Assembly (NCBI RefSeq): GCF_031583065.1 | Contig: NZ_CP134053.1 | Span: 186,001 to 250,000 of the forward strand | Origin: Streptomyces sp. CGMCC 4.7035 | GTDB taxonomy: Bacteria > Actinomycetota > Actinomycetes > Streptomycetales > Streptomycetaceae | Direction of reading: 5' to 3' | Length of the DNA stretch: 64,000 bases | In this document: positions 1 through 64,000 of the stretch, piece after piece | How positions within the stretch are numbered: position 1 is the first letter of the stretch | How the letters are laid out: each line of letters starts with the position of its first letter | Notes under the pieces: model-generated | Told to the model about the DNA's origin: nothing | Databases searched by the model: none | Seen by the model: only the letters and a program-made list of their open reading frames with translations | Program-made: the position numbers and the translations under genes

Positions 1-1193
1 CCGGAATCCGTCGGATCGTCTACCTCGGCGGGCTGAGCCCTTCCGGAGTACCCGAGCACGCACTGTCACCCCATCTGCGGTCCCGCGCCGAAGTGGGCCG
101 CATCCTCCTGGCCTCGGGCGTGCCGACCGCCGTACTGCGGGCAGCCGTGATCATCGGGTCGGGTTCGGCCTCGTTCGAAATGCTGCGCTACCTGACCGAG
201 CGGCTGCCCGTGATGGTGACCCCGAGCTGGGTGCGCACCCGCATCCAGCCGATCGCCGTCCGCGACGTGCTCCGCTTCCTCGTGGGGTGCGCGAGGCTGC
301 CGTACGACGTGAACCGCGCCTTCGACATCGGCGGACCCGACATCGTCACCTACGAGGAGATGATGCGGCGGTACGCCGTCGTCGCCGGGCTGCCGAAACG
401 CGTCATCGTCCCCGTTCCGCTGCTCACCCCCCGGCTGTCCAGCCTCTGGGTCGGTCTGGTCACCCCGGTGCCGGGCGCTCTCGCGCGCCCGCTGGTCGAA
501 TCGCTGAAGCACGAGGTGGTCTGCGCCGAGCGGGACATCGTCCGTTACGTGCCGGACCCGCCGGAGGGGCCGGTCACCCTCGACCGGGCGATCCGGCTGG
601 CCCTGCGGCGTGTGCAGGACGCGGACGTTGCCACCAGGTGGTCCTCGGCCTCGACTCCCCGCGCTCCCAGCGACCCGCTGCCCACCGACCCCGATTGGGC
701 GGGCGGGAGCCTCTACACGGATCACCGCGAGCGCACGGTCGCGGCGTCGCCGCAGGCGTTGTGGCGGGTGGTGGAGGCGATCGGAGGCGAGAACGGCTGG
801 TACTCCTCGCCGCTGGCCTGGTCCCTGCGGGGCTGGCTGGACACCCTGGTGGGCGGTGTCGGTCTGCGCCGGGGCCGCCGGAACGCGACCCGGCTGCGGG
901 TCGGCGACAGCCTGGACTTCTGGCGAGTGGAGGAGATCGAGCCGGGCCGGCTGCTCCGGCTGCGCGCGGAGATGCGGCTGCCGGGCCTGGCCTGGCTGGA
1001 GATGGCCGTCGACCGGGATCCACAGGGGCGCACGGTGTACCGGCAGCGGGCCCTTTTCCATCCGCACGGTCTGGCTGGGCACGCCTACTGGTGGGGCGTG
1101 GTCCCCTTCCACGCCGCGGTCTTCGGCGGCATGGCCCGCAACATCGCCGCCGCGGCCGAATCGGCCGGCCCTGAACCGGCCCGTACTCACTGA
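1..1193 (+). CDS. SDR-family NAD(P)-binding protein with C-terminal DUF2867 (5' truncated by window)
   Basis: The reading frame is open from the first bases of the window (codons in phase with position 3), so the N-terminal Rossmann glycine motif lies outside. What remains is an atypical short-chain dehydrogenase/epimerase-like half (segments such as GGLSPSG, RSRAEVGRILLASG, RIQPIAVRDVLRFLVG) followed from about residue 230 by a START-like DUF2867 half (GGENGWYSSPLAWSLRGWLD, ARTV.R...HPHGLAGHAYWW). This fusion is common in actinobacteria as 'SDR family oxidoreductase'; the substrate is unknown. Its TGA stop overlaps the ribosome binding site of the photolyase gene downstream, so the two are probably one operon. 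Confidence 0.85.
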   Translation, partial: GIRRIVYLGGLSPSGVPEHALSPHLRSRAEVGRILLASGVPTAVLRAAVIIGSGSASFEMLRYLTERLPVMVTPSWVRTRIQPIAVRDVLRFLVGCARLPYDVNRAFDIGGPDIVTYEEMMRRYAVVAGLPKRVIVPVPLLTPRLSSLWVGLVTPVPGALARPLVESLKHEVVCAERDIVRYVPDPPEGPVTLDRAIRLALRRVQDADVATRWSSASTPRAPSDPLPTDPDWAGGSLYTDHRERTVAASPQALWRVVEAIGGENGWYSSPLAWSLRGWLDTLVGGVGLRRGRRNATRLRVGDSLDFWRVEEIEPGRLLRLRAEMRLPGLAWLEMAVDRDPQGRTVYRQRALFHPHGLAGHAYWWGVVPFHAAVFGGMARNIAAAAESAGPEPARTH

Positions 1194-1209
1194 GGAGGCT
1201 CAGGGAACC

Positions 1210-2577
1210 TTGCGCGTCTCGGTCGCCCTGTTCACCGCCGACCTGCGGGTGCACGACAACCCGGTCCTGGTGGCCGCCCTCAAGGACGCGGAACGCGTGG
1301 TCCCGCTCTTCGTCGTCGACACCGGCATCCGCCGCACCGGCTTCGTCGTACCCAACCGCGCGGCGTTCCTCGCCGACAGCCTGGCCGACCTCGACGCGGC
1401 CCTGCGGGCTCGCGGCGGCCGACTGGTGGTGCGCGTCGGCGACGTGGTCGAGGAGACCTGCCGGGTGGCGGCGGAGACCGGGGCCGGCGCGGTGCACATC
1501 GCGGCGGGGGTGAGCCGCTACGCGGCACGGCGCGAGGACCGGTTGCGCGCGGATCTGGCCGCCGACCGACGTGAACTGCGGGTACACGACGCCTCGTTGA
1601 CGGCTGTACCGCCGGGGGCGCTGACGCCCGCGGGCAAGGACCATTTCGCGGTCTTCACCCCGTACTTCCGCCGATGGGAGAGCTTCTCCGTGCGCGGCGT
1701 CCTGCCGGCACCGGAGGCCGTACGGGTACCGGACGTACGCTCGGCCGGTGTGCCACACCCGGAGTCACTCGCGCCGGGCCTTACCTCGCAGGGCCTGCCC
1801 GCCGGCGGTGAATCCGAGGCCCGTCGGAGGCTGCGGTCATGGCTGTCCGGCCCGCTGTCCGCATACGACGACCAGCACGACGACCTGGCCGCCGACGCGA
1901 CCTCCCGGCTCTCCCCCTACCTGCACTTCGGCTGCCTCTCACCCACCGAACTGCTGCACCGGGCCCGCGCGCAGGACAACCCCGGTGCGCATGCCTTCGT
2001 CCGGCAGCTCGCCTGGCGGGAGTTCCACCACCAGGTCCTGGCGGCCCGCCCCGACGCGGCCGACCACGACTACCGCCCCCGGCACGACCGCTGGCGCCGC
2101 GCCACGCGGGAGATCGAAGCCTGGCGGGACGGCCGCACGGGCTATCCCATCGTCGACGCCGGCCTGCGACAGCTCCGCCACGAGGGCTGGATGCCGGGCC
2201 GGGCCCGCCTGCTCGCGGCAAGCTTTCTCACCAAGACGCTGTACGTGGACTGGCGGGTGGGAGCCCGCCACTTCCTGGACCTCCTCGTCGATGGCGACAT
2301 CGCGAACAACCAGCTCAACTGGCAATGGGTCGCGGGGACGGGCACGGACACCCGCCCGAACCGACTCCTCAACCCACTCGTCCAGGCACGCCGGTACGAC
2401 CCCCGCGGGGAGTACGTACGCCGCTGGATCCCCGAGCTCCGCCACCTCGACGCCACGGCGGTCCACCGCGTCCCCCACCTCGACGCAGCCACCCGTGCGG
2501 GCCTGGACTACCCCGCTCCGATCGTGGATCTCGCCGCGGCCGCCGCCCGGTTCAGGGAGCGGCGGGGCGCCGAGTGA
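1210..2577 (+). CDS. phr: Deoxyribodipyrimidine photolyase (cryptochrome/photolyase family)
   Basis: FAD-dependent, light-driven repair of cyclobutane pyrimidine dimers. The 455-residue length is normal for class I CPD photolyases. An N-terminal antenna domain (VALFTADLRVHDNPVL) is followed by the FAD-binding C-terminal domain with the family signatures RQLAWREF, TGYPIVDAGLRQL, GWMPGRARLL and NNQLNWQWVAGTGTD. I place the start at the TTG preceded 11 bases earlier by AGGAGG (1193-1198), which overlaps the stop codon of the SDR gene; the in-frame sequence upstream of this belongs to the SDR gene in another frame. The chromophore in the antenna domain cannot be told from sequence. Very secure as family, less so as to the exact start. 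Confidence 0.93.
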   Translation: MRVSVALFTADLRVHDNPVLVAALKDAERVVPLFVVDTGIRRTGFVVPNRAAFLADSLADLDAALRARGGRLVVRVGDVVEETCRVAAETGAGAVHIAAGVSRYAARREDRLRADLAADRRELRVHDASLTAVPPGALTPAGKDHFAVFTPYFRRWESFSVRGVLPAPEAVRVPDVRSAGVPHPESLAPGLTSQGLPAGGESEARRRLRSWLSGPLSAYDDQHDDLAADATSRLSPYLHFGCLSPTELLHRARAQDNPGAHAFVRQLAWREFHHQVLAARPDAADHDYRPRHDRWRRATREIEAWRDGRTGYPIVDAGLRQLRHEGWMPGRARLLAASFLTKTLYVDWRVGARHFLDLLVDGDIANNQLNWQWVAGTGTDTRPNRLLNPLVQARRYDPRGEYVRRWIPELRHLDATAVHRVPHLDAATRAGLDYPAPIVDLAAAAARFRERRGAE

Positions 2578-2941
2578 CGCGCGGCCCGTCCTGCTCCACG
2601 ACTTCGGCAAGGTTGAGACCCGGCACGTAGAGCGTCGCACGCCATTCCATTCGGCATTCCAGGAAGGCCTCGTTTCTGCAGTTCAGAGCTGGTGCGAGCA
2701 TTCCAGCATCCCGAAACCCCCGAAGGGAATGGCGGATGGAACGCCGCAGGGCACAGGCTTGGGTCATCCGAGCACGGCGCCTCGCCGGACATGGCGATCG
2801 TCCTCGCTCAACTCCGCGTTCATGGCCCGCACTTCCAGCGCGCCCTCGCACACCACACGCGGCACAACCAAGACAAGACCGACCAGCACAGCCCATAACC
2901 AGAAGCTCACCTTCCGGATATTCGAAGAAAGCAGCTCACTC
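2578..2941. other. Intergenic stretch, no supported gene
   Basis: About 360 bases between the photolyase and the DUF4232 gene. Short open frames exist here but lack convincing ribosome binding sites or a recognisable product. The last 60 bases are A-rich for this genome (GAAGAAAGC just before the next start) and presumably hold the promoter and leader of the DUF4232 gene. Confidence 0.5.
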
Positions 2942-3490
2942 ATGCGTATCGTCACTCGTTTCGTCTCCCGCGCGGCCGCCTCCTCCATGGTCGTCGCCGC
3001 CGCCCTCGCGCTCGTCGGCTTCCAGGCCACCGAGCAGACCGCCTCCGCCGCCACCAAGAAGGCCACCTCGGTCGTCACCTGCACCACGGCGAACACCAAG
3101 CTGACCGTCACCAAGGTGTCCCGCCCGATCAACCACCTGCTGCTCAAGGCCACCAACACCGGTACCAAGCCTTGCTACGCCTACATCGCCCCCTACCTGA
3201 GGGCCGGCGCCGACGCCCAAGCCCCGCTCGCGTGGGCTGAGGAGACCACGCCGCAGGCCGTGGTGACGCTCAAGCCCGGCCAGTCCGCGTACGCGGGCAT
3301 CACGACCTCCACCCCCGACGGCGAAGGGGGCGCCAAGGCGAAGACCCTGGGCGTGTTCTTCGCCGACAGGCAGGGCAACGCGACCAACAAGGAGAAGACC
3401 CTGAAGCTGCCGAAGGGCGGTGTCTTCTTCAACAGCGCTGCCACTGTCACCTACTGGCAGGACAACGCCGAGGACGCCCTCTCCTGGTAG
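2942..3490 (+). CDS. Secreted DUF4232-type protein
   Basis: A 182-residue exported protein. A Sec signal peptide (basic MRIVTRFVSR, hydrophobic core AASSMVVAAALALVGF, cleavage near ASA-AT around residue 36) precedes an Ig-like DUF4232 domain with the characteristic opening 'C...L.V....' and a conserved pair of cysteines (VVTCTT and TKPCYAY). DUF4232 proteins are abundant streptomycete secreted proteins of unknown function, often lipoproteins; this one lacks a lipobox, so it should be released. ATG at 2942 is chosen because the signal peptide begins there; the frame stays open far upstream through sequence already used by the photolyase. It is followed by a strong hairpin terminator at 3576-3602. 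Confidence 0.8.
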   Translation: MRIVTRFVSRAAASSMVVAAALALVGFQATEQTASAATKKATSVVTCTTANTKLTVTKVSRPINHLLLKATNTGTKPCYAYIAPYLRAGADAQAPLAWAEETTPQAVVTLKPGQSAYAGITTSTPDGEGGAKAKTLGVFFADRQGNATNKEKTLKLPKGGVFFNSAATVTYWQDNAEDALSW

Positions 3491-3547
3491 CCGCCCTGGC
3501 GCCCGCAGCCGGCCCACCTCGCCGACGACGGCGATGACACAGCGGGC

Positions 3548-3653
3548 CACCCCCAACTTGGACTGGACAACAAACAAACCCCAGGCCACTGACCTGGGGT
3601 TTCATTCTGGAGCGGGTGACGAGAATCGAACTCGCGCTCTCAGCTTGGGAAGC
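3548..3653. repeat. Left copy of tRNA-Gly 3'-half direct repeat (candidate attachment site)
   Basis: This ~106-base stretch is nearly identical to 12133-12240. It comprises the hairpin terminator plus the 3' half of a minus-strand tRNA-Gly(CCC): bases 3608-3653 match the tRNA from its CCA end to the anticodon stem, and identity stops abruptly after CTTGGGAAGC (left continues GACGG, right continues TGATG). Duplication of a tRNA 3' end breaking in the anticodon arm is the classic footprint of tyrosine-recombinase integration. No integrase gene survives between the copies. Confidence 0.7.
3576..3602. terminator. Hairpin terminator
   Basis: Perfect 10-bp stem AAACCCCAGG / CCTGGGGTTT with a 7-base loop. 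It stands 85 bases after the DUF4232 gene and is duplicated (one loop change) at 12162-12188 behind the tRNA-Gly gene, from which it probably derives. Confidence 0.75.
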
Positions 3654-3730
3654 GACGGCGCTTGACTGGCCCCTTTGCCGGCTGAAGGCGCCAGGAGCTC
3701 GTGCAGGATGAAGCGAGGTCCTCAGCCATG

Positions 3731-3764
3731 GCGGGGCCGCAGGCCATTGTGGCTGCGGCCCCGC
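3731..3764. terminator. GC-rich hairpin terminator for the GH74 gene
   Basis: Stem of 12 bp, GCGGGGCCGCAG pairing with CTGCGGCCCCGC, about 14 bases beyond the stop of the minus-strand xyloglucanase gene. No T-tract, as is usual for Streptomyces terminators. Confidence 0.7.
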
Positions 3765-3777
3765 TCGGGCGTTGGGG

Positions 3778-6429
3778 TCAGGACGGGTCGCCGTACTGGA
3801 GGCCTCGTCCGTTGGTGCCGATGTAGACGCGACCGAAGGTGTCGGGGTCGCCGGTGATGATGCCGAGGCTGCCGATGGCGCCCCACTGGTGGGCGTCGTC
3901 GTTGACGCGGAGCCAGGTGGCGCCCTTGTCGGTGGAGCGGAAGACTCCGGTGACGTCCTTGACGGTGCCGATCAGGTACAGCGCCTGGTAGTTGGCGCCG
4001 GGCGCGGCCTTGCCGAAGCCGAGGGCCGAGGCGGACTGCACCGAGCCGAGCGCGGCGAAGGTGCGGCCGCCGTCGGTGGAGTGCAGCAGCCCCTTGCCGC
4101 CGCCGGAGATCCACAGGTCCCCGGCGATACCGGGGACAGCCACGAGCCGGCCGGAGGGCAGGTTGCCGGCCCGGGCGGTGAAGGTCGCGCCGCCGTCGGT
4201 GCTGGCGTAGAGGGTACCGCCGGACAGGGAGTAGAAGGTGTTGCCGGAGGAGCGGTCGGCGACGACCTCGGCGTCGGTGCCCAGGCCGCTGACCCTCGAC
4301 CAGCTCGAGCCCTTGTCGGTCGAGCGGTACGGGACCTGACCGTCCTCGGTCCAGACGATGGTGGAGCCGTCCGCCGCAAGCGCGACATGGCCCATCTGGG
4401 AGCTGCTGACCGGCTCCGACGTGAAGCCGTTCCAGCTGCTGCCGCCGTCGGTGGAGTAGGCGCCGTCCTGCGCGCCGCCACGGCCGACGCGGACCATCAT
4501 CGAGGGGTTGGACTGAGCGAAATCGATGTCGGTGCTGCTGCTCATCAGCGGGTTCTTCAGCCGTCCGGCGGGCACCTCGGTCAGGGAGTCGTGGCGGAAA
4601 CCGCCCTGGTCGCCCATGGAGGTGATGACGGTGGCGCCGCCGGGAGGGGCGATCGCGTCCGCCAGCGAGGTCTCCTCAAGCCCGCGGGCCCCGGAGGCCC
4701 AGTGGCTGGTGCCGCCGCTGTCGGAGGCGTTGGCGTCCTTGCTGCGCCAGATGCCGTTGCCGGTGCCGTACAGCACGTGCCCGGAGTCGAAGGGATCGAT
4801 GGCCAGCGCGGTCATCCAGTGCCCGGTGTTGGTACCGACGTAAGGAGCGCCGGAGGCGTCGCGCTGCGACTTGTCGGCCAGTGCCTTCCAGGTCGTGCCG
4901 CCGTCGGTGGTCCGGTAGACCTCGTCCTCGGGCCACCAGCGGTCGAGGGTGGTGACCATCACCGTGGACGGTTTCTGCAGGTCGACGGCCAGACCGGAGA
5001 ACCCGTAACCGCCCTGGGAGGGGGAGATGTTCTTCCACGCGCCGCCGGACGGCGTGTACTTCCACACCGAGCCCGCCGTCGCGTCCATGGGGCCGATGCT
5101 GTTGCTGTAGGACAGGTACAGCGAGCCGTCACCGGAGACCACGCCGTGCTGCGGCATCTGGCCGGTGGGCTGCCCGGAGACGGCCTGCCAGCTGCTGCCG
5201 CCGTCGGTGGAGCGGTACAGGGAGGTGGACCTGTCGTTGACGCCGACGTAGACCGTGTTGCTGCCGGCCGGGCCGTACGTCACGAAGGAGATGCCCGCGC
5301 CGCTGCTCGCCCCGTCCTTGACGGGGAACGAGGAGACCTGACTCCATGTCGCGCCGTAGTCGGTGCTGCGCCACAGGCCGTTCTTGCGGGTGCCCAGCAG
5401 TAGGGTGCCGTGGTTCGCGGGGTCGATCACGAGCCGTTCGCCCGCCCCGCGGCCGGGTTCGTTGCCGCCCACCTTGAACGGCAGATCGGTGCGCTGGAAG
5501 GTGCGGCCCCGGTCGGTGGAGCGCAGGATCGCGCCGTTGCCCGCCCACTCGTTGGTGTAGGTGCCCGTCGAGAGGTAGAGCCGGTTGGGGTCGACGGGGT
5601 CGGTGGCCAGCGCATCTATGCCCAGAAGGTTCCAGTCCTTCTCGCCGAGCCAGTCGGTCAGCGGGATCCACTGCTCGGCCCCGGTGTCCCAGCGGTAGGC
5701 GCCGCCCATGTCGGTGCGCGCGTACAGCAGGCCCTTCTCCTTCTGGTTGAACACCAGCCCGGTGACGTAACCACCGCCCGCCACCTGGGCGTTCTTCCAC
5801 GCATACGGTCCGGACGCGGGCTTGGCGTCCGTGCTGCCGCCCCCAGCCGCCAAGGGGTCGGCCATCTTCACCAGCTTCCACTGCTGGTTGGTGTTGCCCA
5901 GGCCGGGAAACTGGATGACTGCCGCTCCGTTGGCCGAGGAGCCTCCGGAGACGTCCAGGACCTGGCCGCTCCTGCGGGAGGTGAAGGTGACGGCGTCGGA
6001 ACCGCTCACATCGTCGATCCGCCACTGCTGGGAAGGGGAGGAGTTTTCGGTCTGCTGCTCAGCGGCGGCCGTCTGAGCGGTCGAATTGCCCGCGATGCCC
6101 AGGACCTTGCCGCTGTTGCGGTTCACCAGCTCGTAGTAGCCGTCCCCGACGGACTTCAGCTTCCACTGCTGGTTGGCGGTGTGCTGGTCGGTCCACTGCT
6201 GGATCCGGGTGCCGTCGGCGGTGGAGAAGCCGTTGACGTCCAGCACCTTGCCGCTGCGCACGGAAACCAGCTCGTAGTAGGCATTGCCTTCGACCGTCGC
6301 GGCCTGCGAGTCCTCCTGCACGAACAGGAGATACGGCACGACGGCGAGGGGCGCGCCGAGTAGCACAGCGGTGGCGGTCCAGCGACGGCGGTGACGCCCA
6401 CGGCGCACGCCGTTCGTGGGGTTGTTCAT
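3778..6429 (-). CDS. Secreted ricin-lectin / GH74 xyloglucanase-type hydrolase
   Basis: Predicted endo-acting xyloglucan hydrolase, 883 residues, exported. Residues 10-36 form an arginine-rich (RHRRRWTAT) signal or anchor segment; 45-190 is a ricin B-type beta-trefoil with three QQW repeats (near 88, 135 and 183); the GH74 double beta-propeller fills about 208-883 with many Asp-box-like STDGG/STDRG turns. RTDMGGAYRWD holds Asp240 in the place of the family's catalytic base, and the Asp near 496 in TLDRWWPED is the likely second acid; both are assigned by motif memory. The start at 6429 has AAGGAG upstream; an in-frame start at 6516 would lie between the promoter-like element at 6509-6538 and its transcript, so it is rejected. 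Substrate specificity within GH74 is inferred. Confidence 0.87.
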   Translation of the reverse strand: MNNPTNGVRRGRHRRRWTATAVLLGAPLAVVPYLLFVQEDSQAATVEGNAYYELVSVRSGKVLDVNGFSTADGTRIQQWTDQHTANQQWKLKSVGDGYYELVNRNSGKVLGIAGNSTAQTAAAEQQTENSSPSQQWRIDDVSGSDAVTFTSRRSGQVLDVSGGSSANGAAVIQFPGLGNTNQQWKLVKMADPLAAGGGSTDAKPASGPYAWKNAQVAGGGYVTGLVFNQKEKGLLYARTDMGGAYRWDTGAEQWIPLTDWLGEKDWNLLGIDALATDPVDPNRLYLSTGTYTNEWAGNGAILRSTDRGRTFQRTDLPFKVGGNEPGRGAGERLVIDPANHGTLLLGTRKNGLWRSTDYGATWSQVSSFPVKDGASSGAGISFVTYGPAGSNTVYVGVNDRSTSLYRSTDGGSSWQAVSGQPTGQMPQHGVVSGDGSLYLSYSNSIGPMDATAGSVWKYTPSGGAWKNISPSQGGYGFSGLAVDLQKPSTVMVTTLDRWWPEDEVYRTTDGGTTWKALADKSQRDASGAPYVGTNTGHWMTALAIDPFDSGHVLYGTGNGIWRSKDANASDSGGTSHWASGARGLEETSLADAIAPPGGATVITSMGDQGGFRHDSLTEVPAGRLKNPLMSSSTDIDFAQSNPSMMVRVGRGGAQDGAYSTDGGSSWNGFTSEPVSSSQMGHVALAADGSTIVWTEDGQVPYRSTDKGSSWSRVSGLGTDAEVVADRSSGNTFYSLSGGTLYASTDGGATFTARAGNLPSGRLVAVPGIAGDLWISGGGKGLLHSTDGGRTFAALGSVQSASALGFGKAAPGANYQALYLIGTVKDVTGVFRSTDKGATWLRVNDDAHQWGAIGSLGIITGDPDTFGRVYIGTNGRGLQYGDPS

Positions 6430-6508
6430 GGGGGAGACGCTCTCCTTGCATACCGTTCGCCAGAGGAAGTCGGATCCAGCCCACCGGAGTGGCCCGATCC
6501 GACTCCTT

Positions 6509-6538
6509 GTGGTCACAGGCTCCGCACAGGGTTGCCGC
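6509..6538 (-). promoter_or_regulatory. Candidate ECF-type promoter of the GH74 gene
   Basis: On the minus strand GCGGCAACC, then 16 bases, then ACCAC. The same pair of boxes (spacing 15) stands before the second lectin-hydrolase gene at 10069-10097. An AAC-containing -35 box is typical of ECF sigma factors. It lies 80 bases upstream of the chosen ATG. Confidence 0.5.
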
Positions 6539-6558
6539 GAGCCGGGAACTTTTTCAGG

Positions 6559-6780
6559 TCACCTCGTGGTGAGGTAGGCGTTGATCAGCGTCCAGGGTGG
6601 CGTTGGTGCCCTTGGCGTCGATGGCCCTGGCCCGGAAGGACACCGAGCCAGGCGTCCCGGGCCTGCTTCGACCAGGGCGCGAGCACCGCCGCCCACCCGT
6701 CGCTGCCCGCGAAGGGCGTGTACATCGACAGCTCGATCCGCGCCCCGTACCGGCAGCCGACCATGGACGACGCCCTGAAC
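6559..6780 (-). pseudogene. Possible C-terminal remnant of a lost gene, two frameshifts
   Basis: Reading the minus strand, a protein-like stretch ending at 6559 can be restored only by two frame changes: RIELSMYTPFAGSDGWAAVL and PWSKQARDAWLGV, then SFRARAIDAKGTNATLD, then TLINAYLTTR followed by TGA. The three pieces join at adjacent bases and together look more natural than any single frame here. I do not recognise the family. It would be a fragment left between the GH74 gene and the sigma factor gene. Confidence 0.35.
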
Positions 6781-6841
6781 TGATGACGCGTCCGTAGGCA
6801 CTCGCCTGAAAGGATCCGGCCGGTGCCGGACAGGACGGGTT

Positions 6842-7426
6842 GTGGAATCCATGACGGAAGAGGAGTCGCGCCAGAGGCAGCGGGCGCGCTTCGAAGGATT
6901 GGCGCACGTGGTGGCGGAACCGTTGCACCGGTATCTGCTGCGACGGACGAGCGCCGACATGGTCGACGACATCCTGGCGGAGGCGATGCTGGTGCTGTGG
7001 CGTCGTATTGACGACGTCCCCGGCCTGGGGTCGGCGCCGGGTTCCCTGCCCGATCCTGATGACGTGCTGCCGTGGTGCTACGGGGTGGCGCGGGGCTGTC
7101 TGGCGAATGCCCGCCGTGCCGACGGGCGCCGGCTCCGGCTGGTGGAGCGGTTGATGCGGACGCAGGAGCAGCGGCCGGCCGGGGTCGCCGACCACAGCGA
7201 TCTGCACGCCGCGCTCGCCACCCTCGGGGCGTTGGACCGTGAGGTGGTGCGGCTGTGGGCGTGGGAGGAGCTGGCACCCCGGCAGATCGCGGAGGCGACC
7301 GGGCTGACGTCCAACGCCGTGAGCATCCGGCTGCACCGGGCGAAAAAGAAACTCGCCGAACAGTTGCGGCGAAAGCATGACGAACCGTCCGGACACAAGA
7401 GGGATGAAGGAAGGAGCGGTCAGTGA
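6842..7426 (+). CDS. ECF-type RNA polymerase sigma factor
   Basis: A 194-residue sigma-70 family regulator. Region 2 corresponds to LHRYLLRRTSADMVDDILAE (about 27-60, binds core and the -10 element); region 4 to ALDREVVRLWAWEELAPRQI and TSNAVSIRLHRAKKKL (about 125-175, helix-turn-helix binding the -35 element). GTG at 6842 is preferred because AGGA sits six bases upstream; an ATG nine bases later is possible. It overlaps the downstream membrane protein by four bases (GTGA), the arrangement of sigma/anti-sigma pairs. It is the only sigma factor in the tRNA-bounded block and is the obvious candidate to read the GCGGCAACC promoters of the two hydrolase genes. Confidence 0.9.
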   Translation: MESMTEEESRQRQRARFEGLAHVVAEPLHRYLLRRTSADMVDDILAEAMLVLWRRIDDVPGLGSAPGSLPDPDDVLPWCYGVARGCLANARRADGRRLRLVERLMRTQEQRPAGVADHSDLHAALATLGALDREVVRLWAWEELAPRQIAEATGLTSNAVSIRLHRAKKKLAEQLRRKHDEPSGHKRDEGRSGQ

Positions 7427-8031
7427 ATGACGACGAGTTGCTGGCCCGGCTGAAGTCCGCGGACCCGGCGCTGACCCCGCATGCTCCGCTGCCCGACATC
7501 GACCGACTTGTGGAGGACATCTTGACCACCGACACCGCGCTCCAGACCGGCAGTACGGCCCCCGCGAAGACCGCTGCGCGAAGGAGCCGCCGTCAGCTCT
7601 TCGGACTCGCGGCGGCTGCCGGTCTGCTTCTGCTCGGCGGCGGCATCGCCGCAGGAGTCATGGCGAACAACGACAACGGGCACTCGGCCGCCTCGGCCGG
7701 CCCGCTGACACTCACCATCCACAGCGGCTTCGGCAGCCAGAAGTGTATGGCGCCCAGTCCCGACACCCTGCGCGGGTACCCGACCCTCTTCGTGGGAACG
7801 GTCACCTCCATCAAGGGTTCCACGGTCACCTTCCGTGTCGACCACTGGTTGAAGGGCGGCGACACGGAGACGGTCGTGCTTAACGGCGACGCGAGCCGGC
7901 CGGAGGCGCTGACGTTCTCGAAGGGGGAGCGCTACATCGTGGCCGCCGAGAAGGGCGTTGTCCCGGTGTGCGGTGCGAACGGGGCCCCGGACGAGACCGT
8001 CGACGAGTTCCGCAAGGCATTCGGGAAGTAA
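7423..8031 (+). CDS. Membrane protein coupled to the ECF sigma factor (putative anti-sigma factor)
   Basis: A 202-residue single-pass protein. The cytoplasmic part (1-58, DDELLARLKSADPAL) ends in a basic stop-transfer run RRSRRQ, a membrane helix spans about 60-84 (LFGLAAAAGLLLLGGGIAAG), and the outer part (about 90-202) has two cysteines (KCMAP, PVCGA) that could form a disulfide. The GTG start overlaps the sigma factor stop and follows GGAAGGAG. The topology and coupling fit a membrane anti-sigma factor, but there is no ZAS zinc motif (HxxxCxxC), so function is inferred from position. The outer domain (VGTVTSIKGSTVTFRVDHWL) resembles beta-rich domains of unknown role. Confidence 0.7.
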   Translation: MNDDELLARLKSADPALTPHAPLPDIDRLVEDILTTDTALQTGSTAPAKTAARRSRRQLFGLAAAAGLLLLGGGIAAGVMANNDNGHSAASAGPLTLTIHSGFGSQKCMAPSPDTLRGYPTLFVGTVTSIKGSTVTFRVDHWLKGGDTETVVLNGDASRPEALTFSKGERYIVAAEKGVVPVCGANGAPDETVDEFRKAFGK

Positions 8032-8120
8032 CGGAAAGCGGCTGCACGGACGAGCCCGCCGGCTGCTGGGCTACACAGCCGCAGAAGTCGTGGGACGGTC
8101 CGCCGCTCGTCCTACACGAC

Positions 8121-8149
8121 AATGCGCCCCCATCGAAGCGATGGGGGCG
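8121..8149. terminator. Bidirectional hairpin terminator
   Basis: Perfect 13-bp stem TGCGCCCCCATCG / CGATGGGGGCGCA with a 3-base loop, placed between the convergent membrane-protein and lectin-hydrolase genes and followed by TTTC. Confidence 0.85.
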
Positions 8150-8166
8150 CATTTCGTCAGCTTCGC

Positions 8167-10011
8167 CTACTTGAGCGCTGTACCGCCCGAGTTGTGATAG
8201 GCGATCGTCTTGTTGATCAGGTTTCCGCCGTCGGTCTCGACCGCGGTCTGTTCCTGCTGCCCTGGACCGAAGAACAGGCCGGCGACATGGGCGTTCGCCA
8301 CCTGGTCCATGTGCCCGAAGAACCAGTCCACCTTGTCGTCCTTGTAATGGTTGAGGGTGTTGTTCTGCGCCATGTTGCCCACGGGGATCTGCCACAGGAC
8401 GACCGGCTTGCCCACGGACTCGGCCATCGTCTTGTAGAACTGCAGCGCGGCGGCGGCCTTCTGGTCGTTCCAGAAGTGGTCACTGCCGCCGTGGGCCGGC
8501 TGGGCGTACCAGCCCGCGTCGCGGTCCGACACGTCGGTGGCCAGGAAGTCGGCGTTCTTCGCCCCGAGGCTCGCGTAGTCCTTGACGCACGCCTGGGTGT
8601 TGGTCTGCCAGTCGAAGCAGGAAAGGTGCATTCCCACGGCGGTGTTCGGTGCGTACTTGTGCGCCATCGAGATCAGGCACTGGGCGAGTCCGGCGGCGCT
8701 GTTCTCCTGCGATCCGCAATCCTTCGGATTCGCGCCGGAGACCTGTGCGGGAACCTGGTGCGGATCGCCGAGCGACCGGACGTAGCCCCAGAAGTCGGGC
8801 TCGAGGTCGATCGCCTCCTGCGACGTGCCGATCTTCTGGAGGAAGAACCGGTAGTCGTTCAGGTACCGGGTGAGCAGGTCGAGCCGGTTGATGGCCTTGA
8901 CCTCGCCCGGGCCGTCGCCCTGGCCTGCCGCATCCCCGAGGTCGCGCAACGAGTACCAGGTCCAGAGCATCTTCTGCGGACGCGCGCTGCCCTTGTACGT
9001 CGCCTGGGCCACCACACTGTCCCGCCAGGTCACGTAAGTGCCGGGCGCCGTGGTGCTGCCGTTCCAGCAGCCCCACCAACCCGACCAGTCGTCGTGGCAC
9101 TTCGCTGCCGTGTAGTAGTCCGACGAGGGCGCTGGCTGGCTGTGCACATAGGCGTACCGCACGTCGAACGGCGCGGCGGCCGCCGAGGCGTCGGACATCG
9201 AGCCGCCGACGAGCACCGTGCTGCTGCCCATGAAACGCTTCGTCGAGCTGCCGCCACCGGCCACGGGAGACGGCGTCGACGACGGGTGCGAGCTGCTCGG
9301 AGCCGGGCTGGTGGGAACGCTGCTGCTCGGCGCGGTGGGCGTACCGGAGCTGCCGACACTCCCGGCCGGGACGAGTTGCCACTGCTGATCGGCGCCGCCC
9401 CGGTCGCGGTTCTGGACGACGTCTCCGCCGTCGGCCTTGGCGGCGTTGTGGACATCGACAGCCATGCCACTGAAGCGATTGACCAAACGCACGTAGCCGT
9501 CCGGCGACTTGGCCAGTTTGAACTGCTGGTTGGTGCCGTTCAGGTCTTTCCACTGCACGAGGGCGGAGCCGGCGGTCTTCGACCAGCCGAGGTCATCCAG
9601 CACCTTGCCGGAGTTCCGGTTCTGCAGCCGGTAGTAGCCGTCACCCGAGTCGATGAACCGCCACTGCTGGTTGGCGCCGCCGTGACGGCTCCACTGCACC
9701 ACCGCCGCGCCGTCGTTCGTGGCGAAAGCGCGGTCGTCCAGTACCTTGCCGCTGTTGCGGTTGACCAGCACGTACCACTTCTTCAGATCCAGGGTTTGCT
9801 GCGCCGAAGCCTGGCTGACCACGACAGCCGAGCCGGCCACGACCACCATGGAGAGACCCGCCCAGAAACCCCGACGCGCGAGCAACCGACGGCCACGATG
9901 CTTCGGGCGACCACCGCGGGCACCGCCGTCGGCACGGTGGCCGCCGACGCGGGACGCCACCGATGACGTGGGTGGGCCGGGGACATGTCTGTGCTCTCGT
10001 TCCAGGGACAT
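8167..10011 (-). CDS. Secreted ricin-lectin protein with an unassigned hydrolase-like domain
   Basis: A 614-residue exported protein. Residues 40-70 give a signal/anchor segment (RRLLARRGFWAGLSMVVVAG, then ASAQQ); 78-215 is a ricin B-type trefoil whose repeats (VLVNRNSGKVLDD, NQQW, ADQQW) closely resemble those of the GH74 protein; 217-257 is a Pro/Ser/Thr linker; 258-614 is a domain I cannot place in a family. It contains AIDLEPDFWGY (Glu404, Asp406) and PVVLWQIPVGN, reminiscent of the strand-end acid residues of TIM-barrel glycosidases, so a polysaccharide hydrolase is a reasonable guess. The ATG at 10011 has AAAGAGAG upstream and follows a promoter-like element; longer in-frame versions run past that promoter. 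Confidence 0.75.
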   Translation of the reverse strand: MSLEREHRHVPGPPTSSVASRVGGHRADGGARGGRPKHRGRRLLARRGFWAGLSMVVVAGSAVVVSQASAQQTLDLKKWYVLVNRNSGKVLDDRAFATNDGAAVVQWSRHGGANQQWRFIDSGDGYYRLQNRNSGKVLDDLGWSKTAGSALVQWKDLNGTNQQFKLAKSPDGYVRLVNRFSGMAVDVHNAAKADGGDVVQNRDRGGADQQWQLVPAGSVGSSGTPTAPSSSVPTSPAPSSSHPSSTPSPVAGGGSSTKRFMGSSTVLVGGSMSDASAAAAPFDVRYAYVHSQPAPSSDYYTAAKCHDDWSGWWGCWNGSTTAPGTYVTWRDSVVAQATYKGSARPQKMLWTWYSLRDLGDAAGQGDGPGEVKAINRLDLLTRYLNDYRFFLQKIGTSQEAIDLEPDFWGYVRSLGDPHQVPAQVSGANPKDCGSQENSAAGLAQCLISMAHKYAPNTAVGMHLSCFDWQTNTQACVKDYASLGAKNADFLATDVSDRDAGWYAQPAHGGSDHFWNDQKAAAALQFYKTMAESVGKPVVLWQIPVGNMAQNNTLNHYKDDKVDWFFGHMDQVANAHVAGLFFGPGQQEQTAVETDGGNLINKTIAYHNSGGTALK

Positions 10012-10068
10012 GTCTGTGCTCTCTTTCAGCCGTTGCATCTGACCGACCACATGGCCGGACAACACTGA

Positions 10069-10097
10069 GTGGTCCGAGAGGCCGAAAAGGTTGCCGC
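10069..10097 (-). promoter_or_regulatory. Candidate ECF-type promoter of the second lectin-hydrolase gene
   Basis: Minus strand GCGGCAACC, 15 bases, ACCAC: the same boxes as upstream of the GH74 gene (6509-6538). The sequence before the first box is also similar (GGCTC...CGCGGCAACC). It begins 58 bases upstream of the ATG at 10011. Confidence 0.5.
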
Positions 10098-10226
10098 GAA
10101 GAGCCACAGATTTTTTTTCGCGTTGACCGCTTCCCGTTCGCTGTGGAGCACGGCATGGCTGACGCCGGCGGTGGCGAACGCCTGATGGCTGCTCCCGGCC
10201 CTGCCGCTTACCGCTTACCACGCCCG

Positions 10227-11997
10227 CTACTGGACATCCCCGCGGATGAAGATCAATGCAACGGAGGGTTCGGCGGGCAGTTCCCAGGGGGCGACCTGGC
10301 TGGTGCCAAGGGTCCTGGTCCGGGTCAGAAGGAGAGCGACGTCGTCCGTCTGGGGCTGAGGGAGCAGGTCGTGCGGGATCCGGTCGCAGGTCTCCTCCAG
10401 TGGGCGGCCGGGTTCGGCGAGCCCGGAGCGCAGCAGCTCGCAGGCGTCGTCCAGGTCGCGGACCTGGGATTCGATCAGTCCGTCCGTGTACAGGGCCAGG
10501 ACGCTGTTTTCGGCGACGTGGAACTCGGCGGCCTCGAAGGGCATGCCGCCCAGGCCCAGAGGCGGCCCGGCCGGCAGCTCCAGGAAGCGGACCGTGCCGT
10601 CGGGGGCGGCCAGGACCGGCGGCGGGTGGCCGGCTCTGGCCATGGCGCAGCCACCGGAGACGGGGTCGTACACCGCGTACAGGCAGGTGGCCCCGACTTC
10701 CCCTGAGGGGTGGTCAGGGTGACCGTCGCGGCCTATGGCCTCCTCGCGGTCCATGCGCAGCACGAGGTCGTCGAGGTGGGTGAGCAGTTCGTCGGGGGCC
10801 AGGTCCACGTCGGCCAGGGTGCGTACCGCCGTGCACAGCCGGCCCATGGTGGCCGAGTTCCTCGGCCAGCCGCAGGTCTTCCTCGTCGAAGGGGTCCGGG
10901 GTGCGGTGGCGGAAGAACAGGGCCAATCCCGGGGTCACCCCGCGTGCCCGCAGCGGCACTGTCATGACGGAGTGGATTCCGTACGTGCGGATGCTGCGGC
11001 CACGCTCGGGGGAGGTTTCCTCCCACCAGCGCAGGATGTCCTTGGTCCGGTGCACCGCGCCGTGCCCCGCGGCGAGAGCGTGCCCGGGAGGGGAGTTCTC
11101 GGGGTAGGTGTAGGTCGCCCCGAGCGCCACCACCGATTCGGGGCATTCCGGCAGGACGGAACGCTGAGCGGTTCGTCGCAGGACCAGCATGCGGTTGCGG
11201 GCTGTCGACTCCTCGCCCCGCAGGACGCTGTCGAGCAGGTCCACCACGGCGAAGTCGGCGAAGTGGTCAGTGCTGACTTCCGCCAGCTCATCTGCGGTAC
11301 GGCCGAGGTCGAGGGTGGTACCGATCCGCAGCCCCGCCCCGTAGAGGATGGCCATGCGTCGCCGGGCGCGGAACTGCTCGGTGGTGTCCACCGCGGCGGC
11401 CGACACGCCGCAGATCCGGCCGCCGGGGTCGCGCACGGGGTACAGCGACAGCAGCCAGACCCGCCTGGCGGCATCGCCAGGGCCCATCCCGTGCAGTTCC
11501 GTCGTCACGGGTTCGCCGGTGGCCACCACCTGCCGCAGGGCCTCGGCGACACCCCGGGAATCCGCGAAGGTCCGGCCGGAGGCGGAGTGCCCCATGGGCC
11601 AGCCGAGCAGCTCGTGATCCGGCTTGCCCGTCTCGCGCGTCATAGCGGCGTTGATCTCGACCCGCACCCCGGCGCGGTCGTACAACGCCATGGGCAGGGG
11701 AAGCTGGTCCAGAGCCCACTGCTTGAGCAGCGCGGTGTCCGGTGCATCGCCGTCGCTCGGCGAGGGCGCGTACGGCTCTAGGCGTGCCACCGTGAGGAAC
11801 CAGTACGCGTCCCCCGCCGTGCCCACCAGTGGTTGCCCTCTACGCATGGGCGCTGGATGGGCGAACCCTGGTTGTCCCCGTCCTTCGTACGGCCAGCCAC
11901 CCACTGGAAGAGACTCTGGCCCGAAGTGCAGTCCGGATAGGCGACAGCTGCGCATCAGCCCCCAAGTCGGCCTTTGCGTAAGCGACTTCACTGCCAT
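10227..11997 (-). pseudogene. PAS-GAF-SpoIIE protein phosphatase with internal deletion and frameshift
   Basis: Two minus-strand frames make up a broken PP2C/SpoIIE phosphatase. The first (11997 to about 10850) has a PAS-like region (ALYDRAGVRVEINAAMTRET, VWLLSLYPVRDPGGRICGVS) and a GAF domain (YGIHSVMTVPLRARGVTPG) that stops at DEEDLRLAEEL. The second, one base out of phase, resumes at ATMGRLCTAVRTLADVDLAP and holds only the C-terminal half of the phosphatase (LYAVYDPVSGGCAMARAGHP, LALYTDGLIE, TDDVALLL, ending at 10227). Intact homologues have roughly 200 or more residues between these points, including the first metal-binding Asp/Gly motifs, so the enzyme is probably dead. Such phosphatases normally act on anti-anti-sigma factors. 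Confidence 0.7.
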
Positions 11998-12132
11998 CTG
12001 CAGGACTTGTGGCGCAAGGCACAGGAAATGCGTCTCGCTATTTGAGACGCGCGAGGGCGGGTCACTGAAATCGGCGGCCGCGCGCCCCTCTGGAGATCAC
12101 TTCACCTCGACTTAGGGCACACAGAGGGCACG

Positions 12133-12240
12133 CCACCCCTAAATTGGACTGGACAACAAACAAACCCCAGGCCGCTGACCTGGGGTTTCTCTATGGAGCG
12201 GGTGACGAGAATCGAACTCGCGCTCTCAGCTTGGGAAGCT
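12133..12240. repeat. Right copy of tRNA-Gly 3'-half direct repeat
   Basis: Matches 3548-3653 from upstream of the terminator hairpin to the anticodon stem of tRNA-Gly. This copy is part of the intact tRNA gene. Confidence 0.7.
12162..12188. terminator. tRNA-Gly terminator
   Basis: Ten-bp stem AAACCCCAGG / CCTGGGGTTT; on the minus strand it follows the tRNA by six bases and is followed by a T-rich GTTTGTTTG. Confidence 0.8.
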
Positions 12241-12267
12241 GATGTTCTACCATTAAACTACACCCGC
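12194..12267 (-). tRNA. tRNA-Gly (anticodon CCC)
   Basis: The minus strand folds into a complete cloverleaf: acceptor GCGGGTG / CACCCGC, D stem GTTT / GAAC, anticodon stem TCAGC / GCTGA around the loop TTCCCAA (anticodon CCC, reads GGG), T arm GCGAG-TTCGATT-CTCGT, discriminator T and an encoded CCA. Seventy-four bases including CCA. Its 3' half is duplicated at 3608-3653. Confidence 0.95.
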
Positions 12268-12491
12268 GTAAGACGCCGGTTGAACCGGTGTCGTAATGCT
12301 CGCTCACTGTACCTCATGTCGGGCCCCCGGTGCTGAAGCCGTGGGGTCCGAAGTCGTTCCGGAGGGCGGACGGGGGCTGCGGCGGGCGGGAGTTGGGGCG
12401 TACGGTAGGGGCGCGCGGAGGGGTTGTGGGCGGCCGGAGTGCCGCCTGGAGGGCCGTCTCTTTCATCCCGTAATGTGCCGCTCGTCGTCCG

Positions 12492-12503
12492 TCACGTACG
12501 TGA
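12492..12503. promoter_or_regulatory. Palindrome upstream of the small Cys-pair gene
   Basis: Perfect 12-base palindrome TCACGTACGTGA, 36 bases before the ATG at 12540. Possible operator; no known regulator assigned. The rest of 12268-12539 (about 270 bases) shows no gene. Confidence 0.3.
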
Positions 12504-12539
12504 GACGAAGGCTCTTGGGGAAGGGACTCTGAGGACTTG

Positions 12540-12698
12540 ATGGAGCGCACCGTCGTCCGTTGTGCCGAGGGGCACGTGTTCAGCACCGCTTCGTTCCCGA
12601 TGCAGCAGGCCGAGCGCCTCGGCCCCGGACGGCTCGTCCGGTGCCCGCGCTGCGCCCGGCTCCGCAGCGCGGTTCCGGTGGCCCTGGAGAAGCGGTAG
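12540..12698 (+). CDS. Small conserved-looking protein with paired cysteines (52 residues)
   Basis: ATG at 12540 preceded by GAGGA at a good distance, 52 codons, ending TAG. The product begins [16 protein letters not shown] and contains a later CPRCARL pair, so it has one Cys-x-x-x-His and one Cys-x-x-Cys-like element, as in a small zinc ribbon. G/C at third positions is high throughout. Similar tiny proteins sit next to dcd in streptomycetes as far as I recall, but no function is known to me. It reads toward dcd, 71 bases upstream of it, and may share its transcript. Confidence 0.7.
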
Positions 12699-12769
12699 CG
12701 ATCAGCGGTACGGGCGCGCGGAGACGTCACGATTGTGGCGGCTCCGCGCGCCTTGCGTATTCTCGGGGG

Positions 12770-13345
12770 GTGCTTCTCTCAGACAAGGACATCCGGACCG
12801 AGATCGACAAGGGCCGGGTCGTGATCGACCCGTTCGATCCGACGATGGTGCAGCCCTCGAGCATCGACGTGCGGCTCGACCGCTACTTCCGGGTGTTCGA
12901 GAACCACAGGTACCCCCACATCGACCCCTCCATCGAGCAGGCCGACCTCACGCGGCTCGTCGAGCCCGAGGGCGACGAGCCGTTCATCCTCCACCCCGGG
13001 GAGTTCGTCCTGGCCTCGACGTACGAGGTCATCAGCCTGCCCGACGATCTTGCGTCGCGGCTGGAGGGCAAGAGTTCCCTCGGGCGGCTCGGGCTCGTCA
13101 CCCACTCCACCGCCGGGTTCATCGACCCCGGCTTCTCCGGGCACGTCACCCTGGAGCTGTCCAACCTCGCCACTCTCCCGATCAAGCTCTGGCCGGGCAT
13201 GAAGATCGGGCAGCTGTGCATGTTCCGGCTCAGCTCGCCGGCCGAGTTCCCCTACGGCAGCGAGCGGTACGGCTCGCGCTACCAGGGGCAGCGCGGGCCG
13301 ACTCCCTCCCGTTCCTTCCTCAACTTCCACCGGACCCAGGTGTGA
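12770..13345 (+). CDS. dcd: dCTP deaminase
   Basis: Converts dCTP to dUTP (and, in some actinobacteria, on to dUMP) for thymidylate supply. The 191-residue length matches the family. Motifs present: [10 protein letters not shown] (nucleotide site), [11 protein letters not shown] and [20 protein letters not shown], which includes the catalytic glutamate, and [10 protein letters not shown]. The start GTG follows directly on GGGGG and there is little room for a normal leader; the transcript could be leaderless. It is followed eight bases later by a phosphoribosyltransferase gene, consistent with a nucleotide-metabolism operon. Confidence 0.95.
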
Positions 13346-13352
13346 GCGAGAC

Positions 13353-13865
13353 ATGACGACCGGCATACGAGAGAACCTGACCTACGAGGACTTCGGACGC
13401 GCCGTCCGGGAACTCGCCCAGACCATCGCCGACGACGGCTACCAGCCCGACATCGTGCTCAGCATCGCGCGCGGCGGTGTGTTCGTGGCCGGTGGGCTCG
13501 CGTATGCCCTGGACGTCAAGAACATCCACCTGGTCAACGTCGAGTTCTACACCGGCGTGGGCACCACGCTCGACATGCCCGTGATGCTCGCCCCCGTCCC
13601 CAACGCGATCGACTTCACCGACAAGAAGATCCTGATCGCCGACGACGTGGCCGACACCGGCAAGACCCTCAAGCTGGTGCACGACTTCTGCCAGGAGACC
13701 GTGGCCGAGGTCCGCTCCGCGGTGATCTATGAGAAGCCCCACTCCCTCGTGAAGTGCGAGTACGTGTGGAAGCGGACCGATGAGTGGATCAACTTCCCGT
13801 GGTCCGTTCTGCCTCCGGTACGCAGGTCGGGCGAGCCGGTCACTCCCTCCAAGGAAGCGCTCTGA
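13353..13865 (+). CDS. Phosphoribosyltransferase (PRTase type I)
   Basis: A 170-residue enzyme with the PRPP-binding motif ILIADDVADTGKTL (residues about 91-104) and an upstream SIARGGVFVAGGLAY loop. This resembles hypoxanthine/xanthine-guanine phosphoribosyltransferases used in purine salvage, but the base specificity cannot be read safely. It begins seven bases after dcd, almost certainly co-transcribed. Confidence 0.88.
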   Translation: MTTGIRENLTYEDFGRAVRELAQTIADDGYQPDIVLSIARGGVFVAGGLAYALDVKNIHLVNVEFYTGVGTTLDMPVMLAPVPNAIDFTDKKILIADDVADTGKTLKLVHDFCQETVAEVRSAVIYEKPHSLVKCEYVWKRTDEWINFPWSVLPPVRRSGEPVTPSKEAL

Positions 13866-14183
13866 CACCTGCCGGGCGGTCTCGGGCCACGGGATGGGTG
13901 ACGGGATGGGTGAGGGTGCACACGTAGGTGCCCGGGTCGGCGCCGTTGCCGCCCTCGCCGCTGGTCCGGGAGGAGGCGGTGCGGGTGCTTGCCAGGGTGC
14001 CCTCGGCGCCGGGGTGTGCGGAAGGTCGGTCTCGGCGGTCGCCTGCCCGGGGCCGTACTCCACACAGCTGCCCCGGGCAGGCGGACGACAGGGCCCCGGA
14101 AGCAGGGGACGTGAGGGGGCCGGGCCCGTCGTCGCCGTTGCTGTCGGCTGTCCCCTGGACCACCGCCTGCGGGTGCCGCGAAG
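13866..14183. other. Intergenic stretch without a supported gene
   Basis: About 320 bases between the convergent phosphoribosyltransferase and GNAT genes. All frames are open in parts because of the extreme GC content, but none has a plausible start or product. A minus-strand frame with GADPGTYVCTLTHP might be a decayed coding fragment; I cannot support it. Confidence 0.4.
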
Positions 14184-15260
14184 TCAGCCGCGGGAGCGGT
14201 GGTGCAGCCAGAGGGCGGTGCCCGCGAGCAGCGCCGTCGGGCTGCGGGGCCTGAGCCACTGTTCGTCATGGCGGTCCTGCGCGCCGAACGGCCGGTACTT
14301 GTACGGCTCGGCGCCGCGCAGGAAGTCGAACGTATCCACGCCGAGCTCGGCCACCTCGGCGATCGCCCGGTACACGAGGACGCTGCCGAGACTCATCCGC
14401 GCGTAGGCCGCGTCCCAGCCGCCGTTGTAGTAGGCGAAGGTCTTCTGCCACAGGAACCCGTAGACCGCTCCGACGGCACTGCCGTCGCGCTCGGCCAGCA
14501 GGGCGGCGGGCCCGCGCCCAGGAGCCGCGCGCTCCTGGAGCCGCAGATGGAAACCGCGCCGGCGGGGGCCGAAGGCCGTCGTGGTGCCTTTCACGTCCTG
14601 CCGCGCCCGGTGGAGCCTGAGTACCGTGTCGATCACCTTGTCGGTCATCTCGTGCGGCGGCACCCAGCGCAGGGAAATCCCGCTTTCAGTGAGCCGTCGT
14701 TCATATCGCCCCACGTCTTTCCGGAAGCGTCGGGAACCGACGTCGATGCCCGGACCGACCGCGAGGCGCGGGCAGGTGGCCCTGGCGAGCCTGTGGGTTC
14801 CGGGGAGCAGCAGTCCGGGGTCCGCCTCCCGGTCCATCGCGGGAAGCCAGAGGCTGCCGCGCCCGACGCGCTCCCGGAGCCAGGCGCGGACCTCGGCGCG
14901 GCGGTGCGGCAGGACGGGAAACAGCCCGTGGTCCGCCGCATCGGAGCCTGATCCGAGCAGGGTCCAGCAAGTCACCGGGAGCGGGACCCGAGGATGCAGC
15001 CGCTCCCGGACGCGCATCAGTGGGACGACGGCCTCCACACGCCCGCCGGGGGCGGTCCACACCGCGACCTCGGCCGTGTGCGGTGTGTCCATGGCCTCCC
15101 ACGAGCCGAGCACCCAGTCCGGCGTGGTGAAGTACGAGGAGCCCGGCACGGCCGCGACCAGGTCGCGCCAGCCGTCCTCCAGTGCGGCCAGGCTGCTCGG
15201 GGTGCGGTGAACCTCGAAGCCGGCGGCGGTCGCGGCCCGTGTGCCCGTCGGCCGGGTCAT
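14184..15260 (-). CDS. GNAT-type acyltransferase of the CelD/BcsL (FemAB-like) group
   Basis: A 358-residue cytoplasmic enzyme with an Acetyltransf_6-type fold. The second half carries the recognisable pieces VLRLHRARQDVKG, LLAERDGSAVGAVYGFLWQK, TFAYYNGGWDAAYARMSLGSV and FDFLRGAEPYKYRPFGAQ. Such proteins are frequent in exopolysaccharide loci and are thought to acylate or aminoacylate sugar precursors. Its ATG overlaps the stop of the upstream glycosyltransferase gene (ATGA at 15257-15260), so the two are translationally coupled. Substrate unknown. Confidence 0.8.
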   Translation of the reverse strand: MTRPTGTRAATAAGFEVHRTPSSLAALEDGWRDLVAAVPGSSYFTTPDWVLGSWEAMDTPHTAEVAVWTAPGGRVEAVVPLMRVRERLHPRVPLPVTCWTLLGSGSDAADHGLFPVLPHRRAEVRAWLRERVGRGSLWLPAMDREADPGLLLPGTHRLARATCPRLAVGPGIDVGSRRFRKDVGRYERRLTESGISLRWVPPHEMTDKVIDTVLRLHRARQDVKGTTTAFGPRRRGFHLRLQERAAPGRGPAALLAERDGSAVGAVYGFLWQKTFAYYNGGWDAAYARMSLGSVLVYRAIAEVAELGVDTFDFLRGAEPYKYRPFGAQDRHDEQWLRPRSPTALLAGTALWLHHRSRG

Positions 15261-16435
15261 CGGTGGCCGTCCTGGAGAAGGCGGACGAGTCCGTCGGTGA
15301 ACCGTCGGCTCATCTCCTCGACGGTGTACTGCCGGGCATCCTTACGGCACTCCTCGCGCATGACGTCGAGGCGTTCGGGGCTGCTGAGCAGGTCCACCAC
15401 GGATGCGGCGTACCGCTGCGGGTCGTCCGGTGCGACGAGGGCGTTTCTGCCGTGTCCGAGGTATTCGAACTCCGGCGCGTGCCATGGCCACGGAGTCGTG
15501 ACCATGGGTGTTTCCAGCACGAACGAGTCGACCGCGCACAGCCCCACCAGGCCGGGCATCAGCATGACATCGGACACGGCGCCCAGCAGCGCCTTGCGCT
15601 CCCCGAACGCCTGGCCGATGGGTACGACGACGGGTGTCCGGGCTGCGGCGGCCTTGATGACCTGCTCTTCCGGGCCCGCTCCCGCGACCAGCAACCTGAA
15701 GCCGGGCAGGCGTCCGGCGATCTCCTCGGCCGCCTCGACGAGGAAGGGGATGCGCTTGCTGGGGCTGAGTGCTCCGACGAACAGTCCGGTGCGGCCGGCC
15801 GTGAGGCCGTGCTCCCGTCGAAACTCCGTGATCTGGCCCTGGGTCACGCTTCGATAGGCCTCGCCGAGCGCTTTGGTGTCGATCGCGTTCTGGACGACGG
15901 TGACACGCTGTCGGGGGAATCCGTGGTCGATGACCGCTTGCGCGCCCCCGGTGGTGTAGGCGAAGAACCAGCGCGCCTGCCGGGTGAGGGCGTACTTGAG
16001 TGATTGTTCCAGCGCGGACTGCGGCTGGGTGTACGTACGGCCGTGGTCCCACATCGCGATGATCGGTCCGCGGCCGGTCGACTGCCGCAGCAGAAGGGGA
16101 TACAGCTCCATGTTGCGAAGTGACTGGTCGACCACCAGGACGTCCGCCGAACGGGCGAGCGAGCCAAGGTGCTTGTGGACCAGCGGTCGGCCGGCCACCC
16201 ATGTGCTCCACTGCTTCAGCCGGACCGCTCCCTCGATGTGGATCACGTCTCGGCGCGCCCTCTGATCCACGCTGTACGGCGCGCCGTACGCGATCACGAG
16301 ACGGACTCCGCGAGCCTTCAGATCCACTTCCAGACGGCGATAGAAGGAACGCCGAAACTCTGAGAGGAATGGCACGACGAGAACCACCTGCGGGTAATTC
16401 ACGGGGTGGCGTGTCGGGCGGGGCTTTCTTTCCAT
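15257..16435 (-). CDS. Glycosyltransferase, GT4-like (paralogue of 31555-32766)
   Basis: A 392-residue GT-B glycosyltransferase for exopolysaccharide assembly. The C-terminal nucleotide-sugar domain shows LTAGRTGLFVGALSPSKRIP, LPGFRLLVAGAGPEE, and LLGAVSDVMLMPGLVGLCAV followed by WPWHAPEFEYL. These exact blocks recur in the gene at 31555-32766, so the two are paralogues. The N-terminal half (VVLVVPFLSEFRRSFYRRL) binds the acceptor. The ATG at 16435 lacks a strong ribosome site; a GTG 12 codons later is an alternative. It faces away from the methyltransferase gene at 16518, leaving an 82-base divergent promoter region. Confidence 0.85.
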   Translation of the reverse strand: MERKPRPTRHPVNYPQVVLVVPFLSEFRRSFYRRLEVDLKARGVRLVIAYGAPYSVDQRARRDVIHIEGAVRLKQWSTWVAGRPLVHKHLGSLARSADVLVVDQSLRNMELYPLLLRQSTGRGPIIAMWDHGRTYTQPQSALEQSLKYALTRQARWFFAYTTGGAQAVIDHGFPRQRVTVVQNAIDTKALGEAYRSVTQGQITEFRREHGLTAGRTGLFVGALSPSKRIPFLVEAAEEIAGRLPGFRLLVAGAGPEEQVIKAAAARTPVVVPIGQAFGERKALLGAVSDVMLMPGLVGLCAVDSFVLETPMVTTPWPWHAPEFEYLGHGRNALVAPDDPQRYAASVVDLLSSPERLDVMREECRKDARQYTVEEMSRRFTDGLVRLLQDGHR

Positions 16436-16517
16436 GCTGGATAAATTGCCAGGAACGTAGTGAGCGGCACGTCAGAGACCCGTTCATGGAGTCCGAGAAG
16501 ACTCATTAGGAGCAGTT

Positions 16518-17363
16518 GTGAAGCACAATGCACTGACCCGCAGAGCCGCCGCCAGTCAGCTGGCGCCCTTCGCGGTCTTTCCCAGCCGGCTCGCGGCCGT
16601 GGCTCGGCACAACGCCCGCATCGTGAAGCAGTCGGCTTCCTGGCTGGTGCGCTCGCGGGAGCACGTTCACTACACCTACGACCTCGAACCGCTGAATCTG
16701 GAGCACCTGGCCTGGTTCGTCGCGACGGTGACGGGCAGCCGGGCGGACGCCGTACGCGGTTACCTGGCGGAGCTCCAGGAGGACGCCGAGCTGCGCCGGG
16801 TTCTCGCCGGGGGCCTGGCGCGCAGTAGTCGTGGCGCCACCGTCGACCGGGTCATCCGTTATGGCCGGCGCCTGGGTTGGTACGCCTTCGTCCGGGCGCT
16901 CCGCCCCGAGTTCGTGGTGGAAACCGGCACCAACCGCGGGTTCGGGAGCGCGGTCATCGCGGCCGCCCTGCTGAGGAACGGCCGGGGCCGACTGGCCACC
17001 GTCGATTTCGACGACCGTTCGGGCGAACTGATCGCGCCTCCGTACGACCAGGTGATTGAGCACGTGGTCGGTGACTCGGTCGAGTTTCTCGCCGGTCCCG
17101 TGGCCCGGCGGCAGCCGATCGATCTCCTGATCGTGGACTCCAGTCACACGCCGGAGAACGACCGTGCCGAACTCGACGCGGCGACCCCTCTGCTGGCGCC
17201 TGAAGCGGTCGTGCTGGCCACGAAGGCTTACTGCTGGCGGGTACTGCCGTGCTGGGCCGAGGAACAGCAGCGGGAGTTCCTTCACTTCGACGAGAAGCCG
17301 CTCGACCACTGGTACCGGGGCGTCGGCATCGGCGCGTCGTTCCCCGCCCGGGTCCGGGCGTGA
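16518..17363 (+). CDS. Class I SAM-dependent methyltransferase (Methyltransf_24-like)
   Basis: A 281-residue protein. The glycine-rich SAM motif is FVVETGTNRGFGSAVIAAAL (about 133-152), the acidic ribose-binding residue falls in LATVDFDD, and IDLLIVDSSHTPENDRAEL follows, as in CmcI/Methyltransf_24 enzymes. GTG at 16518 follows AGGAG by five bases. The stop overlaps the start of the polysaccharide deacetylase gene (GTGA), so both are made together; methylation of a sugar or surface polymer is the natural inference. Confidence 0.82.
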   Translation: MKHNALTRRAAASQLAPFAVFPSRLAAVARHNARIVKQSASWLVRSREHVHYTYDLEPLNLEHLAWFVATVTGSRADAVRGYLAELQEDAELRRVLAGGLARSSRGATVDRVIRYGRRLGWYAFVRALRPEFVVETGTNRGFGSAVIAAALLRNGRGRLATVDFDDRSGELIAPPYDQVIEHVVGDSVEFLAGPVARRQPIDLLIVDSSHTPENDRAELDAATPLLAPEAVVLATKAYCWRVLPCWAEEQQREFLHFDEKPLDHWYRGVGIGASFPARVRA

Positions 17364-18469
17364 ACCCGGCGGTCAAGGCCAGGCTCGTCGGCTGGCACGC
17401 GCGCTATGACGCCTGGCAGGGGGCGGACGCTGTGCTGCGTCGATCGCCTGCTCAGGCGTGGTTTCACCGCCGGGCCGCCGACCGGCTGGCCGTTCTCGGC
17501 TACCACGGCGTGGAGGACCCGGCGGTCTTCGAGTCGCACCTCGACATGTTGCAGCGCTCGTTCGTTCCGGTCTCCCTGGAGCAGGTCGAGGAGGCCACCC
17601 GCGGCGGCGCGGAACTGCCCGCCCACAGCGTTCTCGTCACCTTTGACGACGGTGACCACAGCGTGTACACCCATGCCCTTCCGCTGTTGGCGGCGCGTGG
17701 CATTCCGGCCGTCTGCTTTGTGATCCCCGGGCTGGTGGGCACCGAGACCCCCTTCTGGTGGGACGAGGCCGAGCACCTGGCCCGGCACGGCGGCACCACG
17801 CATCGGGTTCCGCGTACACGGCCCGAGACCATCCCGCACACCCTGAAGCTGTTGTCCGAGCGTGACCGGCAGCTCGCACTGGCGGAGCTGCGGGCGACGG
17901 CCACCGTGCCCAGCCCGCGCCAGCGGCAGCTCACCGCCGCGGAGCTGCGGGAGCTGGAGGAGGGCGGCGTCGTCGTCGGCAATCACACGATGACCCACCC
18001 CTGCCTCGACCGCTGTGACGACGAACAGGTGCGGGCGGAGGTGCTGGAGGCGCACGACCGGCTGACGGAGCTGATCGGCCGGCCGCCGACCTCCTTCGCC
18101 TACCCCAACGGCAACGTCGACGAGCGGGCCAACCGTTTACTGGGGCAGGCCGGCTACCGCTCCGGTTTTCTGTACAACCACAGGCTTGCCGATCCGGGGG
18201 TCTGCACCCCGCTGCGGATCGATCGGCTGACGGTCTCCAGCCGGACCAGTGTGGACCGGCTGGAGACCATCCTTTCCGGGCTGTACCCCGCCCTGTTCCG
18301 GGCCGGGCGGACGCTCGCCCGTGCTGTCGCGCGAGCCGGTCAGCCGCTCGCCAAACTAGAAGGTTCCCAGTTTGACGATCGACAGGATCGCGACCAGCTG
18401 GATGGCCGACGCGCCGAGCGCCTTGGGCCAGGGCAGGTCGTGGGACTTGGAGACCATCAAGGTCAGTAG
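17360..18469 (+). CDS. Polysaccharide deacetylase (NodB/CE4 family) with TTA codon and read-through tail
   Basis: A 369-residue CE4 esterase without an obvious signal peptide. NodB motif 1 is VTFDDGD with preceding LAVLGYHGV, motif 2 is NHTMTHP, and FAYPNGNVDERA matches motif 3. It would remove N-acetyl groups from glycan. Codon 260 (18137-18139) is TTA, the leucine codon that depends on the bldA tRNA, in NRLLGQ. The last ~38 codons run antisense through the 3' end of the convergent Yip1-family gene (LEGSQFDDRQDRDQLDGRRA), so the natural terminus was probably lost in a rearrangement. Confidence 0.85.
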   Translation: MNPAVKARLVGWHARYDAWQGADAVLRRSPAQAWFHRRAADRLAVLGYHGVEDPAVFESHLDMLQRSFVPVSLEQVEEATRGGAELPAHSVLVTFDDGDHSVYTHALPLLAARGIPAVCFVIPGLVGTETPFWWDEAEHLARHGGTTHRVPRTRPETIPHTLKLLSERDRQLALAELRATATVPSPRQRQLTAAELRELEEGGVVVGNHTMTHPCLDRCDDEQVRAEVLEAHDRLTELIGRPPTSFAYPNGNVDERANRLLGQAGYRSGFLYNHRLADPGVCTPLRIDRLTVSSRTSVDRLETILSGLYPALFRAGRTLARAVARAGQPLAKLEGSQFDDRQDRDQLDGRRAERLGPGQVVGLGDHQGQ

Positions 18470-19246
18470 CGCGCCCGCGGCGATCCAGGTCAGCCAGCCC
18501 AGGAGTTGGACGAAGGACGCGTCACCCCCGAAGAACATCGCGACGATCAGGCGCGGTGCGTCCGTGATGGACATGATCAGCATGGAGAGGCCGACCGTGG
18601 GCTGCCAGGCGCCGTCGCCGCCGAGCTGACGGGCCAGGGTGTGGGTGACCACGCCCAGGATGAAGGAGCTGATCATCATCGCCACGGCCGTCGTCAGGAC
18701 GATCGGGATCGCGTTCGACAGCGTGGCGTTGATCGCGTCCTTGCGCGCGCCGTCGAAGCCGAAGACGGCCAGCAGACCGTACAGAAAGGTCACGATCAGG
18801 GCCGGGGCCCACATCGTGTAGTCCCGCATCTGGAGGAACGTCTGGGCCGGGGACATCACGATGCCCCGCAGCAGCTCCTTCCAGGGCAGGCGCGGGCCGA
18901 CCGGCGGCGCCGCGGCCTGGCCCGCCCGGTACGTCTCGCCCTGGTTGTACGGGTCGTCGCCGACGGAGAACGCCTGGGTGTGCCCCGGGCTGTTGGCCGC
19001 GTACGGATCGACGGTCCGCGGGTACGCCTGGCTGTCGTCGCCGAAGTACTCCGGCTCGCCCTGGCCCTGCGGGCCCCGCCACTGCGGGTGACCGCCGTAG
19101 GGCTGCGCGCCGCCGTACTGCTGCTGCGGCGCGGAGGGGCCGCCGTACGACGGACTCTGCGGTGCCTGCTGTCCGTACGGGGCTTGCTGCGGTCGCGCTT
19201 GAGGAGCGCGGTTGTCCCGGCCGCGTCCGTTCCTGAATCCAGCCAC
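18356..19246 (-). CDS. Yip1-family integral membrane protein
   Basis: A 296-residue protein with a Gly/Gln/Tyr/Pro-rich cytoplasmic N-terminus (residues 1-120, repeats like APYGQQAPQSPSYGG) and about five hydrophobic helices in the C-terminal half (ALIVTFLYGLLAVFGF, AIPIVLTTAVAMMISSFILG, LIMSITDAPRLIVAMFF, LLGWLTWIAAGALLTLMV, LGASAIQLVAILSIV). This is the usual Streptomyces 'Yip1 domain' protein of unknown role. GTG at 19246 (VAGFRNGRGRDNRA) is chosen as the conserved beginning; upstream frame contains a different gene remnant. Probably an ancestral chromosomal gene rather than part of the exopolysaccharide locus. Confidence 0.8.
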   Translation of the reverse strand: MAGFRNGRGRDNRAPQARPQQAPYGQQAPQSPSYGGPSAPQQQYGGAQPYGGHPQWRGPQGQGEPEYFGDDSQAYPRTVDPYAANSPGHTQAFSVGDDPYNQGETYRAGQAAAPPVGPRLPWKELLRGIVMSPAQTFLQMRDYTMWAPALIVTFLYGLLAVFGFDGARKDAINATLSNAIPIVLTTAVAMMISSFILGVVTHTLARQLGGDGAWQPTVGLSMLIMSITDAPRLIVAMFFGGDASFVQLLGWLTWIAAGALLTLMVSKSHDLPWPKALGASAIQLVAILSIVKLGTF

Positions 19247-19326
19247 GTCGTCGAACGTACCTGGTCCCGGCACGTGACATGCCTGGCCCTCGGCAACAGC
19301 CCGGACTTTGCTGCAGAGCTGTGACA

Positions 19327-19485
19327 TCCCCTTGAGCGGACGCGGATCAACAAGTTGTCGAGGTCGACGTCCCGGCGGCGAAGGCCAGCCAGTTCCTCGG
19401 ACCGCATCGGGCCGTACGCGCCGGGAAAGGCCATGAGCCGCCGCCGCACCTGCCGGCCCGCCTCGCCCGCCACGCAAGGCGCCAC
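19327..19485 (-). pseudogene. Tyrosine recombinase (integrase) fragment
   Basis: About 50 codons on the minus strand read like the Arg-I region of a phage-type integrase: AFPGAYGPMRSEELAGLRRR followed by DVDLDNLLIRVR. Compare the family pattern 'tGlR.gEl.gLrw.DVDl'. There is no start, no His-x-x-Arg box and no catalytic tyrosine; downstream it runs into unrelated sequence near the Yip1 gene start. A relic of a mobile element at the border of the methyltransferase/transposase-rich segment. Confidence 0.6.
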
Positions 19486-19681
19486 TTCGTGCCTCGTTCA
19501 TCTTGGCAGGATCCGGTTTACTCTCTTCGCCCGGAAATCAAATTATTAACTCATGCTACAAACCTACTTAAGTTCACAAAGGTTCGACTTCCCGTGACGC
19601 CTCGACGGAAATCGATCATTTTCCTTCGTGGCACAGTATGCTCTGTTGCAAGACGTTGTGAATCGACAGATCGAGGCAGCC
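19486..19681. other. Low-GC intergenic segment
   Basis: Unusually AT-rich for this genome (for example AAATCAAATTATTAACTC at 19536-19553), probably the promoter region of the next methyltransferase gene and a sign of foreign origin. Confidence 0.5.
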
Positions 19682-20401
19682 ATGGCCGTCGTCGGGACGA
19701 TGAAGAAGAGACTGCGGGAACTACCGCTCACGGGCTCCGCCGTCGCCACGCTTTCAAGGACGGTTAGCAAACATCGTTTCCATGGGTCACAGGGATACTG
19801 GGAGCGTCGCTACGCGGAAGGGGGCACGTCCGGCTATGGATCCGAGGGAGCACTGGCCAAGTTCAAAGCGCAGATCCTGAACGCCTTCGTCAAAGAGAAC
19901 AGCGTGACCTCTGTCATCGAGTTCGGATGCGGCGACGGACGGCAACTGGAGCTCGCAGAATACCCGCGTTACCTCGGTATCGACGTTTCGGAGACGGGCC
20001 TTCAGCAAGCCATGGGGCGGTTCTGTGGCGATACCACCAAGAGCTTCCTCAAGTACGACCCGCGCAACTTCAAGGACGACGCACGGTTCCTGTCTGCAGA
20101 TCTGTCGCTCTCGCTCGATGTCATTTTCCACTTGGTGGAGGATGAGATTTATCTACTGCACCTCAAAAACCTCTTCGCGGCAGCTGATCGATTCGTCATC
20201 CTCTACACAAGCGATTCGAACTGTCTCGACGTCACCGAATATGTTCCCCCGCATGTGCGGCACCGCCCTGTGACGCGCGACATCGAGAACAGATTTCCGG
20301 AGTGGCGACTACGAGAGCGGGTCAAGAACGCGTACCCTCACTCCGGCGGAGATGGCAAACTCACCTCCTTCGCCGACTTCTATATCTACGAGGCCGTCTG
20401 A
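19682..20401 (+). CDS. Class I SAM-dependent methyltransferase
   Basis: A 239-residue enzyme. SAM motif I is VIEFGCGDGRQLELA, with LGIDVSETGLQQA as motif II and LSLDVIFHLVEDEIYLLHL as the post-motif. Similar proteins appear in exopolysaccharide and glycan clusters. ATG at 19682 is preferred because CGAGG lies seven bases upstream; an in-frame GTG at 19628 has no ribosome site. Codon usage is noticeably less GC-biased than in neighbours, and integrase and transposase remnants flank it, pointing to acquisition by transfer. Confidence 0.8.
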   Translation: MAVVGTMKKRLRELPLTGSAVATLSRTVSKHRFHGSQGYWERRYAEGGTSGYGSEGALAKFKAQILNAFVKENSVTSVIEFGCGDGRQLELAEYPRYLGIDVSETGLQQAMGRFCGDTTKSFLKYDPRNFKDDARFLSADLSLSLDVIFHLVEDEIYLLHLKNLFAAADRFVILYTSDSNCLDVTEYVPPHVRHRPVTRDIENRFPEWRLRERVKNAYPHSGGDGKLTSFADFYIYEAV

Positions 20402-20493
20402 AGAACTTCCGCGGATAACGCGGCCGTCGGTGCGCACCGCGGGCGGTTCCGCAGCGACGACTGGGGACCCAGGCTGCACGACCAGCGCAGTGA

Positions 20494-21720
20494 TCATTGC
20501 TCCGCCGAGCACGAGGTGGCGCCAAGGCCTTCGTGGAGGGCGTGAAAGCGCGTAGTAAGGCGGCGGGTTCTGGGGGTGCTGGATGCGGTGGCCTCGATGC
20601 CGGCGCGGATCGCATAGCGGCGCTGCCATTGCTCGGTCTGCTGGTCGAGGCGGTTACGCGTCTGGATCTCGTGCAGTGGCCGGGGGAGCACGGCGATGGA
20701 CCGGGGCCTCGTGGCTGAAGTGGTGCACTGGGTGCGGTCTGGGTAGGCCCGGCAGTCTGACCTCGGCGAACCGGGTCTACAGACCGGGCCTACAGATACG
20801 TATGGTCCTTGATGTTCAACTTGGTCCAGGACACGCTGGTGGCCCCGCGCGGACAGATTGCCTGCTCGTTCTCCCAGTCGATGGTGAAGGCCGCCTTGCC
20901 GAGATGGTGGTGGCGACATGGACCACCCGCTCGGGGCGTTCTTCGTCGCAACCGCAGTGAGGCGGGCGGCAGGGCGTGGCTGTCCCGCCAGCGCAGCAAT
21001 CCGTCCACTTCCCAGAAGTAGTGGTAGACCCAGACCTGGCGCAGGACCTCCAACTGAGGAAGAAGCCGCAGGCCGGGTGGGCCGCAGGCGGCCCAGGCGG
21101 CGGTCAGGATCTTCTGGCCGTCCCGGCCGAACTCCTCGGCCCGGGCGGTCACGGCCGCCTTCCCGCCCGGCAGTTTGCCGATCTCCACCCGGCGTCCGTA
21201 TTCCTTGGCCCATTCGGGCTCGATCAGCGGCGCCAGCCATGCGGGGGCGGTCTCGGCCAGTTCCTCCAGGGCCGCTCGCAGCGTCTCTCCGACCAGCTCC
21301 AGGCGGCTGAGGGTCCGCACCGCAGCCGGCACACGGGTGGCGTCGGTACGCTGCCGACCCCCGGCCTTGAATAGACCGGCCTCCACCAGGCGCTCCAGCA
21401 TCAGCTCCAGCAACTGGTCGGCAGCGCCGTCCCGTTCGGCCGGCCGGGCCCTGAACTCGCACAGCACCGAGTGGTCGAACTCCGGATCCTCCAGCTCAAG
21501 GCCGATCGCGTATTTCCAGTCGATCCTGGTACGGACCGCATCTGCCGCCGCACGGACGGACAGATTTTCCGCGAACTGCAGCACTGACACCAGCGCCAAC
21601 TGTCCGGGCGACAGCCCCGGCCTGCCATCAGGGGATACAGCCCGCCGAACTCCTCATCCTCGAACAGGACATCGAGCCGGTCCCGGATGAGCATCGCCGG
21701 CCTGCCCCTTGGACACGCCG
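20494..21720 (-). pseudogene. Degenerate IS1182-family transposase
   Basis: Three frames of the minus strand together restore much of an IS1182-type transposase: MLIRDRLDVLFEDEEFGGLY (near 21695), then ALVSVLQFAENLSVRAAADA, LELEDPEFDHSVLCEFRARP, RVEIGKLPGGKAAVTARAEE, AAFTIDWENEQAICPRGATS, and finally LHEIQTRNRLDQQTEQWQRR near 20670. The middle part carrying the catalytic region is shortened and frames change repeatedly, so it is not functional. No terminal inverted repeats could be picked out with confidence. Confidence 0.8.
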
Positions 21721-21843
21721 CCCGCGCTGCCCGCGGCGTCCTCACCGGAATCCGCTGAAAACCGGCAGCGCCCTACGCGAGATCACCAGCAGAGTCCCGG
21801 CATTGAGGCTAAGGGGCCCCTGATGGGGAGAATCGGGGAGGTG

Positions 21844-23154
21844 TCAGGAGCCCTTCAGGGTTGTACGCCGGAGTTCGCGCCCAAGCAGGGCGCCCTCGGA
21901 CTCCCAGTTCGTGCGCGGTCTGCCGCATGCAGCCGGACGTGTTGGGCTACGGCGTTCGGTGTCGGGCCCAGGCTGCGCCAGGCTGATTCCGACCATGGCA
22001 CCCAGAGGGACCATGGCGTAGTAGTACACGAATACGTTGTCCGTGATCGCCATCAGTCCGATGCCCAGGAGCGCAAGCAAAGCCGCGTAGTGAGGGGCGG
22101 CGCCACCGGTCGAGTGGCCTCGAGTCCCCTGCCAGCAGCGGACCATGAGGAGAAGGTAGCCGATCAACCACAGTCCGAGGCCGATGTAACCGAAGTCGTG
22201 CCAGAGGCGCAGGTATTCGTTATGAGGCTGGTCCTGGGTGCCCAGTACCTCGTTGATGACGTGGCTGGCACTGCCTGCACCAAATCCGGTCCAAGGGTTG
22301 CTCTGGGCATGCTCGGTCACGATTGACCAAAGGATGGCGCGACCTTCCGCGTTAAGGGGAACACCCTGCACATTCCAGGCCAAATCGCCGGAGAAAAAGC
22401 GTTCCTGTAGATCGGGGCTCAAGATGAGGGCGAAGTATCCTGCGAGTCCGATCAGTGCCGCCCGGAATGCTGTTCTGCTGAGCCGCACGACACCCGAGCT
22501 TCGCATGGAGAGGGAAAGCAATACCGCACCCACTGCCATGGCGGTTCGTGAACCGCTCAGAGTGATCTCCAGAAGCAGAACGAAAGGAAGGAGGCGACAC
22601 CACCTATTGTTGCCCCCGAAGGGAATCATGACCGCCATGATGAGCAGTGCCTGGATGGCGAACGACCTCCGAGGGAATACGCCGGCGGCTCCGAAACCGT
22701 CCAGGCCGAGTTCGACGGCGTAGACGGTGGCCCGCAGCCAACCCAGAATCACGACGGCCTTTGCGAAGCGGATGTCATATTTTTCGGAAAGTCTCGAAAA
22801 TGCCTGGATGCTGCCGACGAAGAGAAAATAACAGGAGATGTTCTGCAGAGCTTTAACGCCAGTCCCATGGGTGACTGTGTCCATGAGCGCCCACGCCAAG
22901 AAGATCCAGAGAATCTTTGGAACTTTCCTGGGCTGCCGTGGTTCAGTCGACTTTTGCTTGGAGCCGCGGGTAAGGAAGGAAATTGCGGGAAGCAGCAAGA
23001 GGAATCCGTACGTGAGTAGCGCAGTAACTGCTGCCGAGACGGACACCGATGCCGTGATTCTGATGGGGGCAACGGCATCCCCCAGCATCAGTAGTAGCAA
23101 CGTCAGCCCCGCTGCGAGTTGCTGAATTCTCTCCATACCGGTGCGCCTGTCCAT
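21844..23154 (-). CDS. O-antigen ligase/polymerase-like membrane protein (Wzy)
   Basis: A 436-residue integral membrane protein with about ten to twelve hydrophobic helices. The Wzy/WaaL-type periplasmic loop is visible as NPWTGFGAGSASHVINEVLG followed by QPHNEYLRLWHDFGYIGLGL, where the H-N-x-Y motif is characteristic of this superfamily. It would polymerise repeat units on the outer face after flipping. ATG at 23154 has GGGGA upstream; an ATG six codons later is also possible. Relatively AT-rich and flanked by transposase remnants. Confidence 0.82.
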   Translation of the reverse strand: MDRRTGMERIQQLAAGLTLLLLMLGDAVAPIRITASVSVSAAVTALLTYGFLLLLPAISFLTRGSKQKSTEPRQPRKVPKILWIFLAWALMDTVTHGTGVKALQNISCYFLFVGSIQAFSRLSEKYDIRFAKAVVILGWLRATVYAVELGLDGFGAAGVFPRRSFAIQALLIMAVMIPFGGNNRWCRLLPFVLLLEITLSGSRTAMAVGAVLLSLSMRSSGVVRLSRTAFRAALIGLAGYFALILSPDLQERFFSGDLAWNVQGVPLNAEGRAILWSIVTEHAQSNPWTGFGAGSASHVINEVLGTQDQPHNEYLRLWHDFGYIGLGLWLIGYLLLMVRCWQGTRGHSTGGAAPHYAALLALLGIGLMAITDNVFVYYYAMVPLGAMVGISLAQPGPDTERRSPTRPAACGRPRTNWESEGALLGRELRRTTLKGS

Positions 23155-23297
23155 AAATCCCCAGCATGGCATACCTGGCTCAGTGGGACGAATAGGCGAG
23201 GTTGGTGATCGAGACCGTGTCGCAGATCCCCGGTTAGCTCTTCGAAAGGCTTGGAGATCGGTGTTCAGTAGTGCGGTGCGGTCCTCTGAACTGAGAA

Positions 23298-23760
23298 GTG
23301 AATAACGCGAATCACGAGCACGGGGGCGTGGACGCGAAGTCCTCCACCGACGTGGTGGGCGCCGCCCACCAGTACTCCGGCGTCCTTGGCGGGGTGGGCC
23401 TGTGTCAGGTCGCCGTCCACTGTCCCTGGCCACCGACCACGGACACGCGCTGGTGGACCGGGCGTTGTACCTGCCCGCCGCCTGGGCCGGCGAACGACGG
23501 GCCCCGCGAACTGGCCCGTTTGCCCACCCAGTTCACGTTCGAAACCGAGCCCGAACCGCCCTCCGCGATCCACCAACACCAAGCCCGTCGTGCCCACCAG
23601 TGGCCGTTCCGCGCCGGTCTATTCGTTGTCTGCTCGCCGACGCAACAGATCTCCGCCTTCGCGCCGTTGCCGGGCGCCAGCGGTGGACCGTCGGGCAAGA
23701 CCCGTCGACGGGCCTCTCCCGTCGCTACGCTGTCCGTCGAAAGAGAACTTCCATCGAACT
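23298..23760 (+). pseudogene. Degenerate IS701/IS4-like transposase fragment
   Basis: Pieces of a DDE transposase in two or three frames: VVGAAHQYSGVLGGVGLCQV followed, after a frame change, by LATDHGHALVDRALYLPAAW, ERRAPRTG and FETEPEPPSAIHQ. The string 'QYSG.LGG..LCQVAVH..LATDHGHALVDR.LYLPAAWA' is typical of streptomycete IS701-family transposases. Both ends are missing. Confidence 0.65.
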
Positions 23761-24675
23761 GACGGTCAGATCGTCGAAGGAATCAGTCTTGCTGCGAAAG
23801 CACGATGGGTATTTTCGTACCAGTCCCAGGTGATCGGGGTCATGCCCCTCTCGGTACTTGATGCGTTCCAGGTCGGCGCTGTTCTTTTCCCACAGGCCCC
23901 GGAAGTCTCCTACCCGCCAACGGTTCACATGCGAGAAGTCGATCTCGCGGAGGCCGTGTTCTCGGCAGAACGCGTTGAGAACGTCACCTGAGAACAGCAA
24001 CTGGCAATAGGGAACGGTGATCGATTTGTAGGCGTGCTCGCCGTAAGGGGAGAAGTACAGCGGGGCAAATGACAACCAGATGCTGCCCCCCTTCTTGGTT
24101 ACCCGCTTCATCTCGCCGAGCACGCGGTCGGGGCGGGCGAAATGTTCGAAGGAGTTGTATGAGAAGACGTAATCGAAGCTCTCGTCAGGGAATTCGAGGC
24201 TTTCTGCGTCCATTTGGCGGAGTTCGACGCCTGCGGCGGAGGATCGGCCGTCGAATCCTTCCGTACGGAGGTCGACCCCCGTACATCTCTTGCCCGACTC
24301 CTGCAGTGCAGCGCTGACCATCCCGTCCCAACAGCCGACCTCGAGGAACGAGATGGCCTCAGTGGCTCCTGGCAGCCCCAGGATTTCTCGGGCTCGGCTC
24401 CTTCCGCATTTTTCCAGGGAAGTCTCGTCATATCCGCCGAAGTCGCCGGGCGGGTAGGATTTCTGTAGCCGAGGAAGCATGCTGGCGGGCAGGTACTCGG
24501 GAGCTGTCGATGCACCGAGAAAGACGGCCTCTGTCCTTTTCCTCTCCGGCCCCTTCAAAAGGAAATGCAGGTCGCGAGCTTTCTGAGCGGCGTGCGGTGG
24601 GAGGACACGCTTAGCGGCTTTCTTGGCGCCCTCTCTGGCGCGCTGTCCCATATTTACGATGCTTGCGTTCACCAT
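23725..24675 (-). CDS. Class I SAM-dependent methyltransferase (Methyltransf_11-like)
   Basis: A 316-residue protein. SAM motif I is ISFLEVGCWDGMVSAALQES, then CTGVDLRTEGFDG, ESFDYVFSYNSFEHFARPD and VLGEMKRVTKKGGSIWLSFA, an ordinary Methyltransf_11 layout. A basic N-terminus (REGAKKAAKRVLPPHAAQKA) precedes it. ATG at 24675 follows AGGGA by about seven bases; the frame is open further upstream but without a better start. Lower GC than the genome average. A role in modifying exopolysaccharide sugars is inferred from the neighbours. Confidence 0.8.
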   Translation of the reverse strand: MVNASIVNMGQRAREGAKKAAKRVLPPHAAQKARDLHFLLKGPERKRTEAVFLGASTAPEYLPASMLPRLQKSYPPGDFGGYDETSLEKCGRSRAREILGLPGATEAISFLEVGCWDGMVSAALQESGKRCTGVDLRTEGFDGRSSAAGVELRQMDAESLEFPDESFDYVFSYNSFEHFARPDRVLGEMKRVTKKGGSIWLSFAPLYFSPYGEHAYKSITVPYCQLLFSGDVLNAFCREHGLREIDFSHVNRWRVGDFRGLWEKNSADLERIKYREGHDPDHLGLVRKYPSCFRSKTDSFDDLTVSSMEVLFRRTA

Positions 24676-25278
24676 TGTGTTTTCCCTGCTCCGCATTCGA
24701 TGTCCTGGCTGTTCACAGCCACTGAAATACACCGTGACTGCCGCCGGGTTCGCTCCGAGTACACCGCGACCGAGTCCGTAGAATTTCACTGAGTACACCG
24801 GGACGGCGTTGCATTGCCGCTCCATCTCCGGTGCATGGGAAACCCGTTGAGGTCGCTGCCTCCGCAAGGTCGAACGCTATCCGTGCTTTGGCATTCAGCA
24901 GCGAGGAATCGAGCCGAGCCGCTCGGGATTCACGCGTTCGGCCTCTGCGGCCCGAACCCCTCGCCCCGCCGCCTCCGGCCCGGCCCGGCCCGCCGAGTTC
25001 GGCCGCTTCCCCGCCGGCGACAAACTCCCCACCTGGCTGCGGCACCCCAGCCTCACCGGACTGGACCCCCGTCTTCGATGTTCTCGTCGCCCGCTACTGC
25101 GACTACTGCACCCAGCACCCACCGGTCCTGCGCCCCGGGAAACGCCCCGACGGCGGTCCCGGCCGTCCCGCACGACCAGTAGATCCAGGGAGTCATTTAT
25201 CGACAGCTCCCTGGGTCGGGGAGGGCCGGCGGTGCACCGCACCTGCGCCGAGGCCCGTGCCTCCTCTGCGGAAACAGA
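24676..25278. other. 600-base gap with probable gene debris
   Basis: Between two minus-strand methyltransferase genes. High GC resumes after about 24900. The plus strand has protein-like scraps (FGRFPAGDKLPTWLRHPSLT, then after a frame change VLVARYCDYCTQHPPVL) that look like decayed coding sequence, but I cannot name a family or assign ends. Confidence 0.35.
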
Positions 25279-26121
25279 TCAGCCGTCGGAGTTCTTGCGC
25301 GGGCCGCCGATGGCGTTGCCGAGGATCACGACGCCGACCATCATGTTCCCCAAACCGTTCACGGGTGTCAGAACACGGTAAATGCCCTTGGCCACGGGCA
25401 GCCGCCAATGCTTCGGGAAGCGCTTGGCCATCTTGCTGACCGCCACATTATGGTCCCACAGGCGATATGGCAGCACGGTTGCGCCGCTGCGCAGGAGATA
25501 GCTCAGCGTGGCCTGCTTGAGGGTCGAACCGCTCCAGCGGAACACGTAGTTGACAGCCTCACCGTGCTCCTCCCACTCGGTGCCGATCAGCGTGCCCACC
25601 AGGCTTTCGGCCGGCTCAATCACGATCACCGCCCGACGAGCGACCCTGAGCATCTCGGTGAAGCCGAGCACCGGCCGCGGCAGGTGGTGCAGACCGTCCT
25701 GCACCACGACCAGGTCATAGCTTGCGTCGGGGATCTCGACCATGTTCTCGGCATTGGCCTGAGCTGTTTTGAGCGTGGGGTCCAATTGCCGGGACATGTT
25801 CAGCGCCTCGCCGGACAGATCCGAGATGGTGACGTCCTGGAAACCGTACCGGCGCAACAAGATTCCCTCTCCGCCGACTCCGGCGCAGACCACGAGAGCG
25901 CTCTGGTTCGCTGGGTCCAGCACCCCGCGCTGCCGTAGCTTCGAGAGACCGAAGAGGAGGCGCCGGTCCCGGAGAAAACGGGTCAGTGGGTCGTGGGTCG
26001 CGTGAAAGCCCCAGTCGCCACGGTCGAGGACATTGGCGTCCATGGCCAGACGCTGCGCTTCGATGCTGCTCTGCATGCCGGCCATCATCACGCCCCAGAC
26101 CAGGGGGATACTGAGCGCCAC
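25279..26121 (-). CDS. Class I SAM-dependent methyltransferase
   Basis: Up to 280 residues. Motifs: ALVVCAGVGGEGILLRRYGF (SAM loop), VTISDLSGEALNMSRQLDP, YDLVVVQDGLHHLPRPVLGF and MLRVARRAVIVIEPAES, a Methyltransf_11/25 pattern. The C-terminal 60 residues are hydrophobic and basic (KGIYRVLTPVNGLGNMMVGV), perhaps a membrane-associated tail. The start is uncertain: GTG at 26121, or ATG at 26091, 26088 or 26076, all with weak ribosome sites. Confidence 0.75.
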   Translation of the reverse strand: MALSIPLVWGVMMAGMQSSIEAQRLAMDANVLDRGDWGFHATHDPLTRFLRDRRLLFGLSKLRQRGVLDPANQSALVVCAGVGGEGILLRRYGFQDVTISDLSGEALNMSRQLDPTLKTAQANAENMVEIPDASYDLVVVQDGLHHLPRPVLGFTEMLRVARRAVIVIEPAESLVGTLIGTEWEEHGEAVNYVFRWSGSTLKQATLSYLLRSGATVLPYRLWDHNVAVSKMAKRFPKHWRLPVAKGIYRVLTPVNGLGNMMVGVVILGNAIGGPRKNSDG

Positions 26122-26397
26122 GCATCCAGCTCGGCTTTTCTACACAGATGGAATAGTCCAATTCGCGCGTGATCGACGGCTGCTGCCGACCAGGACCCCC
26201 TCGCCCACACTGGCGCAACCTTGAGCAACTCCCGTGCGCGATCCCCCTCGACCACCCTGAAGCCGTCAAACTACCAGGTCCAGGCTCTTCAAAACGTCCG
26301 GACGGTGCAATGCATCGTCACCCCGAGGCGTGATCTGCCGGAACTGCCATGCGTTTTGCATCATTGTCGGTCCAGTGAGCGACCAGGGTTGCCGCCC

Positions 26398-28365
26398 ATG
26401 AGCGTTTCAAAGCTCGCGGTTTACGCGAGAAGCCTGGCAGCTGCGTCTGTGCTTGGCGCGTTGGCTGCGTCCGTTCCGGCGCAGGCAATTGCCTCCACCA
26501 ATGACAAGCGGCCGGTCACCGACCCGAAGGAGAGCCCGAGTCGCCGGGCTGTCGGCACATGCCTCCACGAGCCGGATGAGGGCACATCGAGCAGTGCCTC
26601 GACCCGGCACCGCCCGAGCCCTCGGCACGGCATCAGGCAGGCCGCCGACGTCTTCATCATCGACGCAAGCGCATCGGCGAACAGCACCGGCGGTGAGGAA
26701 CCCAGCATCGCGGTCAATCCCAACAACCCCAACCAGGTGGCGATCACCCGATTCGGTCCGCAGTGTTGGAACCTGAACGCCAGCCTGCTCTACACGTCGG
26801 ACGGTGGGCAGCACTGGACGAACGAGAACAGCATTCCGCCGCCGACGGGCTGGCCGACCGCAGAAGGATGCCCGTGCGACCAGACGATCGACTACGGCCG
26901 GGACGGCAGGCTCTACGGGACGTTCCAGTTCAGCCGCTCCCCCGGGAGGGCCATTGTGACGGGGTCGACCACCGACCCCACCAACCCCTCGGCGTGGAAG
27001 TGGAACGGCAACCCCGCCCAACTCACCAACAACAAAGACCAAATCGACGTCGACCAGCCGTGGCTGTTGGTGAACCGGGATCCGCAGATCGCCACCCAGG
27101 ACAACGTGTACGTCCTCAGCAACGAAGATTTCGGGAGCTCGGGCCCGTCCAATGAGCTTGGCTACGTCTCCTACGGTGCCGACCCGGTCGACATCACCGT
27201 CATGACCAGGCTCGGGGGCCAACCGTCCCCTCACGTGGTGAACCCCGCCCCGCGACTGGCGACCGATCACCGCAACGGCACGGTCTATGCGCTGTACCAG
27301 CAGTCGACGACGCCCGGCACTACTCAGCCCAAGAACGTCACGTACAAGCTCAACCGTTCGACGGACGCCGGGCACACATGGACACTCAACGGCAGTGTCG
27401 ACGGCCTCACCCTGAACTCGGACCCGGTCCCGAATAACCAGTCCCCCGGGTACAAGTTCGCCGGCAACACCCGTGTGGAGGGCGGTGTCCACCACGTTGC
27501 CGTCGACCCCTCGAACGGCGACGTCTACGTCGTCTACGGCGAGACCGCGGGAGGCAACAACCAGCTCAAGATCCTCCGCCTCACGTCGGACGGCGCGGGC
27601 GGCCTGAGCGTGGGGACGGCGTACGACGTGTCGACGTCGACCAACATCGGGCTCCCCTCGGTGGCGGTGTTGTCCGACGGCACCGTCGGCGTTCTGTACG
27701 ACAGTTACGAGGGAACGACGCCGGACGGCTTCCCCATCGTCGCGGCGCATCTCGCACGCAGCACCGACCAGGGTGTGACGTTCAGCGACACCGTGCTGGA
27801 GCAGTTCGCCACGCCCAAGCCCGAAGCCGACCCGTTGCAGGACGCGCTGGGTGACTATCAGCAGCTCAAGGCGGTGGGCGACACGTTCCACGGCGTGTTC
27901 GCCGGCAACACCCTCGGCGTCCCCAGCGACGCGCCCGTTCACGCGGTCTACTTCAAGACCACGTCGACGCCTCCTCCGCCGATCGACCGCCACACGACGT
28001 CAGACCTCACCTCCTCGGCCAACCCCTCGATCCAGAGGCGCCCGGTGACCTTCACCGACATCATCTGCCCGGTCGACCCGAGGGCCACGGAGACACCGAC
28101 CGGAGGGGTGTTCTTCAAGGCGGACGGCAAAGTGATCGGGACCGGGGCGCTGTCACCCGGCGGAGGCACACACTGCAGCTCGACAAGTATCACCACGTCC
28201 AGGTTGAGACCCGGACGGCACATCATCACCGCCTACTACTCCGGTGACCGCAACTACCTGGCCGGACCCCTGGAACAACTGACCCAGACCGTGGTGCGCT
28301 CCGGGCACCGCGCACTGGGTGGCGACGGCTCCGGTGGAGAGGGACGGAAGAACCGGAAGAAGTAG
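26398..28365 (+). CDS. Secreted sialidase-fold (beta-propeller) protein with C-terminal Ig-like domain
   Basis: A 655-residue exported protein. A Sec signal peptide (LAVYARSLAAASVLGALAAS, cleavage after AQA) leads to a propeller with BNR/Asp-box turns (YTSDGGQHW near residue 134, RSTDAGHTW, RSTDQGVTF) spanning about 100-525, then a proline-rich hinge (STPPPPIDR) and an Ig-like repeat (about 545-640, TPTGGVFFKADGKVIGTG, RHIITAYYSGDRNYLAG). The catalytic arginine triad of true sialidases cannot be confirmed, so substrate binding or cleavage is open. It ends in a basic GRKNRKK tail. Position inside the locus suggests a role on the polymer, such as trimming or binding. Confidence 0.75.
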   Translation: MSVSKLAVYARSLAAASVLGALAASVPAQAIASTNDKRPVTDPKESPSRRAVGTCLHEPDEGTSSSASTRHRPSPRHGIRQAADVFIIDASASANSTGGEEPSIAVNPNNPNQVAITRFGPQCWNLNASLLYTSDGGQHWTNENSIPPPTGWPTAEGCPCDQTIDYGRDGRLYGTFQFSRSPGRAIVTGSTTDPTNPSAWKWNGNPAQLTNNKDQIDVDQPWLLVNRDPQIATQDNVYVLSNEDFGSSGPSNELGYVSYGADPVDITVMTRLGGQPSPHVVNPAPRLATDHRNGTVYALYQQSTTPGTTQPKNVTYKLNRSTDAGHTWTLNGSVDGLTLNSDPVPNNQSPGYKFAGNTRVEGGVHHVAVDPSNGDVYVVYGETAGGNNQLKILRLTSDGAGGLSVGTAYDVSTSTNIGLPSVAVLSDGTVGVLYDSYEGTTPDGFPIVAAHLARSTDQGVTFSDTVLEQFATPKPEADPLQDALGDYQQLKAVGDTFHGVFAGNTLGVPSDAPVHAVYFKTTSTPPPPIDRHTTSDLTSSANPSIQRRPVTFTDIICPVDPRATETPTGGVFFKADGKVIGTGALSPGGGTHCSSTSITTSRLRPGRHIITAYYSGDRNYLAGPLEQLTQTVVRSGHRALGGDGSGGEGRKNRKK

Positions 28366-28404
28366 TGTCTTCGGACCGAACCCGCACAGCGTAGAACGGC
28401 GTTC

Positions 28405-28432
28405 GACCGCCGCCTCCCCGGAGGCGGCGGTC
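28405..28432. terminator. Bidirectional hairpin terminator
   Basis: Twelve-bp stem GACCGCCGCCTC / GAGGCGGCGGTC with a CCCG loop, between the convergent propeller and glycosyltransferase genes. Confidence 0.8.
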
Positions 28433-28477
28433 TGCCCTGTGCGGCGACGCACTACCTTCCGTCGTGCCCGCCGGCTC

Positions 28478-29614
28478 TCAGGCCGTGCCCAGAAGCCTGT
28501 GCCGGGAGAGCGTTTCGCGTAGCTGCCTTCCCTGCTGCGCCAGGTTGAACTTCGTCTCGGCCAGCCGACGGGCAGCTCTGCCCATCGCCTCCGCCCGAGT
28601 GCTGTCGGTGAGCACGTATTCAAGTGCGTCGGCCAGCGCGCCCACGTCGCGCTGCGGGACGAGCAGCCCCGTCTCCTCGTGCGCCACCGTTTCCGGCAGC
28701 CCGCCCGTGTGGAACGCGACCACCGGCCGGGCGTTCGCGGCTGCTTCACAGGCCACGAGCCCGAGGCCTTCAGAGGCTCCGGAAGCCACCTCGACACTGG
28801 GTACACAGACGACGCGGTGCTCTCTCATCGCCTGACGGACGAAGTGGTGGGGCCGGCTCCCGAGGAACCGGACCGTGACGCCGGATGTCAGGCCGGCCGC
28901 CTCGTTCTCCAGGCGCTCTCTCTCCGGTCCGTCTCCGACGATGGTTGCTGTGACTCGTCGGCGGCGCCCGAGTTCCCCCAGGGCCTTGAGCAACAGATGA
29001 CAGCCCTTGTTCTCGACCAGTCTGCCCACGAAGAGGACGTCCGCGCTCTCGCTCGGGCTCCCCAGGCGCGATCCATCGGGAAGCGGAACGCCGAGGTAGT
29101 GGGGAACAACGCGAGACTGAGGGACCCCCGCCGCCAGAAGTCGGGCGCCGAGGAAATGGGATACCGGCAGAAAGAGTCGTACGACGTCGATCAACCGGTC
29201 CCAGTTCTGAGCCAGTTGCTGCATTCCCCGGTACTTGAAGGGTTCACTGCCCATCTCCAGAAGGTCCGATCCGTGACATACGGCGACCAGAGGGACTCGG
29301 CACCGCTGGGCGAGGCGTGCGATCCGCCACGCGTTGGGCAAGTGATGTGCGATCAACAGGTCGGGTGCGAAGTCCTGAACGGCCGCGGTGAATCTGGGGG
29401 CGCGGCGGAATGCGCTCCACGTCAGCTTCTCCACCGATCCCAGCGAACGGTCCCTGTCGAGGATGAACGTCCGGCCGGGTACCTCGATGCCGGGAACGGC
29501 GCGGATGCCGAAGAGCGCTGATTTCACGTCGGTGAGGGCGTTGAGCTGGTTGAGGACGAAAGTCTCCGAGGGGGGGAGTACGCAATCGGTGAACCAAGCG
29601 ACTCGGGGCGACAA
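28478..29614 (-). CDS. Glycosyltransferase, GT4 family
   Basis: A 378-residue GT-B glycosyltransferase. Acceptor-side motif: VAWFTDCVLPPSETFVLNQL and LLIAHHLPNAWRIARLA; donor-side: ADVLFVGRLVENKGCHLLLK, VTATIVGDGPERERLE, and the GT4 signature VEVASGASEGLGLVACEAAA containing the E-x7-E nucleotide-sugar element. TTG at 29614 is chosen for its excellent AGGAG six bases upstream; upstream in-frame codons overlap the divergent flippase region. It probably adds one sugar to the undecaprenyl-linked repeat unit. Confidence 0.85.
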   Translation of the reverse strand: MSPRVAWFTDCVLPPSETFVLNQLNALTDVKSALFGIRAVPGIEVPGRTFILDRDRSLGSVEKLTWSAFRRAPRFTAAVQDFAPDLLIAHHLPNAWRIARLAQRCRVPLVAVCHGSDLLEMGSEPFKYRGMQQLAQNWDRLIDVVRLFLPVSHFLGARLLAAGVPQSRVVPHYLGVPLPDGSRLGSPSESADVLFVGRLVENKGCHLLLKALGELGRRRRVTATIVGDGPERERLENEAAGLTSGVTVRFLGSRPHHFVRQAMREHRVVCVPSVEVASGASEGLGLVACEAAANARPVVAFHTGGLPETVAHEETGLLVPQRDVGALADALEYVLTDSTRAEAMGRAARRLAETKFNLAQQGRQLRETLSRHRLLGTA

Positions 29615-29888
29615 GTGCTTCTCCTGCTCCACACGCGTGATGACCGCGCAGGAGAGACGGTGCCGCCTGCCACGGTCGCGGACACGGTGGAACGTAGGGT
29701 CCGAGGAACTGTTTCGATGGTTCGACACGCTGTTCCCGGCGACCTGCGCGACGGCACCCCACGCATCGGTACGGCGAGTACTGCTTTCCGGGCAAGAATC
29801 CCGCAGGCCGTCGTGTCGGATGTGTGTTGCCGAGCCGCGGCTGTTGAACTGGCCACCGAGGTCGGTACATCGGACCGTGGGAGACCCA

Positions 29889-31280
29889 GTGGCAGCACCG
29901 CACTCGTCGCACGGCCTGAGTCCGGTCGGGCGGCCGTCGACGATTCCGGTCGCACCGGTTCCCGCTGCGCACGCCCCGGGCGGGACGCGCGGCGGATTGG
30001 CACGTTTCCTCGGCCCCATCACCAGATCGGTCGGTGCGCGGGCCGTGACGCTTCCCGTCGGCGCGGTCACCAACCTGGCCTTGATCCACACCGTTGTCGG
30101 CGCGGTGGGAGTGTCCGGCTATGCGGTCTTCGCGCTGGTGACCACGCTGCCGACGATGCTTCCCGCCACGGATCTGGGTGCGGGAGCCGCGCTCACCGAG
30201 GCCGTTGCGCGCGACAGCTCGCGTGAACGACGGCTGGTGCGCGGCACGGTTCTGTCCTCGGCACGCAACCTGATGTGCGCGGGAGCGGCCATTGCCGCCG
30301 CGGGCATCATCATGGCTCTGTTCGGAATGTGGGACAGGGTGCTGGGCGACGCCGCCCAGCCGGGGTCCGACCTCACCGTGGCGGTCGCCTCGGTGCTGTT
30401 CGGATGCAGCCTGCCGCTCGGACTGAGCAGATCCGTGCTGTTGGCCGTGAACCGCAACGAGGTCACGTTCCTGCTGCAGGGGGCGGGCTGCGTCCTGCAG
30501 TTCGGCCTCGTGCTGCTCGCCGTGGGACTGGGTGCCCCCACAGGCGGGTTGGTCTGCGCCGCCTTCCTCTCTCAGTGCCTCGTGAACGCGGTCGGCGCGG
30601 TCATCGCCGGTCGCTGCGTGGGAATGCCGCTGCTGGCGATGATTGCCCGTAGTGTCCGCGAAAGGGCGTTGAAGGAGCGGGCGCCTATCGCCCACCTCGC
30701 CGTTCCCACGTCCATCACTACCGCTGCCGCGGTCGTCGCCCTCTGCACCGACCGGCTCGTCCTCAGCCACGTGGCCGGCCCGACGGCCGTGGCCGTCTAT
30801 TCGGCCGGCGAACAGTTCTTCGGGCCGGCGTCCAGCCTGCTGACCGCCGCCGGGCTGCCGCTGTGGGCGCTCTTCGCCCGGAGGAGACAGTCGTCCGGCG
30901 CGCCCAGGCGCCAACTCGCCAAGCTCACCGCCGCCTTCGCCGCCGCCGGCCTGGTCCTGGGCATCGCAATCGTCGTGTTCGGCGTTGTCGCGGGTACCTG
31001 GATGATGCACGGACGGATTCGGGTGGGGACCGACCTCATGGTCGCGTTCGCCACGCTGCTTTTCGTGCAGGCGGTCGCCATCCCGGCCGCCATGTGGACG
31101 ATGGACGCCGCGGGACTGCGGTTCAAGGCGATCACCTACAGCCTGATGGCCGTGGTGAACCTCGTGGGGTCCATCTTCCTGGCCCGTCTGGGAGCCGAGG
31201 GTCCCATCATCGCCTCAGTCGTCTCCTATGCCGCCCTCGTGCTCGTACCCACCTTGCTCAGAGCCTTCCGCCGTGCTTGA
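29889..31280 (+). CDS. Wzx-type oligosaccharide flippase (MOP superfamily)
   Basis: A 463-residue membrane protein with roughly twelve to fourteen hydrophobic helices (VTNLALIHTVVGAVGVSGYA, AAIAAAGIIMALFGMWDRVL, LGIAIVVFGVVAGTWMM). Layout matches polysaccharide flippases that move lipid-linked repeat units across the membrane. GTG at 29889 has GGGAGA upstream; the frame is open much further to 29388 but that part overlaps the divergent glycosyltransferase start. About 275 bases of leader separate the two divergent genes. Confidence 0.8.
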   Translation: MAAPHSSHGLSPVGRPSTIPVAPVPAAHAPGGTRGGLARFLGPITRSVGARAVTLPVGAVTNLALIHTVVGAVGVSGYAVFALVTTLPTMLPATDLGAGAALTEAVARDSSRERRLVRGTVLSSARNLMCAGAAIAAAGIIMALFGMWDRVLGDAAQPGSDLTVAVASVLFGCSLPLGLSRSVLLAVNRNEVTFLLQGAGCVLQFGLVLLAVGLGAPTGGLVCAAFLSQCLVNAVGAVIAGRCVGMPLLAMIARSVRERALKERAPIAHLAVPTSITTAAAVVALCTDRLVLSHVAGPTAVAVYSAGEQFFGPASSLLTAAGLPLWALFARRRQSSGAPRRQLAKLTAAFAAAGLVLGIAIVVFGVVAGTWMMHGRIRVGTDLMVAFATLLFVQAVAIPAAMWTMDAAGLRFKAITYSLMAVVNLVGSIFLARLGAEGPIIASVVSYAALVLVPTLLRAFRRA

Positions 31281-31339
31281 CGGCAACGCCGTCATGAGGG
31301 GCCCGTCGTGTCGTGCAGCGTCGTAGGGCCCTCACGTGA

Positions 31340-31500
31340 TCAGCAGTTCAAGGCGTACGGCCGGAGCGCGCCCCGCACTCGCGGCGAGGGACCGCCGCCG
31401 GCGCAGATGTTGCCTTTGCGGGCGATTGCCGCGTTGATGACCCGGGACGCCGTCGGGATCTGATCGCTGTTCGGGCAGGCCGCGGCGGAATGCGCGTGTG
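31340..31500 (-). pseudogene. Possible C-terminal remnant of an unidentified protein
   Basis: The minus strand before the stop at 31340 encodes a natural-looking terminus: SDQIPTASRVINAAIARKGN followed by ICAGGGPSPRVRGALRPYALNC. It has no start and is cut by the end of the glycosyltransferase gene at 31555. I do not recognise the family. It could be debris from an older arrangement of the locus. Confidence 0.3.
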
Positions 31501-31554
31501 GCGCGAGGAGACCTGGTCGGCCGTGCGCGCCACGCGCGACCGCACAGGGCCCGG

Positions 31555-32766
31555 CTACGGCCGTCGGCCGACGGCCTCGAACTGACTCAACATCTGCAGG
31601 ATTCCCTTGCTGAAGCGTGCGGCCATGTTCTGCACCGTGTAAACCGATGCGTCTCTGCTGCACGCGTCAGCGAGTGCCGCGAGGCGTTTGTGGTCACGTA
31701 GAAGCGTGACCACGGCTGTCGCATAGGCAGCGGGATCGTCGACGGACACGACGGCGTTGCGCGCATCGGCCAGATACTCGAACTCGGGGGCGTGCCAGGG
31801 CCACGCCGTGGTGACGATGGGGGTGCGCAGTGCAAAGGAGTCGACGGCGCACAGTCCCACCCGGCCGGGCATGAGCATGATGTCGCTGACGGCACCCAAC
31901 AAGGCCACAGAGCGTCCGACAGCACGGCCGACTGCGATCACGCCGCTTCCGGGACGTGCGGCGGCTTCTTCCACCAGGCCGCGGGCGGGTCCGTCTCCGG
32001 CGACCAGCAGCCGGAAGCCCGGCAGTTCCTCCGTGATCCGTCGAGCGGTGTCCAGGAGGAAGGGAATGCGTTTGGGAGCGTCCAGCCCGCCCACGAACAG
32101 CGCTGTGCGGCCGGCCGTCAGATCATGTTGCCGCCGCAGACCTTCGGCCTCGGCGAATTCGGTCGTCCCCGGACTCCGGGCGCGGTCGCAGGTCTCCGAC
32201 AACGCCGCGGTGTCGATCGAGTTCTGAACGACAGTGATGCGTTCCCGGGGGAAACCGCGCGATGCCACATGAGCAGCACCTTCATCGGTGTAGGAGAAGA
32301 ACCATGCGCCCCGTCGAGTCAGCACCTCCTTGCCCCAGGTCTCGAGCCGGTTCTGTGGTTTGGTGAAGGTTCGGCCATGCCCCCAGAACGCGACCGGGCG
32401 ACCACGTCGTCGCGCGAGATGTCCGACGGACTGCCGCAACAGGAGGGGGAATGCCTCCAGGTTGTGCAGAGCCTGCTCCAGGACGACCGCGTCAGCCCCG
32501 GCCGCGCGCCGTGCCAGCCTGTGCCAGTTCAGGTGCCGCCCACCCGGCGCGTACCACCTCATGGTGGGAACATGTGTTGCACAGCCACAGGCAGCAGTGT
32601 CTCTCCTGGCCTCCAGGTCCTTGGCCGGCGAGCCGTGAGCCACATCGAGGACGACTCCGACCGACCCAAGGTTGGCTTCCACCTCTTCGAAGAAGGCCGT
32701 CCGGTAAGCAGGGACGTAGGGCTGCACGACGAGGACCCGTCTGCTCGATTTCCCCTTCGCCGTCAA
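31555..32766 (-). CDS. Glycosyltransferase, GT4-like (paralogue of 15257-16435)
   Basis: A 403-residue GT-B enzyme. Donor-domain blocks LTAGRTALFVGGLDAPKRIP, LPGFRLLVAGDGP, LLGAVSDIMLMPGRVGLCAV and WPWHAPEFEYLADARNAVV are nearly the same as in the glycosyltransferase at 15257-16435. N-terminal half starts VLVVQPYVPAYRTAFFEEVE. The TTG start overlaps the stop of the upstream glycosyltransferase (TTGA at 32763-32766), so the pair is coupled. Probably transfers a sugar to the growing repeat unit; the duplicate may use the same donor. Confidence 0.85.
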   Translation of the reverse strand: MTAKGKSSRRVLVVQPYVPAYRTAFFEEVEANLGSVGVVLDVAHGSPAKDLEARRDTAACGCATHVPTMRWYAPGGRHLNWHRLARRAAGADAVVLEQALHNLEAFPLLLRQSVGHLARRRGRPVAFWGHGRTFTKPQNRLETWGKEVLTRRGAWFFSYTDEGAAHVASRGFPRERITVVQNSIDTAALSETCDRARSPGTTEFAEAEGLRRQHDLTAGRTALFVGGLDAPKRIPFLLDTARRITEELPGFRLLVAGDGPARGLVEEAAARPGSGVIAVGRAVGRSVALLGAVSDIMLMPGRVGLCAVDSFALRTPIVTTAWPWHAPEFEYLADARNAVVSVDDPAAYATAVVTLLRDHKRLAALADACSRDASVYTVQNMAARFSKGILQMLSQFEAVGRRP

Positions 32767-33986
32767 CGTGTCAACACCCCATGGTCGCTCACCGCTTGCT
32801 CGTACACCGCGGTCATCGCAGCGTTCCAGGATTGGGCCGTGTAGTGCTCGGTATAGACCTTGCGGCAGTGCTCTCGAAGTCCGGGAAAGACTGTCCGCGC
32901 GTTCTGCAGTGCCCGCGGTAGCTCGTCGTTCGTGTGGTAGACCGCGCCTGTTCCGTACTTCCGCACGCTGTCCGCAACTGATGACCCTGCCCGCGCGAGA
33001 ATGGGCACTCCGGACGCCAGGGCCTCAGGAAGGACGAGCGGGGCATTCTCGAAAGCAAGGCTTGAAAAGATCAGCCCGGTATAACCGGGGAGCACATCCA
33101 GGATGCGCTTGCGTGGAAAGCTCCCCAGAAAGCGCACGCGGTCCGGGGCCAGTTGTTGGCATTTTGATTCCAGTGGGCCGGAGCCGATGACGTCCAGGTG
33201 TTCACGGCGTGGCCAGGTCTGCAATAGCTGAAGGATTCCCTTTTCCTCGCCGAGTCGGCCGATGAAGAGCCAGCGAGGGCCTGTGGATGGCGGAGTGATG
33301 TCCGCGTTGCCGGTGCGTGAGTGGTCAGAAACATCGACAAAGTTGGGCACCACGACAATTCTCTGTGCTGGTAGTCCGAATGTGAGATAGAGATCCCGGC
33401 TCCGCTCGGACAGCACAACAATCCTGTCGGTTCGGCGCAACACGGGATGTGCTGCCGCGCCGCTGCGAAGCGCCCAGGCGAGGGGGGCTGTCGCGAATCG
33501 CGATCCCCGGTAACAGCCGCGCCGCAAGCCCTCCCAGCGGTCGCCGTCGGGACATCGCGTGCAGGCCTTGCCGTCACGGAAGAGCGTTCCGGCGGCGCAG
33601 GCCGGCCGGTAGTTGTGCATGGTGGCGACGAGTGCTCCTCGCCAACGATCGAGCCATTCGGTGCCGAAGTTCGGGAAAAGGTTGTGCACATGCACGACAT
33701 CGGGCGCGAACTTCTCCAGTTCTGCCAGCGGAGAACGGCCTCGCCCGGTGGCGACCCGAACCGCGGCGCGCACAGCGTATCCGCGCTCTTGCTCAAGGCT
33801 GTCGGTGTGGGCGGCCACCACGGTGACTTCGTGTCCTGCCGCCCCCAACGCTTCGGCTTGATCTCGTACAGCAGCGTTTTCTCCGCTCGGCTGCCGTGAC
33901 GAGTAGAAACTGTGCACCAGGGCCACGCGATAAGGCCCCGGACCGACACGGGACGGCACGCCTCGGAGATGAGGAATGTTTTTCAT
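32763..33986 (-). CDS. Glycosyltransferase, GT4 family
   Basis: A 407-residue GT-B enzyme. N-terminal: VALVHSFYSSRQPSGENAAV and DVVHVHNLFPNFGTEWLDRW; C-terminal: PRWLFIGRLGEEKGILQLLQ and FSSLAFENAPLVLPEALASG, the GT4 E-x7-E element. It contains a cysteine-rich insert (YRPACAAGTLFRDGKACTRC...RRGCYRG) seen in a subgroup of GT4 enzymes. ATG at 33986 follows GAGGAG by five bases. Third-position GC is lower than average here. First gene of a two-gene transcript with the following glycosyltransferase. Confidence 0.87.
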   Translation of the reverse strand: MKNIPHLRGVPSRVGPGPYRVALVHSFYSSRQPSGENAAVRDQAEALGAAGHEVTVVAAHTDSLEQERGYAVRAAVRVATGRGRSPLAELEKFAPDVVHVHNLFPNFGTEWLDRWRGALVATMHNYRPACAAGTLFRDGKACTRCPDGDRWEGLRRGCYRGSRFATAPLAWALRSGAAAHPVLRRTDRIVVLSERSRDLYLTFGLPAQRIVVVPNFVDVSDHSRTGNADITPPSTGPRWLFIGRLGEEKGILQLLQTWPRREHLDVIGSGPLESKCQQLAPDRVRFLGSFPRKRILDVLPGYTGLIFSSLAFENAPLVLPEALASGVPILARAGSSVADSVRKYGTGAVYHTNDELPRALQNARTVFPGLREHCRKVYTEHYTAQSWNAAMTAVYEQAVSDHGVLTR

Positions 33987-34234
33987 TCCGCTCCTCGATC
34001 TGATGTGATGGGCCGGGGACGCACTTGTTGATGTACCAGTCGAAGTAGGCGAAACCGGTAAGGATGGCGGGCGAGCTGAATTGCTTCCCCTGAATGGCGG
34101 CGGTAGGCCGGTGAGCCCCTGGTCCCCGCTGCTCAGGCCGGTAGAAAACGCTTTTCCGATGGCATGGACTTATGTCCGTTGTTCGAGGTGTGGGACGGGG
34201 GTGATGGGGGCCTGGTGTCCGAAGGCCGAGCAGC
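33987..34234. other. Intergenic region with a coding-like scrap
   Basis: On the minus strand, immediately upstream of the glycosyltransferase, one frame reads AIQGKQFSSPAILTGFAYFD then WYINKCVPGPSHQ and runs on past the glycosyltransferase start in another frame. It lacks a start and stop of its own. It may be a remnant of a displaced gene; no family recognised. Confidence 0.3.
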
Positions 34235-35728
34235 TCAGTAGGCCCCGGTGCCCGCGAGGACGGCCCGCACCGTCCGCACCAGCACCTCGAGGTCGACGGA
34301 CGGCGACCAGTTGTCCACGTACCGCAGGTCCAGAGCGATCGTCTCGTCCCAGGAGAGGTCGGACCGGCCGCTGACCTGCCACAGGCCGGTCAGGCCGGGC
34401 TTGACGGCCAGTCTGCGCAGCTCCACCTCGTCGTAGCCGGCGACCTCGTCCGGCAGGGGTGGCCGTGGGCCCACCAGGGACATGTGTCCCTGCACCACGT
34501 TGAACAGCTGGGGCAGTTCGTCCAGGGAGTAGCGGCGCAGCACCCGGCCGACGCGGGTGATCCGGGGATCGTGGCGGATCTTGAACATCCGGCCGTCCTG
34601 CTCGTTGGTCGCGGCCAACTTGTGCTTCAACCGCTCCGCGTCCGCGACCATGGTGCGGAACTTCGCCATGGTGAAGGGCTTCCCCCCGCGGCCGATGCGG
34701 GTCTGCCGGTGCACGACGGGGCCCGGGGAGTCCAGCCATACGGTGAGGGCCACGACCACGAACACCGGGGCCAGCAGCACGATCAGCAGTGCCGCGCCCA
34801 GCCGGTCGGTCGCCGACTTCAGCAGCGTCGCGCATCCCTGCCTCAGGGGCGGTGCCACGTCCAGCAGCGTGAGCCCGGCCACCGAGGAGACGCCCACCCG
34901 GCGCCGGGCCACCTCGGTCAGGCCCGGTACGACCACGAGCGGGCACTCCTCGCTGTGCAGTGCCCACGACAGCCGCCTCAGGCGCGGTCCGGTCATGCAC
35001 GGCCCCGGTACGACGAGGACGACGTCCACGTCGAGCTGCTGGGCCGCTTCCAGTACCGGGGCGGAGTCGGTCGACATGTGCGGTGGCGCCTGCCGGTCGA
35101 GACGCGCTGCGACCGGGGCCAGCACATGCGGGTCCTCGTCGCCGATCGCGCACACCCCGACGACGACGAACTCATGGTCGGCCCGCTTCGCGAGGTGGCT
35201 CACCAGACCGTCGACGGCGTTCGCCTCGCCGATCACCAGGGCCCGGCGGATGGCCTGGCCGCCGCGGCGCCGGGCCATCAGATGACGGTGGATCAGCGTG
35301 TGCACGACGGCGCTCGTCGGGGCGCAGGGCGCCAGGGCGGCCATGGCCAGGAGGAACGGGGACTCCTCGCCCGTCGCCGCCCGGACCACCGCGAGCACTC
35401 CGACCAGCACGAGCCAGTCCTGCAGCGCGGGGCCGAGGTTGTGGCGCTCACCGAGACGGCGTTCGGCGTAACGGTCCCGTGCGCCGCGCACGAGCAGCCA
35501 TACCGCGGCCGCCACCAACGCGTAGGCGACGGCATGCGTGCTGTCGGCCAGCGTGAAGGCCAGAAGGACCGGCAGCAGGGCGCCGACCGCGTCGCCGAGG
35601 ACCGCTGCCGGTCCGTACCAGGGCGGTTTGCCGGTGCGGCGCCCGGCCGGTGGCTGCTTCCGGATGACATGTGTCTGCACGGGTCTCGGTACTGGTACAT
35701 GGGGCATGGTCTCCCCGAACAGCCACAT
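34235..35728 (-). CDS. Undecaprenyl-phosphate sugar phosphotransferase (initiating exopolysaccharide transferase)
   Basis: A 497-residue polyprenyl phosphate hexose-1-phosphate transferase (WbaP/CpsE type) that starts repeat-unit synthesis. The N-terminal part has several membrane helices (AVLGDAVGALLPVLLAFTLA, DWLVLVGVLAVVRAA) and a Rossmann-like region (ALVIGEANAVDGLVSHLAKR); a further helix (LLIVLLAPVFVVVALTVWL) leads to the catalytic domain with KFRTMVADAE, RVLRRYSLDELPQLFNVVQG, MSLVGPRPPLPDEV and VKPGLTGLWQVSGRSDLSWD. Start: ATG at 35728 has GGAGG four bases upstream; ATG at 35707 or 35749 is possible. The sugar (often galactose or glucose) is not predictable. Confidence 0.9.
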   Translation of the reverse strand: MWLFGETMPHVPVPRPVQTHVIRKQPPAGRRTGKPPWYGPAAVLGDAVGALLPVLLAFTLADSTHAVAYALVAAAVWLLVRGARDRYAERRLGERHNLGPALQDWLVLVGVLAVVRAATGEESPFLLAMAALAPCAPTSAVVHTLIHRHLMARRRGGQAIRRALVIGEANAVDGLVSHLAKRADHEFVVVGVCAIGDEDPHVLAPVAARLDRQAPPHMSTDSAPVLEAAQQLDVDVVLVVPGPCMTGPRLRRLSWALHSEECPLVVVPGLTEVARRRVGVSSVAGLTLLDVAPPLRQGCATLLKSATDRLGAALLIVLLAPVFVVVALTVWLDSPGPVVHRQTRIGRGGKPFTMAKFRTMVADAERLKHKLAATNEQDGRMFKIRHDPRITRVGRVLRRYSLDELPQLFNVVQGHMSLVGPRPPLPDEVAGYDEVELRRLAVKPGLTGLWQVSGRSDLSWDETIALDLRYVDNWSPSVDLEVLVRTVRAVLAGTGAY

Positions 35729-35931
35729 TCGCCCTCCAAACGGGATCAAAAGCGACTAATCGAGTGTGAACGGATGTCCACGGGGGAGCGGGGCGCGACG
35801 CTGGGTCCCGGGGAACTCTCACCCGATCTGCCCCACCTTTTGTGGAGTCGCTTTCGTGGAGACGGCCAGAGGCGGTAGCGCTGCTCAGCGCGTGATCCGG
35901 AGCGTGGGACGAACTCTCGACGGGTGCAGAA

Positions 35932-35968
35932 GAGGGGCCGGGGTCGCGTCCTGCGACCCCGGCCCCTC
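35932..35968. terminator. Terminator of the Fe-S oxidoreductase gene
   Basis: Sixteen-bp perfect stem GAGGGGCCGGGGTCGC / GCGACCCCGGCCCCTC with a 5-base loop, just beyond the minus-strand gene ending at 35991. Confidence 0.85.
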
Positions 35969-35990
35969 GGTGGCGTACGAACGCCGGCTG

Positions 35991-38258
35991 CTACTTCACC
36001 GGCTCCGGCTCCGGCCGGCTCTCCGTCTCCGCCTCGCCCGCCGGGTCGGCCGGCGTCTTGACGGAGTCGAGGAGCAGCTGGGCGACGTCCACGACCTGGA
36101 TGGACTCCTTCGCCTTGCCATCGTTCTTCTTCCCGTTCACCGAGTCCGTGAGCATGACCAGGCAGAACGGGCAGGCGGTCGAGACGATGTCCGGGTTGAG
36201 GGAGAGGGCCTCGTCGACGCGCTCGTTGTTGATGCGCTTGCCGATCCGCTCCTCCATCCACATCCGCGCACCACCGGCGCCACAGCAGAAGCCGCGCTCC
36301 TTGTGGCGGTGCATCTCCTCGTTCCTGAGGCCCGGGACCTTGCCGATGATCTCGCGCGGCGGCGTGTAGATCTTGTTGTGGCGGCCCAGGTAGCAGGGGT
36401 CGTGGTAGGTGATGATGCCCTCGACCGGGGTGACCGGGATCAGCTTGCCCTCGTCCACCAGGTGCTGGAGCAGCTGGGTGTGGTGGATGACCTCGTAGTC
36501 GCCGCCGAGCTGCGGGTACTCGTTGCCGATCGTGTTGAGGCAGTGCGGGCAGGTGGCGACGATCTTCTTCGCGGACTTCGGCTTCTTGGTCGACTCGTCC
36601 TCGTCGTCCTCGCCGAATGCCATGTTCAGCGCGGCCACGTTCTCCATGCCGAGCTCCTGGAACAGGGGCTCGTTGCCCAGGCGGCGGGCGGAGTCACCGG
36701 TGCACTTCTCGTCGCCGCCCATGATCGCGAACTTGACGCCCGCGATGTGGAGGAGTTCGGCGAACGCCTTCGTCGTCTTCTTGGCGCGGTCCTCCAGGGC
36801 ACCCGCACAGCCGACCCAGTAGAGGTACTCGACCTCGGTGAGGTCCTCGATGTCCCGGCCCACGACCGGCACCTCGAAGTCGACCTCCTTGGTCCACTCC
36901 AGGCGCTGCTTCTTGGCCAGGCCCCAGGGATTGCCCTTCTTCTCCAGGTTCTTGAGCATCGTGCCCGCCTCGGACGGGAACGCGGACTCGATCATGACCT
37001 GGTAGCGGCGCATGTCGACGATGTGGTCGACGTGCTCGATGTCGACCGGGCACTGCTCGACGCAGGCGCCGCAGGTGGTGCAGGACCACAGGACGTCCGG
37101 GTCGATGACGCCGTTCTCCTCGGCGGTGCCGATCAGCGGACGCTCGGCCTCGGCGAGAGCGGCGGCGGGGACGTCCTTCAGCTGCTCCTCGGAGGCCTTC
37201 TCCTCGCCCTCCATCGTCTTGCCGCCGCCGGCCAGCAGGTACGGCGCCTTGGCGTGCGCGTGGTCGCGCAGCGACATGATCAGCAGCTTCGGCGAGAGCG
37301 GCTTGCCGGTGTTCCAGGCGGGGCACTGCGACTGGCAGCGGCCGCACTCGGTGCAGGTGGAGAAGTCCAGCAGGCCCTTCCAGGAGAACTGCTCGACCTG
37401 GGAGACGCCGAAGACGTCGTCGTCGCCCGGGTCCTCGAAGTCGATCGCCTTGCCGCCGCTCGTCATCGGCTGCAGCGCGCCCAGCGCGGTGGAGCCGTCC
37501 GCGTTGCGCTTGAACCAGATGTTCGGGAAGGCGAGGAAGCGATGCCAGGCCACACCCATGTTGGTGTTCAGGCTCACCGTGATCATCCAGATCATGGTGG
37601 TGCCCAGCTTGATCATCGCGAAGAGGTAGGTGAGGTTCTGCAGCGTCGTGAGGCTGAGGCCCTTGAAGGCCAGGATCAGCGGATACGAGGCGAAGTACGC
37701 GGCCTCGTAGTGGTCCACGTGGTGCAGGGCGCCCTCAAGGCCGCGCAGAGCCATGATCGCCAGACCGATGGTGAAGATGACGTACTCGACGAAGTACGCC
37801 TGACCCATCTTCGAGCCCGCGAACCGGGACTTGCGGCCGGGCCGCGACGGCAGGCTCAGCAGGCGGATGACCATCAGCGTGACGATGCCGAGCGTGGTCA
37901 TGGTGCCGATGAACTCGATGTAGAGCTCGTACGGCAGGAAGTCGCCGACGACGGGGAGCGTCCAGTCGGCCTGGAAGAGCTGGCCGTAGGCGTTGATGAT
38001 CGTCGGCGGCAGCGTCAGGAAGCCGATGGCCACGAACCAGTGGGCGATGCCCACGATGCCCCACCGGTTCATCCGGGTGTGGCCGAGGAACTCCCTGACC
38101 AGCGTCACGCTGCGCTGGTAGGGGTTGTCGGTCCGGCTGTCGGCGGGGACGGGCTGGCCGAGCTTGAAGTACCGGACGAACTGACCGATGGCACGTGCGA
38201 GCAGCGCGACGCCGACTACGGTCAGGACCAGCGACACGATGATCGCGGCGAGTTGCAT
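35991..38258 (-). CDS. Membrane-bound heterodisulfide-reductase-like (Fe-S) oxidoreductase
   Basis: A 755-residue fusion. Residues 1-245 form a NarI-like transmembrane part with six or so helices (AIIVSLVLTVVGVALLARAI, HWFVAIGFLTLPPTIINAYG). Two ferredoxin-type 4Fe-4S motifs follow, CTECGRCQSQCP and CTTCGACVEQCP. The C-terminal part has the paired cysteine-rich CCG domains (YWVGCAG, CPHCLNTI, YHDPCYLGRHN, RGFCCGAGGARMW). It probably passes electrons from a soluble donor to quinone, and in actinobacteria is linked to acyl-CoA dehydrogenase metabolism. ATG at 38258 follows GAGGAG. It looks like a chromosomal housekeeping gene caught between parts of the exopolysaccharide locus. Confidence 0.9.
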   Translation of the reverse strand: MQLAAIIVSLVLTVVGVALLARAIGQFVRYFKLGQPVPADSRTDNPYQRSVTLVREFLGHTRMNRWGIVGIAHWFVAIGFLTLPPTIINAYGQLFQADWTLPVVGDFLPYELYIEFIGTMTTLGIVTLMVIRLLSLPSRPGRKSRFAGSKMGQAYFVEYVIFTIGLAIMALRGLEGALHHVDHYEAAYFASYPLILAFKGLSLTTLQNLTYLFAMIKLGTTMIWMITVSLNTNMGVAWHRFLAFPNIWFKRNADGSTALGALQPMTSGGKAIDFEDPGDDDVFGVSQVEQFSWKGLLDFSTCTECGRCQSQCPAWNTGKPLSPKLLIMSLRDHAHAKAPYLLAGGGKTMEGEEKASEEQLKDVPAAALAEAERPLIGTAEENGVIDPDVLWSCTTCGACVEQCPVDIEHVDHIVDMRRYQVMIESAFPSEAGTMLKNLEKKGNPWGLAKKQRLEWTKEVDFEVPVVGRDIEDLTEVEYLYWVGCAGALEDRAKKTTKAFAELLHIAGVKFAIMGGDEKCTGDSARRLGNEPLFQELGMENVAALNMAFGEDDEDESTKKPKSAKKIVATCPHCLNTIGNEYPQLGGDYEVIHHTQLLQHLVDEGKLIPVTPVEGIITYHDPCYLGRHNKIYTPPREIIGKVPGLRNEEMHRHKERGFCCGAGGARMWMEERIGKRINNERVDEALSLNPDIVSTACPFCLVMLTDSVNGKKNDGKAKESIQVVDVAQLLLDSVKTPADPAGEAETESRPEPEPVK

Positions 38259-38331
38259 TTGGGGGCTCCTCGGGCCTGCGAGGGGGGTTGCGTTTCCTCC
38301 GATGCACTTCCTGTGTACTCCGAAGGCGTGA

Positions 38332-38345
38332 TTACTAAGCAGTAA
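38332..38345. promoter_or_regulatory. Candidate operator upstream of the Fe-S oxidoreductase
   Basis: Perfect inverted repeat TTACT-AAGC-AGTAA, 74 bases upstream of the minus-strand ATG and inside an AT-rich promoter-like patch. The form suits a TetR-family repressor dimer; none is encoded nearby. Confidence 0.4.
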
Positions 38346-38840
38346 CTTATGTAGTCGGTCTGAGACTACCCACTTATCCCGCTGCACTGTAGTGGCGCAA
38401 ACGGTGATCTGCGTCGCTGTGGGAAGCCGCAGCGGTCCGCCGTCGCGCACGCCGTCGGCGGAGCCCCGGTGGTGCTGGGTCCCGGCCACCTTACGGGGTG
38501 GTGATCACGCGCCGTCACGGGCGGCGGTCCGCCTCGGTGACCCCTCTCCTCCGGGTGGAGCCGTACTGCATATGGCTCCGGCCTGTATGGAAGCGGCGCG
38601 CTTCCCTATCTTTCCCAAAAGCGTCGGTTACGTTCTGTTCATTCCGTTTACCCCTCTTTGGCGACTATGTCGCTTCGGTGCACCAGGGGCCGCACCCGGC
38701 CTGCACATGGGGGCGGCCTTTGCGGCGAATCCGCCAACCGATGCGGGGTTGCGGCGGTTCCTTGCGGTTTCAGGAACGGTGACAAGTGGGGCTCAGAGTC
38801 CCTTTTGTCGGAATATCCGGCTAAGTCTAGGAGGAAAGTC
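38346..38840. other. Divergent intergenic region, about 500 bases
   Basis: Lies between the Fe-S oxidoreductase and the epimerase. It should hold both promoters. The right half has T-rich stretches (TTCATTCCGTTTACCCCTC) uncommon for this genome. No gene supported. Confidence 0.45.
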
Positions 38841-39836
38841 GTGGCTGGTGTCGATGCTGTGGTGACGGGTGCGGGGGGGTTCATCGGAGGGCACCTCACG
38901 CGGGCGCTGCTCGCGGAGGGCAGGTCTGTGCGAGCTGTCGACCGCAAGCCGTTGCGCGATTGGTATCAGGTTCACGACGGGGCCTTGAATGTGGTCCGGG
39001 ATGTCTCGTTGCTCGATTCCTGCCATGAGGTACTGGACGGGGGCGCCGGGGAGGTCTACCACCTTGCGGCCGACATGGGGGGAATGGGTTTCATCGAGAG
39101 CAACAAAGCCGCGTGCATGCTCTCGGTCCTGTCCAGTACGCACATGCTGCTCGCAGCCCGGGACGCAGGGGTGGGACGTTATTTCTATTCCTCGTCGGCG
39201 TGTGTGTACGCGGCGCACAAGCAGACCGAGGCCGAGGTGCTCCCGCTGCGGGAGGAGGACGCCTACCCGGCCATGCCCGAGGACGGTTATGGCTGGGAGA
39301 AGCTGTTCAGCGAGCGCATGGCACGTCATTTCCGCGAGGACTACGGGCTGACGACTCGCGTCGCGCGCTATCACAACGTCTACGGCCCGTTCGGTACCTG
39401 GACGGGCGGTCGTGAGAAGGCGCCCGCCGCAGCGTGCCGCAAGGTGGCACAGGCTGTGCTCACGGGTGGGCAGGAGATCGAGATCTGGGGCGATGGTGAG
39501 CAGACCCGGAGCTTCACGTACATCGACGACTGCGTGGAGGGAACGATGCGGCTGGCGCGCAGTGAGTGCGCCGAGCCGCTCAACATCGGGTCCGACCGGC
39601 TGGTCTCCATCAACCAGCTCTACGCGATCGTCGAGCAGATCGCCGGCGTGAGGTTGGAGCACCGCCATGTTCCGGGTCCGCTCGGTGTGCGTGGCCGCAA
39701 CAGCGACAACACGCGCGTCCGCAAGGAACTGGGCTGGGAACCGGAAGTCTCGCTGCTCGACGGCTTGGAGGCCACCTATCGCTGGGTGTACGACCAGGTG
39801 ACAGCACAGCTCCAGGGCCGGCCCTATCAGCGCTGA
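38841..39836 (+). CDS. GDP-mannose 3,5-epimerase-type sugar nucleotide epimerase
   Basis: A 331-residue extended SDR. NAD-binding motif VVTGAGGFIGGHLTRALL is near the start, the catalytic Tyr-x-x-x-Lys is in DGYGWEKLFSE, and several blocks match plant GDP-mannose 3,5-epimerase as I remember it: LAADMGGMGFIESNK, HNVYGPFGTWTGGREKAPAA, WGDGEQTRSFTYIDDCVEG, LNIGSDRLVSINQ and GPLGVRGRNSDNTRVRKELG. That enzyme makes GDP-L-galactose or GDP-L-gulose. GTG at 38841 is preceded by AGGAGGA. It begins a short transcript with the WecG-type transferase and implies an unusual L-hexose in the polymer. Confidence 0.85.
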   Translation: MAGVDAVVTGAGGFIGGHLTRALLAEGRSVRAVDRKPLRDWYQVHDGALNVVRDVSLLDSCHEVLDGGAGEVYHLAADMGGMGFIESNKAACMLSVLSSTHMLLAARDAGVGRYFYSSSACVYAAHKQTEAEVLPLREEDAYPAMPEDGYGWEKLFSERMARHFREDYGLTTRVARYHNVYGPFGTWTGGREKAPAAACRKVAQAVLTGGQEIEIWGDGEQTRSFTYIDDCVEGTMRLARSECAEPLNIGSDRLVSINQLYAIVEQIAGVRLEHRHVPGPLGVRGRNSDNTRVRKELGWEPEVSLLDGLEATYRWVYDQVTAQLQGRPYQR

Positions 39837-39935
39837 CCGCGGCACGCGCGTGGTCGACGACAACACGGTCACCCACCTGGGTCGGGACGGCGATCGGGCC
39901 TGCCGACGCGGCAGTGGACGCCTTGGAGGATATGG

Positions 39936-40712
39936 ATGGCAAGGGAACAGATGAGGGTGCAGGTTCTCGGCGTGGGCATCAGCGCCGTGAATCCGGAATC
40001 CGCTGTCGAGGCCATCGAGGGGTGGATCGAGACAGGGCAGCGGTCGTACGTGTGCGTCACGGGCGTCCACGGAGTCATGGAATCCCAGCGCGATCCCGCC
40101 CTCCGCCGCATCCATAACGCTTCGGGACTCACCGTCCCTGACGGAATGCCCATGGTCTGGGCGGGGCACCGGGTCGGCGCCCCCTGGATGAGCCAGGTAC
40201 GTGGCGCCGACCTGATGTTCTCGGTTCTGCAGCGTGCCGCGGAGCGCGGCTGGTCGTCCTATTTGTATGGCGGAGCGGACGGGGTTCCGGAACTGCTCGC
40301 CCAGAACCTGGCTCGCCGCATCCCCGCACTGAAGATCGTGGGTGCGTACTCCCCTCCTTTCAGGGCGCTCACCCCGGAAGAGGACGAGGAGGTCGTGCGC
40401 CGCATCAACGACAGCGGAGCCGATCTCGTCTGGGTGGGCCTGTCCACCCCGAAGCAGGAGCGTTGGATGGCGGAGCATCGCGAACGTCTCGATGCTTCCG
40501 TCCTCCTCGGCGTCGGAGCGGCCTTCGACTTCCACGCCGGTCTCATGCGACAGGCTCCGGGATGGATGCGACGCCATGGTCTTGAATGGTCGTATCGGCT
40601 GTGCAAAGAGCCTCGTCGGCTGTGGCGACGCTACCTCCGTAACAATCCGGAATTCATGGCGCGCATTGCCCTGAGGCCGCCCCGGCTGACGCCCGGCGAC
40701 GAACCGCTGTGA
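39936..40712 (+). CDS. WecG/TagA/CpsF-family glycosyltransferase (GT26)
   Basis: A 258-residue membrane-associated transferase. Family signatures: TVPDGMPMVWAGHRVG (with the catalytic-region aspartate in PDG), RVRG-like VRGADLMFSVLQRA, SSYLYGGADGVPELLAQNL, GAYSPPF, and DLVWVGLSTPKQERWM. These enzymes usually add the second sugar to undecaprenyl-PP-linked HexNAc or hexose. ATG at 39936 has GGAGGA six bases upstream. It follows the epimerase by 99 bases and is closed by two strong hairpins. Confidence 0.92.
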   Translation: MAREQMRVQVLGVGISAVNPESAVEAIEGWIETGQRSYVCVTGVHGVMESQRDPALRRIHNASGLTVPDGMPMVWAGHRVGAPWMSQVRGADLMFSVLQRAAERGWSSYLYGGADGVPELLAQNLARRIPALKIVGAYSPPFRALTPEEDEEVVRRINDSGADLVWVGLSTPKQERWMAEHRERLDASVLLGVGAAFDFHAGLMRQAPGWMRRHGLEWSYRLCKEPRRLWRRYLRNNPEFMARIALRPPRLTPGDEPL

Positions 40713-40748
40713 GAACTTTCCGTCTCCACCACCGATGGCGTGTCCCGG

Positions 40749-40782
40749 GCAAGCCGCAGCCGACCGTTCGGCTGCGGCTTGC
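40749..40782. terminator. Hairpin terminator after the WecG-type gene
   Basis: Fifteen-bp stem GCAAGCCGCAGCCGA / TCGGCTGCGGCTTGC with a CCGT loop. Confidence 0.85.
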
Positions 40783-40851
40783 CTGTGCGGACTGAACGCG
40801 ACCGGTCGGGCGAGACGTCAAAAAAGCTGATCCACGTAAAACGTTGCCTGC

Positions 40852-40896
40852 CGCGGCTCGGGGGCGGGCGCCTCAGGCGCCCGCCCCCGAGCCGCG
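40852..40896. terminator. Very long perfect hairpin between convergent genes
   Basis: Twenty-one-bp perfect inverted repeat (CGCGGCTCGGGGGCGGGCGC... and its complement) around a TCA loop, 66 bases before the end of the convergent DUF4012 gene. Acts as terminator for that gene, backing up the hairpin at 40749. Confidence 0.8.
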
Positions 40897-40962
40897 CGTG
40901 CCCGGTCATGTCCACCCCTGACCGGCACTTCGTGCCGGCACGCCCGCACCCGCTCAGGCACC

Positions 40963-42846
40963 TCAGGCACCCCTTGGCTTCAACGTGGCCCGCAGCGGCG
41001 TCACCAGGGGCTGCTGCAACAGGGCGGGGGTGCCGTTCGCGTGTGGTTCCCGAAGGTGCAGTACCAGCGTGCGGCTGGAGCCGGAGGGCAGTTCCAGGTC
41101 CGTCGTGAACACGGAGTGGCGGCGTTCGACGCCGGACGTGAGCATCGTCGGGTGGCCGTCGAGGGTGGCACTGGTGAGGCTGGCTCCGGCCCCGGCGTAG
41201 TACGACACCAGGAGCCGGTTGTCACCCGGCCGGGTGGGGTAGGGCCGGCGGTCCTCGCGCAGGGTGACGTAACTGGGCAGGCCGGAGGCCGGGGCCCGGT
41301 TGGTCAGCGTCATGGTGACGGTGACCGGGCGGTCGCCGCGGGAGCAGCCGCCTGCTTCCCAGACCAGGCTCCGGTCGAGGTAGTAGTCCAGCTTGGAGCC
41401 CGCGGCGTTGTTCACGACGAGCCCCGCGAAGGGGCCGGGGGTGTCCGGGAGCGTGCCCGAGTAGGGGCGCGACTCGATCAGGCGCTGCTCTTCCGTGTGG
41501 GCGCTCCACACCTTCAGCCGGCCCTCCTGCTGGGCGTCGTTCACGGCGACGAGCAGCGCGGGCAGCCGGTGTGTGTCGTCGGCCGCCGAGATCAGGGGCC
41601 CGGCGGCGGCGCGGGCCGCGTCGACGAAGAACGCCTTGCGGCGCCCGACGTCGTCGTAGAGGGCGTAGCTGGCCCGTTCGGTGAGGTCCACGACATTGTC
41701 GGCGGTGAGCCGGGTGCCGTCGGCCATGCCGGCCGGGCCGGTGACCCGCAGGAAACGGCTCAGCGTCACGGGGTCGATGGCGATCACGCCGTCCACGCGC
41801 TCGCCGGTGTGCTCGCGCCAGGCCGCGGCCCAGATGCGGGCGGCGTAGGGGAAGTGCGGGCTCATGTTGGAGTTGGCCCATACATGCGTGGGATCGCTGC
41901 CCCGGTAGCGAGCCGCGAAGTCGGCTCCCAGGTCGATGTCCGCCTTCGCCGTGGCCATCTCGGTGTTGTTGCCGAACCGCTCGAAGGACAGATGGCCCCG
42001 CTCGGCCCGCAGCACGGCGAAGGCCCCCGGCAGGCCCCCGGTGCCGCGTGCCTCGGCGAGGTTCTGGAAGGCGAGGAAGTAGCGCCGTTCCCCTTGTGCG
42101 CCGAGCATCGACGGCAGCACGCGGGCCGCCACGGAGGCGTCGGTCATCACAGGTGCGAGGCGGTCGAGCTGCTGTGCGAGCCCGGCACGGGCCCGGTCGG
42201 CCGCCGGCAGCCAGCTCGAACGGGGCAGGTCGTGGACGTCGGCCCGGACCTCGGCGGCCACGCGCGTGGCCCGGTCGACGTCCGGCGCGTGCTGCTGCAA
42301 CGTCGTGAGGGCCTCGGACATCCCGTCGCCGCTGCCGTCCGGCGTGGGCCGGGGCAAGGCGTGTACCAGCGGGTTCAGCACGTCGCCGGCCAGGCGGTCC
42401 GCCGCGTGGGCGGCGCCGCGTACGGTCCTGACCGGGTCCCCGAGGAAGGGCAGGGCGGCGGCCGAGTACCAGGCCGGGCCGGTGGTGAGGCGATGGGCCC
42501 GCGCGGCGTGGGCGGCCGCGGAACGCACCGCCTGCTCCACGGCCCGGGGGGACATGGGCTGCGCCCCGGCGGCGGAGGCGGGTGTCGCCTGGCGTGCCAT
42601 CGACTGCCGCAGCGCGTCGAGGTCCTGCTGAGCCGCCATCAGCTCCGAACGGGCCAGCAGGCCGGTGACAGCGATCCAGGCGGCGCCGGCCAGCGGGAGC
42701 GACGCGGCTGCCAGAACGGCGTACCCGAGTGCGCGACGGCGACCCGGCGCCCGCTCATCCGAGCGGCTGGGGCGGGGCACGGGGACGGCGTCCCGATCCA
42801 GACCGGGACGCCGTGATACCGCCGTGGAGAGGTCCCGATCCGTCAT
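40963..42846 (-). CDS. DUF4012 domain-containing membrane-anchored protein
   Basis: A 627-residue protein. A cytoplasmic basic N-terminus (1-37), one membrane helix (about 38-62, LGYAVLAAASLPLAGAAWIA), a helical stalk (about 65-240) and then the DUF4012 domain (about 250-480) with YFLAFQNLAEARGTGGLPGA, HVWANSNMSPHFPYAARIWA and ERVDGVIAIDPVTLSRFLRV. The segment resembles the LytR-CpsA-Psr superfamily in outline, which attach polymers to the cell wall; catalysis by this protein is unproven. Its ATG overlaps the stop of the LAHTG protein gene (ATGA), a strong hint of joint action in anchoring the polysaccharide. Confidence 0.85.
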   Translation of the reverse strand: MTDRDLSTAVSRRPGLDRDAVPVPRPSRSDERAPGRRRALGYAVLAAASLPLAGAAWIAVTGLLARSELMAAQQDLDALRQSMARQATPASAAGAQPMSPRAVEQAVRSAAAHAARAHRLTTGPAWYSAAALPFLGDPVRTVRGAAHAADRLAGDVLNPLVHALPRPTPDGSGDGMSEALTTLQQHAPDVDRATRVAAEVRADVHDLPRSSWLPAADRARAGLAQQLDRLAPVMTDASVAARVLPSMLGAQGERRYFLAFQNLAEARGTGGLPGAFAVLRAERGHLSFERFGNNTEMATAKADIDLGADFAARYRGSDPTHVWANSNMSPHFPYAARIWAAAWREHTGERVDGVIAIDPVTLSRFLRVTGPAGMADGTRLTADNVVDLTERASYALYDDVGRRKAFFVDAARAAAGPLISAADDTHRLPALLVAVNDAQQEGRLKVWSAHTEEQRLIESRPYSGTLPDTPGPFAGLVVNNAAGSKLDYYLDRSLVWEAGGCSRGDRPVTVTMTLTNRAPASGLPSYVTLREDRRPYPTRPGDNRLLVSYYAGAGASLTSATLDGHPTMLTSGVERRHSVFTTDLELPSGSSRTLVLHLREPHANGTPALLQQPLVTPLRATLKPRGA

Positions 42847-43544
42847 GAACTGCGGCGACGGCGCACGGCCATCATCGCGCCACCGCCCGCCGCGAGCAGC
42901 CCGGCGGCGACGCCGCCCAGCGCCAGGGCCTTCTCACTGCCGGTGTGCGCGAGGCTCGCGCGGTGCTCTTCGGAACCCGGTGCGCCGGCACTGCGGTCCG
43001 AGCCGTAGTCGGCGTAGTCCCCGCGTCCCTTGCCGTCGTTGTGTCCCTTGCCGTCGTGCTCGCCCTTGTGGTGTCCCTTGCCTCCGTTGTGCTTGCCGTC
43101 GTTGTGTCCCTTGCCGCCGTTGTGTCCCTTGCCCCCGTGGTGATTCTTCTTGCGCGTCACCTCGATGCTGGCGAACGCCTCCAGCCTGGGGTGGCGGCCT
43201 TCAAGCTCGAAGATGTGCTCACCCCGCTCGGTGCGCTTGGGGATGCGCACGGTGCCCACGACGGTTCCGTCCTCGTCCGCCCTGAACCTGCCCAGGACGA
43301 CCTCTCTCGAGTGCAGCTCCGCGATGACCAGCTGGTCGGGCTCGAAGCAAGTGCCTACGAACCCCACGGTGCCGCCGGCGGGCACCCTGGTGGGGTCGAC
43401 GGTGACGTGCGGGTGCGGCGCCGGGTACGCCGGGCACGGCTGCTGCGCGTGGGCGGTCGTCGCCCCCATCAGCGGTGCGGCGACGAGCACGGCAGCTGAT
43501 GCTGCCGATGCCAGAGCAGTTCGCCACCTGGGCGATGTCGTCAT
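42843..43544 (-). CDS. Sortase-anchored (LAHTG) His/Gly/Lys-rich surface protein
   Basis: A 233-residue wall protein. Signal peptide 1-35 (cleavage after TAHA), an Ig-like domain (about 36-130, with cysteines in QPCPAY and GTCFEP), a His/Gly/Lys-rich spacer of GKGHN-like repeats (about 133-175), the sorting signal LAHTG at 198-202, then a hydrophobic helix and RRRRSS. LAxTG is the form recognised by class E sortases of streptomycetes. ATG at 43544 has GAGGAG 11 bases upstream. The basic spacer could bind acidic polysaccharide or metal. First gene of the two-gene unit with DUF4012. Confidence 0.85.
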   Translation of the reverse strand: MTTSPRWRTALASAASAAVLVAAPLMGATTAHAQQPCPAYPAPHPHVTVDPTRVPAGGTVGFVGTCFEPDQLVIAELHSREVVLGRFRADEDGTVVGTVRIPKRTERGEHIFELEGRHPRLEAFASIEVTRKKNHHGGKGHNGGKGHNDGKHNGGKGHHKGEHDGKGHNDGKGRGDYADYGSDRSAGAPGSEEHRASLAHTGSEKALALGGVAAGLLAAGGGAMMAVRRRRSS

Positions 43545-43874
43545 CTTCTTCACTCTCCTCGGGTTCAGGCCGGGTCGGGCTGCAGCGTCAGCCGTAATCA
43601 AGATCTAGATTCAGGGAATAAATGGGAAATACCGACCCCGAATCGCCTGGTACTGCCCAGAAGCCACCGGATGGTGTAGCGCTCGCTCCTCGGCGGCGGG
43701 CGGCTGCCACCGAGCGAAGTGGCCGAAGGATGTAGGGCGCCAGGGTCCTTTGGCGGTCCGACATGGGGGTGGCTACCCCGGTTGAGGTGCGAGAGTCCCT
43801 ATCTTCGGCTGCACACATAGGGAACAGAACGTCCTGTTTCGGGACGGTTCCCTCGGTTCTATGAGGGGTGCAGC
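43545..43874. other. Divergent promoter region of the anchoring and chain-length operons
   Basis: About 330 bases between the LAHTG gene and the BY-kinase gene. It contains an AT-rich patch (AATCAAGATCTAGATT at 43597-43612), likely part of a promoter. No gene supported. Confidence 0.5.
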
Positions 43875-45347
43875 TTGGATCTCCACGGATTCCTGAAGGC
43901 TCTTTCCAGACGCTGGTCGACCATGGTGGTCTGTCTGGTTCTCGGGATCGGGGCGGCGCTCGCCGCGACGGGTTTGAGCGCTCCCGTCTACGAGGCGAGG
44001 ACCCAGCTCTTCGTCGCCACCCGCGGCAGCGAGGACACCGCCCAGCTGAACCAGGGTCAGAGCTTCTCGCAGGCACGCGTGCAGTCGTACGCAGCGATTG
44101 TGACGACGCGTCAGGTGACGGTGCCGGTGGTGAAGGAGCTGCGGCTGCACACCACGCCGGAGGAGTTGGCGCGCCGGATCACCGCTGTCGCGCCGATCAA
44201 TACCGTGCTCATCGACATCAAGGTCAAGGACGCCGTGCCCGGGCGTGCGGCGCGCATCGCCAACGCCGTGGCGGAGCGGTTCAGCGCAGTCGTCGAGGAG
44301 CTGGAGACGCCCAAGCACCCGATCAGCTCGAAGAGGTTCAGGAGGAGCCGGGTGGAAGACCCCGTCTCACCCGTGTCCCTCGGCGTGACCCAGGAGGCCG
44401 TTGCCCCCACTCGTCCGGTCTCGCCCAACCCGCTGCTCAACCTGACCGCGGGAGTGCTCGGCGGGCTGCTGCTCGGTGCGGGACTCGTCGCCCTGCGCGA
44501 GACGCTCGACACCACGTTCAAGGCGAGCGAGGCCCTGGGCGAATTCACCGATCTGCCGTGCCTCGGCACCATCCCGTACGACAAGAACGCCCCCAAGCAG
44601 CCGCTCGTCAGTACCGACGGCCACTCCAAGCGCGCCGAGGCCTTCCGCAGGCTGCGCACCAACCTGCAGTTCTCCCAGGTCGACGATCCGCCGCGGATCA
44701 TCGCGGTGACGAGTTCGGTGCCCGGCGAGGGCAAGACCAACACATCCGTGAACCTCGCCCTCTCGCTCGCCGAGGCGGGCGTCTCCACCTGTCTGGTGGA
44801 CGCCGACCTGCGCCGCCCGAGCGTGGCCTCGACCTTCGGCCTCGTCCAGGACGCCGGTCTGACCACGGTGCTCATCGGGCAGGCCGGCATCGGGGACGTG
44901 ATGCAGCAGGTCGCCGGCGGACTCTCGGTGCTCGCCAGCGGCGCCGTACCGCCCAATCCGACCGAGCTGCTCGCCTCGGCGCGCATGGATGAGGTGCTGC
45001 GTGAACTGGCGAGCACCTACGAGGTGGTGATCGTCGACACCGCTCCGCTGCTGCCGGTCGCCGACACGGTCGGGCTCGCCTCGCTCACCCAGGGCGCGCT
45101 GCTCGTCGTGCGTGCCGCGAAGACCAGCCGGGACCAGGTGCGCACCGCCGCGGAGTCGCTGGATCGGGTGGGCGTCCGCGTCCTCGGCAGCGTCTTCAGC
45201 ATGGCTCCGCTGTCCAAGGGCGGTCGCTACGGTCGCTACGGCGCCTACGGCTACGGGGGTTACGGCGAGCTGCCCGCACCCCGGACGGCGGCCCCCCTGA
45301 AGGAGACGGCTGCGTCCGCGGGGGCTCGTGTGACAGGTGAGAGATGA
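43875..45347 (+). CDS. Chain-length determinant / BY-kinase (Wzz-type co-polymerase fused to tyrosine kinase)
   Basis: A 490-residue protein that controls polymer length and export. Residues 1-195 form the Wzz domain with two helices (VVCLVLGIGAALAATGL; LLNLTAGVLGGLLLGAGLVA) around an outside loop. The kinase domain has Walker A VPGEGKT (282-288), Walker A' CLVDADLRRP and Walker B VVIVDTAPLLPVAD. The C-terminal GRYGRYGAYGYGGYG is the tyrosine cluster that is autophosphorylated. TTG at 43875 follows GAGGGG by six bases. The downstream phosphatase gene overlaps it by four bases, forming the classic kinase/phosphatase switch. Confidence 0.92.
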   Translation: MDLHGFLKALSRRWSTMVVCLVLGIGAALAATGLSAPVYEARTQLFVATRGSEDTAQLNQGQSFSQARVQSYAAIVTTRQVTVPVVKELRLHTTPEELARRITAVAPINTVLIDIKVKDAVPGRAARIANAVAERFSAVVEELETPKHPISSKRFRRSRVEDPVSPVSLGVTQEAVAPTRPVSPNPLLNLTAGVLGGLLLGAGLVALRETLDTTFKASEALGEFTDLPCLGTIPYDKNAPKQPLVSTDGHSKRAEAFRRLRTNLQFSQVDDPPRIIAVTSSVPGEGKTNTSVNLALSLAEAGVSTCLVDADLRRPSVASTFGLVQDAGLTTVLIGQAGIGDVMQQVAGGLSVLASGAVPPNPTELLASARMDEVLRELASTYEVVIVDTAPLLPVADTVGLASLTQGALLVVRAAKTSRDQVRTAAESLDRVGVRVLGSVFSMAPLSKGGRYGRYGAYGYGGYGELPAPRTAAPLKETAASAGARVTGER

Positions 45348-45910
45348 CCCGGATCCTCTTCGTCTGCACGGGCAACGTGCACCGCTCGGCGCTCGCCGAG
45401 CGGTTGCTGGCAGCGAGGCTTCCACCCGGGTCCGCCCTGCGGCCGGAGAGCGCGGGCACGGAGGCGTGGCACCGATCCCGCATGGAGGACACCACGCGGG
45501 AGGTGCTGGAGGAGCTGGGCGGTGATGGTTCCGGGTTCGCCTCGCGCCCGCTCACCGCGCAACTCGTCACGGGCGCCGCGCTGGTCCTGGGGCTCGCGCG
45601 GGAGCACCGGGAGGCGGCGGTGCGGCTGGCACCGTCGGCGATGCGGCGCTGCTTCACCCTGAAGGAGTTCGTGCGGCTGGGGGAAGGGGTGGCCGAGGAG
45701 GCCGGGCAGGGCGGCGGGGGCGGTTTCGAGGCCGTGGTGGCGGCAGCGGCCGCCCGCCGGGGTGCCGCCTCACCGGTCCCGCCGGCCGAGGACGAGATCC
45801 CGGACCCCTGGGGCAGGCCCCGGCAGGAGCTGTACGAGTGCGCCCTGGAGATCGACGGGGTGGTGGGCGGGATCGTCCGGCTGTGGGAGAGGGGTGGAGT
45901 GGGGGTGTGA
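45344..45910 (+). CDS. Low-molecular-weight protein tyrosine phosphatase
   Basis: A 188-residue phosphatase with the catalytic P-loop CTGNVHRS at residues 8-15 (nucleophile Cys8, Arg14) and the general-acid aspartate in EIPDPWGR. It is longer than usual because of a Gly/Ala-rich insert (about 120-145). ATG overlaps the kinase stop (ATGA), so it should dephosphorylate the tyrosine cluster of the BY-kinase. Confidence 0.92.
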   Translation: MTRILFVCTGNVHRSALAERLLAARLPPGSALRPESAGTEAWHRSRMEDTTREVLEELGGDGSGFASRPLTAQLVTGAALVLGLAREHREAAVRLAPSAMRRCFTLKEFVRLGEGVAEEAGQGGGGGFEAVVAAAAARRGAASPVPPAEDEIPDPWGRPRQELYECALEIDGVVGGIVRLWERGGVGV

Positions 45911-48588
<2,678 letters not shown>

Positions 48589-48627
48589 CGTACACCAACG
48601 AGGCGTAGGGAAGGAGGGACGTCGGGG

Positions 48628-49800
48628 ATGAGCACCAAGGACTTCATCGAGAAGGACTACTACAAGGTTCTCGGCGTCCCCAAGGACGCCACCGAGGCCG
48701 AGATCAAGAAGGCGTACCGGAAGCTCGCCCGCGAGTTCCACCCGGACGCCAACAAGGGCAACGCCAAGGCGGAGGAACGTTTCAAGGAGATCTCCGAGGC
48801 GAACGACGTCCTCGGCGACCCCAAGAAGCGCAAGGAGTACGACGAGGCGCGCGCCCTCTTCGGCAACGGCGGCTTCCGTCCCGGCCCCGGGGCGGGCGGC
48901 TCGTTCAACTTCGACCTGGGCGACCTCTTCGGCGGCCAGGGCGGCGGCGCCGGAGGCGGGTTCGGCGGCGGTCTCGGTGACGTCTTCGGGGGCCTGTTCA
49001 ACCGCGGCGGCGGCGGCGCTGGCACGCGTACGCAGCCGCGGCGGGGCCAGGACATCGAGTCCGAGGTCACGCTGAGCTTCATGGAGGCGGTGGACGGCGC
49101 GACCGTGCCGCTGCGCATGTCCTCGCAGGCGCCGTGCAAGGCCTGCTCGGGCACCGGCGACAAGAACGGCACGCCGCGTGTGTGCCCGACCTGCGTCGGC
49201 ACCGGCCAGGTGGCGCGCGGCTCGGGCGGCGGCTTCTCACTTACCGACCCGTGCCCGGACTGCAAGGGCCGCGGACTGATCGCCGAGGACCCCTGCCTGG
49301 AGTGCAAGGGCAGCGGCCGGGCGAAGTCGTCCCGGACGATGCAGGTCCGCATCCCCGCGGGCGTCACGAACGGGCAGCGCATCCGGCTGCGCGGCAAGGG
49401 CGGTCCCGGCGAACGGGGCGGCCCGGCCGGCGACCTGTACGTCGTCGTGCACGTGGACCAGCACCCCGTGTTCGGCCGCAAGGGCGACAACCTGACGGTG
49501 ACCGTGCCGGTGACGTTCGCTGAGGCGGCGCTCGGCGCCGACATCCGGGTGCCCACCCTCGGCGGTCCCCCGGTGACGCTGAAGCTGCCCCCGGGCACGC
49601 CCAACGGACGCACGATGCGCGCCCGTGGCAAGGGCGCGGTCCGCAAGGACGGCACCCGCGGCGACCTGCTGGTCACCGTGGAGGTGAGTGTCCCCAAGGA
49701 CCTGTCGGGGAAGGCTCGTGACGCGCTGGAGACGTATCGCGAGGCCACCGCGGACGAGGACCCGCGGGCGGAGCTGTTCCAGGCGGCGAAGGGAGCATGA
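48628..49800 (+). CDS. dnaJ: Hsp40 co-chaperone DnaJ
   Basis: A 390-residue type I DnaJ. J-domain 1-75 with HPD at 38-40, Gly/Phe-rich region (about 85-135, GGQGGGAGGGFGGGLGDVFG), four zinc-finger repeats CKACSGTG, CPTCVGTG, CPDCKGRG and CLECKGSG (about 170-235), and the C-terminal substrate-binding domains. Stimulates DnaK ATPase and delivers clients. hspR begins four bases after the stop, so regulation is built into the operon. Confidence 0.97.
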   Translation: MSTKDFIEKDYYKVLGVPKDATEAEIKKAYRKLAREFHPDANKGNAKAEERFKEISEANDVLGDPKKRKEYDEARALFGNGGFRPGPGAGGSFNFDLGDLFGGQGGGAGGGFGGGLGDVFGGLFNRGGGGAGTRTQPRRGQDIESEVTLSFMEAVDGATVPLRMSSQAPCKACSGTGDKNGTPRVCPTCVGTGQVARGSGGGFSLTDPCPDCKGRGLIAEDPCLECKGSGRAKSSRTMQVRIPAGVTNGQRIRLRGKGGPGERGGPAGDLYVVVHVDQHPVFGRKGDNLTVTVPVTFAEAALGADIRVPTLGGPPVTLKLPPGTPNGRTMRARGKGAVRKDGTRGDLLVTVEVSVPKDLSGKARDALETYREATADEDPRAELFQAAKGA

Positions 49801-49804
49801 GGAG

Positions 49805-50257
49805 ATGGACGGCCGTCGACGCAACCCGTACGAACTGACCGAGGAGACCCCGGTCTACGTCATCTCGGTGGCGGCCCAGCTCTCCGGTCTGCACCCGCAG
49901 ACGCTGCGCCAGTACGACCGTCTGGGGCTGGTGTCCCCGGACCGCACCGCGGGCCGGGGCCGGCGCTACTCGGCCCGCGACATCGAACTGCTCCGCCAGG
50001 TGCAGCAGTTGTCGCAGGACGAGGGCATCAACCTGGCCGGCATCAAGCGCATCATCGAACTGGAGAACCAGGTCGTGGCGCTGCAGTCCCGGGTCGCCGA
50101 ACTCCAGGACGCCCTGGAAGGCGCGGCGGCGGCGATGCGGCAGCGCGAGGCCGCGGTGCACGCGTCGTACCGTCGCGATCTGGTGCCGTACCAGGAGGTC
50201 CAGCAGACGAGCGCGCTGGTGGTGTGGCGGCCGAAGCGGCAGCAGTCCTCGGACTGA
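49805..50257 (+). CDS. hspR: Heat-shock repressor HspR (MerR family)
   Basis: A 150-residue DNA-binding protein. MerR-type helix-turn-helix at about 20-85 (VISVAAQLSGLHPQTLRQYD, RRYSARDIELLRQVQQLSQD) followed by a coiled coil (ELENQVVALQSRVAELQDAL). It represses this operon and clpB by binding HAIR repeats, here at 45997, 46049 and 60540. The ATG at 49805 follows the dnaJ stop; the ribosome site is AAGGGAG inside the end of dnaJ. Confidence 0.96.
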   Translation: MDGRRRNPYELTEETPVYVISVAAQLSGLHPQTLRQYDRLGLVSPDRTAGRGRRYSARDIELLRQVQQLSQDEGINLAGIKRIIELENQVVALQSRVAELQDALEGAAAAMRQREAAVHASYRRDLVPYQEVQQTSALVVWRPKRQQSSD

Positions 50258-50272
50258 CGCCCACGTACGTGA

Positions 50273-50307
50273 AAGGGGCCGGGAGGTGGTTGACCTCCCG
50301 GCCCCTT
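50273..50307. terminator. Terminator of the dnaK operon
   Basis: Fifteen-bp stem AAGGGGCCGGGAGGT / ACCTCCCGGCCCCTT with a 5-base loop, between convergent hspR and the PA14/FnIII gene. Confidence 0.9.
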
Positions 50308-50320
50308 CGCGCTGTTCGGA

Positions 50321-52039
50321 TCAGCCGGTCGGCGCGCTGACCGCCGCATCACCGGCGGGCAGGGACTCGGTGCCGTCGGCGGCCACGGCGGTCACCCAGT
50401 AGTAGGAGGTGGTGCCGCGCCGGGCGGCGGTGTCGAAGTACTCCAAGGCACTGGCACCGAGGTCGGCGATCTTCTCGTACGTGCTGGTGGCCGGGTTCCA
50501 GCGGTAGACGCGGTAACCGCGCGCGGCCTCCGGGGCGTCCACGCCCAGCCCGCTCCAGCTCAGCCGGTTGCCCTCGTCGCCCTCCGCGCCGGTCGCGTCG
50601 AGCGTCAGCGGCGAGCCTTCCGGCGTCGCCACGCTCGGTGTCATGTCGAGCTCGGTCGCGGTCACGATCTGGGCCTCGCCGGTCCATTTGAAGGAAGAGT
50701 TCCCGGCGTCGTCGATGGCGTCGACGATGAAGCAGGACTCCTCGCCGTCCGGGACGACGGTGTACGCGTACGAGGTGGTGTCGGCCGACACGTAATAGCC
50801 CGGGGAGAGGGAGCACACCTGCTGCTCCTCGTCCCCCCACAGCTCACCCCTTCGGACCACGTAGCTCGCCAGGTCGGCGGTCGGGTTGGCGTCCCAGCGC
50901 ACCTCGAAGCCGTACTCGGTCGGGGTGACGGTCACCCCGGTGACGGCGGACGGCGGCGTGAGGTCCCGGCGCTTCCCGCTGACGGCGACGGACCGCGCGG
51001 ACTCGTTGCCCGCGGCGTCGAGAGCGGTCACCCGGTAGTAGTAGGTGGTGTCCTCGGCGGCCGAGGCGTCCACGTACGAGACCTGGGCGGTAGTGCCGAC
51101 GCCGGTGTAGGTCCCGTCCGCAGTGGCCGCCCGGTACACCCGGTACGACACCGCTCCCTCGACCGCGCTCCACCCGACCCGCAGACCCTCCGGTTCGGAG
51201 CTGGTGCTCAGTCCGGTCGGCACGGTCGGCGCGGTGCGGTCGACGGTGGTGACCGCCTGGTCGGCGGTGCCCGTCGACTCGTTGCCCGCCTTGTCGTAGG
51301 CACGGATCTCGTAGTAATACGCCGCGCCGGTCACCGGCAGGGTCGTGTCCGTGTACGACGTGGCGGTGGTGGTCGTCAGCCTGGTCCAGTCGGCGCTGCC
51401 CTTCGGGCGCCGGTAGACCCGGTAGCCCGCGAGGTCCATCTCCTTGTTCCGCGCCCAGACGAGCTTGGCCTTGCCCGTCGCCGTGTCGTACGACACCGAG
51501 GTCCCGGTCGGGGTGAGCGGCTTGACCTTGTCGACGGTCGCAGAAGTCCTGGGCAGATAGGCGAACTTGACGTTGGCCGAGCCCGTCCAGTTGACGTAGT
51601 CCACGCGCAGCGTGTGCTTGCCGGAGGGGATGGTGACGTTGACGGTCTTCGTCACCGTGGTGGAGACGTTCTTCCACAGGTCCACCTTGCGGACGCCGTC
51701 CAGGTACACACGGACGCCGTCCTGCGCCGCGGCGGCGAAGGAGAAGGGACCGCCGGAGCCGAAGTCACGCGTGACGGTCCAGCGGACGCCGAAGTTGTTC
51801 GTCGGCAGGCCCGAAGCGGGGGCGCCCGTACCCCAGTTCTCGCCGATGGCCGAGTCGCAGTCGGTCTTCTTTGGCGTACCAGCGAAGGTGGTGTTCGCGA
51901 AGAACTGCCGCTTGAAGACGGGCGAGGTGCACGTTGTGGCGGCGGAAGCCGGGGCGGTGGTCGCGGTGAGGAGACCGCCGGCGGTGGCGAGCACGACGGC
52001 GGTTGCGGCCGCGGCGGTCGTGCGTCTGGCTGGGTTCAT
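50321..52039 (-). CDS. Secreted PA14-like / fibronectin type III protein (paralogue of 53366-55078)
   Basis: A 572-residue exported protein. Signal peptide 1-35 (cleavage after ASA), then a PA14-like domain (about 38-165) with CDSAIGENWGTGAPASGLP, NNFGVRWTVTRDFGSGGPFS and DGVRVYLDGVRKVDLWKNVS. Four FnIII-like repeats follow (about 170-265, 266-360, 361-460 and 465-572; e.g. MDLAGYRVYRRPKGSADWTR, YYYRVTALDAAGNES). PA14 domains usually bind carbohydrate, so a surface or matrix adhesin or the non-catalytic part of a lost enzyme is likely. ATG at 52039 has GAGG five bases upstream. Confidence 0.82.
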   Translation of the reverse strand: MNPARRTTAAAATAVVLATAGGLLTATTAPASAATTCTSPVFKRQFFANTTFAGTPKKTDCDSAIGENWGTGAPASGLPTNNFGVRWTVTRDFGSGGPFSFAAAAQDGVRVYLDGVRKVDLWKNVSTTVTKTVNVTIPSGKHTLRVDYVNWTGSANVKFAYLPRTSATVDKVKPLTPTGTSVSYDTATGKAKLVWARNKEMDLAGYRVYRRPKGSADWTRLTTTTATSYTDTTLPVTGAAYYYEIRAYDKAGNESTGTADQAVTTVDRTAPTVPTGLSTSSEPEGLRVGWSAVEGAVSYRVYRAATADGTYTGVGTTAQVSYVDASAAEDTTYYYRVTALDAAGNESARSVAVSGKRRDLTPPSAVTGVTVTPTEYGFEVRWDANPTADLASYVVRRGELWGDEEQQVCSLSPGYYVSADTTSYAYTVVPDGEESCFIVDAIDDAGNSSFKWTGEAQIVTATELDMTPSVATPEGSPLTLDATGAEGDEGNRLSWSGLGVDAPEAARGYRVYRWNPATSTYEKIADLGASALEYFDTAARRGTTSYYWVTAVAADGTESLPAGDAAVSAPTG

Positions 52040-52146
52040 GGATCCTCGGTCGTGATTGTCGTTGGCCGGGGAAAGGCTGGCGACGATCATGACTCGTGGA
52101 GCGGCCCATGGGTTGTACGGGTCCGCCGGTGACGTGTGGCGGATCG

Positions 52147-52326
52147 TCAGGCGCCCTTGACATGCCGCAGGAGAGCGGCGAGGCATTCGGGGGCGGTGGT
52201 CAGGATGACGTCCGGGGTGTCGCTCTCGCGGAGGCGGATCGTTCCGTCGGGGGCGGTGGCCGTGTAGAGGCAGTTGCCCTCGGGGCCGCCGCTGTACGAC
52301 GACTTCTGCCAGTGCAGTTCGGGCAT
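52147..52326 (-). CDS. DUF397 domain protein
   Basis: A 59-residue protein, MPELHWQKSSYSGGPEGNCL onward, with the DUF397 signatures WxKSSYSG, NCLYTA and IRLRESDTP. In streptomycetes such genes (bldB/whiJ-like families) pair with XRE-type DUF5753 regulators or anti-sigma-like ATPases. Here no intact partner is adjacent: upstream only a short scrap (…SMKDSLALIQHVLYTL ending at 52337) remains, so this gene may be orphaned. Confidence 0.85.
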   Translation of the reverse strand: MPELHWQKSSYSGGPEGNCLYTATAPDGTIRLRESDTPDVILTTAPECLAALLRHVKGA

Positions 52327-52569
52327 CTGTACCTCCTCAGAGGGTGTAGAGCACGTGCTGGATGAGAGCCAGCGAGTCCTTCATCGAGCGGGGCGGTACG
52401 CGAAGGGAGTGTGGTCCGAGCTGGGCGGGAGCGGTAGATCGTTCCGCGCTCGCTCGAACGGGTGAACTGGGGGTATCTCCCCTGGTCAGCCCTATCGCCG
52501 TACGTACCGTGATGGCGTTGCTTGTGCCCCAAGCACGCCCGGCCCACACTTGAGGAGGTGACGCCCCCC

Positions 52570-53232
52570 ATGACCGCTCTTGCGCACGAGAGGCCCGAAA
52601 CAATCATGCCTGAGACCAGGACCGAGTCCGCGTCCGCGGCCGAGAACGGCCGCGAGCTGGACGAGGTCGTGTGGCAGGCATGGAAGGCCATGGAACTCCC
52701 CGAGGGCTACCGCGCTGAGATCATTGAGGGAGCCATCGAGGTGTCGCCCACCGGACGCTTTTCGCATGCGCAGGTCGTCAATCGCCTGCGGGACGCCCTG
52801 GCGATCTTTCTGCACGGGAGCGAGCACGGTGCCTGGAACGACACGAACGTGATCCACGCACGCAGGGCGTGGATTCCGGACGGGCTCGTAGCTCCTCGGG
52901 ACGAGGAGTTGACCGAGGCGGAGGACGGCCTCGGCATCAAGGCTTCCGCGGTCGAGATGGTCGTCGAGGACGTGTCTCCCGGCAAGCGCAACCAGGACCG
53001 TGACCGCGTCCGCAAGCGCCGCGAGTACGCCCGCGCAGGCATCCCCGTGTACGTCATCATCGACGACTACGACGGCCAGGGCGCCGTCACCCTCTTCACC
53101 GGCCCTCGCCCCGACAAGGCCGACTGGGAGGACATCCACCGCGTTCCCTACGGCACCGACGTCACCATCCCCGAAGGGCCCGCCAAGGGATTCGTGATCG
53201 GCGAGGGGATCACGGGGCCGAAGCGGGGCTGA
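52570..53232 (+). CDS. Uma2-family (PD-(D/E)XK-like) restriction-endonuclease-fold protein
   Basis: A 220-residue protein. Uma2 signatures: YRAEIIEGAIEVSPTGRFSH, HARRAWIPDGLVAPRDEE (with the metal-binding aspartate) and ARAGIPVYVIIDDYDG. The family has a nuclease fold but its role in actinobacteria is unknown. ATG at 52570 follows GGAGGTG by nine bases. It stands between the two paralogous PA14/FnIII genes and diverges from DUF397. Confidence 0.88.
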   Translation: MTALAHERPETIMPETRTESASAAENGRELDEVVWQAWKAMELPEGYRAEIIEGAIEVSPTGRFSHAQVVNRLRDALAIFLHGSEHGAWNDTNVIHARRAWIPDGLVAPRDEELTEAEDGLGIKASAVEMVVEDVSPGKRNQDRDRVRKRREYARAGIPVYVIIDDYDGQGAVTLFTGPRPDKADWEDIHRVPYGTDVTIPEGPAKGFVIGEGITGPKRG

Positions 53233-53365
53233 ACCGGGGCCGCGAGCGGAGCCTCAGTCCGGCGCTGCCGTAGGCGCCGTCGAAGAGACGACATGGCGGA
53301 ATCGCGAGATTACCGGGAGACCAGGCCGGCCGCGGAGCCGTATGCGGTCGTGCACCGGTAGGGGT

Positions 53366-55078
53366 TCATTCGGCGCTCTCCGGCTCGGTGACGGTGACGT
53401 ACGAGTAGTCCTCGCCGCTGGTGAAACGGGAGTTGCCGTACGTGTCCACGGCTACCACGGCCCAGCGGACCGTCGCGCCCTGCGGCGAGTCGATCTCGTC
53501 GGCGAAGAACAGCCTCGGCTCGTCCTCATAGGTCTGCCACACCTGACCCCAGCGGCCGTACCGCCAGTCGCCGTCAACGAGTTCGCCCCGGTAGACGTCG
53601 TAATGGTCGACGTCCTCCTCGGGGTTGCGGTCCCACGCCAGTTCGATGTCCGTGCCGTTCATGGCGCCGCGCAGCCCGGTGACGGCTCCGGGAGCGAGCC
53701 CGGTGCCCGGCGCGGTGCAAGTGACCGGTGCCGATGCAACGGACTCCTGGGCCTGGGTGTCCACGGCGGTCACCGTGTACGTGTACGAGGTGCTCTGCCG
53801 GACGCCGGTGTCGCTGTAGGACGTCTGCGTGGCGCGGACCTCGTCGATGAACCGGCCGTTCCGGTAGATCCGGAAGTGCCCGAGATCCCGTGCGACGGGC
53901 GTGGTGGGCGCCTTCCACGTCAGTGTGATGCCGCTGCCGGCAGCTGCCGTGGCCGTCAGGCCGGTGGGCGCGGAGGGCGCGTAGTCGCCCCGCTCGATCC
54001 GGTCGTACGCCGACTTCGCGGACTTGTTGCCGACGGAGTCGACGGCGGTGACCCAGTAGGTGTAGGCACGGCGCTCCTCGACCGCCGTGTCCAGCCAGAA
54101 GGTGGTCGTCACCCTGGCGACCTGGACGACGGGGTTGTCGCCACCGTCGTCATCCCGCCGCCGGTGGACGAGATACTCCGCAGCTCCGGGGACCGCGTTC
54201 CAGGTCACCGTGACGCCGGCCTGGCCGTCGGTCGCCGTGACTCCGGAGGGAACCGGTGGCGGCGTCCTGTCGGCCGTCGTGACCGAACGATCGGTGCTGC
54301 CGATCGATTCGTTGCCGGCCTTGTCGTGGGCCCGGACCTCGTAGTGGTACGTGTCTCCGGTCGCGGGCGGCGTGTCGGTGTACGAGGCCGCTGTCGTAGT
54401 GGTCAGCCTCTTCCAGGCGTCGGTGCTCTGGAGACGGCGATAGACGCGGTACCCCGCGAGGTCCATCTCCTTGTTCTTCGACCAGGTGAGCTTGGCCTTG
54501 CCGGTGGTCTTGTCGTACGCGACGGAGATGCCCGTCGGGGCAAGCGGCTTGACCTTGTCGACGGTGGCGGAGGTGCGGGGCGCGTAGCCGAAGGCGACGT
54601 TCGCCGTGCCGGTCCAGTTGACGTAGTCGATGCGCAGGGTGTGCTTGCCGGACGGGATGGTGACGTTGACGGTCTTCTTCACCGTCGACGACACGTTCTT
54701 CCAGAGGTCCACCTTGCGGGTGCCGTCGAGGTAGACGCGGATGCCGTCCTGGGCCGCGGCCGAGAACGCGAAGGGGCCGCCGGAGCCGAAGTCCCGCGTC
54801 ACGCTCCAGCGGACGCCGAAGTTGTTCGACGGCAGGCCCGAAGCGGGGGCGCCCGTGCCCCAGTTCTCGGCAATCTTCGAGTCACAGTCCGTCTTTTTCG
54901 GTGTGCCCGAGAATGTGGTGTTCGCGAAGAACTGCCGCTTATGGACGGGCGATGCGCAGCTCACCGCCGCCTCGGCGGCGGGCGCGGCGGCGAGCAGGGT
55001 GCCGGCGGTGGTGACCGCCAGGGTCGCCGCGAGCGTGGGTCCGAAGTGGTGCCGACGGACGGGTGTGACCGTTGTCAT
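53366..55078 (-). CDS. Secreted PA14-like / fibronectin type III protein (paralogue of 50321-52039)
   Basis: A 570-residue exported protein. Signal peptide 1-37 (AATLAVTTAGTLLAAAPAAEA), PA14-like domain about 40-170 nearly identical to its neighbour (CDSKIAENWGTGAPASGLPS, WSVTRDFGSGGPFAFSAAAQ, RKVDLWKNVSSTVKKTVNVT), then four FnIII-like repeats that diverge more, with an insert RRRDDDGGDNPVV. A C-terminal repeat (YDVYRGELVDGDWRYGRWGQ) differs from the paralogue. ATG at 55078 follows AGGGA. The pair probably arose by tandem duplication. Confidence 0.82.
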   Translation of the reverse strand: MTTVTPVRRHHFGPTLAATLAVTTAGTLLAAAPAAEAAVSCASPVHKRQFFANTTFSGTPKKTDCDSKIAENWGTGAPASGLPSNNFGVRWSVTRDFGSGGPFAFSAAAQDGIRVYLDGTRKVDLWKNVSSTVKKTVNVTIPSGKHTLRIDYVNWTGTANVAFGYAPRTSATVDKVKPLAPTGISVAYDKTTGKAKLTWSKNKEMDLAGYRVYRRLQSTDAWKRLTTTTAASYTDTPPATGDTYHYEVRAHDKAGNESIGSTDRSVTTADRTPPPVPSGVTATDGQAGVTVTWNAVPGAAEYLVHRRRDDDGGDNPVVQVARVTTTFWLDTAVEERRAYTYWVTAVDSVGNKSAKSAYDRIERGDYAPSAPTGLTATAAAGSGITLTWKAPTTPVARDLGHFRIYRNGRFIDEVRATQTSYSDTGVRQSTSYTYTVTAVDTQAQESVASAPVTCTAPGTGLAPGAVTGLRGAMNGTDIELAWDRNPEEDVDHYDVYRGELVDGDWRYGRWGQVWQTYEDEPRLFFADEIDSPQGATVRWAVVAVDTYGNSRFTSGEDYSYVTVTEPESAE

Positions 55079-55452
55079 GCTCTTCCCTCGTCTGGATCGC
55101 TCCACGACAGCCGTGGGCGCCGAAGATCACGACTTACGGGAACCGCTGTGGGTTGTACGGGCGTGCGCATCGCGACCCCCGAAACGCTCGGCGTGCTCGA
55201 CCGAGTACCGGTGCGTGTCTGCGAGTTGAGGGCCCGTCGGTCACCGGATCCATTCAATCGGCAGGCAAAATCTTCATCGCGCGAAGGTTTGGAAACGGCC
55301 ACCGCATGACACCCTCTTGGTTTTCACTGGACTTCCACAGGGATGCTGTTGTCATCTCGTTAACCGGTACAACTTGACGCTGCATGCCGTCGCCGCGTTG
55401 GCTTTCAGCCACCTGGGTCGCAATGCTGCTCCCCGCCCGGAAGGCACCTGAT
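55079..55452. other. Divergent promoter region
   Basis: About 370 bases between the PA14/FnIII gene and the sugar-binding lipoprotein. AT-richer around 55300-55375 (CGTTAACCGGTACAACTTGACG at its end, written as GTTAAC then TTGACG), suggestive of a promoter. No gene supported. Confidence 0.4.
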
Positions 55453-56586
55453 GTGAACGCCCGTACTAACCGTAGGACCACCGTGCGTCGTACTGCCATA
55501 GCCCTGGCCGCCTCCGTGTCGGCCTTCTCCCTCGCCGCGTGCGGCGTCATCGGCGGAAGTGGGAGCAGCAGCTCCGCGGCCCCGAAGAAGGGCAACGACA
55601 TCACGGTGGGCGTGCTGATGCCCCAGAAGGACATCGCCCGCTACGAGAAGTTCGACTACCCCATCATCAGGGACCAGGTGCGCGCCCTCACCAACAACGA
55701 GGGCAAGGTCGTCTACGCCAACGCCGAGGCGAAGGCGTCCAAGCAGACCGAGCAGTTCGAACAGATGATCGCCGACAAGGTGGACGTGGTGATCGTGGAC
55801 GCGGTGGACGCCAAGGCCATCGCGCCGGCCGTGCAGAAGGCCAAGGACGCGGGCATCCCGGTCATCGCCTACGACCGGCTCGCACAGGGCCCGATCGACG
55901 CGTACATCTCCTTCGACAACGAACTGGTCGGCCAGGTGCAGGGTCGCGCCCTCGTCGAGGCATTCGGCGACAATGCCGCGAGCAGCAAGATCCTCATGAT
56001 GAACGGCTCGCCCAGCGACCCGAACGCGGCGCAGTTCAAGGAGGGCGCGCTCAGCGAGCTCCAGGGCAAGGTGAACATCGTCAAGTCGTACGACGTCAAG
56101 GACTGGTCGCCGGAGATCGCCAAGCAGAACACCGCGGCGGCGATCCGGGCCATCGGCCTGAGCAACATCGCCGGGGTCTACTCGGCGAACGACAGCATGG
56201 CCGAAACCATCATCGACGCGCTGAAGGAGGCGGGCGTCAGCAAGGTCCCGCCGGTGACCGGACAGGACGCGGAGCTGGCGGCGGTACAGCGGATCCTCGC
56301 GGGCGAGCAGTACATGAGCGTGTACAAGCCGTACCCGCAGGAGGCGAACAACGCCGCCGAGATGGCGGTGGCCAAGGTCCAGGGCCGCTCGATCGAGTTC
56401 GACGCGCTGACCCGTGACAAGGTCGACAGCCCGACGCAGAAGGACATCCCGTCGATGCTGGTGCCGGTGGTCGCGCTCACGAAGGACAACATCAAGGACA
56501 CGGTGATCCAGGACGGCATCTACACCGTCAAGGAGATCTGCACCGACAAGTACAAGGCGGACTGCTCGGCGAAGGGTCTGAAGTAA
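55453..56586 (+). CDS. Sugar ABC transporter substrate-binding lipoprotein (xylose/ChvE-like)
   Basis: A 377-residue exported lipoprotein. Lipobox SLAAC with Cys30 after RRTAIALAASVSAF. Periplasmic-binding-protein type 1 fold with ITVGVLMPQKDIARYEKFDY, DVVIVDAVDAKAIAPAVQKA, IPVIAYDRLAQGPIDAYISF and IAGVYSANDSMAETIIDALK, a pattern of xylose or multiple-sugar binding proteins. GTG at 55453 follows GGAAGG. Unusually, no ATPase or permease gene follows; the next gene is a LuxR regulator, so it must work with a transporter encoded elsewhere. Confidence 0.9.
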   Translation: MNARTNRRTTVRRTAIALAASVSAFSLAACGVIGGSGSSSSAAPKKGNDITVGVLMPQKDIARYEKFDYPIIRDQVRALTNNEGKVVYANAEAKASKQTEQFEQMIADKVDVVIVDAVDAKAIAPAVQKAKDAGIPVIAYDRLAQGPIDAYISFDNELVGQVQGRALVEAFGDNAASSKILMMNGSPSDPNAAQFKEGALSELQGKVNIVKSYDVKDWSPEIAKQNTAAAIRAIGLSNIAGVYSANDSMAETIIDALKEAGVSKVPPVTGQDAELAAVQRILAGEQYMSVYKPYPQEANNAAEMAVAKVQGRSIEFDALTRDKVDSPTQKDIPSMLVPVVALTKDNIKDTVIQDGIYTVKEICTDKYKADCSAKGLK

Positions 56587-57010
56587 CGCCTTTGAGGGGT
56601 ACACCGACGAGCTGAGCGCGGCCGTACGGACCGCGGGAGCCCGGCGGGTGACCCCGGGGCCCACTGAGGTCCCGCTCCAGGGCGTCCGGGCTCCTCGGCA
56701 CCGGGTCCGGCGGCCAGGGCTGCTCCTCGGCAGGGCACGCGGTCGCCGGTCGCCCGACGCGGTGCGCGTGAGCTCCCGTCAGCTTGGTGCGGCGGGAGAA
56801 GCGGAGGTGGGGAGAATCCTGGTCGTTCACGGGCATTTCCGGGCGTGAGGGCGGCTGAGCCGTGTTGCGGAGGCGGGCGGCTCCGCGCATAGTTGCGCTG
56901 CGAAGGCGTGCGGGGCGACACGGACGGCGTGTCCGGGCACGTGGCGTACGTCGCCGGTGGGCTGCGTCGCGCAGCGCACTGGAGCCGGGAGTTGCAGCCA
57001 GGGGTGGAAG
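56587..57010. other. Intergenic region, about 420 bases
   Basis: No convincing gene. An inverted repeat CGGAC-GGCGT-GTCCG near 56921-56935 lies about 80 bases before the LuxR-type gene and could be an operator. Confidence 0.35.
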
Positions 57011-58048
57011 ATGGCCGGGCACGGGACGGACACGCATCCGCACGGCGCTGACCGGCTCTGCGAGGCCGGGAACCGCGTGTACTCCCGGGCCGTGCGCCGC
57101 GGCCGGGTGCCCCGTGCCGATGCCGGGCCGGTGCCTTGCCTGCTGGAGCTGGCGCTGCTGCACCCGGACCCCGACGACATGGACTGGCTGGTGCCGACCG
57201 CACCGCAGGAGGTCATGACCCGGCTGCTGCGCGGTGTGCACGAGGAGGTCAGTGCGAGCCAGGCGCGGGTCGGGGCGGCGGTGGCCGCGGTCGAGTGGTA
57301 CGCCGGGCTCGGCGGTCGTGAGCAGGGGCCCGCGGAGGGCGTGGCGATTCGTGTCCTGGACGGGCTCACGCGGATCCGCGCGGCGATGGACGAGGCGACG
57401 GAGCGGTGCACGACCGAGGTGCTGACGGTGCAGCCGGGCGGCATCCGTCGCGAGGACGAACTCGCCGAGGGCCTGCCCCGGGCGCTGGAGATGCGCCGCC
57501 GGGGCGTACGCATGCGCGACCTGTACACGCATGTCGCCCGGCACGGCCAGGGCCTGTACACCTACATGGAGCTGATGGGCGACGCGGCTCAGGCGCGCAC
57601 CCTCGACGAGGTGCCCGAGCGCCTGATCCTCTTCGACCGCACCGTCGCCTTCATCCCGGCGAACACGGATCGCACGATCGCGCTGGAACTGCGCCATCCG
57701 GCCCTGATCGAGTACCTGGTCACCGTCTTCGATCGCCTGTGGCGCCTGGCGATCCCGCTGACCTCGCCGCTCCCGGAGACGGGCATCGACGGCATCACCC
57801 ACCGGGAACGCTCGATCGCGGCGCTGCTCGCGGAGGGCCACCAGGACGCGGTGGTCGCCGAACGCCTGGGCATCAGCGTCCGCACCTGCCGGGCGCACAT
57901 CGCCCGGCTCTCGGAGACCCTGGGCGCGGCCAGCCGTACGCAGTTGGGCGTCCGTATCGCCCAGGCGGGCCTGGACGGCCCCCTGCGCTCGTCCGAACTG
58001 CTCCCGGTCACGGCTCCGGGCGCTCCGGAATCCCCGACCGGCCTATGA
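57011..58048 (+). CDS. LuxR-type transcriptional regulator (paralogue of 58104-59090)
   Basis: A 345-residue regulator. The N-terminal part (LCEAGNRVYSRAVRRGRVPR, PCLLELALLHPDPDDMDWLV) and middle sensor-like region (TTEVLTVQPGG, RLILFDRTVAFIPANTDRTI) are shared with the convergent gene; the C-terminal LuxR helix-turn-helix is at about 258-325 (GITHRERSIAALLAEGHQDA, AERLGISVRTCRAHIARLSE). No phospho-acceptor or autoinducer domain is recognised. ATG at 57011 has GTGGAAG upstream. Convergent with its paralogue, with 55 bases between. Confidence 0.88.
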   Translation: MAGHGTDTHPHGADRLCEAGNRVYSRAVRRGRVPRADAGPVPCLLELALLHPDPDDMDWLVPTAPQEVMTRLLRGVHEEVSASQARVGAAVAAVEWYAGLGGREQGPAEGVAIRVLDGLTRIRAAMDEATERCTTEVLTVQPGGIRREDELAEGLPRALEMRRRGVRMRDLYTHVARHGQGLYTYMELMGDAAQARTLDEVPERLILFDRTVAFIPANTDRTIALELRHPALIEYLVTVFDRLWRLAIPLTSPLPETGIDGITHRERSIAALLAEGHQDAVVAERLGISVRTCRAHIARLSETLGAASRTQLGVRIAQAGLDGPLRSSELLPVTAPGAPESPTGL

Positions 58049-58103
58049 GACGTTCACCCGGGGTGGGCGGGCGCCGGCGCCGGGGCCGGTCGACGGCGAC
58101 GGT

Positions 58104-59090
58104 TCAGTTGCCTTGCTCCAGGATTCCCGACTGCGCTATGAGGTAGCCCAACTGGGCCCGGCTGCCGCTGCCCAGGGCCGCCGCGATCTTCGCTATGTGG
58201 GCGCGGCACGTGCGTACGTTCATGCCGAGGCGGCGGGCGATCGCCTCGTCGACGTGGCCCTCTATGAGCAGCTTGGCGATGGAGCGCTGCACCCCCGTGA
58301 TGCCGTTGGTGTCGACATCGTTGGGCACCTCCTCGGTCAGCGGGACCGCACGCTGCCACAACTGCTCGAAGACCATGGCGAGATACCGCACCAGCGCGGG
58401 GTGGCGCACCTCCAGGGCCACGCGCCGGTCCTCGCTGGCCGGGATGAAGGCCACCGTCCGGTCGAAGATGATGAGCCGCTCTATCAGTTCCTCGAGCGTA
58501 CGGACCTGGATCTTGCCGTCGGAGATGCGCTCCACGTACGCGAGGGTGCTCTGGCTGTGCCGGGCCGTGTGCTGGTACAGCGTCCGGATGCTGACCCCGC
58601 GGTCGGCGAGCGGCCGGTCGCGCTCCAGGGCCTCCATGAGGGTGTCGGCGGGACGGCCGCCCCCCGGCTGCACCGTCAGCATCTCCGTATGGCACTCCGC
58701 GGTGGCCGAGTTGAGTGCCCCGTTGATCCGGTCGAAGCCCTCCAGGACGGTGATCGAGTGGAGGCTCGCCTGAGGGCTCTGCGTGCTGATCGTGATGAAC
58801 GGGTCGAAGGACTCCGTCAGTTCGATCGTCTGGCGCCGGCGATCCTGAATCTCGCGCTCCAGCGGGTGCAGTCGCTGGGCGAGCGCGACGGACGGGGGAA
58901 CCGGGCGCAGCCAGTTGGCGTCGTCCGGGTCCGGGTGCAGCAGCGCGAACTCCAGCAGACATGGAGCGGGTTCCACCTCGGAGCGCGTGATCCGTCCTGA
59001 GCGCAGTGCGTTGGCGTAAAGCCGTGCTCCGTCGTCGCACAACTCAGTGACAGCGTGGGGATGTGTCGGTTTTGAGTTGTATGTGGTCAT
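58104..59090 (-). CDS. LuxR-type transcriptional regulator (paralogue of 57011-58048)
   Basis: A 328-residue regulator with the same layout: LCDDGARLYANALRSGRITR, PCLLEFALLHPDPDDANWLR, TEMLTVQPGG, RLIIFDRTVAFIPASEDRRV, then a C-terminal helix-turn-helix (GITGVQRSIAKLLIEGHVDE, ARRLGMNVRTCRAHIAKIAA). ATG at 59090. It is divergent from the DSGW-repeat peptide gene with 112 bases between, so it is the likely regulator of that operon. The ligand is unknown; a FDRTVAFIP motif in both suggests a shared sensing core. Confidence 0.88.
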   Translation of the reverse strand: MTTYNSKPTHPHAVTELCDDGARLYANALRSGRITRSEVEPAPCLLEFALLHPDPDDANWLRPVPPSVALAQRLHPLEREIQDRRRQTIELTESFDPFITISTQSPQASLHSITVLEGFDRINGALNSATAECHTEMLTVQPGGGRPADTLMEALERDRPLADRGVSIRTLYQHTARHSQSTLAYVERISDGKIQVRTLEELIERLIIFDRTVAFIPASEDRRVALEVRHPALVRYLAMVFEQLWQRAVPLTEEVPNDVDTNGITGVQRSIAKLLIEGHVDEAIARRLGMNVRTCRAHIAKIAAALGSGSRAQLGYLIAQSGILEQGN

Positions 59091-59107
59091 TTCTCCACCC
59101 CCCAGGG

Positions 59108-59123
59108 TCCTGAACGTGCAGGA
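59108..59123. promoter_or_regulatory. Candidate operator between LuxR and peptide genes
   Basis: Inverted repeat TCCTG-AACGTG-CAGGA in the divergent region, followed by a TTGACG box at about 59149-59154 oriented toward the peptide gene. Confidence 0.4.
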
Positions 59124-59202
59124 ACATGATGCATCGCCCCAGTGGCATTGACGTGCCTGAATGAGCCATCGTCTTGTGCAGCGGGGGAGAGGATTCCATC
59201 AA

Positions 59203-59490
59203 GTGAGGACGAAGCCGACTATGCGACCGAGATTGCTTGGTTCAGTTCTTGCAGCCGTCTTCTCCGCCGCCGTGGTTCTCGGTGCCCAGAGCGGCTCGGT
59301 TCTTGACGCCGGGCAGACCCGATCGGTGGTCCAGTCGGACAGCGGCTGGAACGCCGTGGCCACCAAGGCGGACAGCGGCTGGAACTTCGTGAACGCGGCC
59401 GGCCCGGCGGACAGCGGCTGGGACTCCGTGGGCGTGGCTGCCCCGGCGGACAGCGGCTGGAACAGCCTTCCCACGGACGCGGACGCATGA
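59203..59490 (+). CDS. Small secreted peptide with four DSGW repeats
   Basis: A 95-residue product with start GTG at 59203 (GAGAGGA nine bases upstream; ATG at 59221 also possible). A signal peptide (RPRLLGSVLAAVFSAAVVLG) is followed by four near-identical units, SDSGWNAVATKA, DSGWNFVNAAGPA, DSGWDSVGVAAPA and DSGWNSLPTDADA. DSGW recurs at residues 46, 57, 70 and 83, i.e. spacing 11, 13, 13; the DNA of each unit is also repeated (GCGGACAGCGGCTGG three times exactly). No cysteine. The stop overlaps the next gene's ATG. Looks like a multi-core precursor or an oligomerising surface peptide; family unknown to me. Confidence 0.8.
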   Translation: MRTKPTMRPRLLGSVLAAVFSAAVVLGAQSGSVLDAGQTRSVVQSDSGWNAVATKADSGWNFVNAAGPADSGWDSVGVAAPADSGWNSLPTDADA

Positions 59491-59822
59491 CGATTCCCCC
59501 CGACGACCGCTCGTTCCGGCGCGAGATGGCCACCGCCTACCGCTCCGGCTGGCACTTCATCGACCTGGCCACCGCCATCCCCCACAGCGGCGACTCGTTG
59601 ATGGTGACCGTGTTCGGGGAGCCCGTCGTGGTCACCCGTGACGAGGACGAGGACGTGCGGGCGTACCGGCTTCTGCGGCGGCCTCGGGGGGCGCCGCAGC
59701 CCGTGCGGTGCGCCATACGGTACGGAATGATCTTTGTGAACCTGGACCAGCGCGACCACCGGCTGGCCGAACCGGACAGTCCGGAAGTGAGGACCATCTC
59801 AGCCACCCCCCGCAGTGCCTGA
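59487..59822 (+). CDS. Rieske-fold-like small protein lacking cluster ligands
   Basis: A 111-residue protein translationally coupled to the DSGW peptide (ATGA overlap). GWHFIDLATAIPHSGDSLMV, TVFGEPVVVTRDEDEDVRAY and IRYGMIFVNLDQRDHRL resemble the N-terminal Rieske domain of ring-hydroxylating dioxygenases, including the G.p.vv.Rd..g.vrA pattern. Where Rieske proteins have Cys-x-His-Arg-Gly it reads LLRRPRG, and there is no second Cys-x-x-His, so no [2Fe-2S] cluster can be held. Likely a binding or scaffold protein for the neighbouring peptide; function inferred only from context. Confidence 0.7.
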   Translation: MTIPPDDRSFRREMATAYRSGWHFIDLATAIPHSGDSLMVTVFGEPVVVTRDEDEDVRAYRLLRRPRGAPQPVRCAIRYGMIFVNLDQRDHRLAEPDSPEVRTISATPRSA

Positions 59823-59976
59823 CGCGATTCCCCCGTCGTAACAGATCGCTCAGGTGCTTCCCCCCGCAGCGGCGTCACCGTGACCTGAACACGGTGACGC
59901 CGCTGCAGTTTTACGGGAAATATCGGGACATCGCCCGGAACGGAGCACGGCTGGAATCAGTCGTATCCCCGAAACC

Positions 59977-60110
59977 CGGCGATCGTTCGGCCGTCGGCCT
60001 CAGCCGCGCCCTTCGATCCCTGGCGATCGTTCGGTCTCCCGCCTCAGCCGCGCCCTTCGCACCCCGGTGATCGTTCGGCCTCCCGCCTCAGCCGCGCCCC
60101 AGTGCCCGGG
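59977..60110. repeat. Three tandem copies of a 44-bp repeat
   Basis: Units carrying GATCGTTCGG begin at 59981, 60025 and 60069, exactly 44 bases apart, each followed by CCTCAGCCGCGCCC. The third unit includes the last codons and stop of the PPOX-family gene (60088), so the array is a triplication of that gene's 3' end. Confidence 0.9.
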
Positions 60111-60501
60111 TGAGGGCGATCTCGATCACCACGCGGGACGGGTTCGGCCTCGGCATCCGCCCGTAGCGCTCGGCGTAGCGCCGCACCGCCTCCGCGACCC
60201 GCTCCGGATCGGCGCAGACGGAAGCGCGGCCCTCCAGCGTCGCCCACCGCCGCCCGTCCACCTGGCAGACCGCGACCGGCGCCCCGTCCGGCCCGGCGGC
60301 CGCCACATGTCCCGCCTTCGCGCTCGCCTTGTCGGTGATCACCCGAGCGAGCCGCGCCTCGGGGTCGTATGTCACTCCGACGGGAACGACGTGCGGGCTG
60401 CCGTCCGGACGGAGGGTCGTCAGCGTGCACAGGTGCCGCTCCTGCCAGAACGTGAGGTATGCGGCGTCGGGTGCGCCCGGGTCTACGGAGTACGTGGCCA
60501 T
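60088..60501 (-). CDS. PPOX-class F420/FMN-binding protein
   Basis: A 137-residue split-barrel flavin/deazaflavin protein. FWQERHLCTLTTLRPDGSPH, VVPVGVTYDPEARLARVITD and RRWATLEGRASVCADPERVA match the F420-dependent PPOX group of actinobacteria. The substrate is unknown. The final residues (ALGRG) and stop lie in the 44-bp repeat. It diverges from clpB, with 132 bases between that contain the clpB HAIR. Confidence 0.85.
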   Translation of the reverse strand: MATYSVDPGAPDAAYLTFWQERHLCTLTTLRPDGSPHVVPVGVTYDPEARLARVITDKASAKAGHVAAAGPDGAPVAVCQVDGRRWATLEGRASVCADPERVAEAVRRYAERYGRMPRPNPSRVVIEIALTRALGRG

Positions 60502-60539
60502 GGTTCCGGAACTTAGCCGTTCACCCTCCCGCCCGGCGC

Positions 60540-60560
60540 CTTGAGTGGAATAGACTCAAC
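60540..60560. promoter_or_regulatory. HAIR element upstream of clpB (HspR operator)
   Basis: CTTGAGT-N7-ACTCAAC, a 13/14 match to the HspR consensus, 73 bases upstream of the clpB GTG. It puts clpB in the HspR regulon with the dnaK operon 10 kb away. Confidence 0.92.
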
Positions 60561-60633
60561 TTTGTGTACGTTGCCGTAGTCAGACTGGAAGCAGAGAGCT
60601 GAGCGCGGCCGACGCAAGGAGGAGAACGCGAAC

Positions 60634-63231
60634 GTGGACGCCGAGCTGACCAACAGGAGCCGGGACGCGATCAACGCGGCCAGCAACCGGGCCGTGTCGG
60701 AGGGGCACCCGGACCTCACCCCCGGCCACCTGCTCCTCGCGCTGCTCGAGGGGCAGGACAACGAGAACATCATCGACCTCCTGGCCGCAGTGGACGCCGA
60801 CCAGGCCTCCGTGCGGTCCGGCGCCGAGCGCGTGCTCGCCGGTCTGCCCAGCGTGACCGGGTCGACCGTCGCGCCGCCCCAGCCCAACCGCGAGCTGCTC
60901 GCCGTGATCGCCGACGCGACCAAGCGCGCGAAGGACCTCGGCGACGACTACCTCTCCACGGAGCACCTGCTCATCGGCATCGCCGCGAAGGGCGGCGCCG
61001 CGGGCGACGTACTCTCGCGGCAGGGGGCGGACGACAAGAAGCTGCTGGACGCGTTTCAGAAGAGCAGGGGAGGACGCCGGGTGACGACCCCGGATCCGGA
61101 GGGCCAGTACAAGGCGCTCGAGAAGTTCGGCACCGACTTCACCGCCGCCGCGCGCGACGGCAAGCTCGACCCGGTCATCGGCCGGGACCACGAGATCCGC
61201 CGCGTCGTCCAGGTGCTGTCCCGCCGCACGAAGAACAACCCGGTCCTCATCGGTGAGCCCGGCGTCGGCAAGACCGCCGTCGTGGAGGGGCTCGCCCAGC
61301 GGATCGTGAAGGGCGACGTTCCCGAGTCCCTGAAGAACAAGCGGCTGGTCGCGCTCGACCTGGGCGCCATGGTCGCCGGCGCGAAGTACCGCGGTGAGTT
61401 CGAGGAGCGGCTCAAGACCGTGCTCGCGGAGATCAAGGACTCCGAGGGCCAGATCATCACCTTCATCGACGAGCTGCACACCGTCGTGGGCGCGGGTGCC
61501 GGCGGCGACTCCGCCATGGACGCGGGCAACATGCTCAAGCCGATGCTGGCCCGTGGTGAGCTGCGCATGGTCGGCGCGACGACCCTCGACGAGTACCGCG
61601 AGCGGATCGAGAAGGACCCGGCGCTGGAGCGGCGCTTCCAGCAGGTGATGGTCGCCGAGCCGACCGTCGAGGACACCATCGCCATCCTGCGCGGCCTCAA
61701 GGGCCGGTACGAGGCCCACCACAAGGTGCAGATCGCGGACAGCGCGCTGGTCGCCGCGGCCACCCTCTCCGACCGGTACATCACCTCACGCTTCCTGCCC
61801 GACAAGGCCATCGACCTGGTCGACGAGTCGGCCTCCCGGCTGCGCATGGAGATCGACTCCTCCCCGGTCGAGATCGACGAGCTCCAGCGCGCCGTGGACC
61901 GGCTGCGGATGGAGGAGCTCGCGCTCGACAAGGAGACCGACGCGGCCTCGCGCGAGCGTCTGGAGAAGCTGCGTCGCGACCTCGCCGACAAGGAGGAGGA
62001 GCTGCGCGGCCTCACCGCCCGCTGGGAGAAGGAGAAGCAGTCCCTCAACCGTGTCGGTGAGCTGAAGGAAAGGCTCGACGATCTGCGCGGGCAGGCCGAG
62101 CGCGCCCAGCGCGACGGCGACTTCGACGCCGCGTCCAAGCTGCTGTACGGCGAGATCCCGGGCGTGGAGAAGGAGCTGGAGGCCGCCTCGGAGGCCGAGG
62201 AGGAGGCCGCCAAGGGCACGATGGTCAAGGACGAGGTCGGCTCCGACGACATCGCCGATGTCGTCGCCTCCTGGACCGGCATCCCCGCCGGACGCCTCCT
62301 GGAGGGCGAGACGCAGAAGCTGCTGCGCATGGAGGACGAGATCGGCAAGCGGCTCATCGGGCAGTCCGAGGCCGTACGCGCCGTCTCGGACGCCGTACGC
62401 CGCAGCCGCGCGGGCATCGCGGACCCCGACCGTCCGACGGGTTCCTTCCTCTTCCTGGGCCCCACCGGTGTCGGCAAGACCGAGCTGGCCAAGGCGCTCG
62501 CCGACTTCCTCTTCGACGACGAGCGGGCGATGGTCCGCATCGACATGTCGGAGTACAGCGAGAAGTACAACGTCGCCCGCCTGGTCGGCGCCCCGCCCGG
62601 ATACGTCGGCTACGAGGAGGGCGGCCAGCTCACCGAGGCCGTACGACGGCGCCCGTACAGCGTCATCCTGCTCGACGAGGTGGAGAAGGCGCACCCGGAG
62701 GTCTTCGACATCCTCCTCCAGGTCCTGGACGACGGCCGCCTGACGGACGGCCAGGGACGCACGGTCGACTTCCGCAACACCATCCTGATCCTCACCTCGA
62801 ACCTGGGCAGCCAGTTCCTGGTCGACCCGGTCACGAGCGCCGAGGAGAAGAAGGAACAGGTGCTGGAGGTCGTACGGACGTCCTTCAAGCCGGAGTTCCT
62901 CAACCGGCTCGACGACCTGGTCGTCTTCTCCGCGCTGGACAAGGACGAACTCCAGCGGATCGCCAGGCTCCAGATCGACCGGCTGGCCAAGCGCCTGGCC
63001 GAGCGGCGCCTCACCCTGGAGATCACGCCCGAGGCCCTGGCCTGGCTCGCGGACGAGGGCATGGATCCGGCGTACGGCGCGCGCCCGCTGCGCCGCCTTG
63101 TGCAGACCACCATCGGCGACCGCCTCGCCAAGGAGATCCTGGCCGGGGAGGTCAAGGACGGCGACACGGTCCGGGTGGACGCCTTCGGCGACGGGCTGCT
63201 GGTCGGGCCGGCGACGGGCAAGACGCTGTAG
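60634..63231 (+). CDS. clpB: ATP-dependent disaggregase ClpB
   Basis: An 865-residue Hsp100 chaperone that works with DnaK to resolubilise aggregates. N-domain 1-145, first AAA+ domain with Walker A GEPGVGKT (207-214) and [20 protein letters not shown], a coiled-coil M-domain (about 400-520, [20 protein letters not shown]), second AAA+ with Walker [10 protein letters not shown] (from 609) and [15 protein letters not shown]. The pore loops ([24 protein letters not shown]) are intact. GTG at 60634 follows AAGGAGGAG. There is no second internal start that stands out. Confidence 0.97.
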
Positions 63232-63295
63232 GCCCTGGCGGGTGCCTTATCGCACCATCGGATCGGGTACCCGGGGAGCGGGCGACGGGCGGCTG

Positions 63296-63324
63296 GATCC
63301 TGTCAGCTCACGGCTGACAGGATC
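63296..63324. terminator. clpB terminator
   Basis: Twelve-bp stem GATCCTGTCAGC / GCTGACAGGATC with a 5-base loop, 64 bases after the clpB stop. Confidence 0.85.
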
Positions 63325-63392
63325 GGCGAGGCTTGCGCCCCCCCTCCCCGGATGAGGGAGGATGGCGGAATCCGTACGAAGGGAAAAACACG

Positions 63393-63923
63393 GTGAGCAT
63401 CGACCCGTCCTCGATTCCGAACTTCGGGGGCCAGCCCGAGCCGCAGCCGCAAGGGCCGGCGGGCCCCGTGGTCCCGGATCAGGACCTCGTCACGCAGCTC
63501 CTGGACCAGATGGAGCTCAAGCACCTCGTGGACGAAGAGGGAGACCTCGTCGCGCCGTGGGAGCAGTTCCGTACGTACTTCATGTTCCGCGGCGAAGGAG
63601 ACCAGCAGGTCTTCTCGGTGCGGACGTTCTACGACCGGCCGCACAAGATCGACGAGAAGCCGCAGCTGCTGGAGTCCATCGACGACTGGAACCGGCGCAC
63701 CCTGTGGCCCAAGGTGTACAGCCACACGCACGACGACGGCACCGTCCGCCTCATCGGTGAGGCGCAGATGCTGATCGGTACGGGCGTCAGCCTGGAGCAC
63801 TTCGTCTCGTCGACCGTCAGCTGGGTGCGGGCCGCCATCGAGTTCGACCGGTGGCTCGTCGAGCAGCTCGGCCTCACGGAGGACGTCGACGACGCGGAGC
63901 AGCCCGAGGACGACGGAGAGTAG
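63393..63923 (+). CDS. YbjN domain-containing protein
   Basis: A 176-residue protein. Disordered proline/glutamine-rich N-terminus (1-33, FGGQPEPQPQGPAGPVV), then a YbjN/type III chaperone-like fold with HLVDEEGDLVAPWEQFRTYF, KVYSHTHDDGTVRLIGEAQM and RAAIEFDRWLVEQLG. Function unknown; in enterobacteria YbjN affects motility and stress. GTG at 63393 follows AAGGGA. Common near clpB in streptomycetes as far as I recall. Confidence 0.82.
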   Translation: MSIDPSSIPNFGGQPEPQPQGPAGPVVPDQDLVTQLLDQMELKHLVDEEGDLVAPWEQFRTYFMFRGEGDQQVFSVRTFYDRPHKIDEKPQLLESIDDWNRRTLWPKVYSHTHDDGTVRLIGEAQMLIGTGVSLEHFVSSTVSWVRAAIEFDRWLVEQLGLTEDVDDAEQPEDDGE

Positions 63924-63929
63924 ACCCGG

Positions 63930-64000
63930 CTAGAGGGGCGAACGGGCCAGCACCACCAGATACGCCCCGTAGACCAAGGAGAGCCCGGCCAGGGCACACG
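63930..64000 (-). CDS. C-terminal end of a membrane protein (truncated by window)
   Basis: The last 23 codons of a minus-strand gene, CALAGLSLVYGAYLVVLARS then PL and TAG. One hydrophobic helix is visible, so it is the final segment of an integral membrane protein. Convergent with the YbjN gene, six bases apart; nothing more can be said. Confidence 0.6.
   Translation of the reverse strand, partial: CALAGLSLVYGAYLVVLARSPL

Follow-up and report, generated by a model that had tools for sequence, protein, structure and literature searches.

A candidate peptide-signalling cassette of D-x-x-W words and a divergent LuxR-type regulator beside clpB in Streptomyces

Across the genus Streptomyces, a small leader-bearing precursor carrying one to ten copies of a D-x-x-W motif (the word) is encoded opposite a LuxR-type regulator and immediately before a small Rieske-like gene. 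The reading that best accounts for this arrangement, to which we give a probability of roughly 0.6, is that the word is a secreted, species-specific tetra- or pentapeptide signal that would be read by the regulator, a protein predicted to join a TrmB/PLD-fold sensor to a LuxR helix-turn-helix (HTH). For the broader proposition, a genus-wide Streptomyces peptide language of D/E-x-x-W-x words, with TrmB/PLD-fold LuxR receptors that restrain antibiotics and with sister pairs in other genera, we regard the odds as even. In the window (the whole 64,000-nucleotide stretch of Streptomyces sp. CGMCC 4.7035 DNA analysed here), the peptide and Rieske-like genes sit between the LuxR-type gene and clpB, as follows.

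58104..59090, minus strand: divergent one-component regulator, with a TrmB/PLD-fold sensor and a C-terminal LuxR HTH, both predicted
59108..59132, no strand: proposed operator TCCTGAACGTGCAGGAACATGATGC, with a TCCTG-N6-CAGGA inverted repeat at 59108-59123
59203..59490, plus strand: peptide precursor gene, GTG start, 95 aa, with a possible ATG start at 59221 (read from the translation)
59233..59286, plus strand: hydrophobic segment of the leader, residues 11-28 (read from the translation; related peptides have a comparable segment)
59338..59352, plus strand: core unit 1, DSGWN (this and the next three units read from the sequence, with repeats in relatives)
59371..59385, plus strand: core unit 2, DSGWN
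59410..59424, plus strand: core unit 3, DSGWD
59449..59463, plus strand: core unit 4, DSGWN
59487..59822, plus strand: Rieske-oxygenase-like N-terminal domain of 111 aa without the cluster-binding part (from profile and fold prediction)
60088-60501, strand opposite to the Rieske-like gene: PPOX-type gene
60634-63231: clpB, beyond the PPOX-type gene

Much of the initial annotation of this locus was upheld. The four DSGW repeats that it described at 11-13 residue spacing lie at 59338-59463, with spacings of 11, 13 and 13 residues; the ATGA overlap with the Rieske-like gene is found at 59487-59490, where the stop of the peptide gene overlaps the next start; and the LuxR gene is indeed divergent, with the inverted repeat in between. 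The signal peptide was borne out in part: the leader is basic and hydrophobic, but an A-x-A or otherwise clear signal-peptidase site was not seen in the window copy. The leaders of related peptides share an RTKPTM..SVLAAVFS.. pattern, and the repeats are shared too. The source genome holds a single copy each of the peptide and Rieske-like genes, the remaining matches being weak. An Rfam scan of 58000-61000 returned no match, and PADLOC only a weak CARF match on the HTH end of the LuxR protein (E 5e-4). Elsewhere in the window, two neighbouring genes (50321-52186 and 53366-55105, both minus strand) encode PA14-domain proteins that resemble each other and probably carry export signals, one protein having a Pfam fibronectin III match, and a periplasmic sugar-binding-like gene (Peripla_BP_4) is found at 55384-56586 on the plus strand.

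A [DEN]xxW word follows the leader in the ORF preceding the Rieske-like gene in all 132 parsed Streptomyces loci, which together hold 443 word copies and 36 majority tetramers, at 1-10 copies per protein. The versions found include DSGW, DTGW, DSTW, DSSW, DTVW, DVGW and DLGW as well as DITW, DIGW, EISW, DPGW, EPSW, EPTW and DPVW; among named organisms, S. scabiei has DSSWG, S. griseoviridis and S. canus DSKWD, S. glaucescens mostly DVGWS, a S. violaceoruber chromosome DTIWS and the S. venezuelae type EPSWE. The conserved unit is [D/E/N]-x-x-W-x and the flanks are not conserved: identity between copies is 0.98-1.00 at positions -3 to 0 (D-x-x-W), 0.69 at +1 and 0.24-0.50 elsewhere. The middle pair is identical in 702 of 725 comparisons within proteins (97%), the mean between proteins being 0.059, and 106 of the 115 multi-copy proteins use one tetramer throughout. 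As the word is so much better kept than its flanks, the copies are not recent duplications, and something holds the word uniform. Nearly every tryptophan after the leader (443 of 450) falls inside a word, and the spacers between words are rich in Ala, Pro, Gly, Ser and Thr. The protein ends with a word plus one residue in 24 of the 132 loci (e.g., DTVWD, DSIWS), and in four distant cassettes a single word, DPAWD or DPTWG, stands at the very C-terminus. The initial annotation had offered, as one of two options, a precursor with multiple short active units tied to its neighbours and had suggested a search for DSGW-repeat relatives and their surroundings; the unit, as D-x-x-W(-x) within a genus-wide cassette, and the neighbours (LuxR, Rieske-like gene and clpB) proved to be conserved, whereas the literal DSGW is one version only and is not.

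Because the choice of ORF in locus parsing favours [DENQ]xxW, a separate scan with a control sequence was performed. Of 100 cassette loci, 88 were picked up by a search for a leader followed by [DEN]xxW, either repeated or at the C-terminus. The same scan gave two matches in 758 kb of control, which consisted of the rest of the window and the flanks of the same 100 loci and is thus largely homologous and not independent; both are genuine cassette peptides from loci with a misplaced start. Word-bearing leader peptides beside the Rieske-like gene are therefore not a chance match. In total, 162 loci were examined and 139 parsed. The 23 unparsed loci comprise 13 non-cassettes (L002, L003, L005, L006 and L052-L060), six distant or full-length matches (L094-L099) and four cassettes (L080, L085, L088 and L115), and the set of 132 was reached by removing duplicates (L001, L104), second copies (L100-L102) and misparsed loci (L113, L127). 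Re-inspection found repeated words in L085, L088, L113, L115 and L127; by the pattern used there, none was found in the L080 cassette.

Among 80 named genomes, the word was found in 74, five had no leader by the pattern used, and one, S. olivochromogenes, has FTEW (FTEWP in L382); the other 74 readable named loci have an acidic residue or Asn three before the Trp. Two genomes recorded as S. violaceoruber differ, with NTVWP in L351 (NRRL S-981) and DTIWS in L183: either the names or the words differ within one so-called species, and record names are no sure species guide.

The cassette is kept across the genus. Its Rieske-like marker was matched in 327 of 392 Streptomyces genomes, including four distant cassettes (43-46% identity) and two full-length oxygenase-like frames (400 and 414 residues), and a divergent LuxR-type gene occupies this place in all 101 longer Streptomyces loci. 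When five window proteins were sought in these 101 loci, only LuxR, the Rieske-like protein and clpB were constant, PPOX being absent from 9. The stop of the peptide gene and the start of the Rieske-like gene overlap at +4 in 73 of the 132 parsed loci. No peptidase or importer gene was found within the cassette. Among 5.8 billion proteins searched, the peptide had 25 relatives (E up to 1) and the Rieske-like protein 169 (E up to 0.1).

The regulator has no visible membrane segment; its sensor is predicted to adopt a TrmB/PLD fold and its C-terminus to be a GerE/LuxR HTH. We compared its divergence with changes of the word, 54 in number, along a clpB tree covering 91 loci (91 of the 101 LuxR sequences were parsed, and the misplaced peptides L256 and L257 were assigned the words found for the same genomes, L092 and L093). 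On branches where the word changes, the sensor had a ratio of observed to expected change of 1.36 (p 0.0005), the HTH of 1.30 (p 0.001) and the Rieske-like protein of 1.25 (p 0.03); PPOX and ClpB stood at 1.05 and 1.01. Per change in control proteins, the ratios of sensor and HTH were 1.66 and 1.62. As the excess of the HTH and the Rieske-like protein is close to that of the sensor, this test does not set the sensor apart, and the cassette evolves as a whole; judging by these sequences, part of the co-divergence of peptide and sensor is the cassette moving as a block. Linkage might even be the whole explanation, with the cassette exchanged as a block, words and sensors changing together without contact and the words drifting under some other force. 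An excess in all three cassette components and in neither PPOX nor ClpB fits such an account, as does a per-control ratio for the HTH that equals the sensor's.

What argues against linkage alone is a comparison of same-word and different-word pairs at matched divergence. Among 150 loci binned on sensor synonymous divergence (the pairs not being independent), mean sensor pN for same versus different words was 0.078 versus 0.176 at pS 0.3-0.4, 0.132 versus 0.230 at 0.4-0.5, 0.151 versus 0.248 at 0.5-0.6 and 0.166 versus 0.259 at 0.6-0.7; bins below 0.3, with 6 different-word pairs in all, were left out. Over the first three of these bins, the corresponding values were 0.039/0.040, 0.058/0.060 and 0.056/0.063 for the Rieske-like protein and 0.029/0.038, 0.042/0.060 and 0.057/0.070 for the HTH. 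At equal sensor pS, sensor change is thus 1.6-2.3 fold higher with different words, whereas Rieske-like change is nearly equal (pS 0.3-0.6). Since synonymous sites saturate in this pS range, a second match was made on Rieske-like pN, using disjoint pairs: median sensor pN for same and different words was 0.072/0.174, 0.124/0.211 and 0.148/0.270 in successive bins, the top one being matched loosely (Rieske-like pN 0.061 versus 0.070). The largest p value was 4.8e-6, and a partial Mantel r of 0.554 compares with a largest value of 0.073 in 500 permutations. Overall, at matched divergence, the sensor differs 1.6-2.4 fold more at different-word loci and the Rieske-like protein does not; HTH pN is also raised, by 1.2-1.4 fold.

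Within the regulator, the excess is highest in residues 135-200 and 229-261 and lower in residues 17-64, which lie nearest the peptide gene, and in the HTH, a regional pattern that is partly expected as variable columns can differ more. That the excess is greater in the predicted PLD-fold core than at the sensor end nearest the peptide gene speaks against mere linkage, and drift would not hold up to ten word copies identical while their flanks diverge. A column-level search for sensor residues tracking the word found no position that survives correction for the number of columns. Taken together, these sequence comparisons indicate that the sensor co-varies with the peptide word within the cassette, and we consider it unlikely that linkage is all there is to it.

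At E up to 1e-20, relatives of the LuxR protein occur in 17 of 24 family genomes outside Streptomyces; at E up to 1e-40, they occur in 8 of 20 Streptomyces that lack the Rieske-like gene. We scanned 43 paralogue loci (164 kb), of which 30 are from other genera, 10 from Streptomyces without the Rieske-like gene and 3 from the source genome. Against a 758-kb control free of spurious matches, five of the 30 other-genus loci have a leader peptide whose word is repeated or C-terminal: L280 (ASA-DSIWG...ADSIW, with an ASA|D-like site), L283 (DSAWD twice), L300 (NLNWD five times), L301 (DFVWA) and L305 (SDIVW). The peptide gene is divergent from the LuxR gene in L280 and L305 and convergent in L283, L300 and L301. 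By the word scan, no such peptide was found at the other 25 other-genus loci or at any of the 13 Streptomyces loci. None of the five other-genus genomes with similar peptides contains a match to the Rieske-like protein, which suggests that peptide and LuxR are the minimal pair and that the Rieske-like gene is a Streptomyces addition.

Further LuxR copies were noted beside some cassettes. A second LuxR gene in the window (56957-58048, plus strand) is 49% identical to the first, with no word peptide of its own seen; L183 (1285-2268, minus strand) has two paralogous LuxR genes beside its cassette (82% and 48% matches), again with no word peptide of their own seen. In one other-genus genome, a stretch of about 8 kb holds six of the 11 LuxR matches (L388, G404:C1:171500-182000), and this cluster adjoins a peptide ending in DFVWA. 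The scanned flanks contained no word peptides besides the cassette peptides.

The similarity of the small coupled protein to Rieske domains is weak but real, in agreement with the initial annotation, which had called it a Rieske-fold protein without a cluster. It matches PF00355 at E 0.012, below the Pfam cut-off, and by profile a Rieske dioxygenase chain at E 2.5e-5. The sequence shared with the N-terminal part of ring-hydroxylating oxygenases lies around FRREMATAY..GDSLMVT..EPVVVTRD..VRAY and then, weakly, in a GMIFVNLD strand; about 50 residues including the second ligand pair are missing (query 68 to 80 against target 109 to 172), so that the cluster-binding part is shrunk to about ten residues. 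Compared with the N-terminal Rieske domain of these oxygenases, the protein thus shares sequence and a predicted beta fold, with moderate support for a Rieske fold from structure prediction, but has neither the CxH/CxxH ligands nor a catalytic domain: the cluster ligands C-L-H of 9jp5 align with R-R-P, and the window protein has one Cys. Its C-terminal ATPRSA is almost invariant and the stretch before it variable. In 101 genomes of the family, matches outside Streptomyces occurred in 6, always within open frames 389-672 residues long and with 31-36% identity; as these are long frames only, the small protein looks Streptomyces-specific. Three Streptomyces genomes have second copies (L100, L101 and L102; 68-71% identical) away from the clpB cassette, where no recognisable word peptide was seen. 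The initial annotation had coupled the peptide to this protein, as a possible recognition or modifying protein; the partner whose evolution tracks the peptide within the cassette is the LuxR sensor and not this protein, which is nearly invariant. Our guess is that it may be an intracellular accessory contacting something invariant, such as the precursor leader or the regulator body.

It could also be asked whether the locus encodes a multi-core RiPP, in which the words would be cut out and modified at Trp or Asp, the Rieske-like protein would be the recognition or modifying factor, and the product would be a signal or an antibiotic. A leader followed by several cores and a closely coupled protein, with the +4 overlap in 73 of 132 loci, are what such a system would look like, and the sequence alone is compatible with modification. 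However, no RiPP modifying enzyme constantly adjoins the precursor among the five window proteins sought in 101 loci, in line with the initial remark that no known RiPP enzyme is nearby: the constant neighbours are LuxR, the Rieske-like gene and clpB, even PPOX being absent in 9. In addition, the Rieske-like protein is without cluster ligands and is unmatched in the five other-genus peptide genomes, and the leader resembles an export signal. We find a RiPP rather unlikely. A polymorphic peptide antagonistic to close kin, with the LuxR protein regulating it and the sensor serving self-recognition, is improbable. The peptide is hypervariable and probably secreted, and polymorphic antagonistic systems also co-diversify; yet the cassette showed no membrane partner that varies, the protein coupled to the peptide hardly changes, and short hydrophilic Asp/Glu-Trp peptides would hardly seem membrane-active.

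The Trp repeats and their Ala/Pro/Gly/Ser/Thr-rich spacers could suggest a secreted structural or surface-assembling repeat protein, akin to the self-assembling surface peptide offered by the initial annotation, for which no support was found; with copy numbers from 1 to 10, words that can be single and C-terminal, and a word that varies by species and tracks a regulator with no visible membrane segment, this is very improbable. A leader peptide read by the ribosome (attenuation or stalling), controlling the Rieske-like gene and yielding no secreted product, would explain the stop-start overlap or tight coupling with that gene but is hardly credible given the hydrophobic leader, the lack of a set distance between words and stop, the concerted change of residues 2 and 3 and the lack of an Rfam match in 58000-61000.

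The intergenic operator has a constant core, and the HTH of the regulator is constant. AACATGATG is present in 231 of 233 loci (some genomes counted twice), and the other two have it after start correction. Exact copies of the operator number one per genome in 4 of 5 genomes searched, and no second site with fewer than three mismatches was found in the 5; as a control, the reversed pattern also gave one match in each of two genomes. Upstream of clpB, a perfect inverted repeat at 60541-60559, TTGAGTGGAATAGACTCAA, agrees with the HspR operator consensus as quoted in a passage of PMC2687793, and sites of the HspR type with one mismatch occur at 45998-46016 and 46050-46068.

A link to antibiotic production comes from gene order. 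The S. coelicolor clpB gene is SCO3661 according to the clpB passage of PMC2687793, and Table 1 of PMC3282765 lists SCO3665 (327 aa) and SCO3666 (394 aa) as LuxR genes. L183, which we take to be S. violaceoruber, has two LuxR ORFs (394 and 327 aa), then the divergent LuxR and, after it, the genes for the DTIWS peptide, the Rieske-like protein and ClpB. With this order and these lengths matching SCO3666 and SCO3665, the divergent LuxR should be SCO3664, of which the cassette regulator would be the orthologue. The alternative that SCO3664 is the peptide or the Rieske-like gene was discarded because the two LuxR ORFs that lie past the first one in L183 measure exactly 394 and 327 aa. In its account of insertion targets, PMC6585502 includes SCO3664 ('regulator') among those raising actinorhodin more than 50-fold; its text also lists a SCO3664 complementation plasmid and states that 12 of 16 regulator mutants were complemented.

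For a secreted signal read by the regulator, we infer the steps of export, processing, import and binding, and the sign of the response, as follows. The hydrophobic leader would take the precursor out of the cell, where cleavage would yield short D-x-x-W-x copies (here DSGWN/D), which would re-enter through a general oligopeptide importer. The imported peptide may then bind the TrmB/PLD-fold sensor of the divergent regulator, its middle residues being the species-specific word matched by the sensor. The regulator would act on the intergenic operator, and hence on its own circuit, and would restrain antibiotic production directly or indirectly.

The closest known kind of system is peptide signalling with a cytosolic receptor. 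In the RRNPP systems (Rap-Phr, PlcR-PapR, Rgg-SHP, ComR-XIP), a small precursor is secreted, the short active peptide is often C-terminal, and a neighbouring intracellular transcriptional receptor, a TPR protein, shows pherotype-like co-variation. The cassette resembles these in its small precursor, short peptide that can be C-terminal, neighbouring regulator and co-variation (the last seen here in sequence), but differs in that the proposed receptor is predicted to have a TrmB/PLD fold and a LuxR HTH instead of TPRs, that most precursors hold several word copies, and that the host is actinobacterial. To our knowledge, it departs from other peptide-signalling systems with a cytosolic receptor in the fold of the proposed receptor, in its precursor with several copies and in its host group. 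Yeast alpha-factor type precursors have several identical cores between spacers after a secretion leader; multiple identical cores, spacers and a leader are shared, whereas the present system is bacterial, with a tetra- or pentapeptide and a proposed cytosolic receptor. Relative to archaeal TrmB and TrmBL2 (5box, 2f5t, 3qph), the regulator has an extra C-terminal LuxR HTH, and its proposed ligand is a peptide, not a sugar. Streptomyces are known for signalling by gamma-butyrolactones and furans, and the gamma-butyrolactone receptor is of a different kind from the TrmB/PLD-LuxR regulator. Gamma-butyrolactone signalling combines a diffusible signal with a cytosolic one-component receptor and controls antibiotics and development in Streptomyces, as set out in a section of PMC4748050. 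The signal proposed here would be a ribosomal peptide instead of a small lactone. Judged by title and abstract, a peptide signal for this regulator was not found in searches of the open-access literature, outside which most subscription papers lie. Nothing was found there for DSGW with Streptomyces, and the text matches inspected for six words were unrelated letter strings.

If the signalling reading is correct, a peptide signal-receptor pair would lie next to clpB in roughly five out of every six Streptomyces species (the Rieske-like marker is matched in 327 of 392 genomes, two of the matches being other proteins). Five-residue synthetic peptides would then provide a handle on a regulator whose loss reportedly raises actinorhodin more than 50-fold, the 36 words and their matching sensors would form a natural set for working out specificity, and a ligand class would be suggested for a large family of LuxR regulators.
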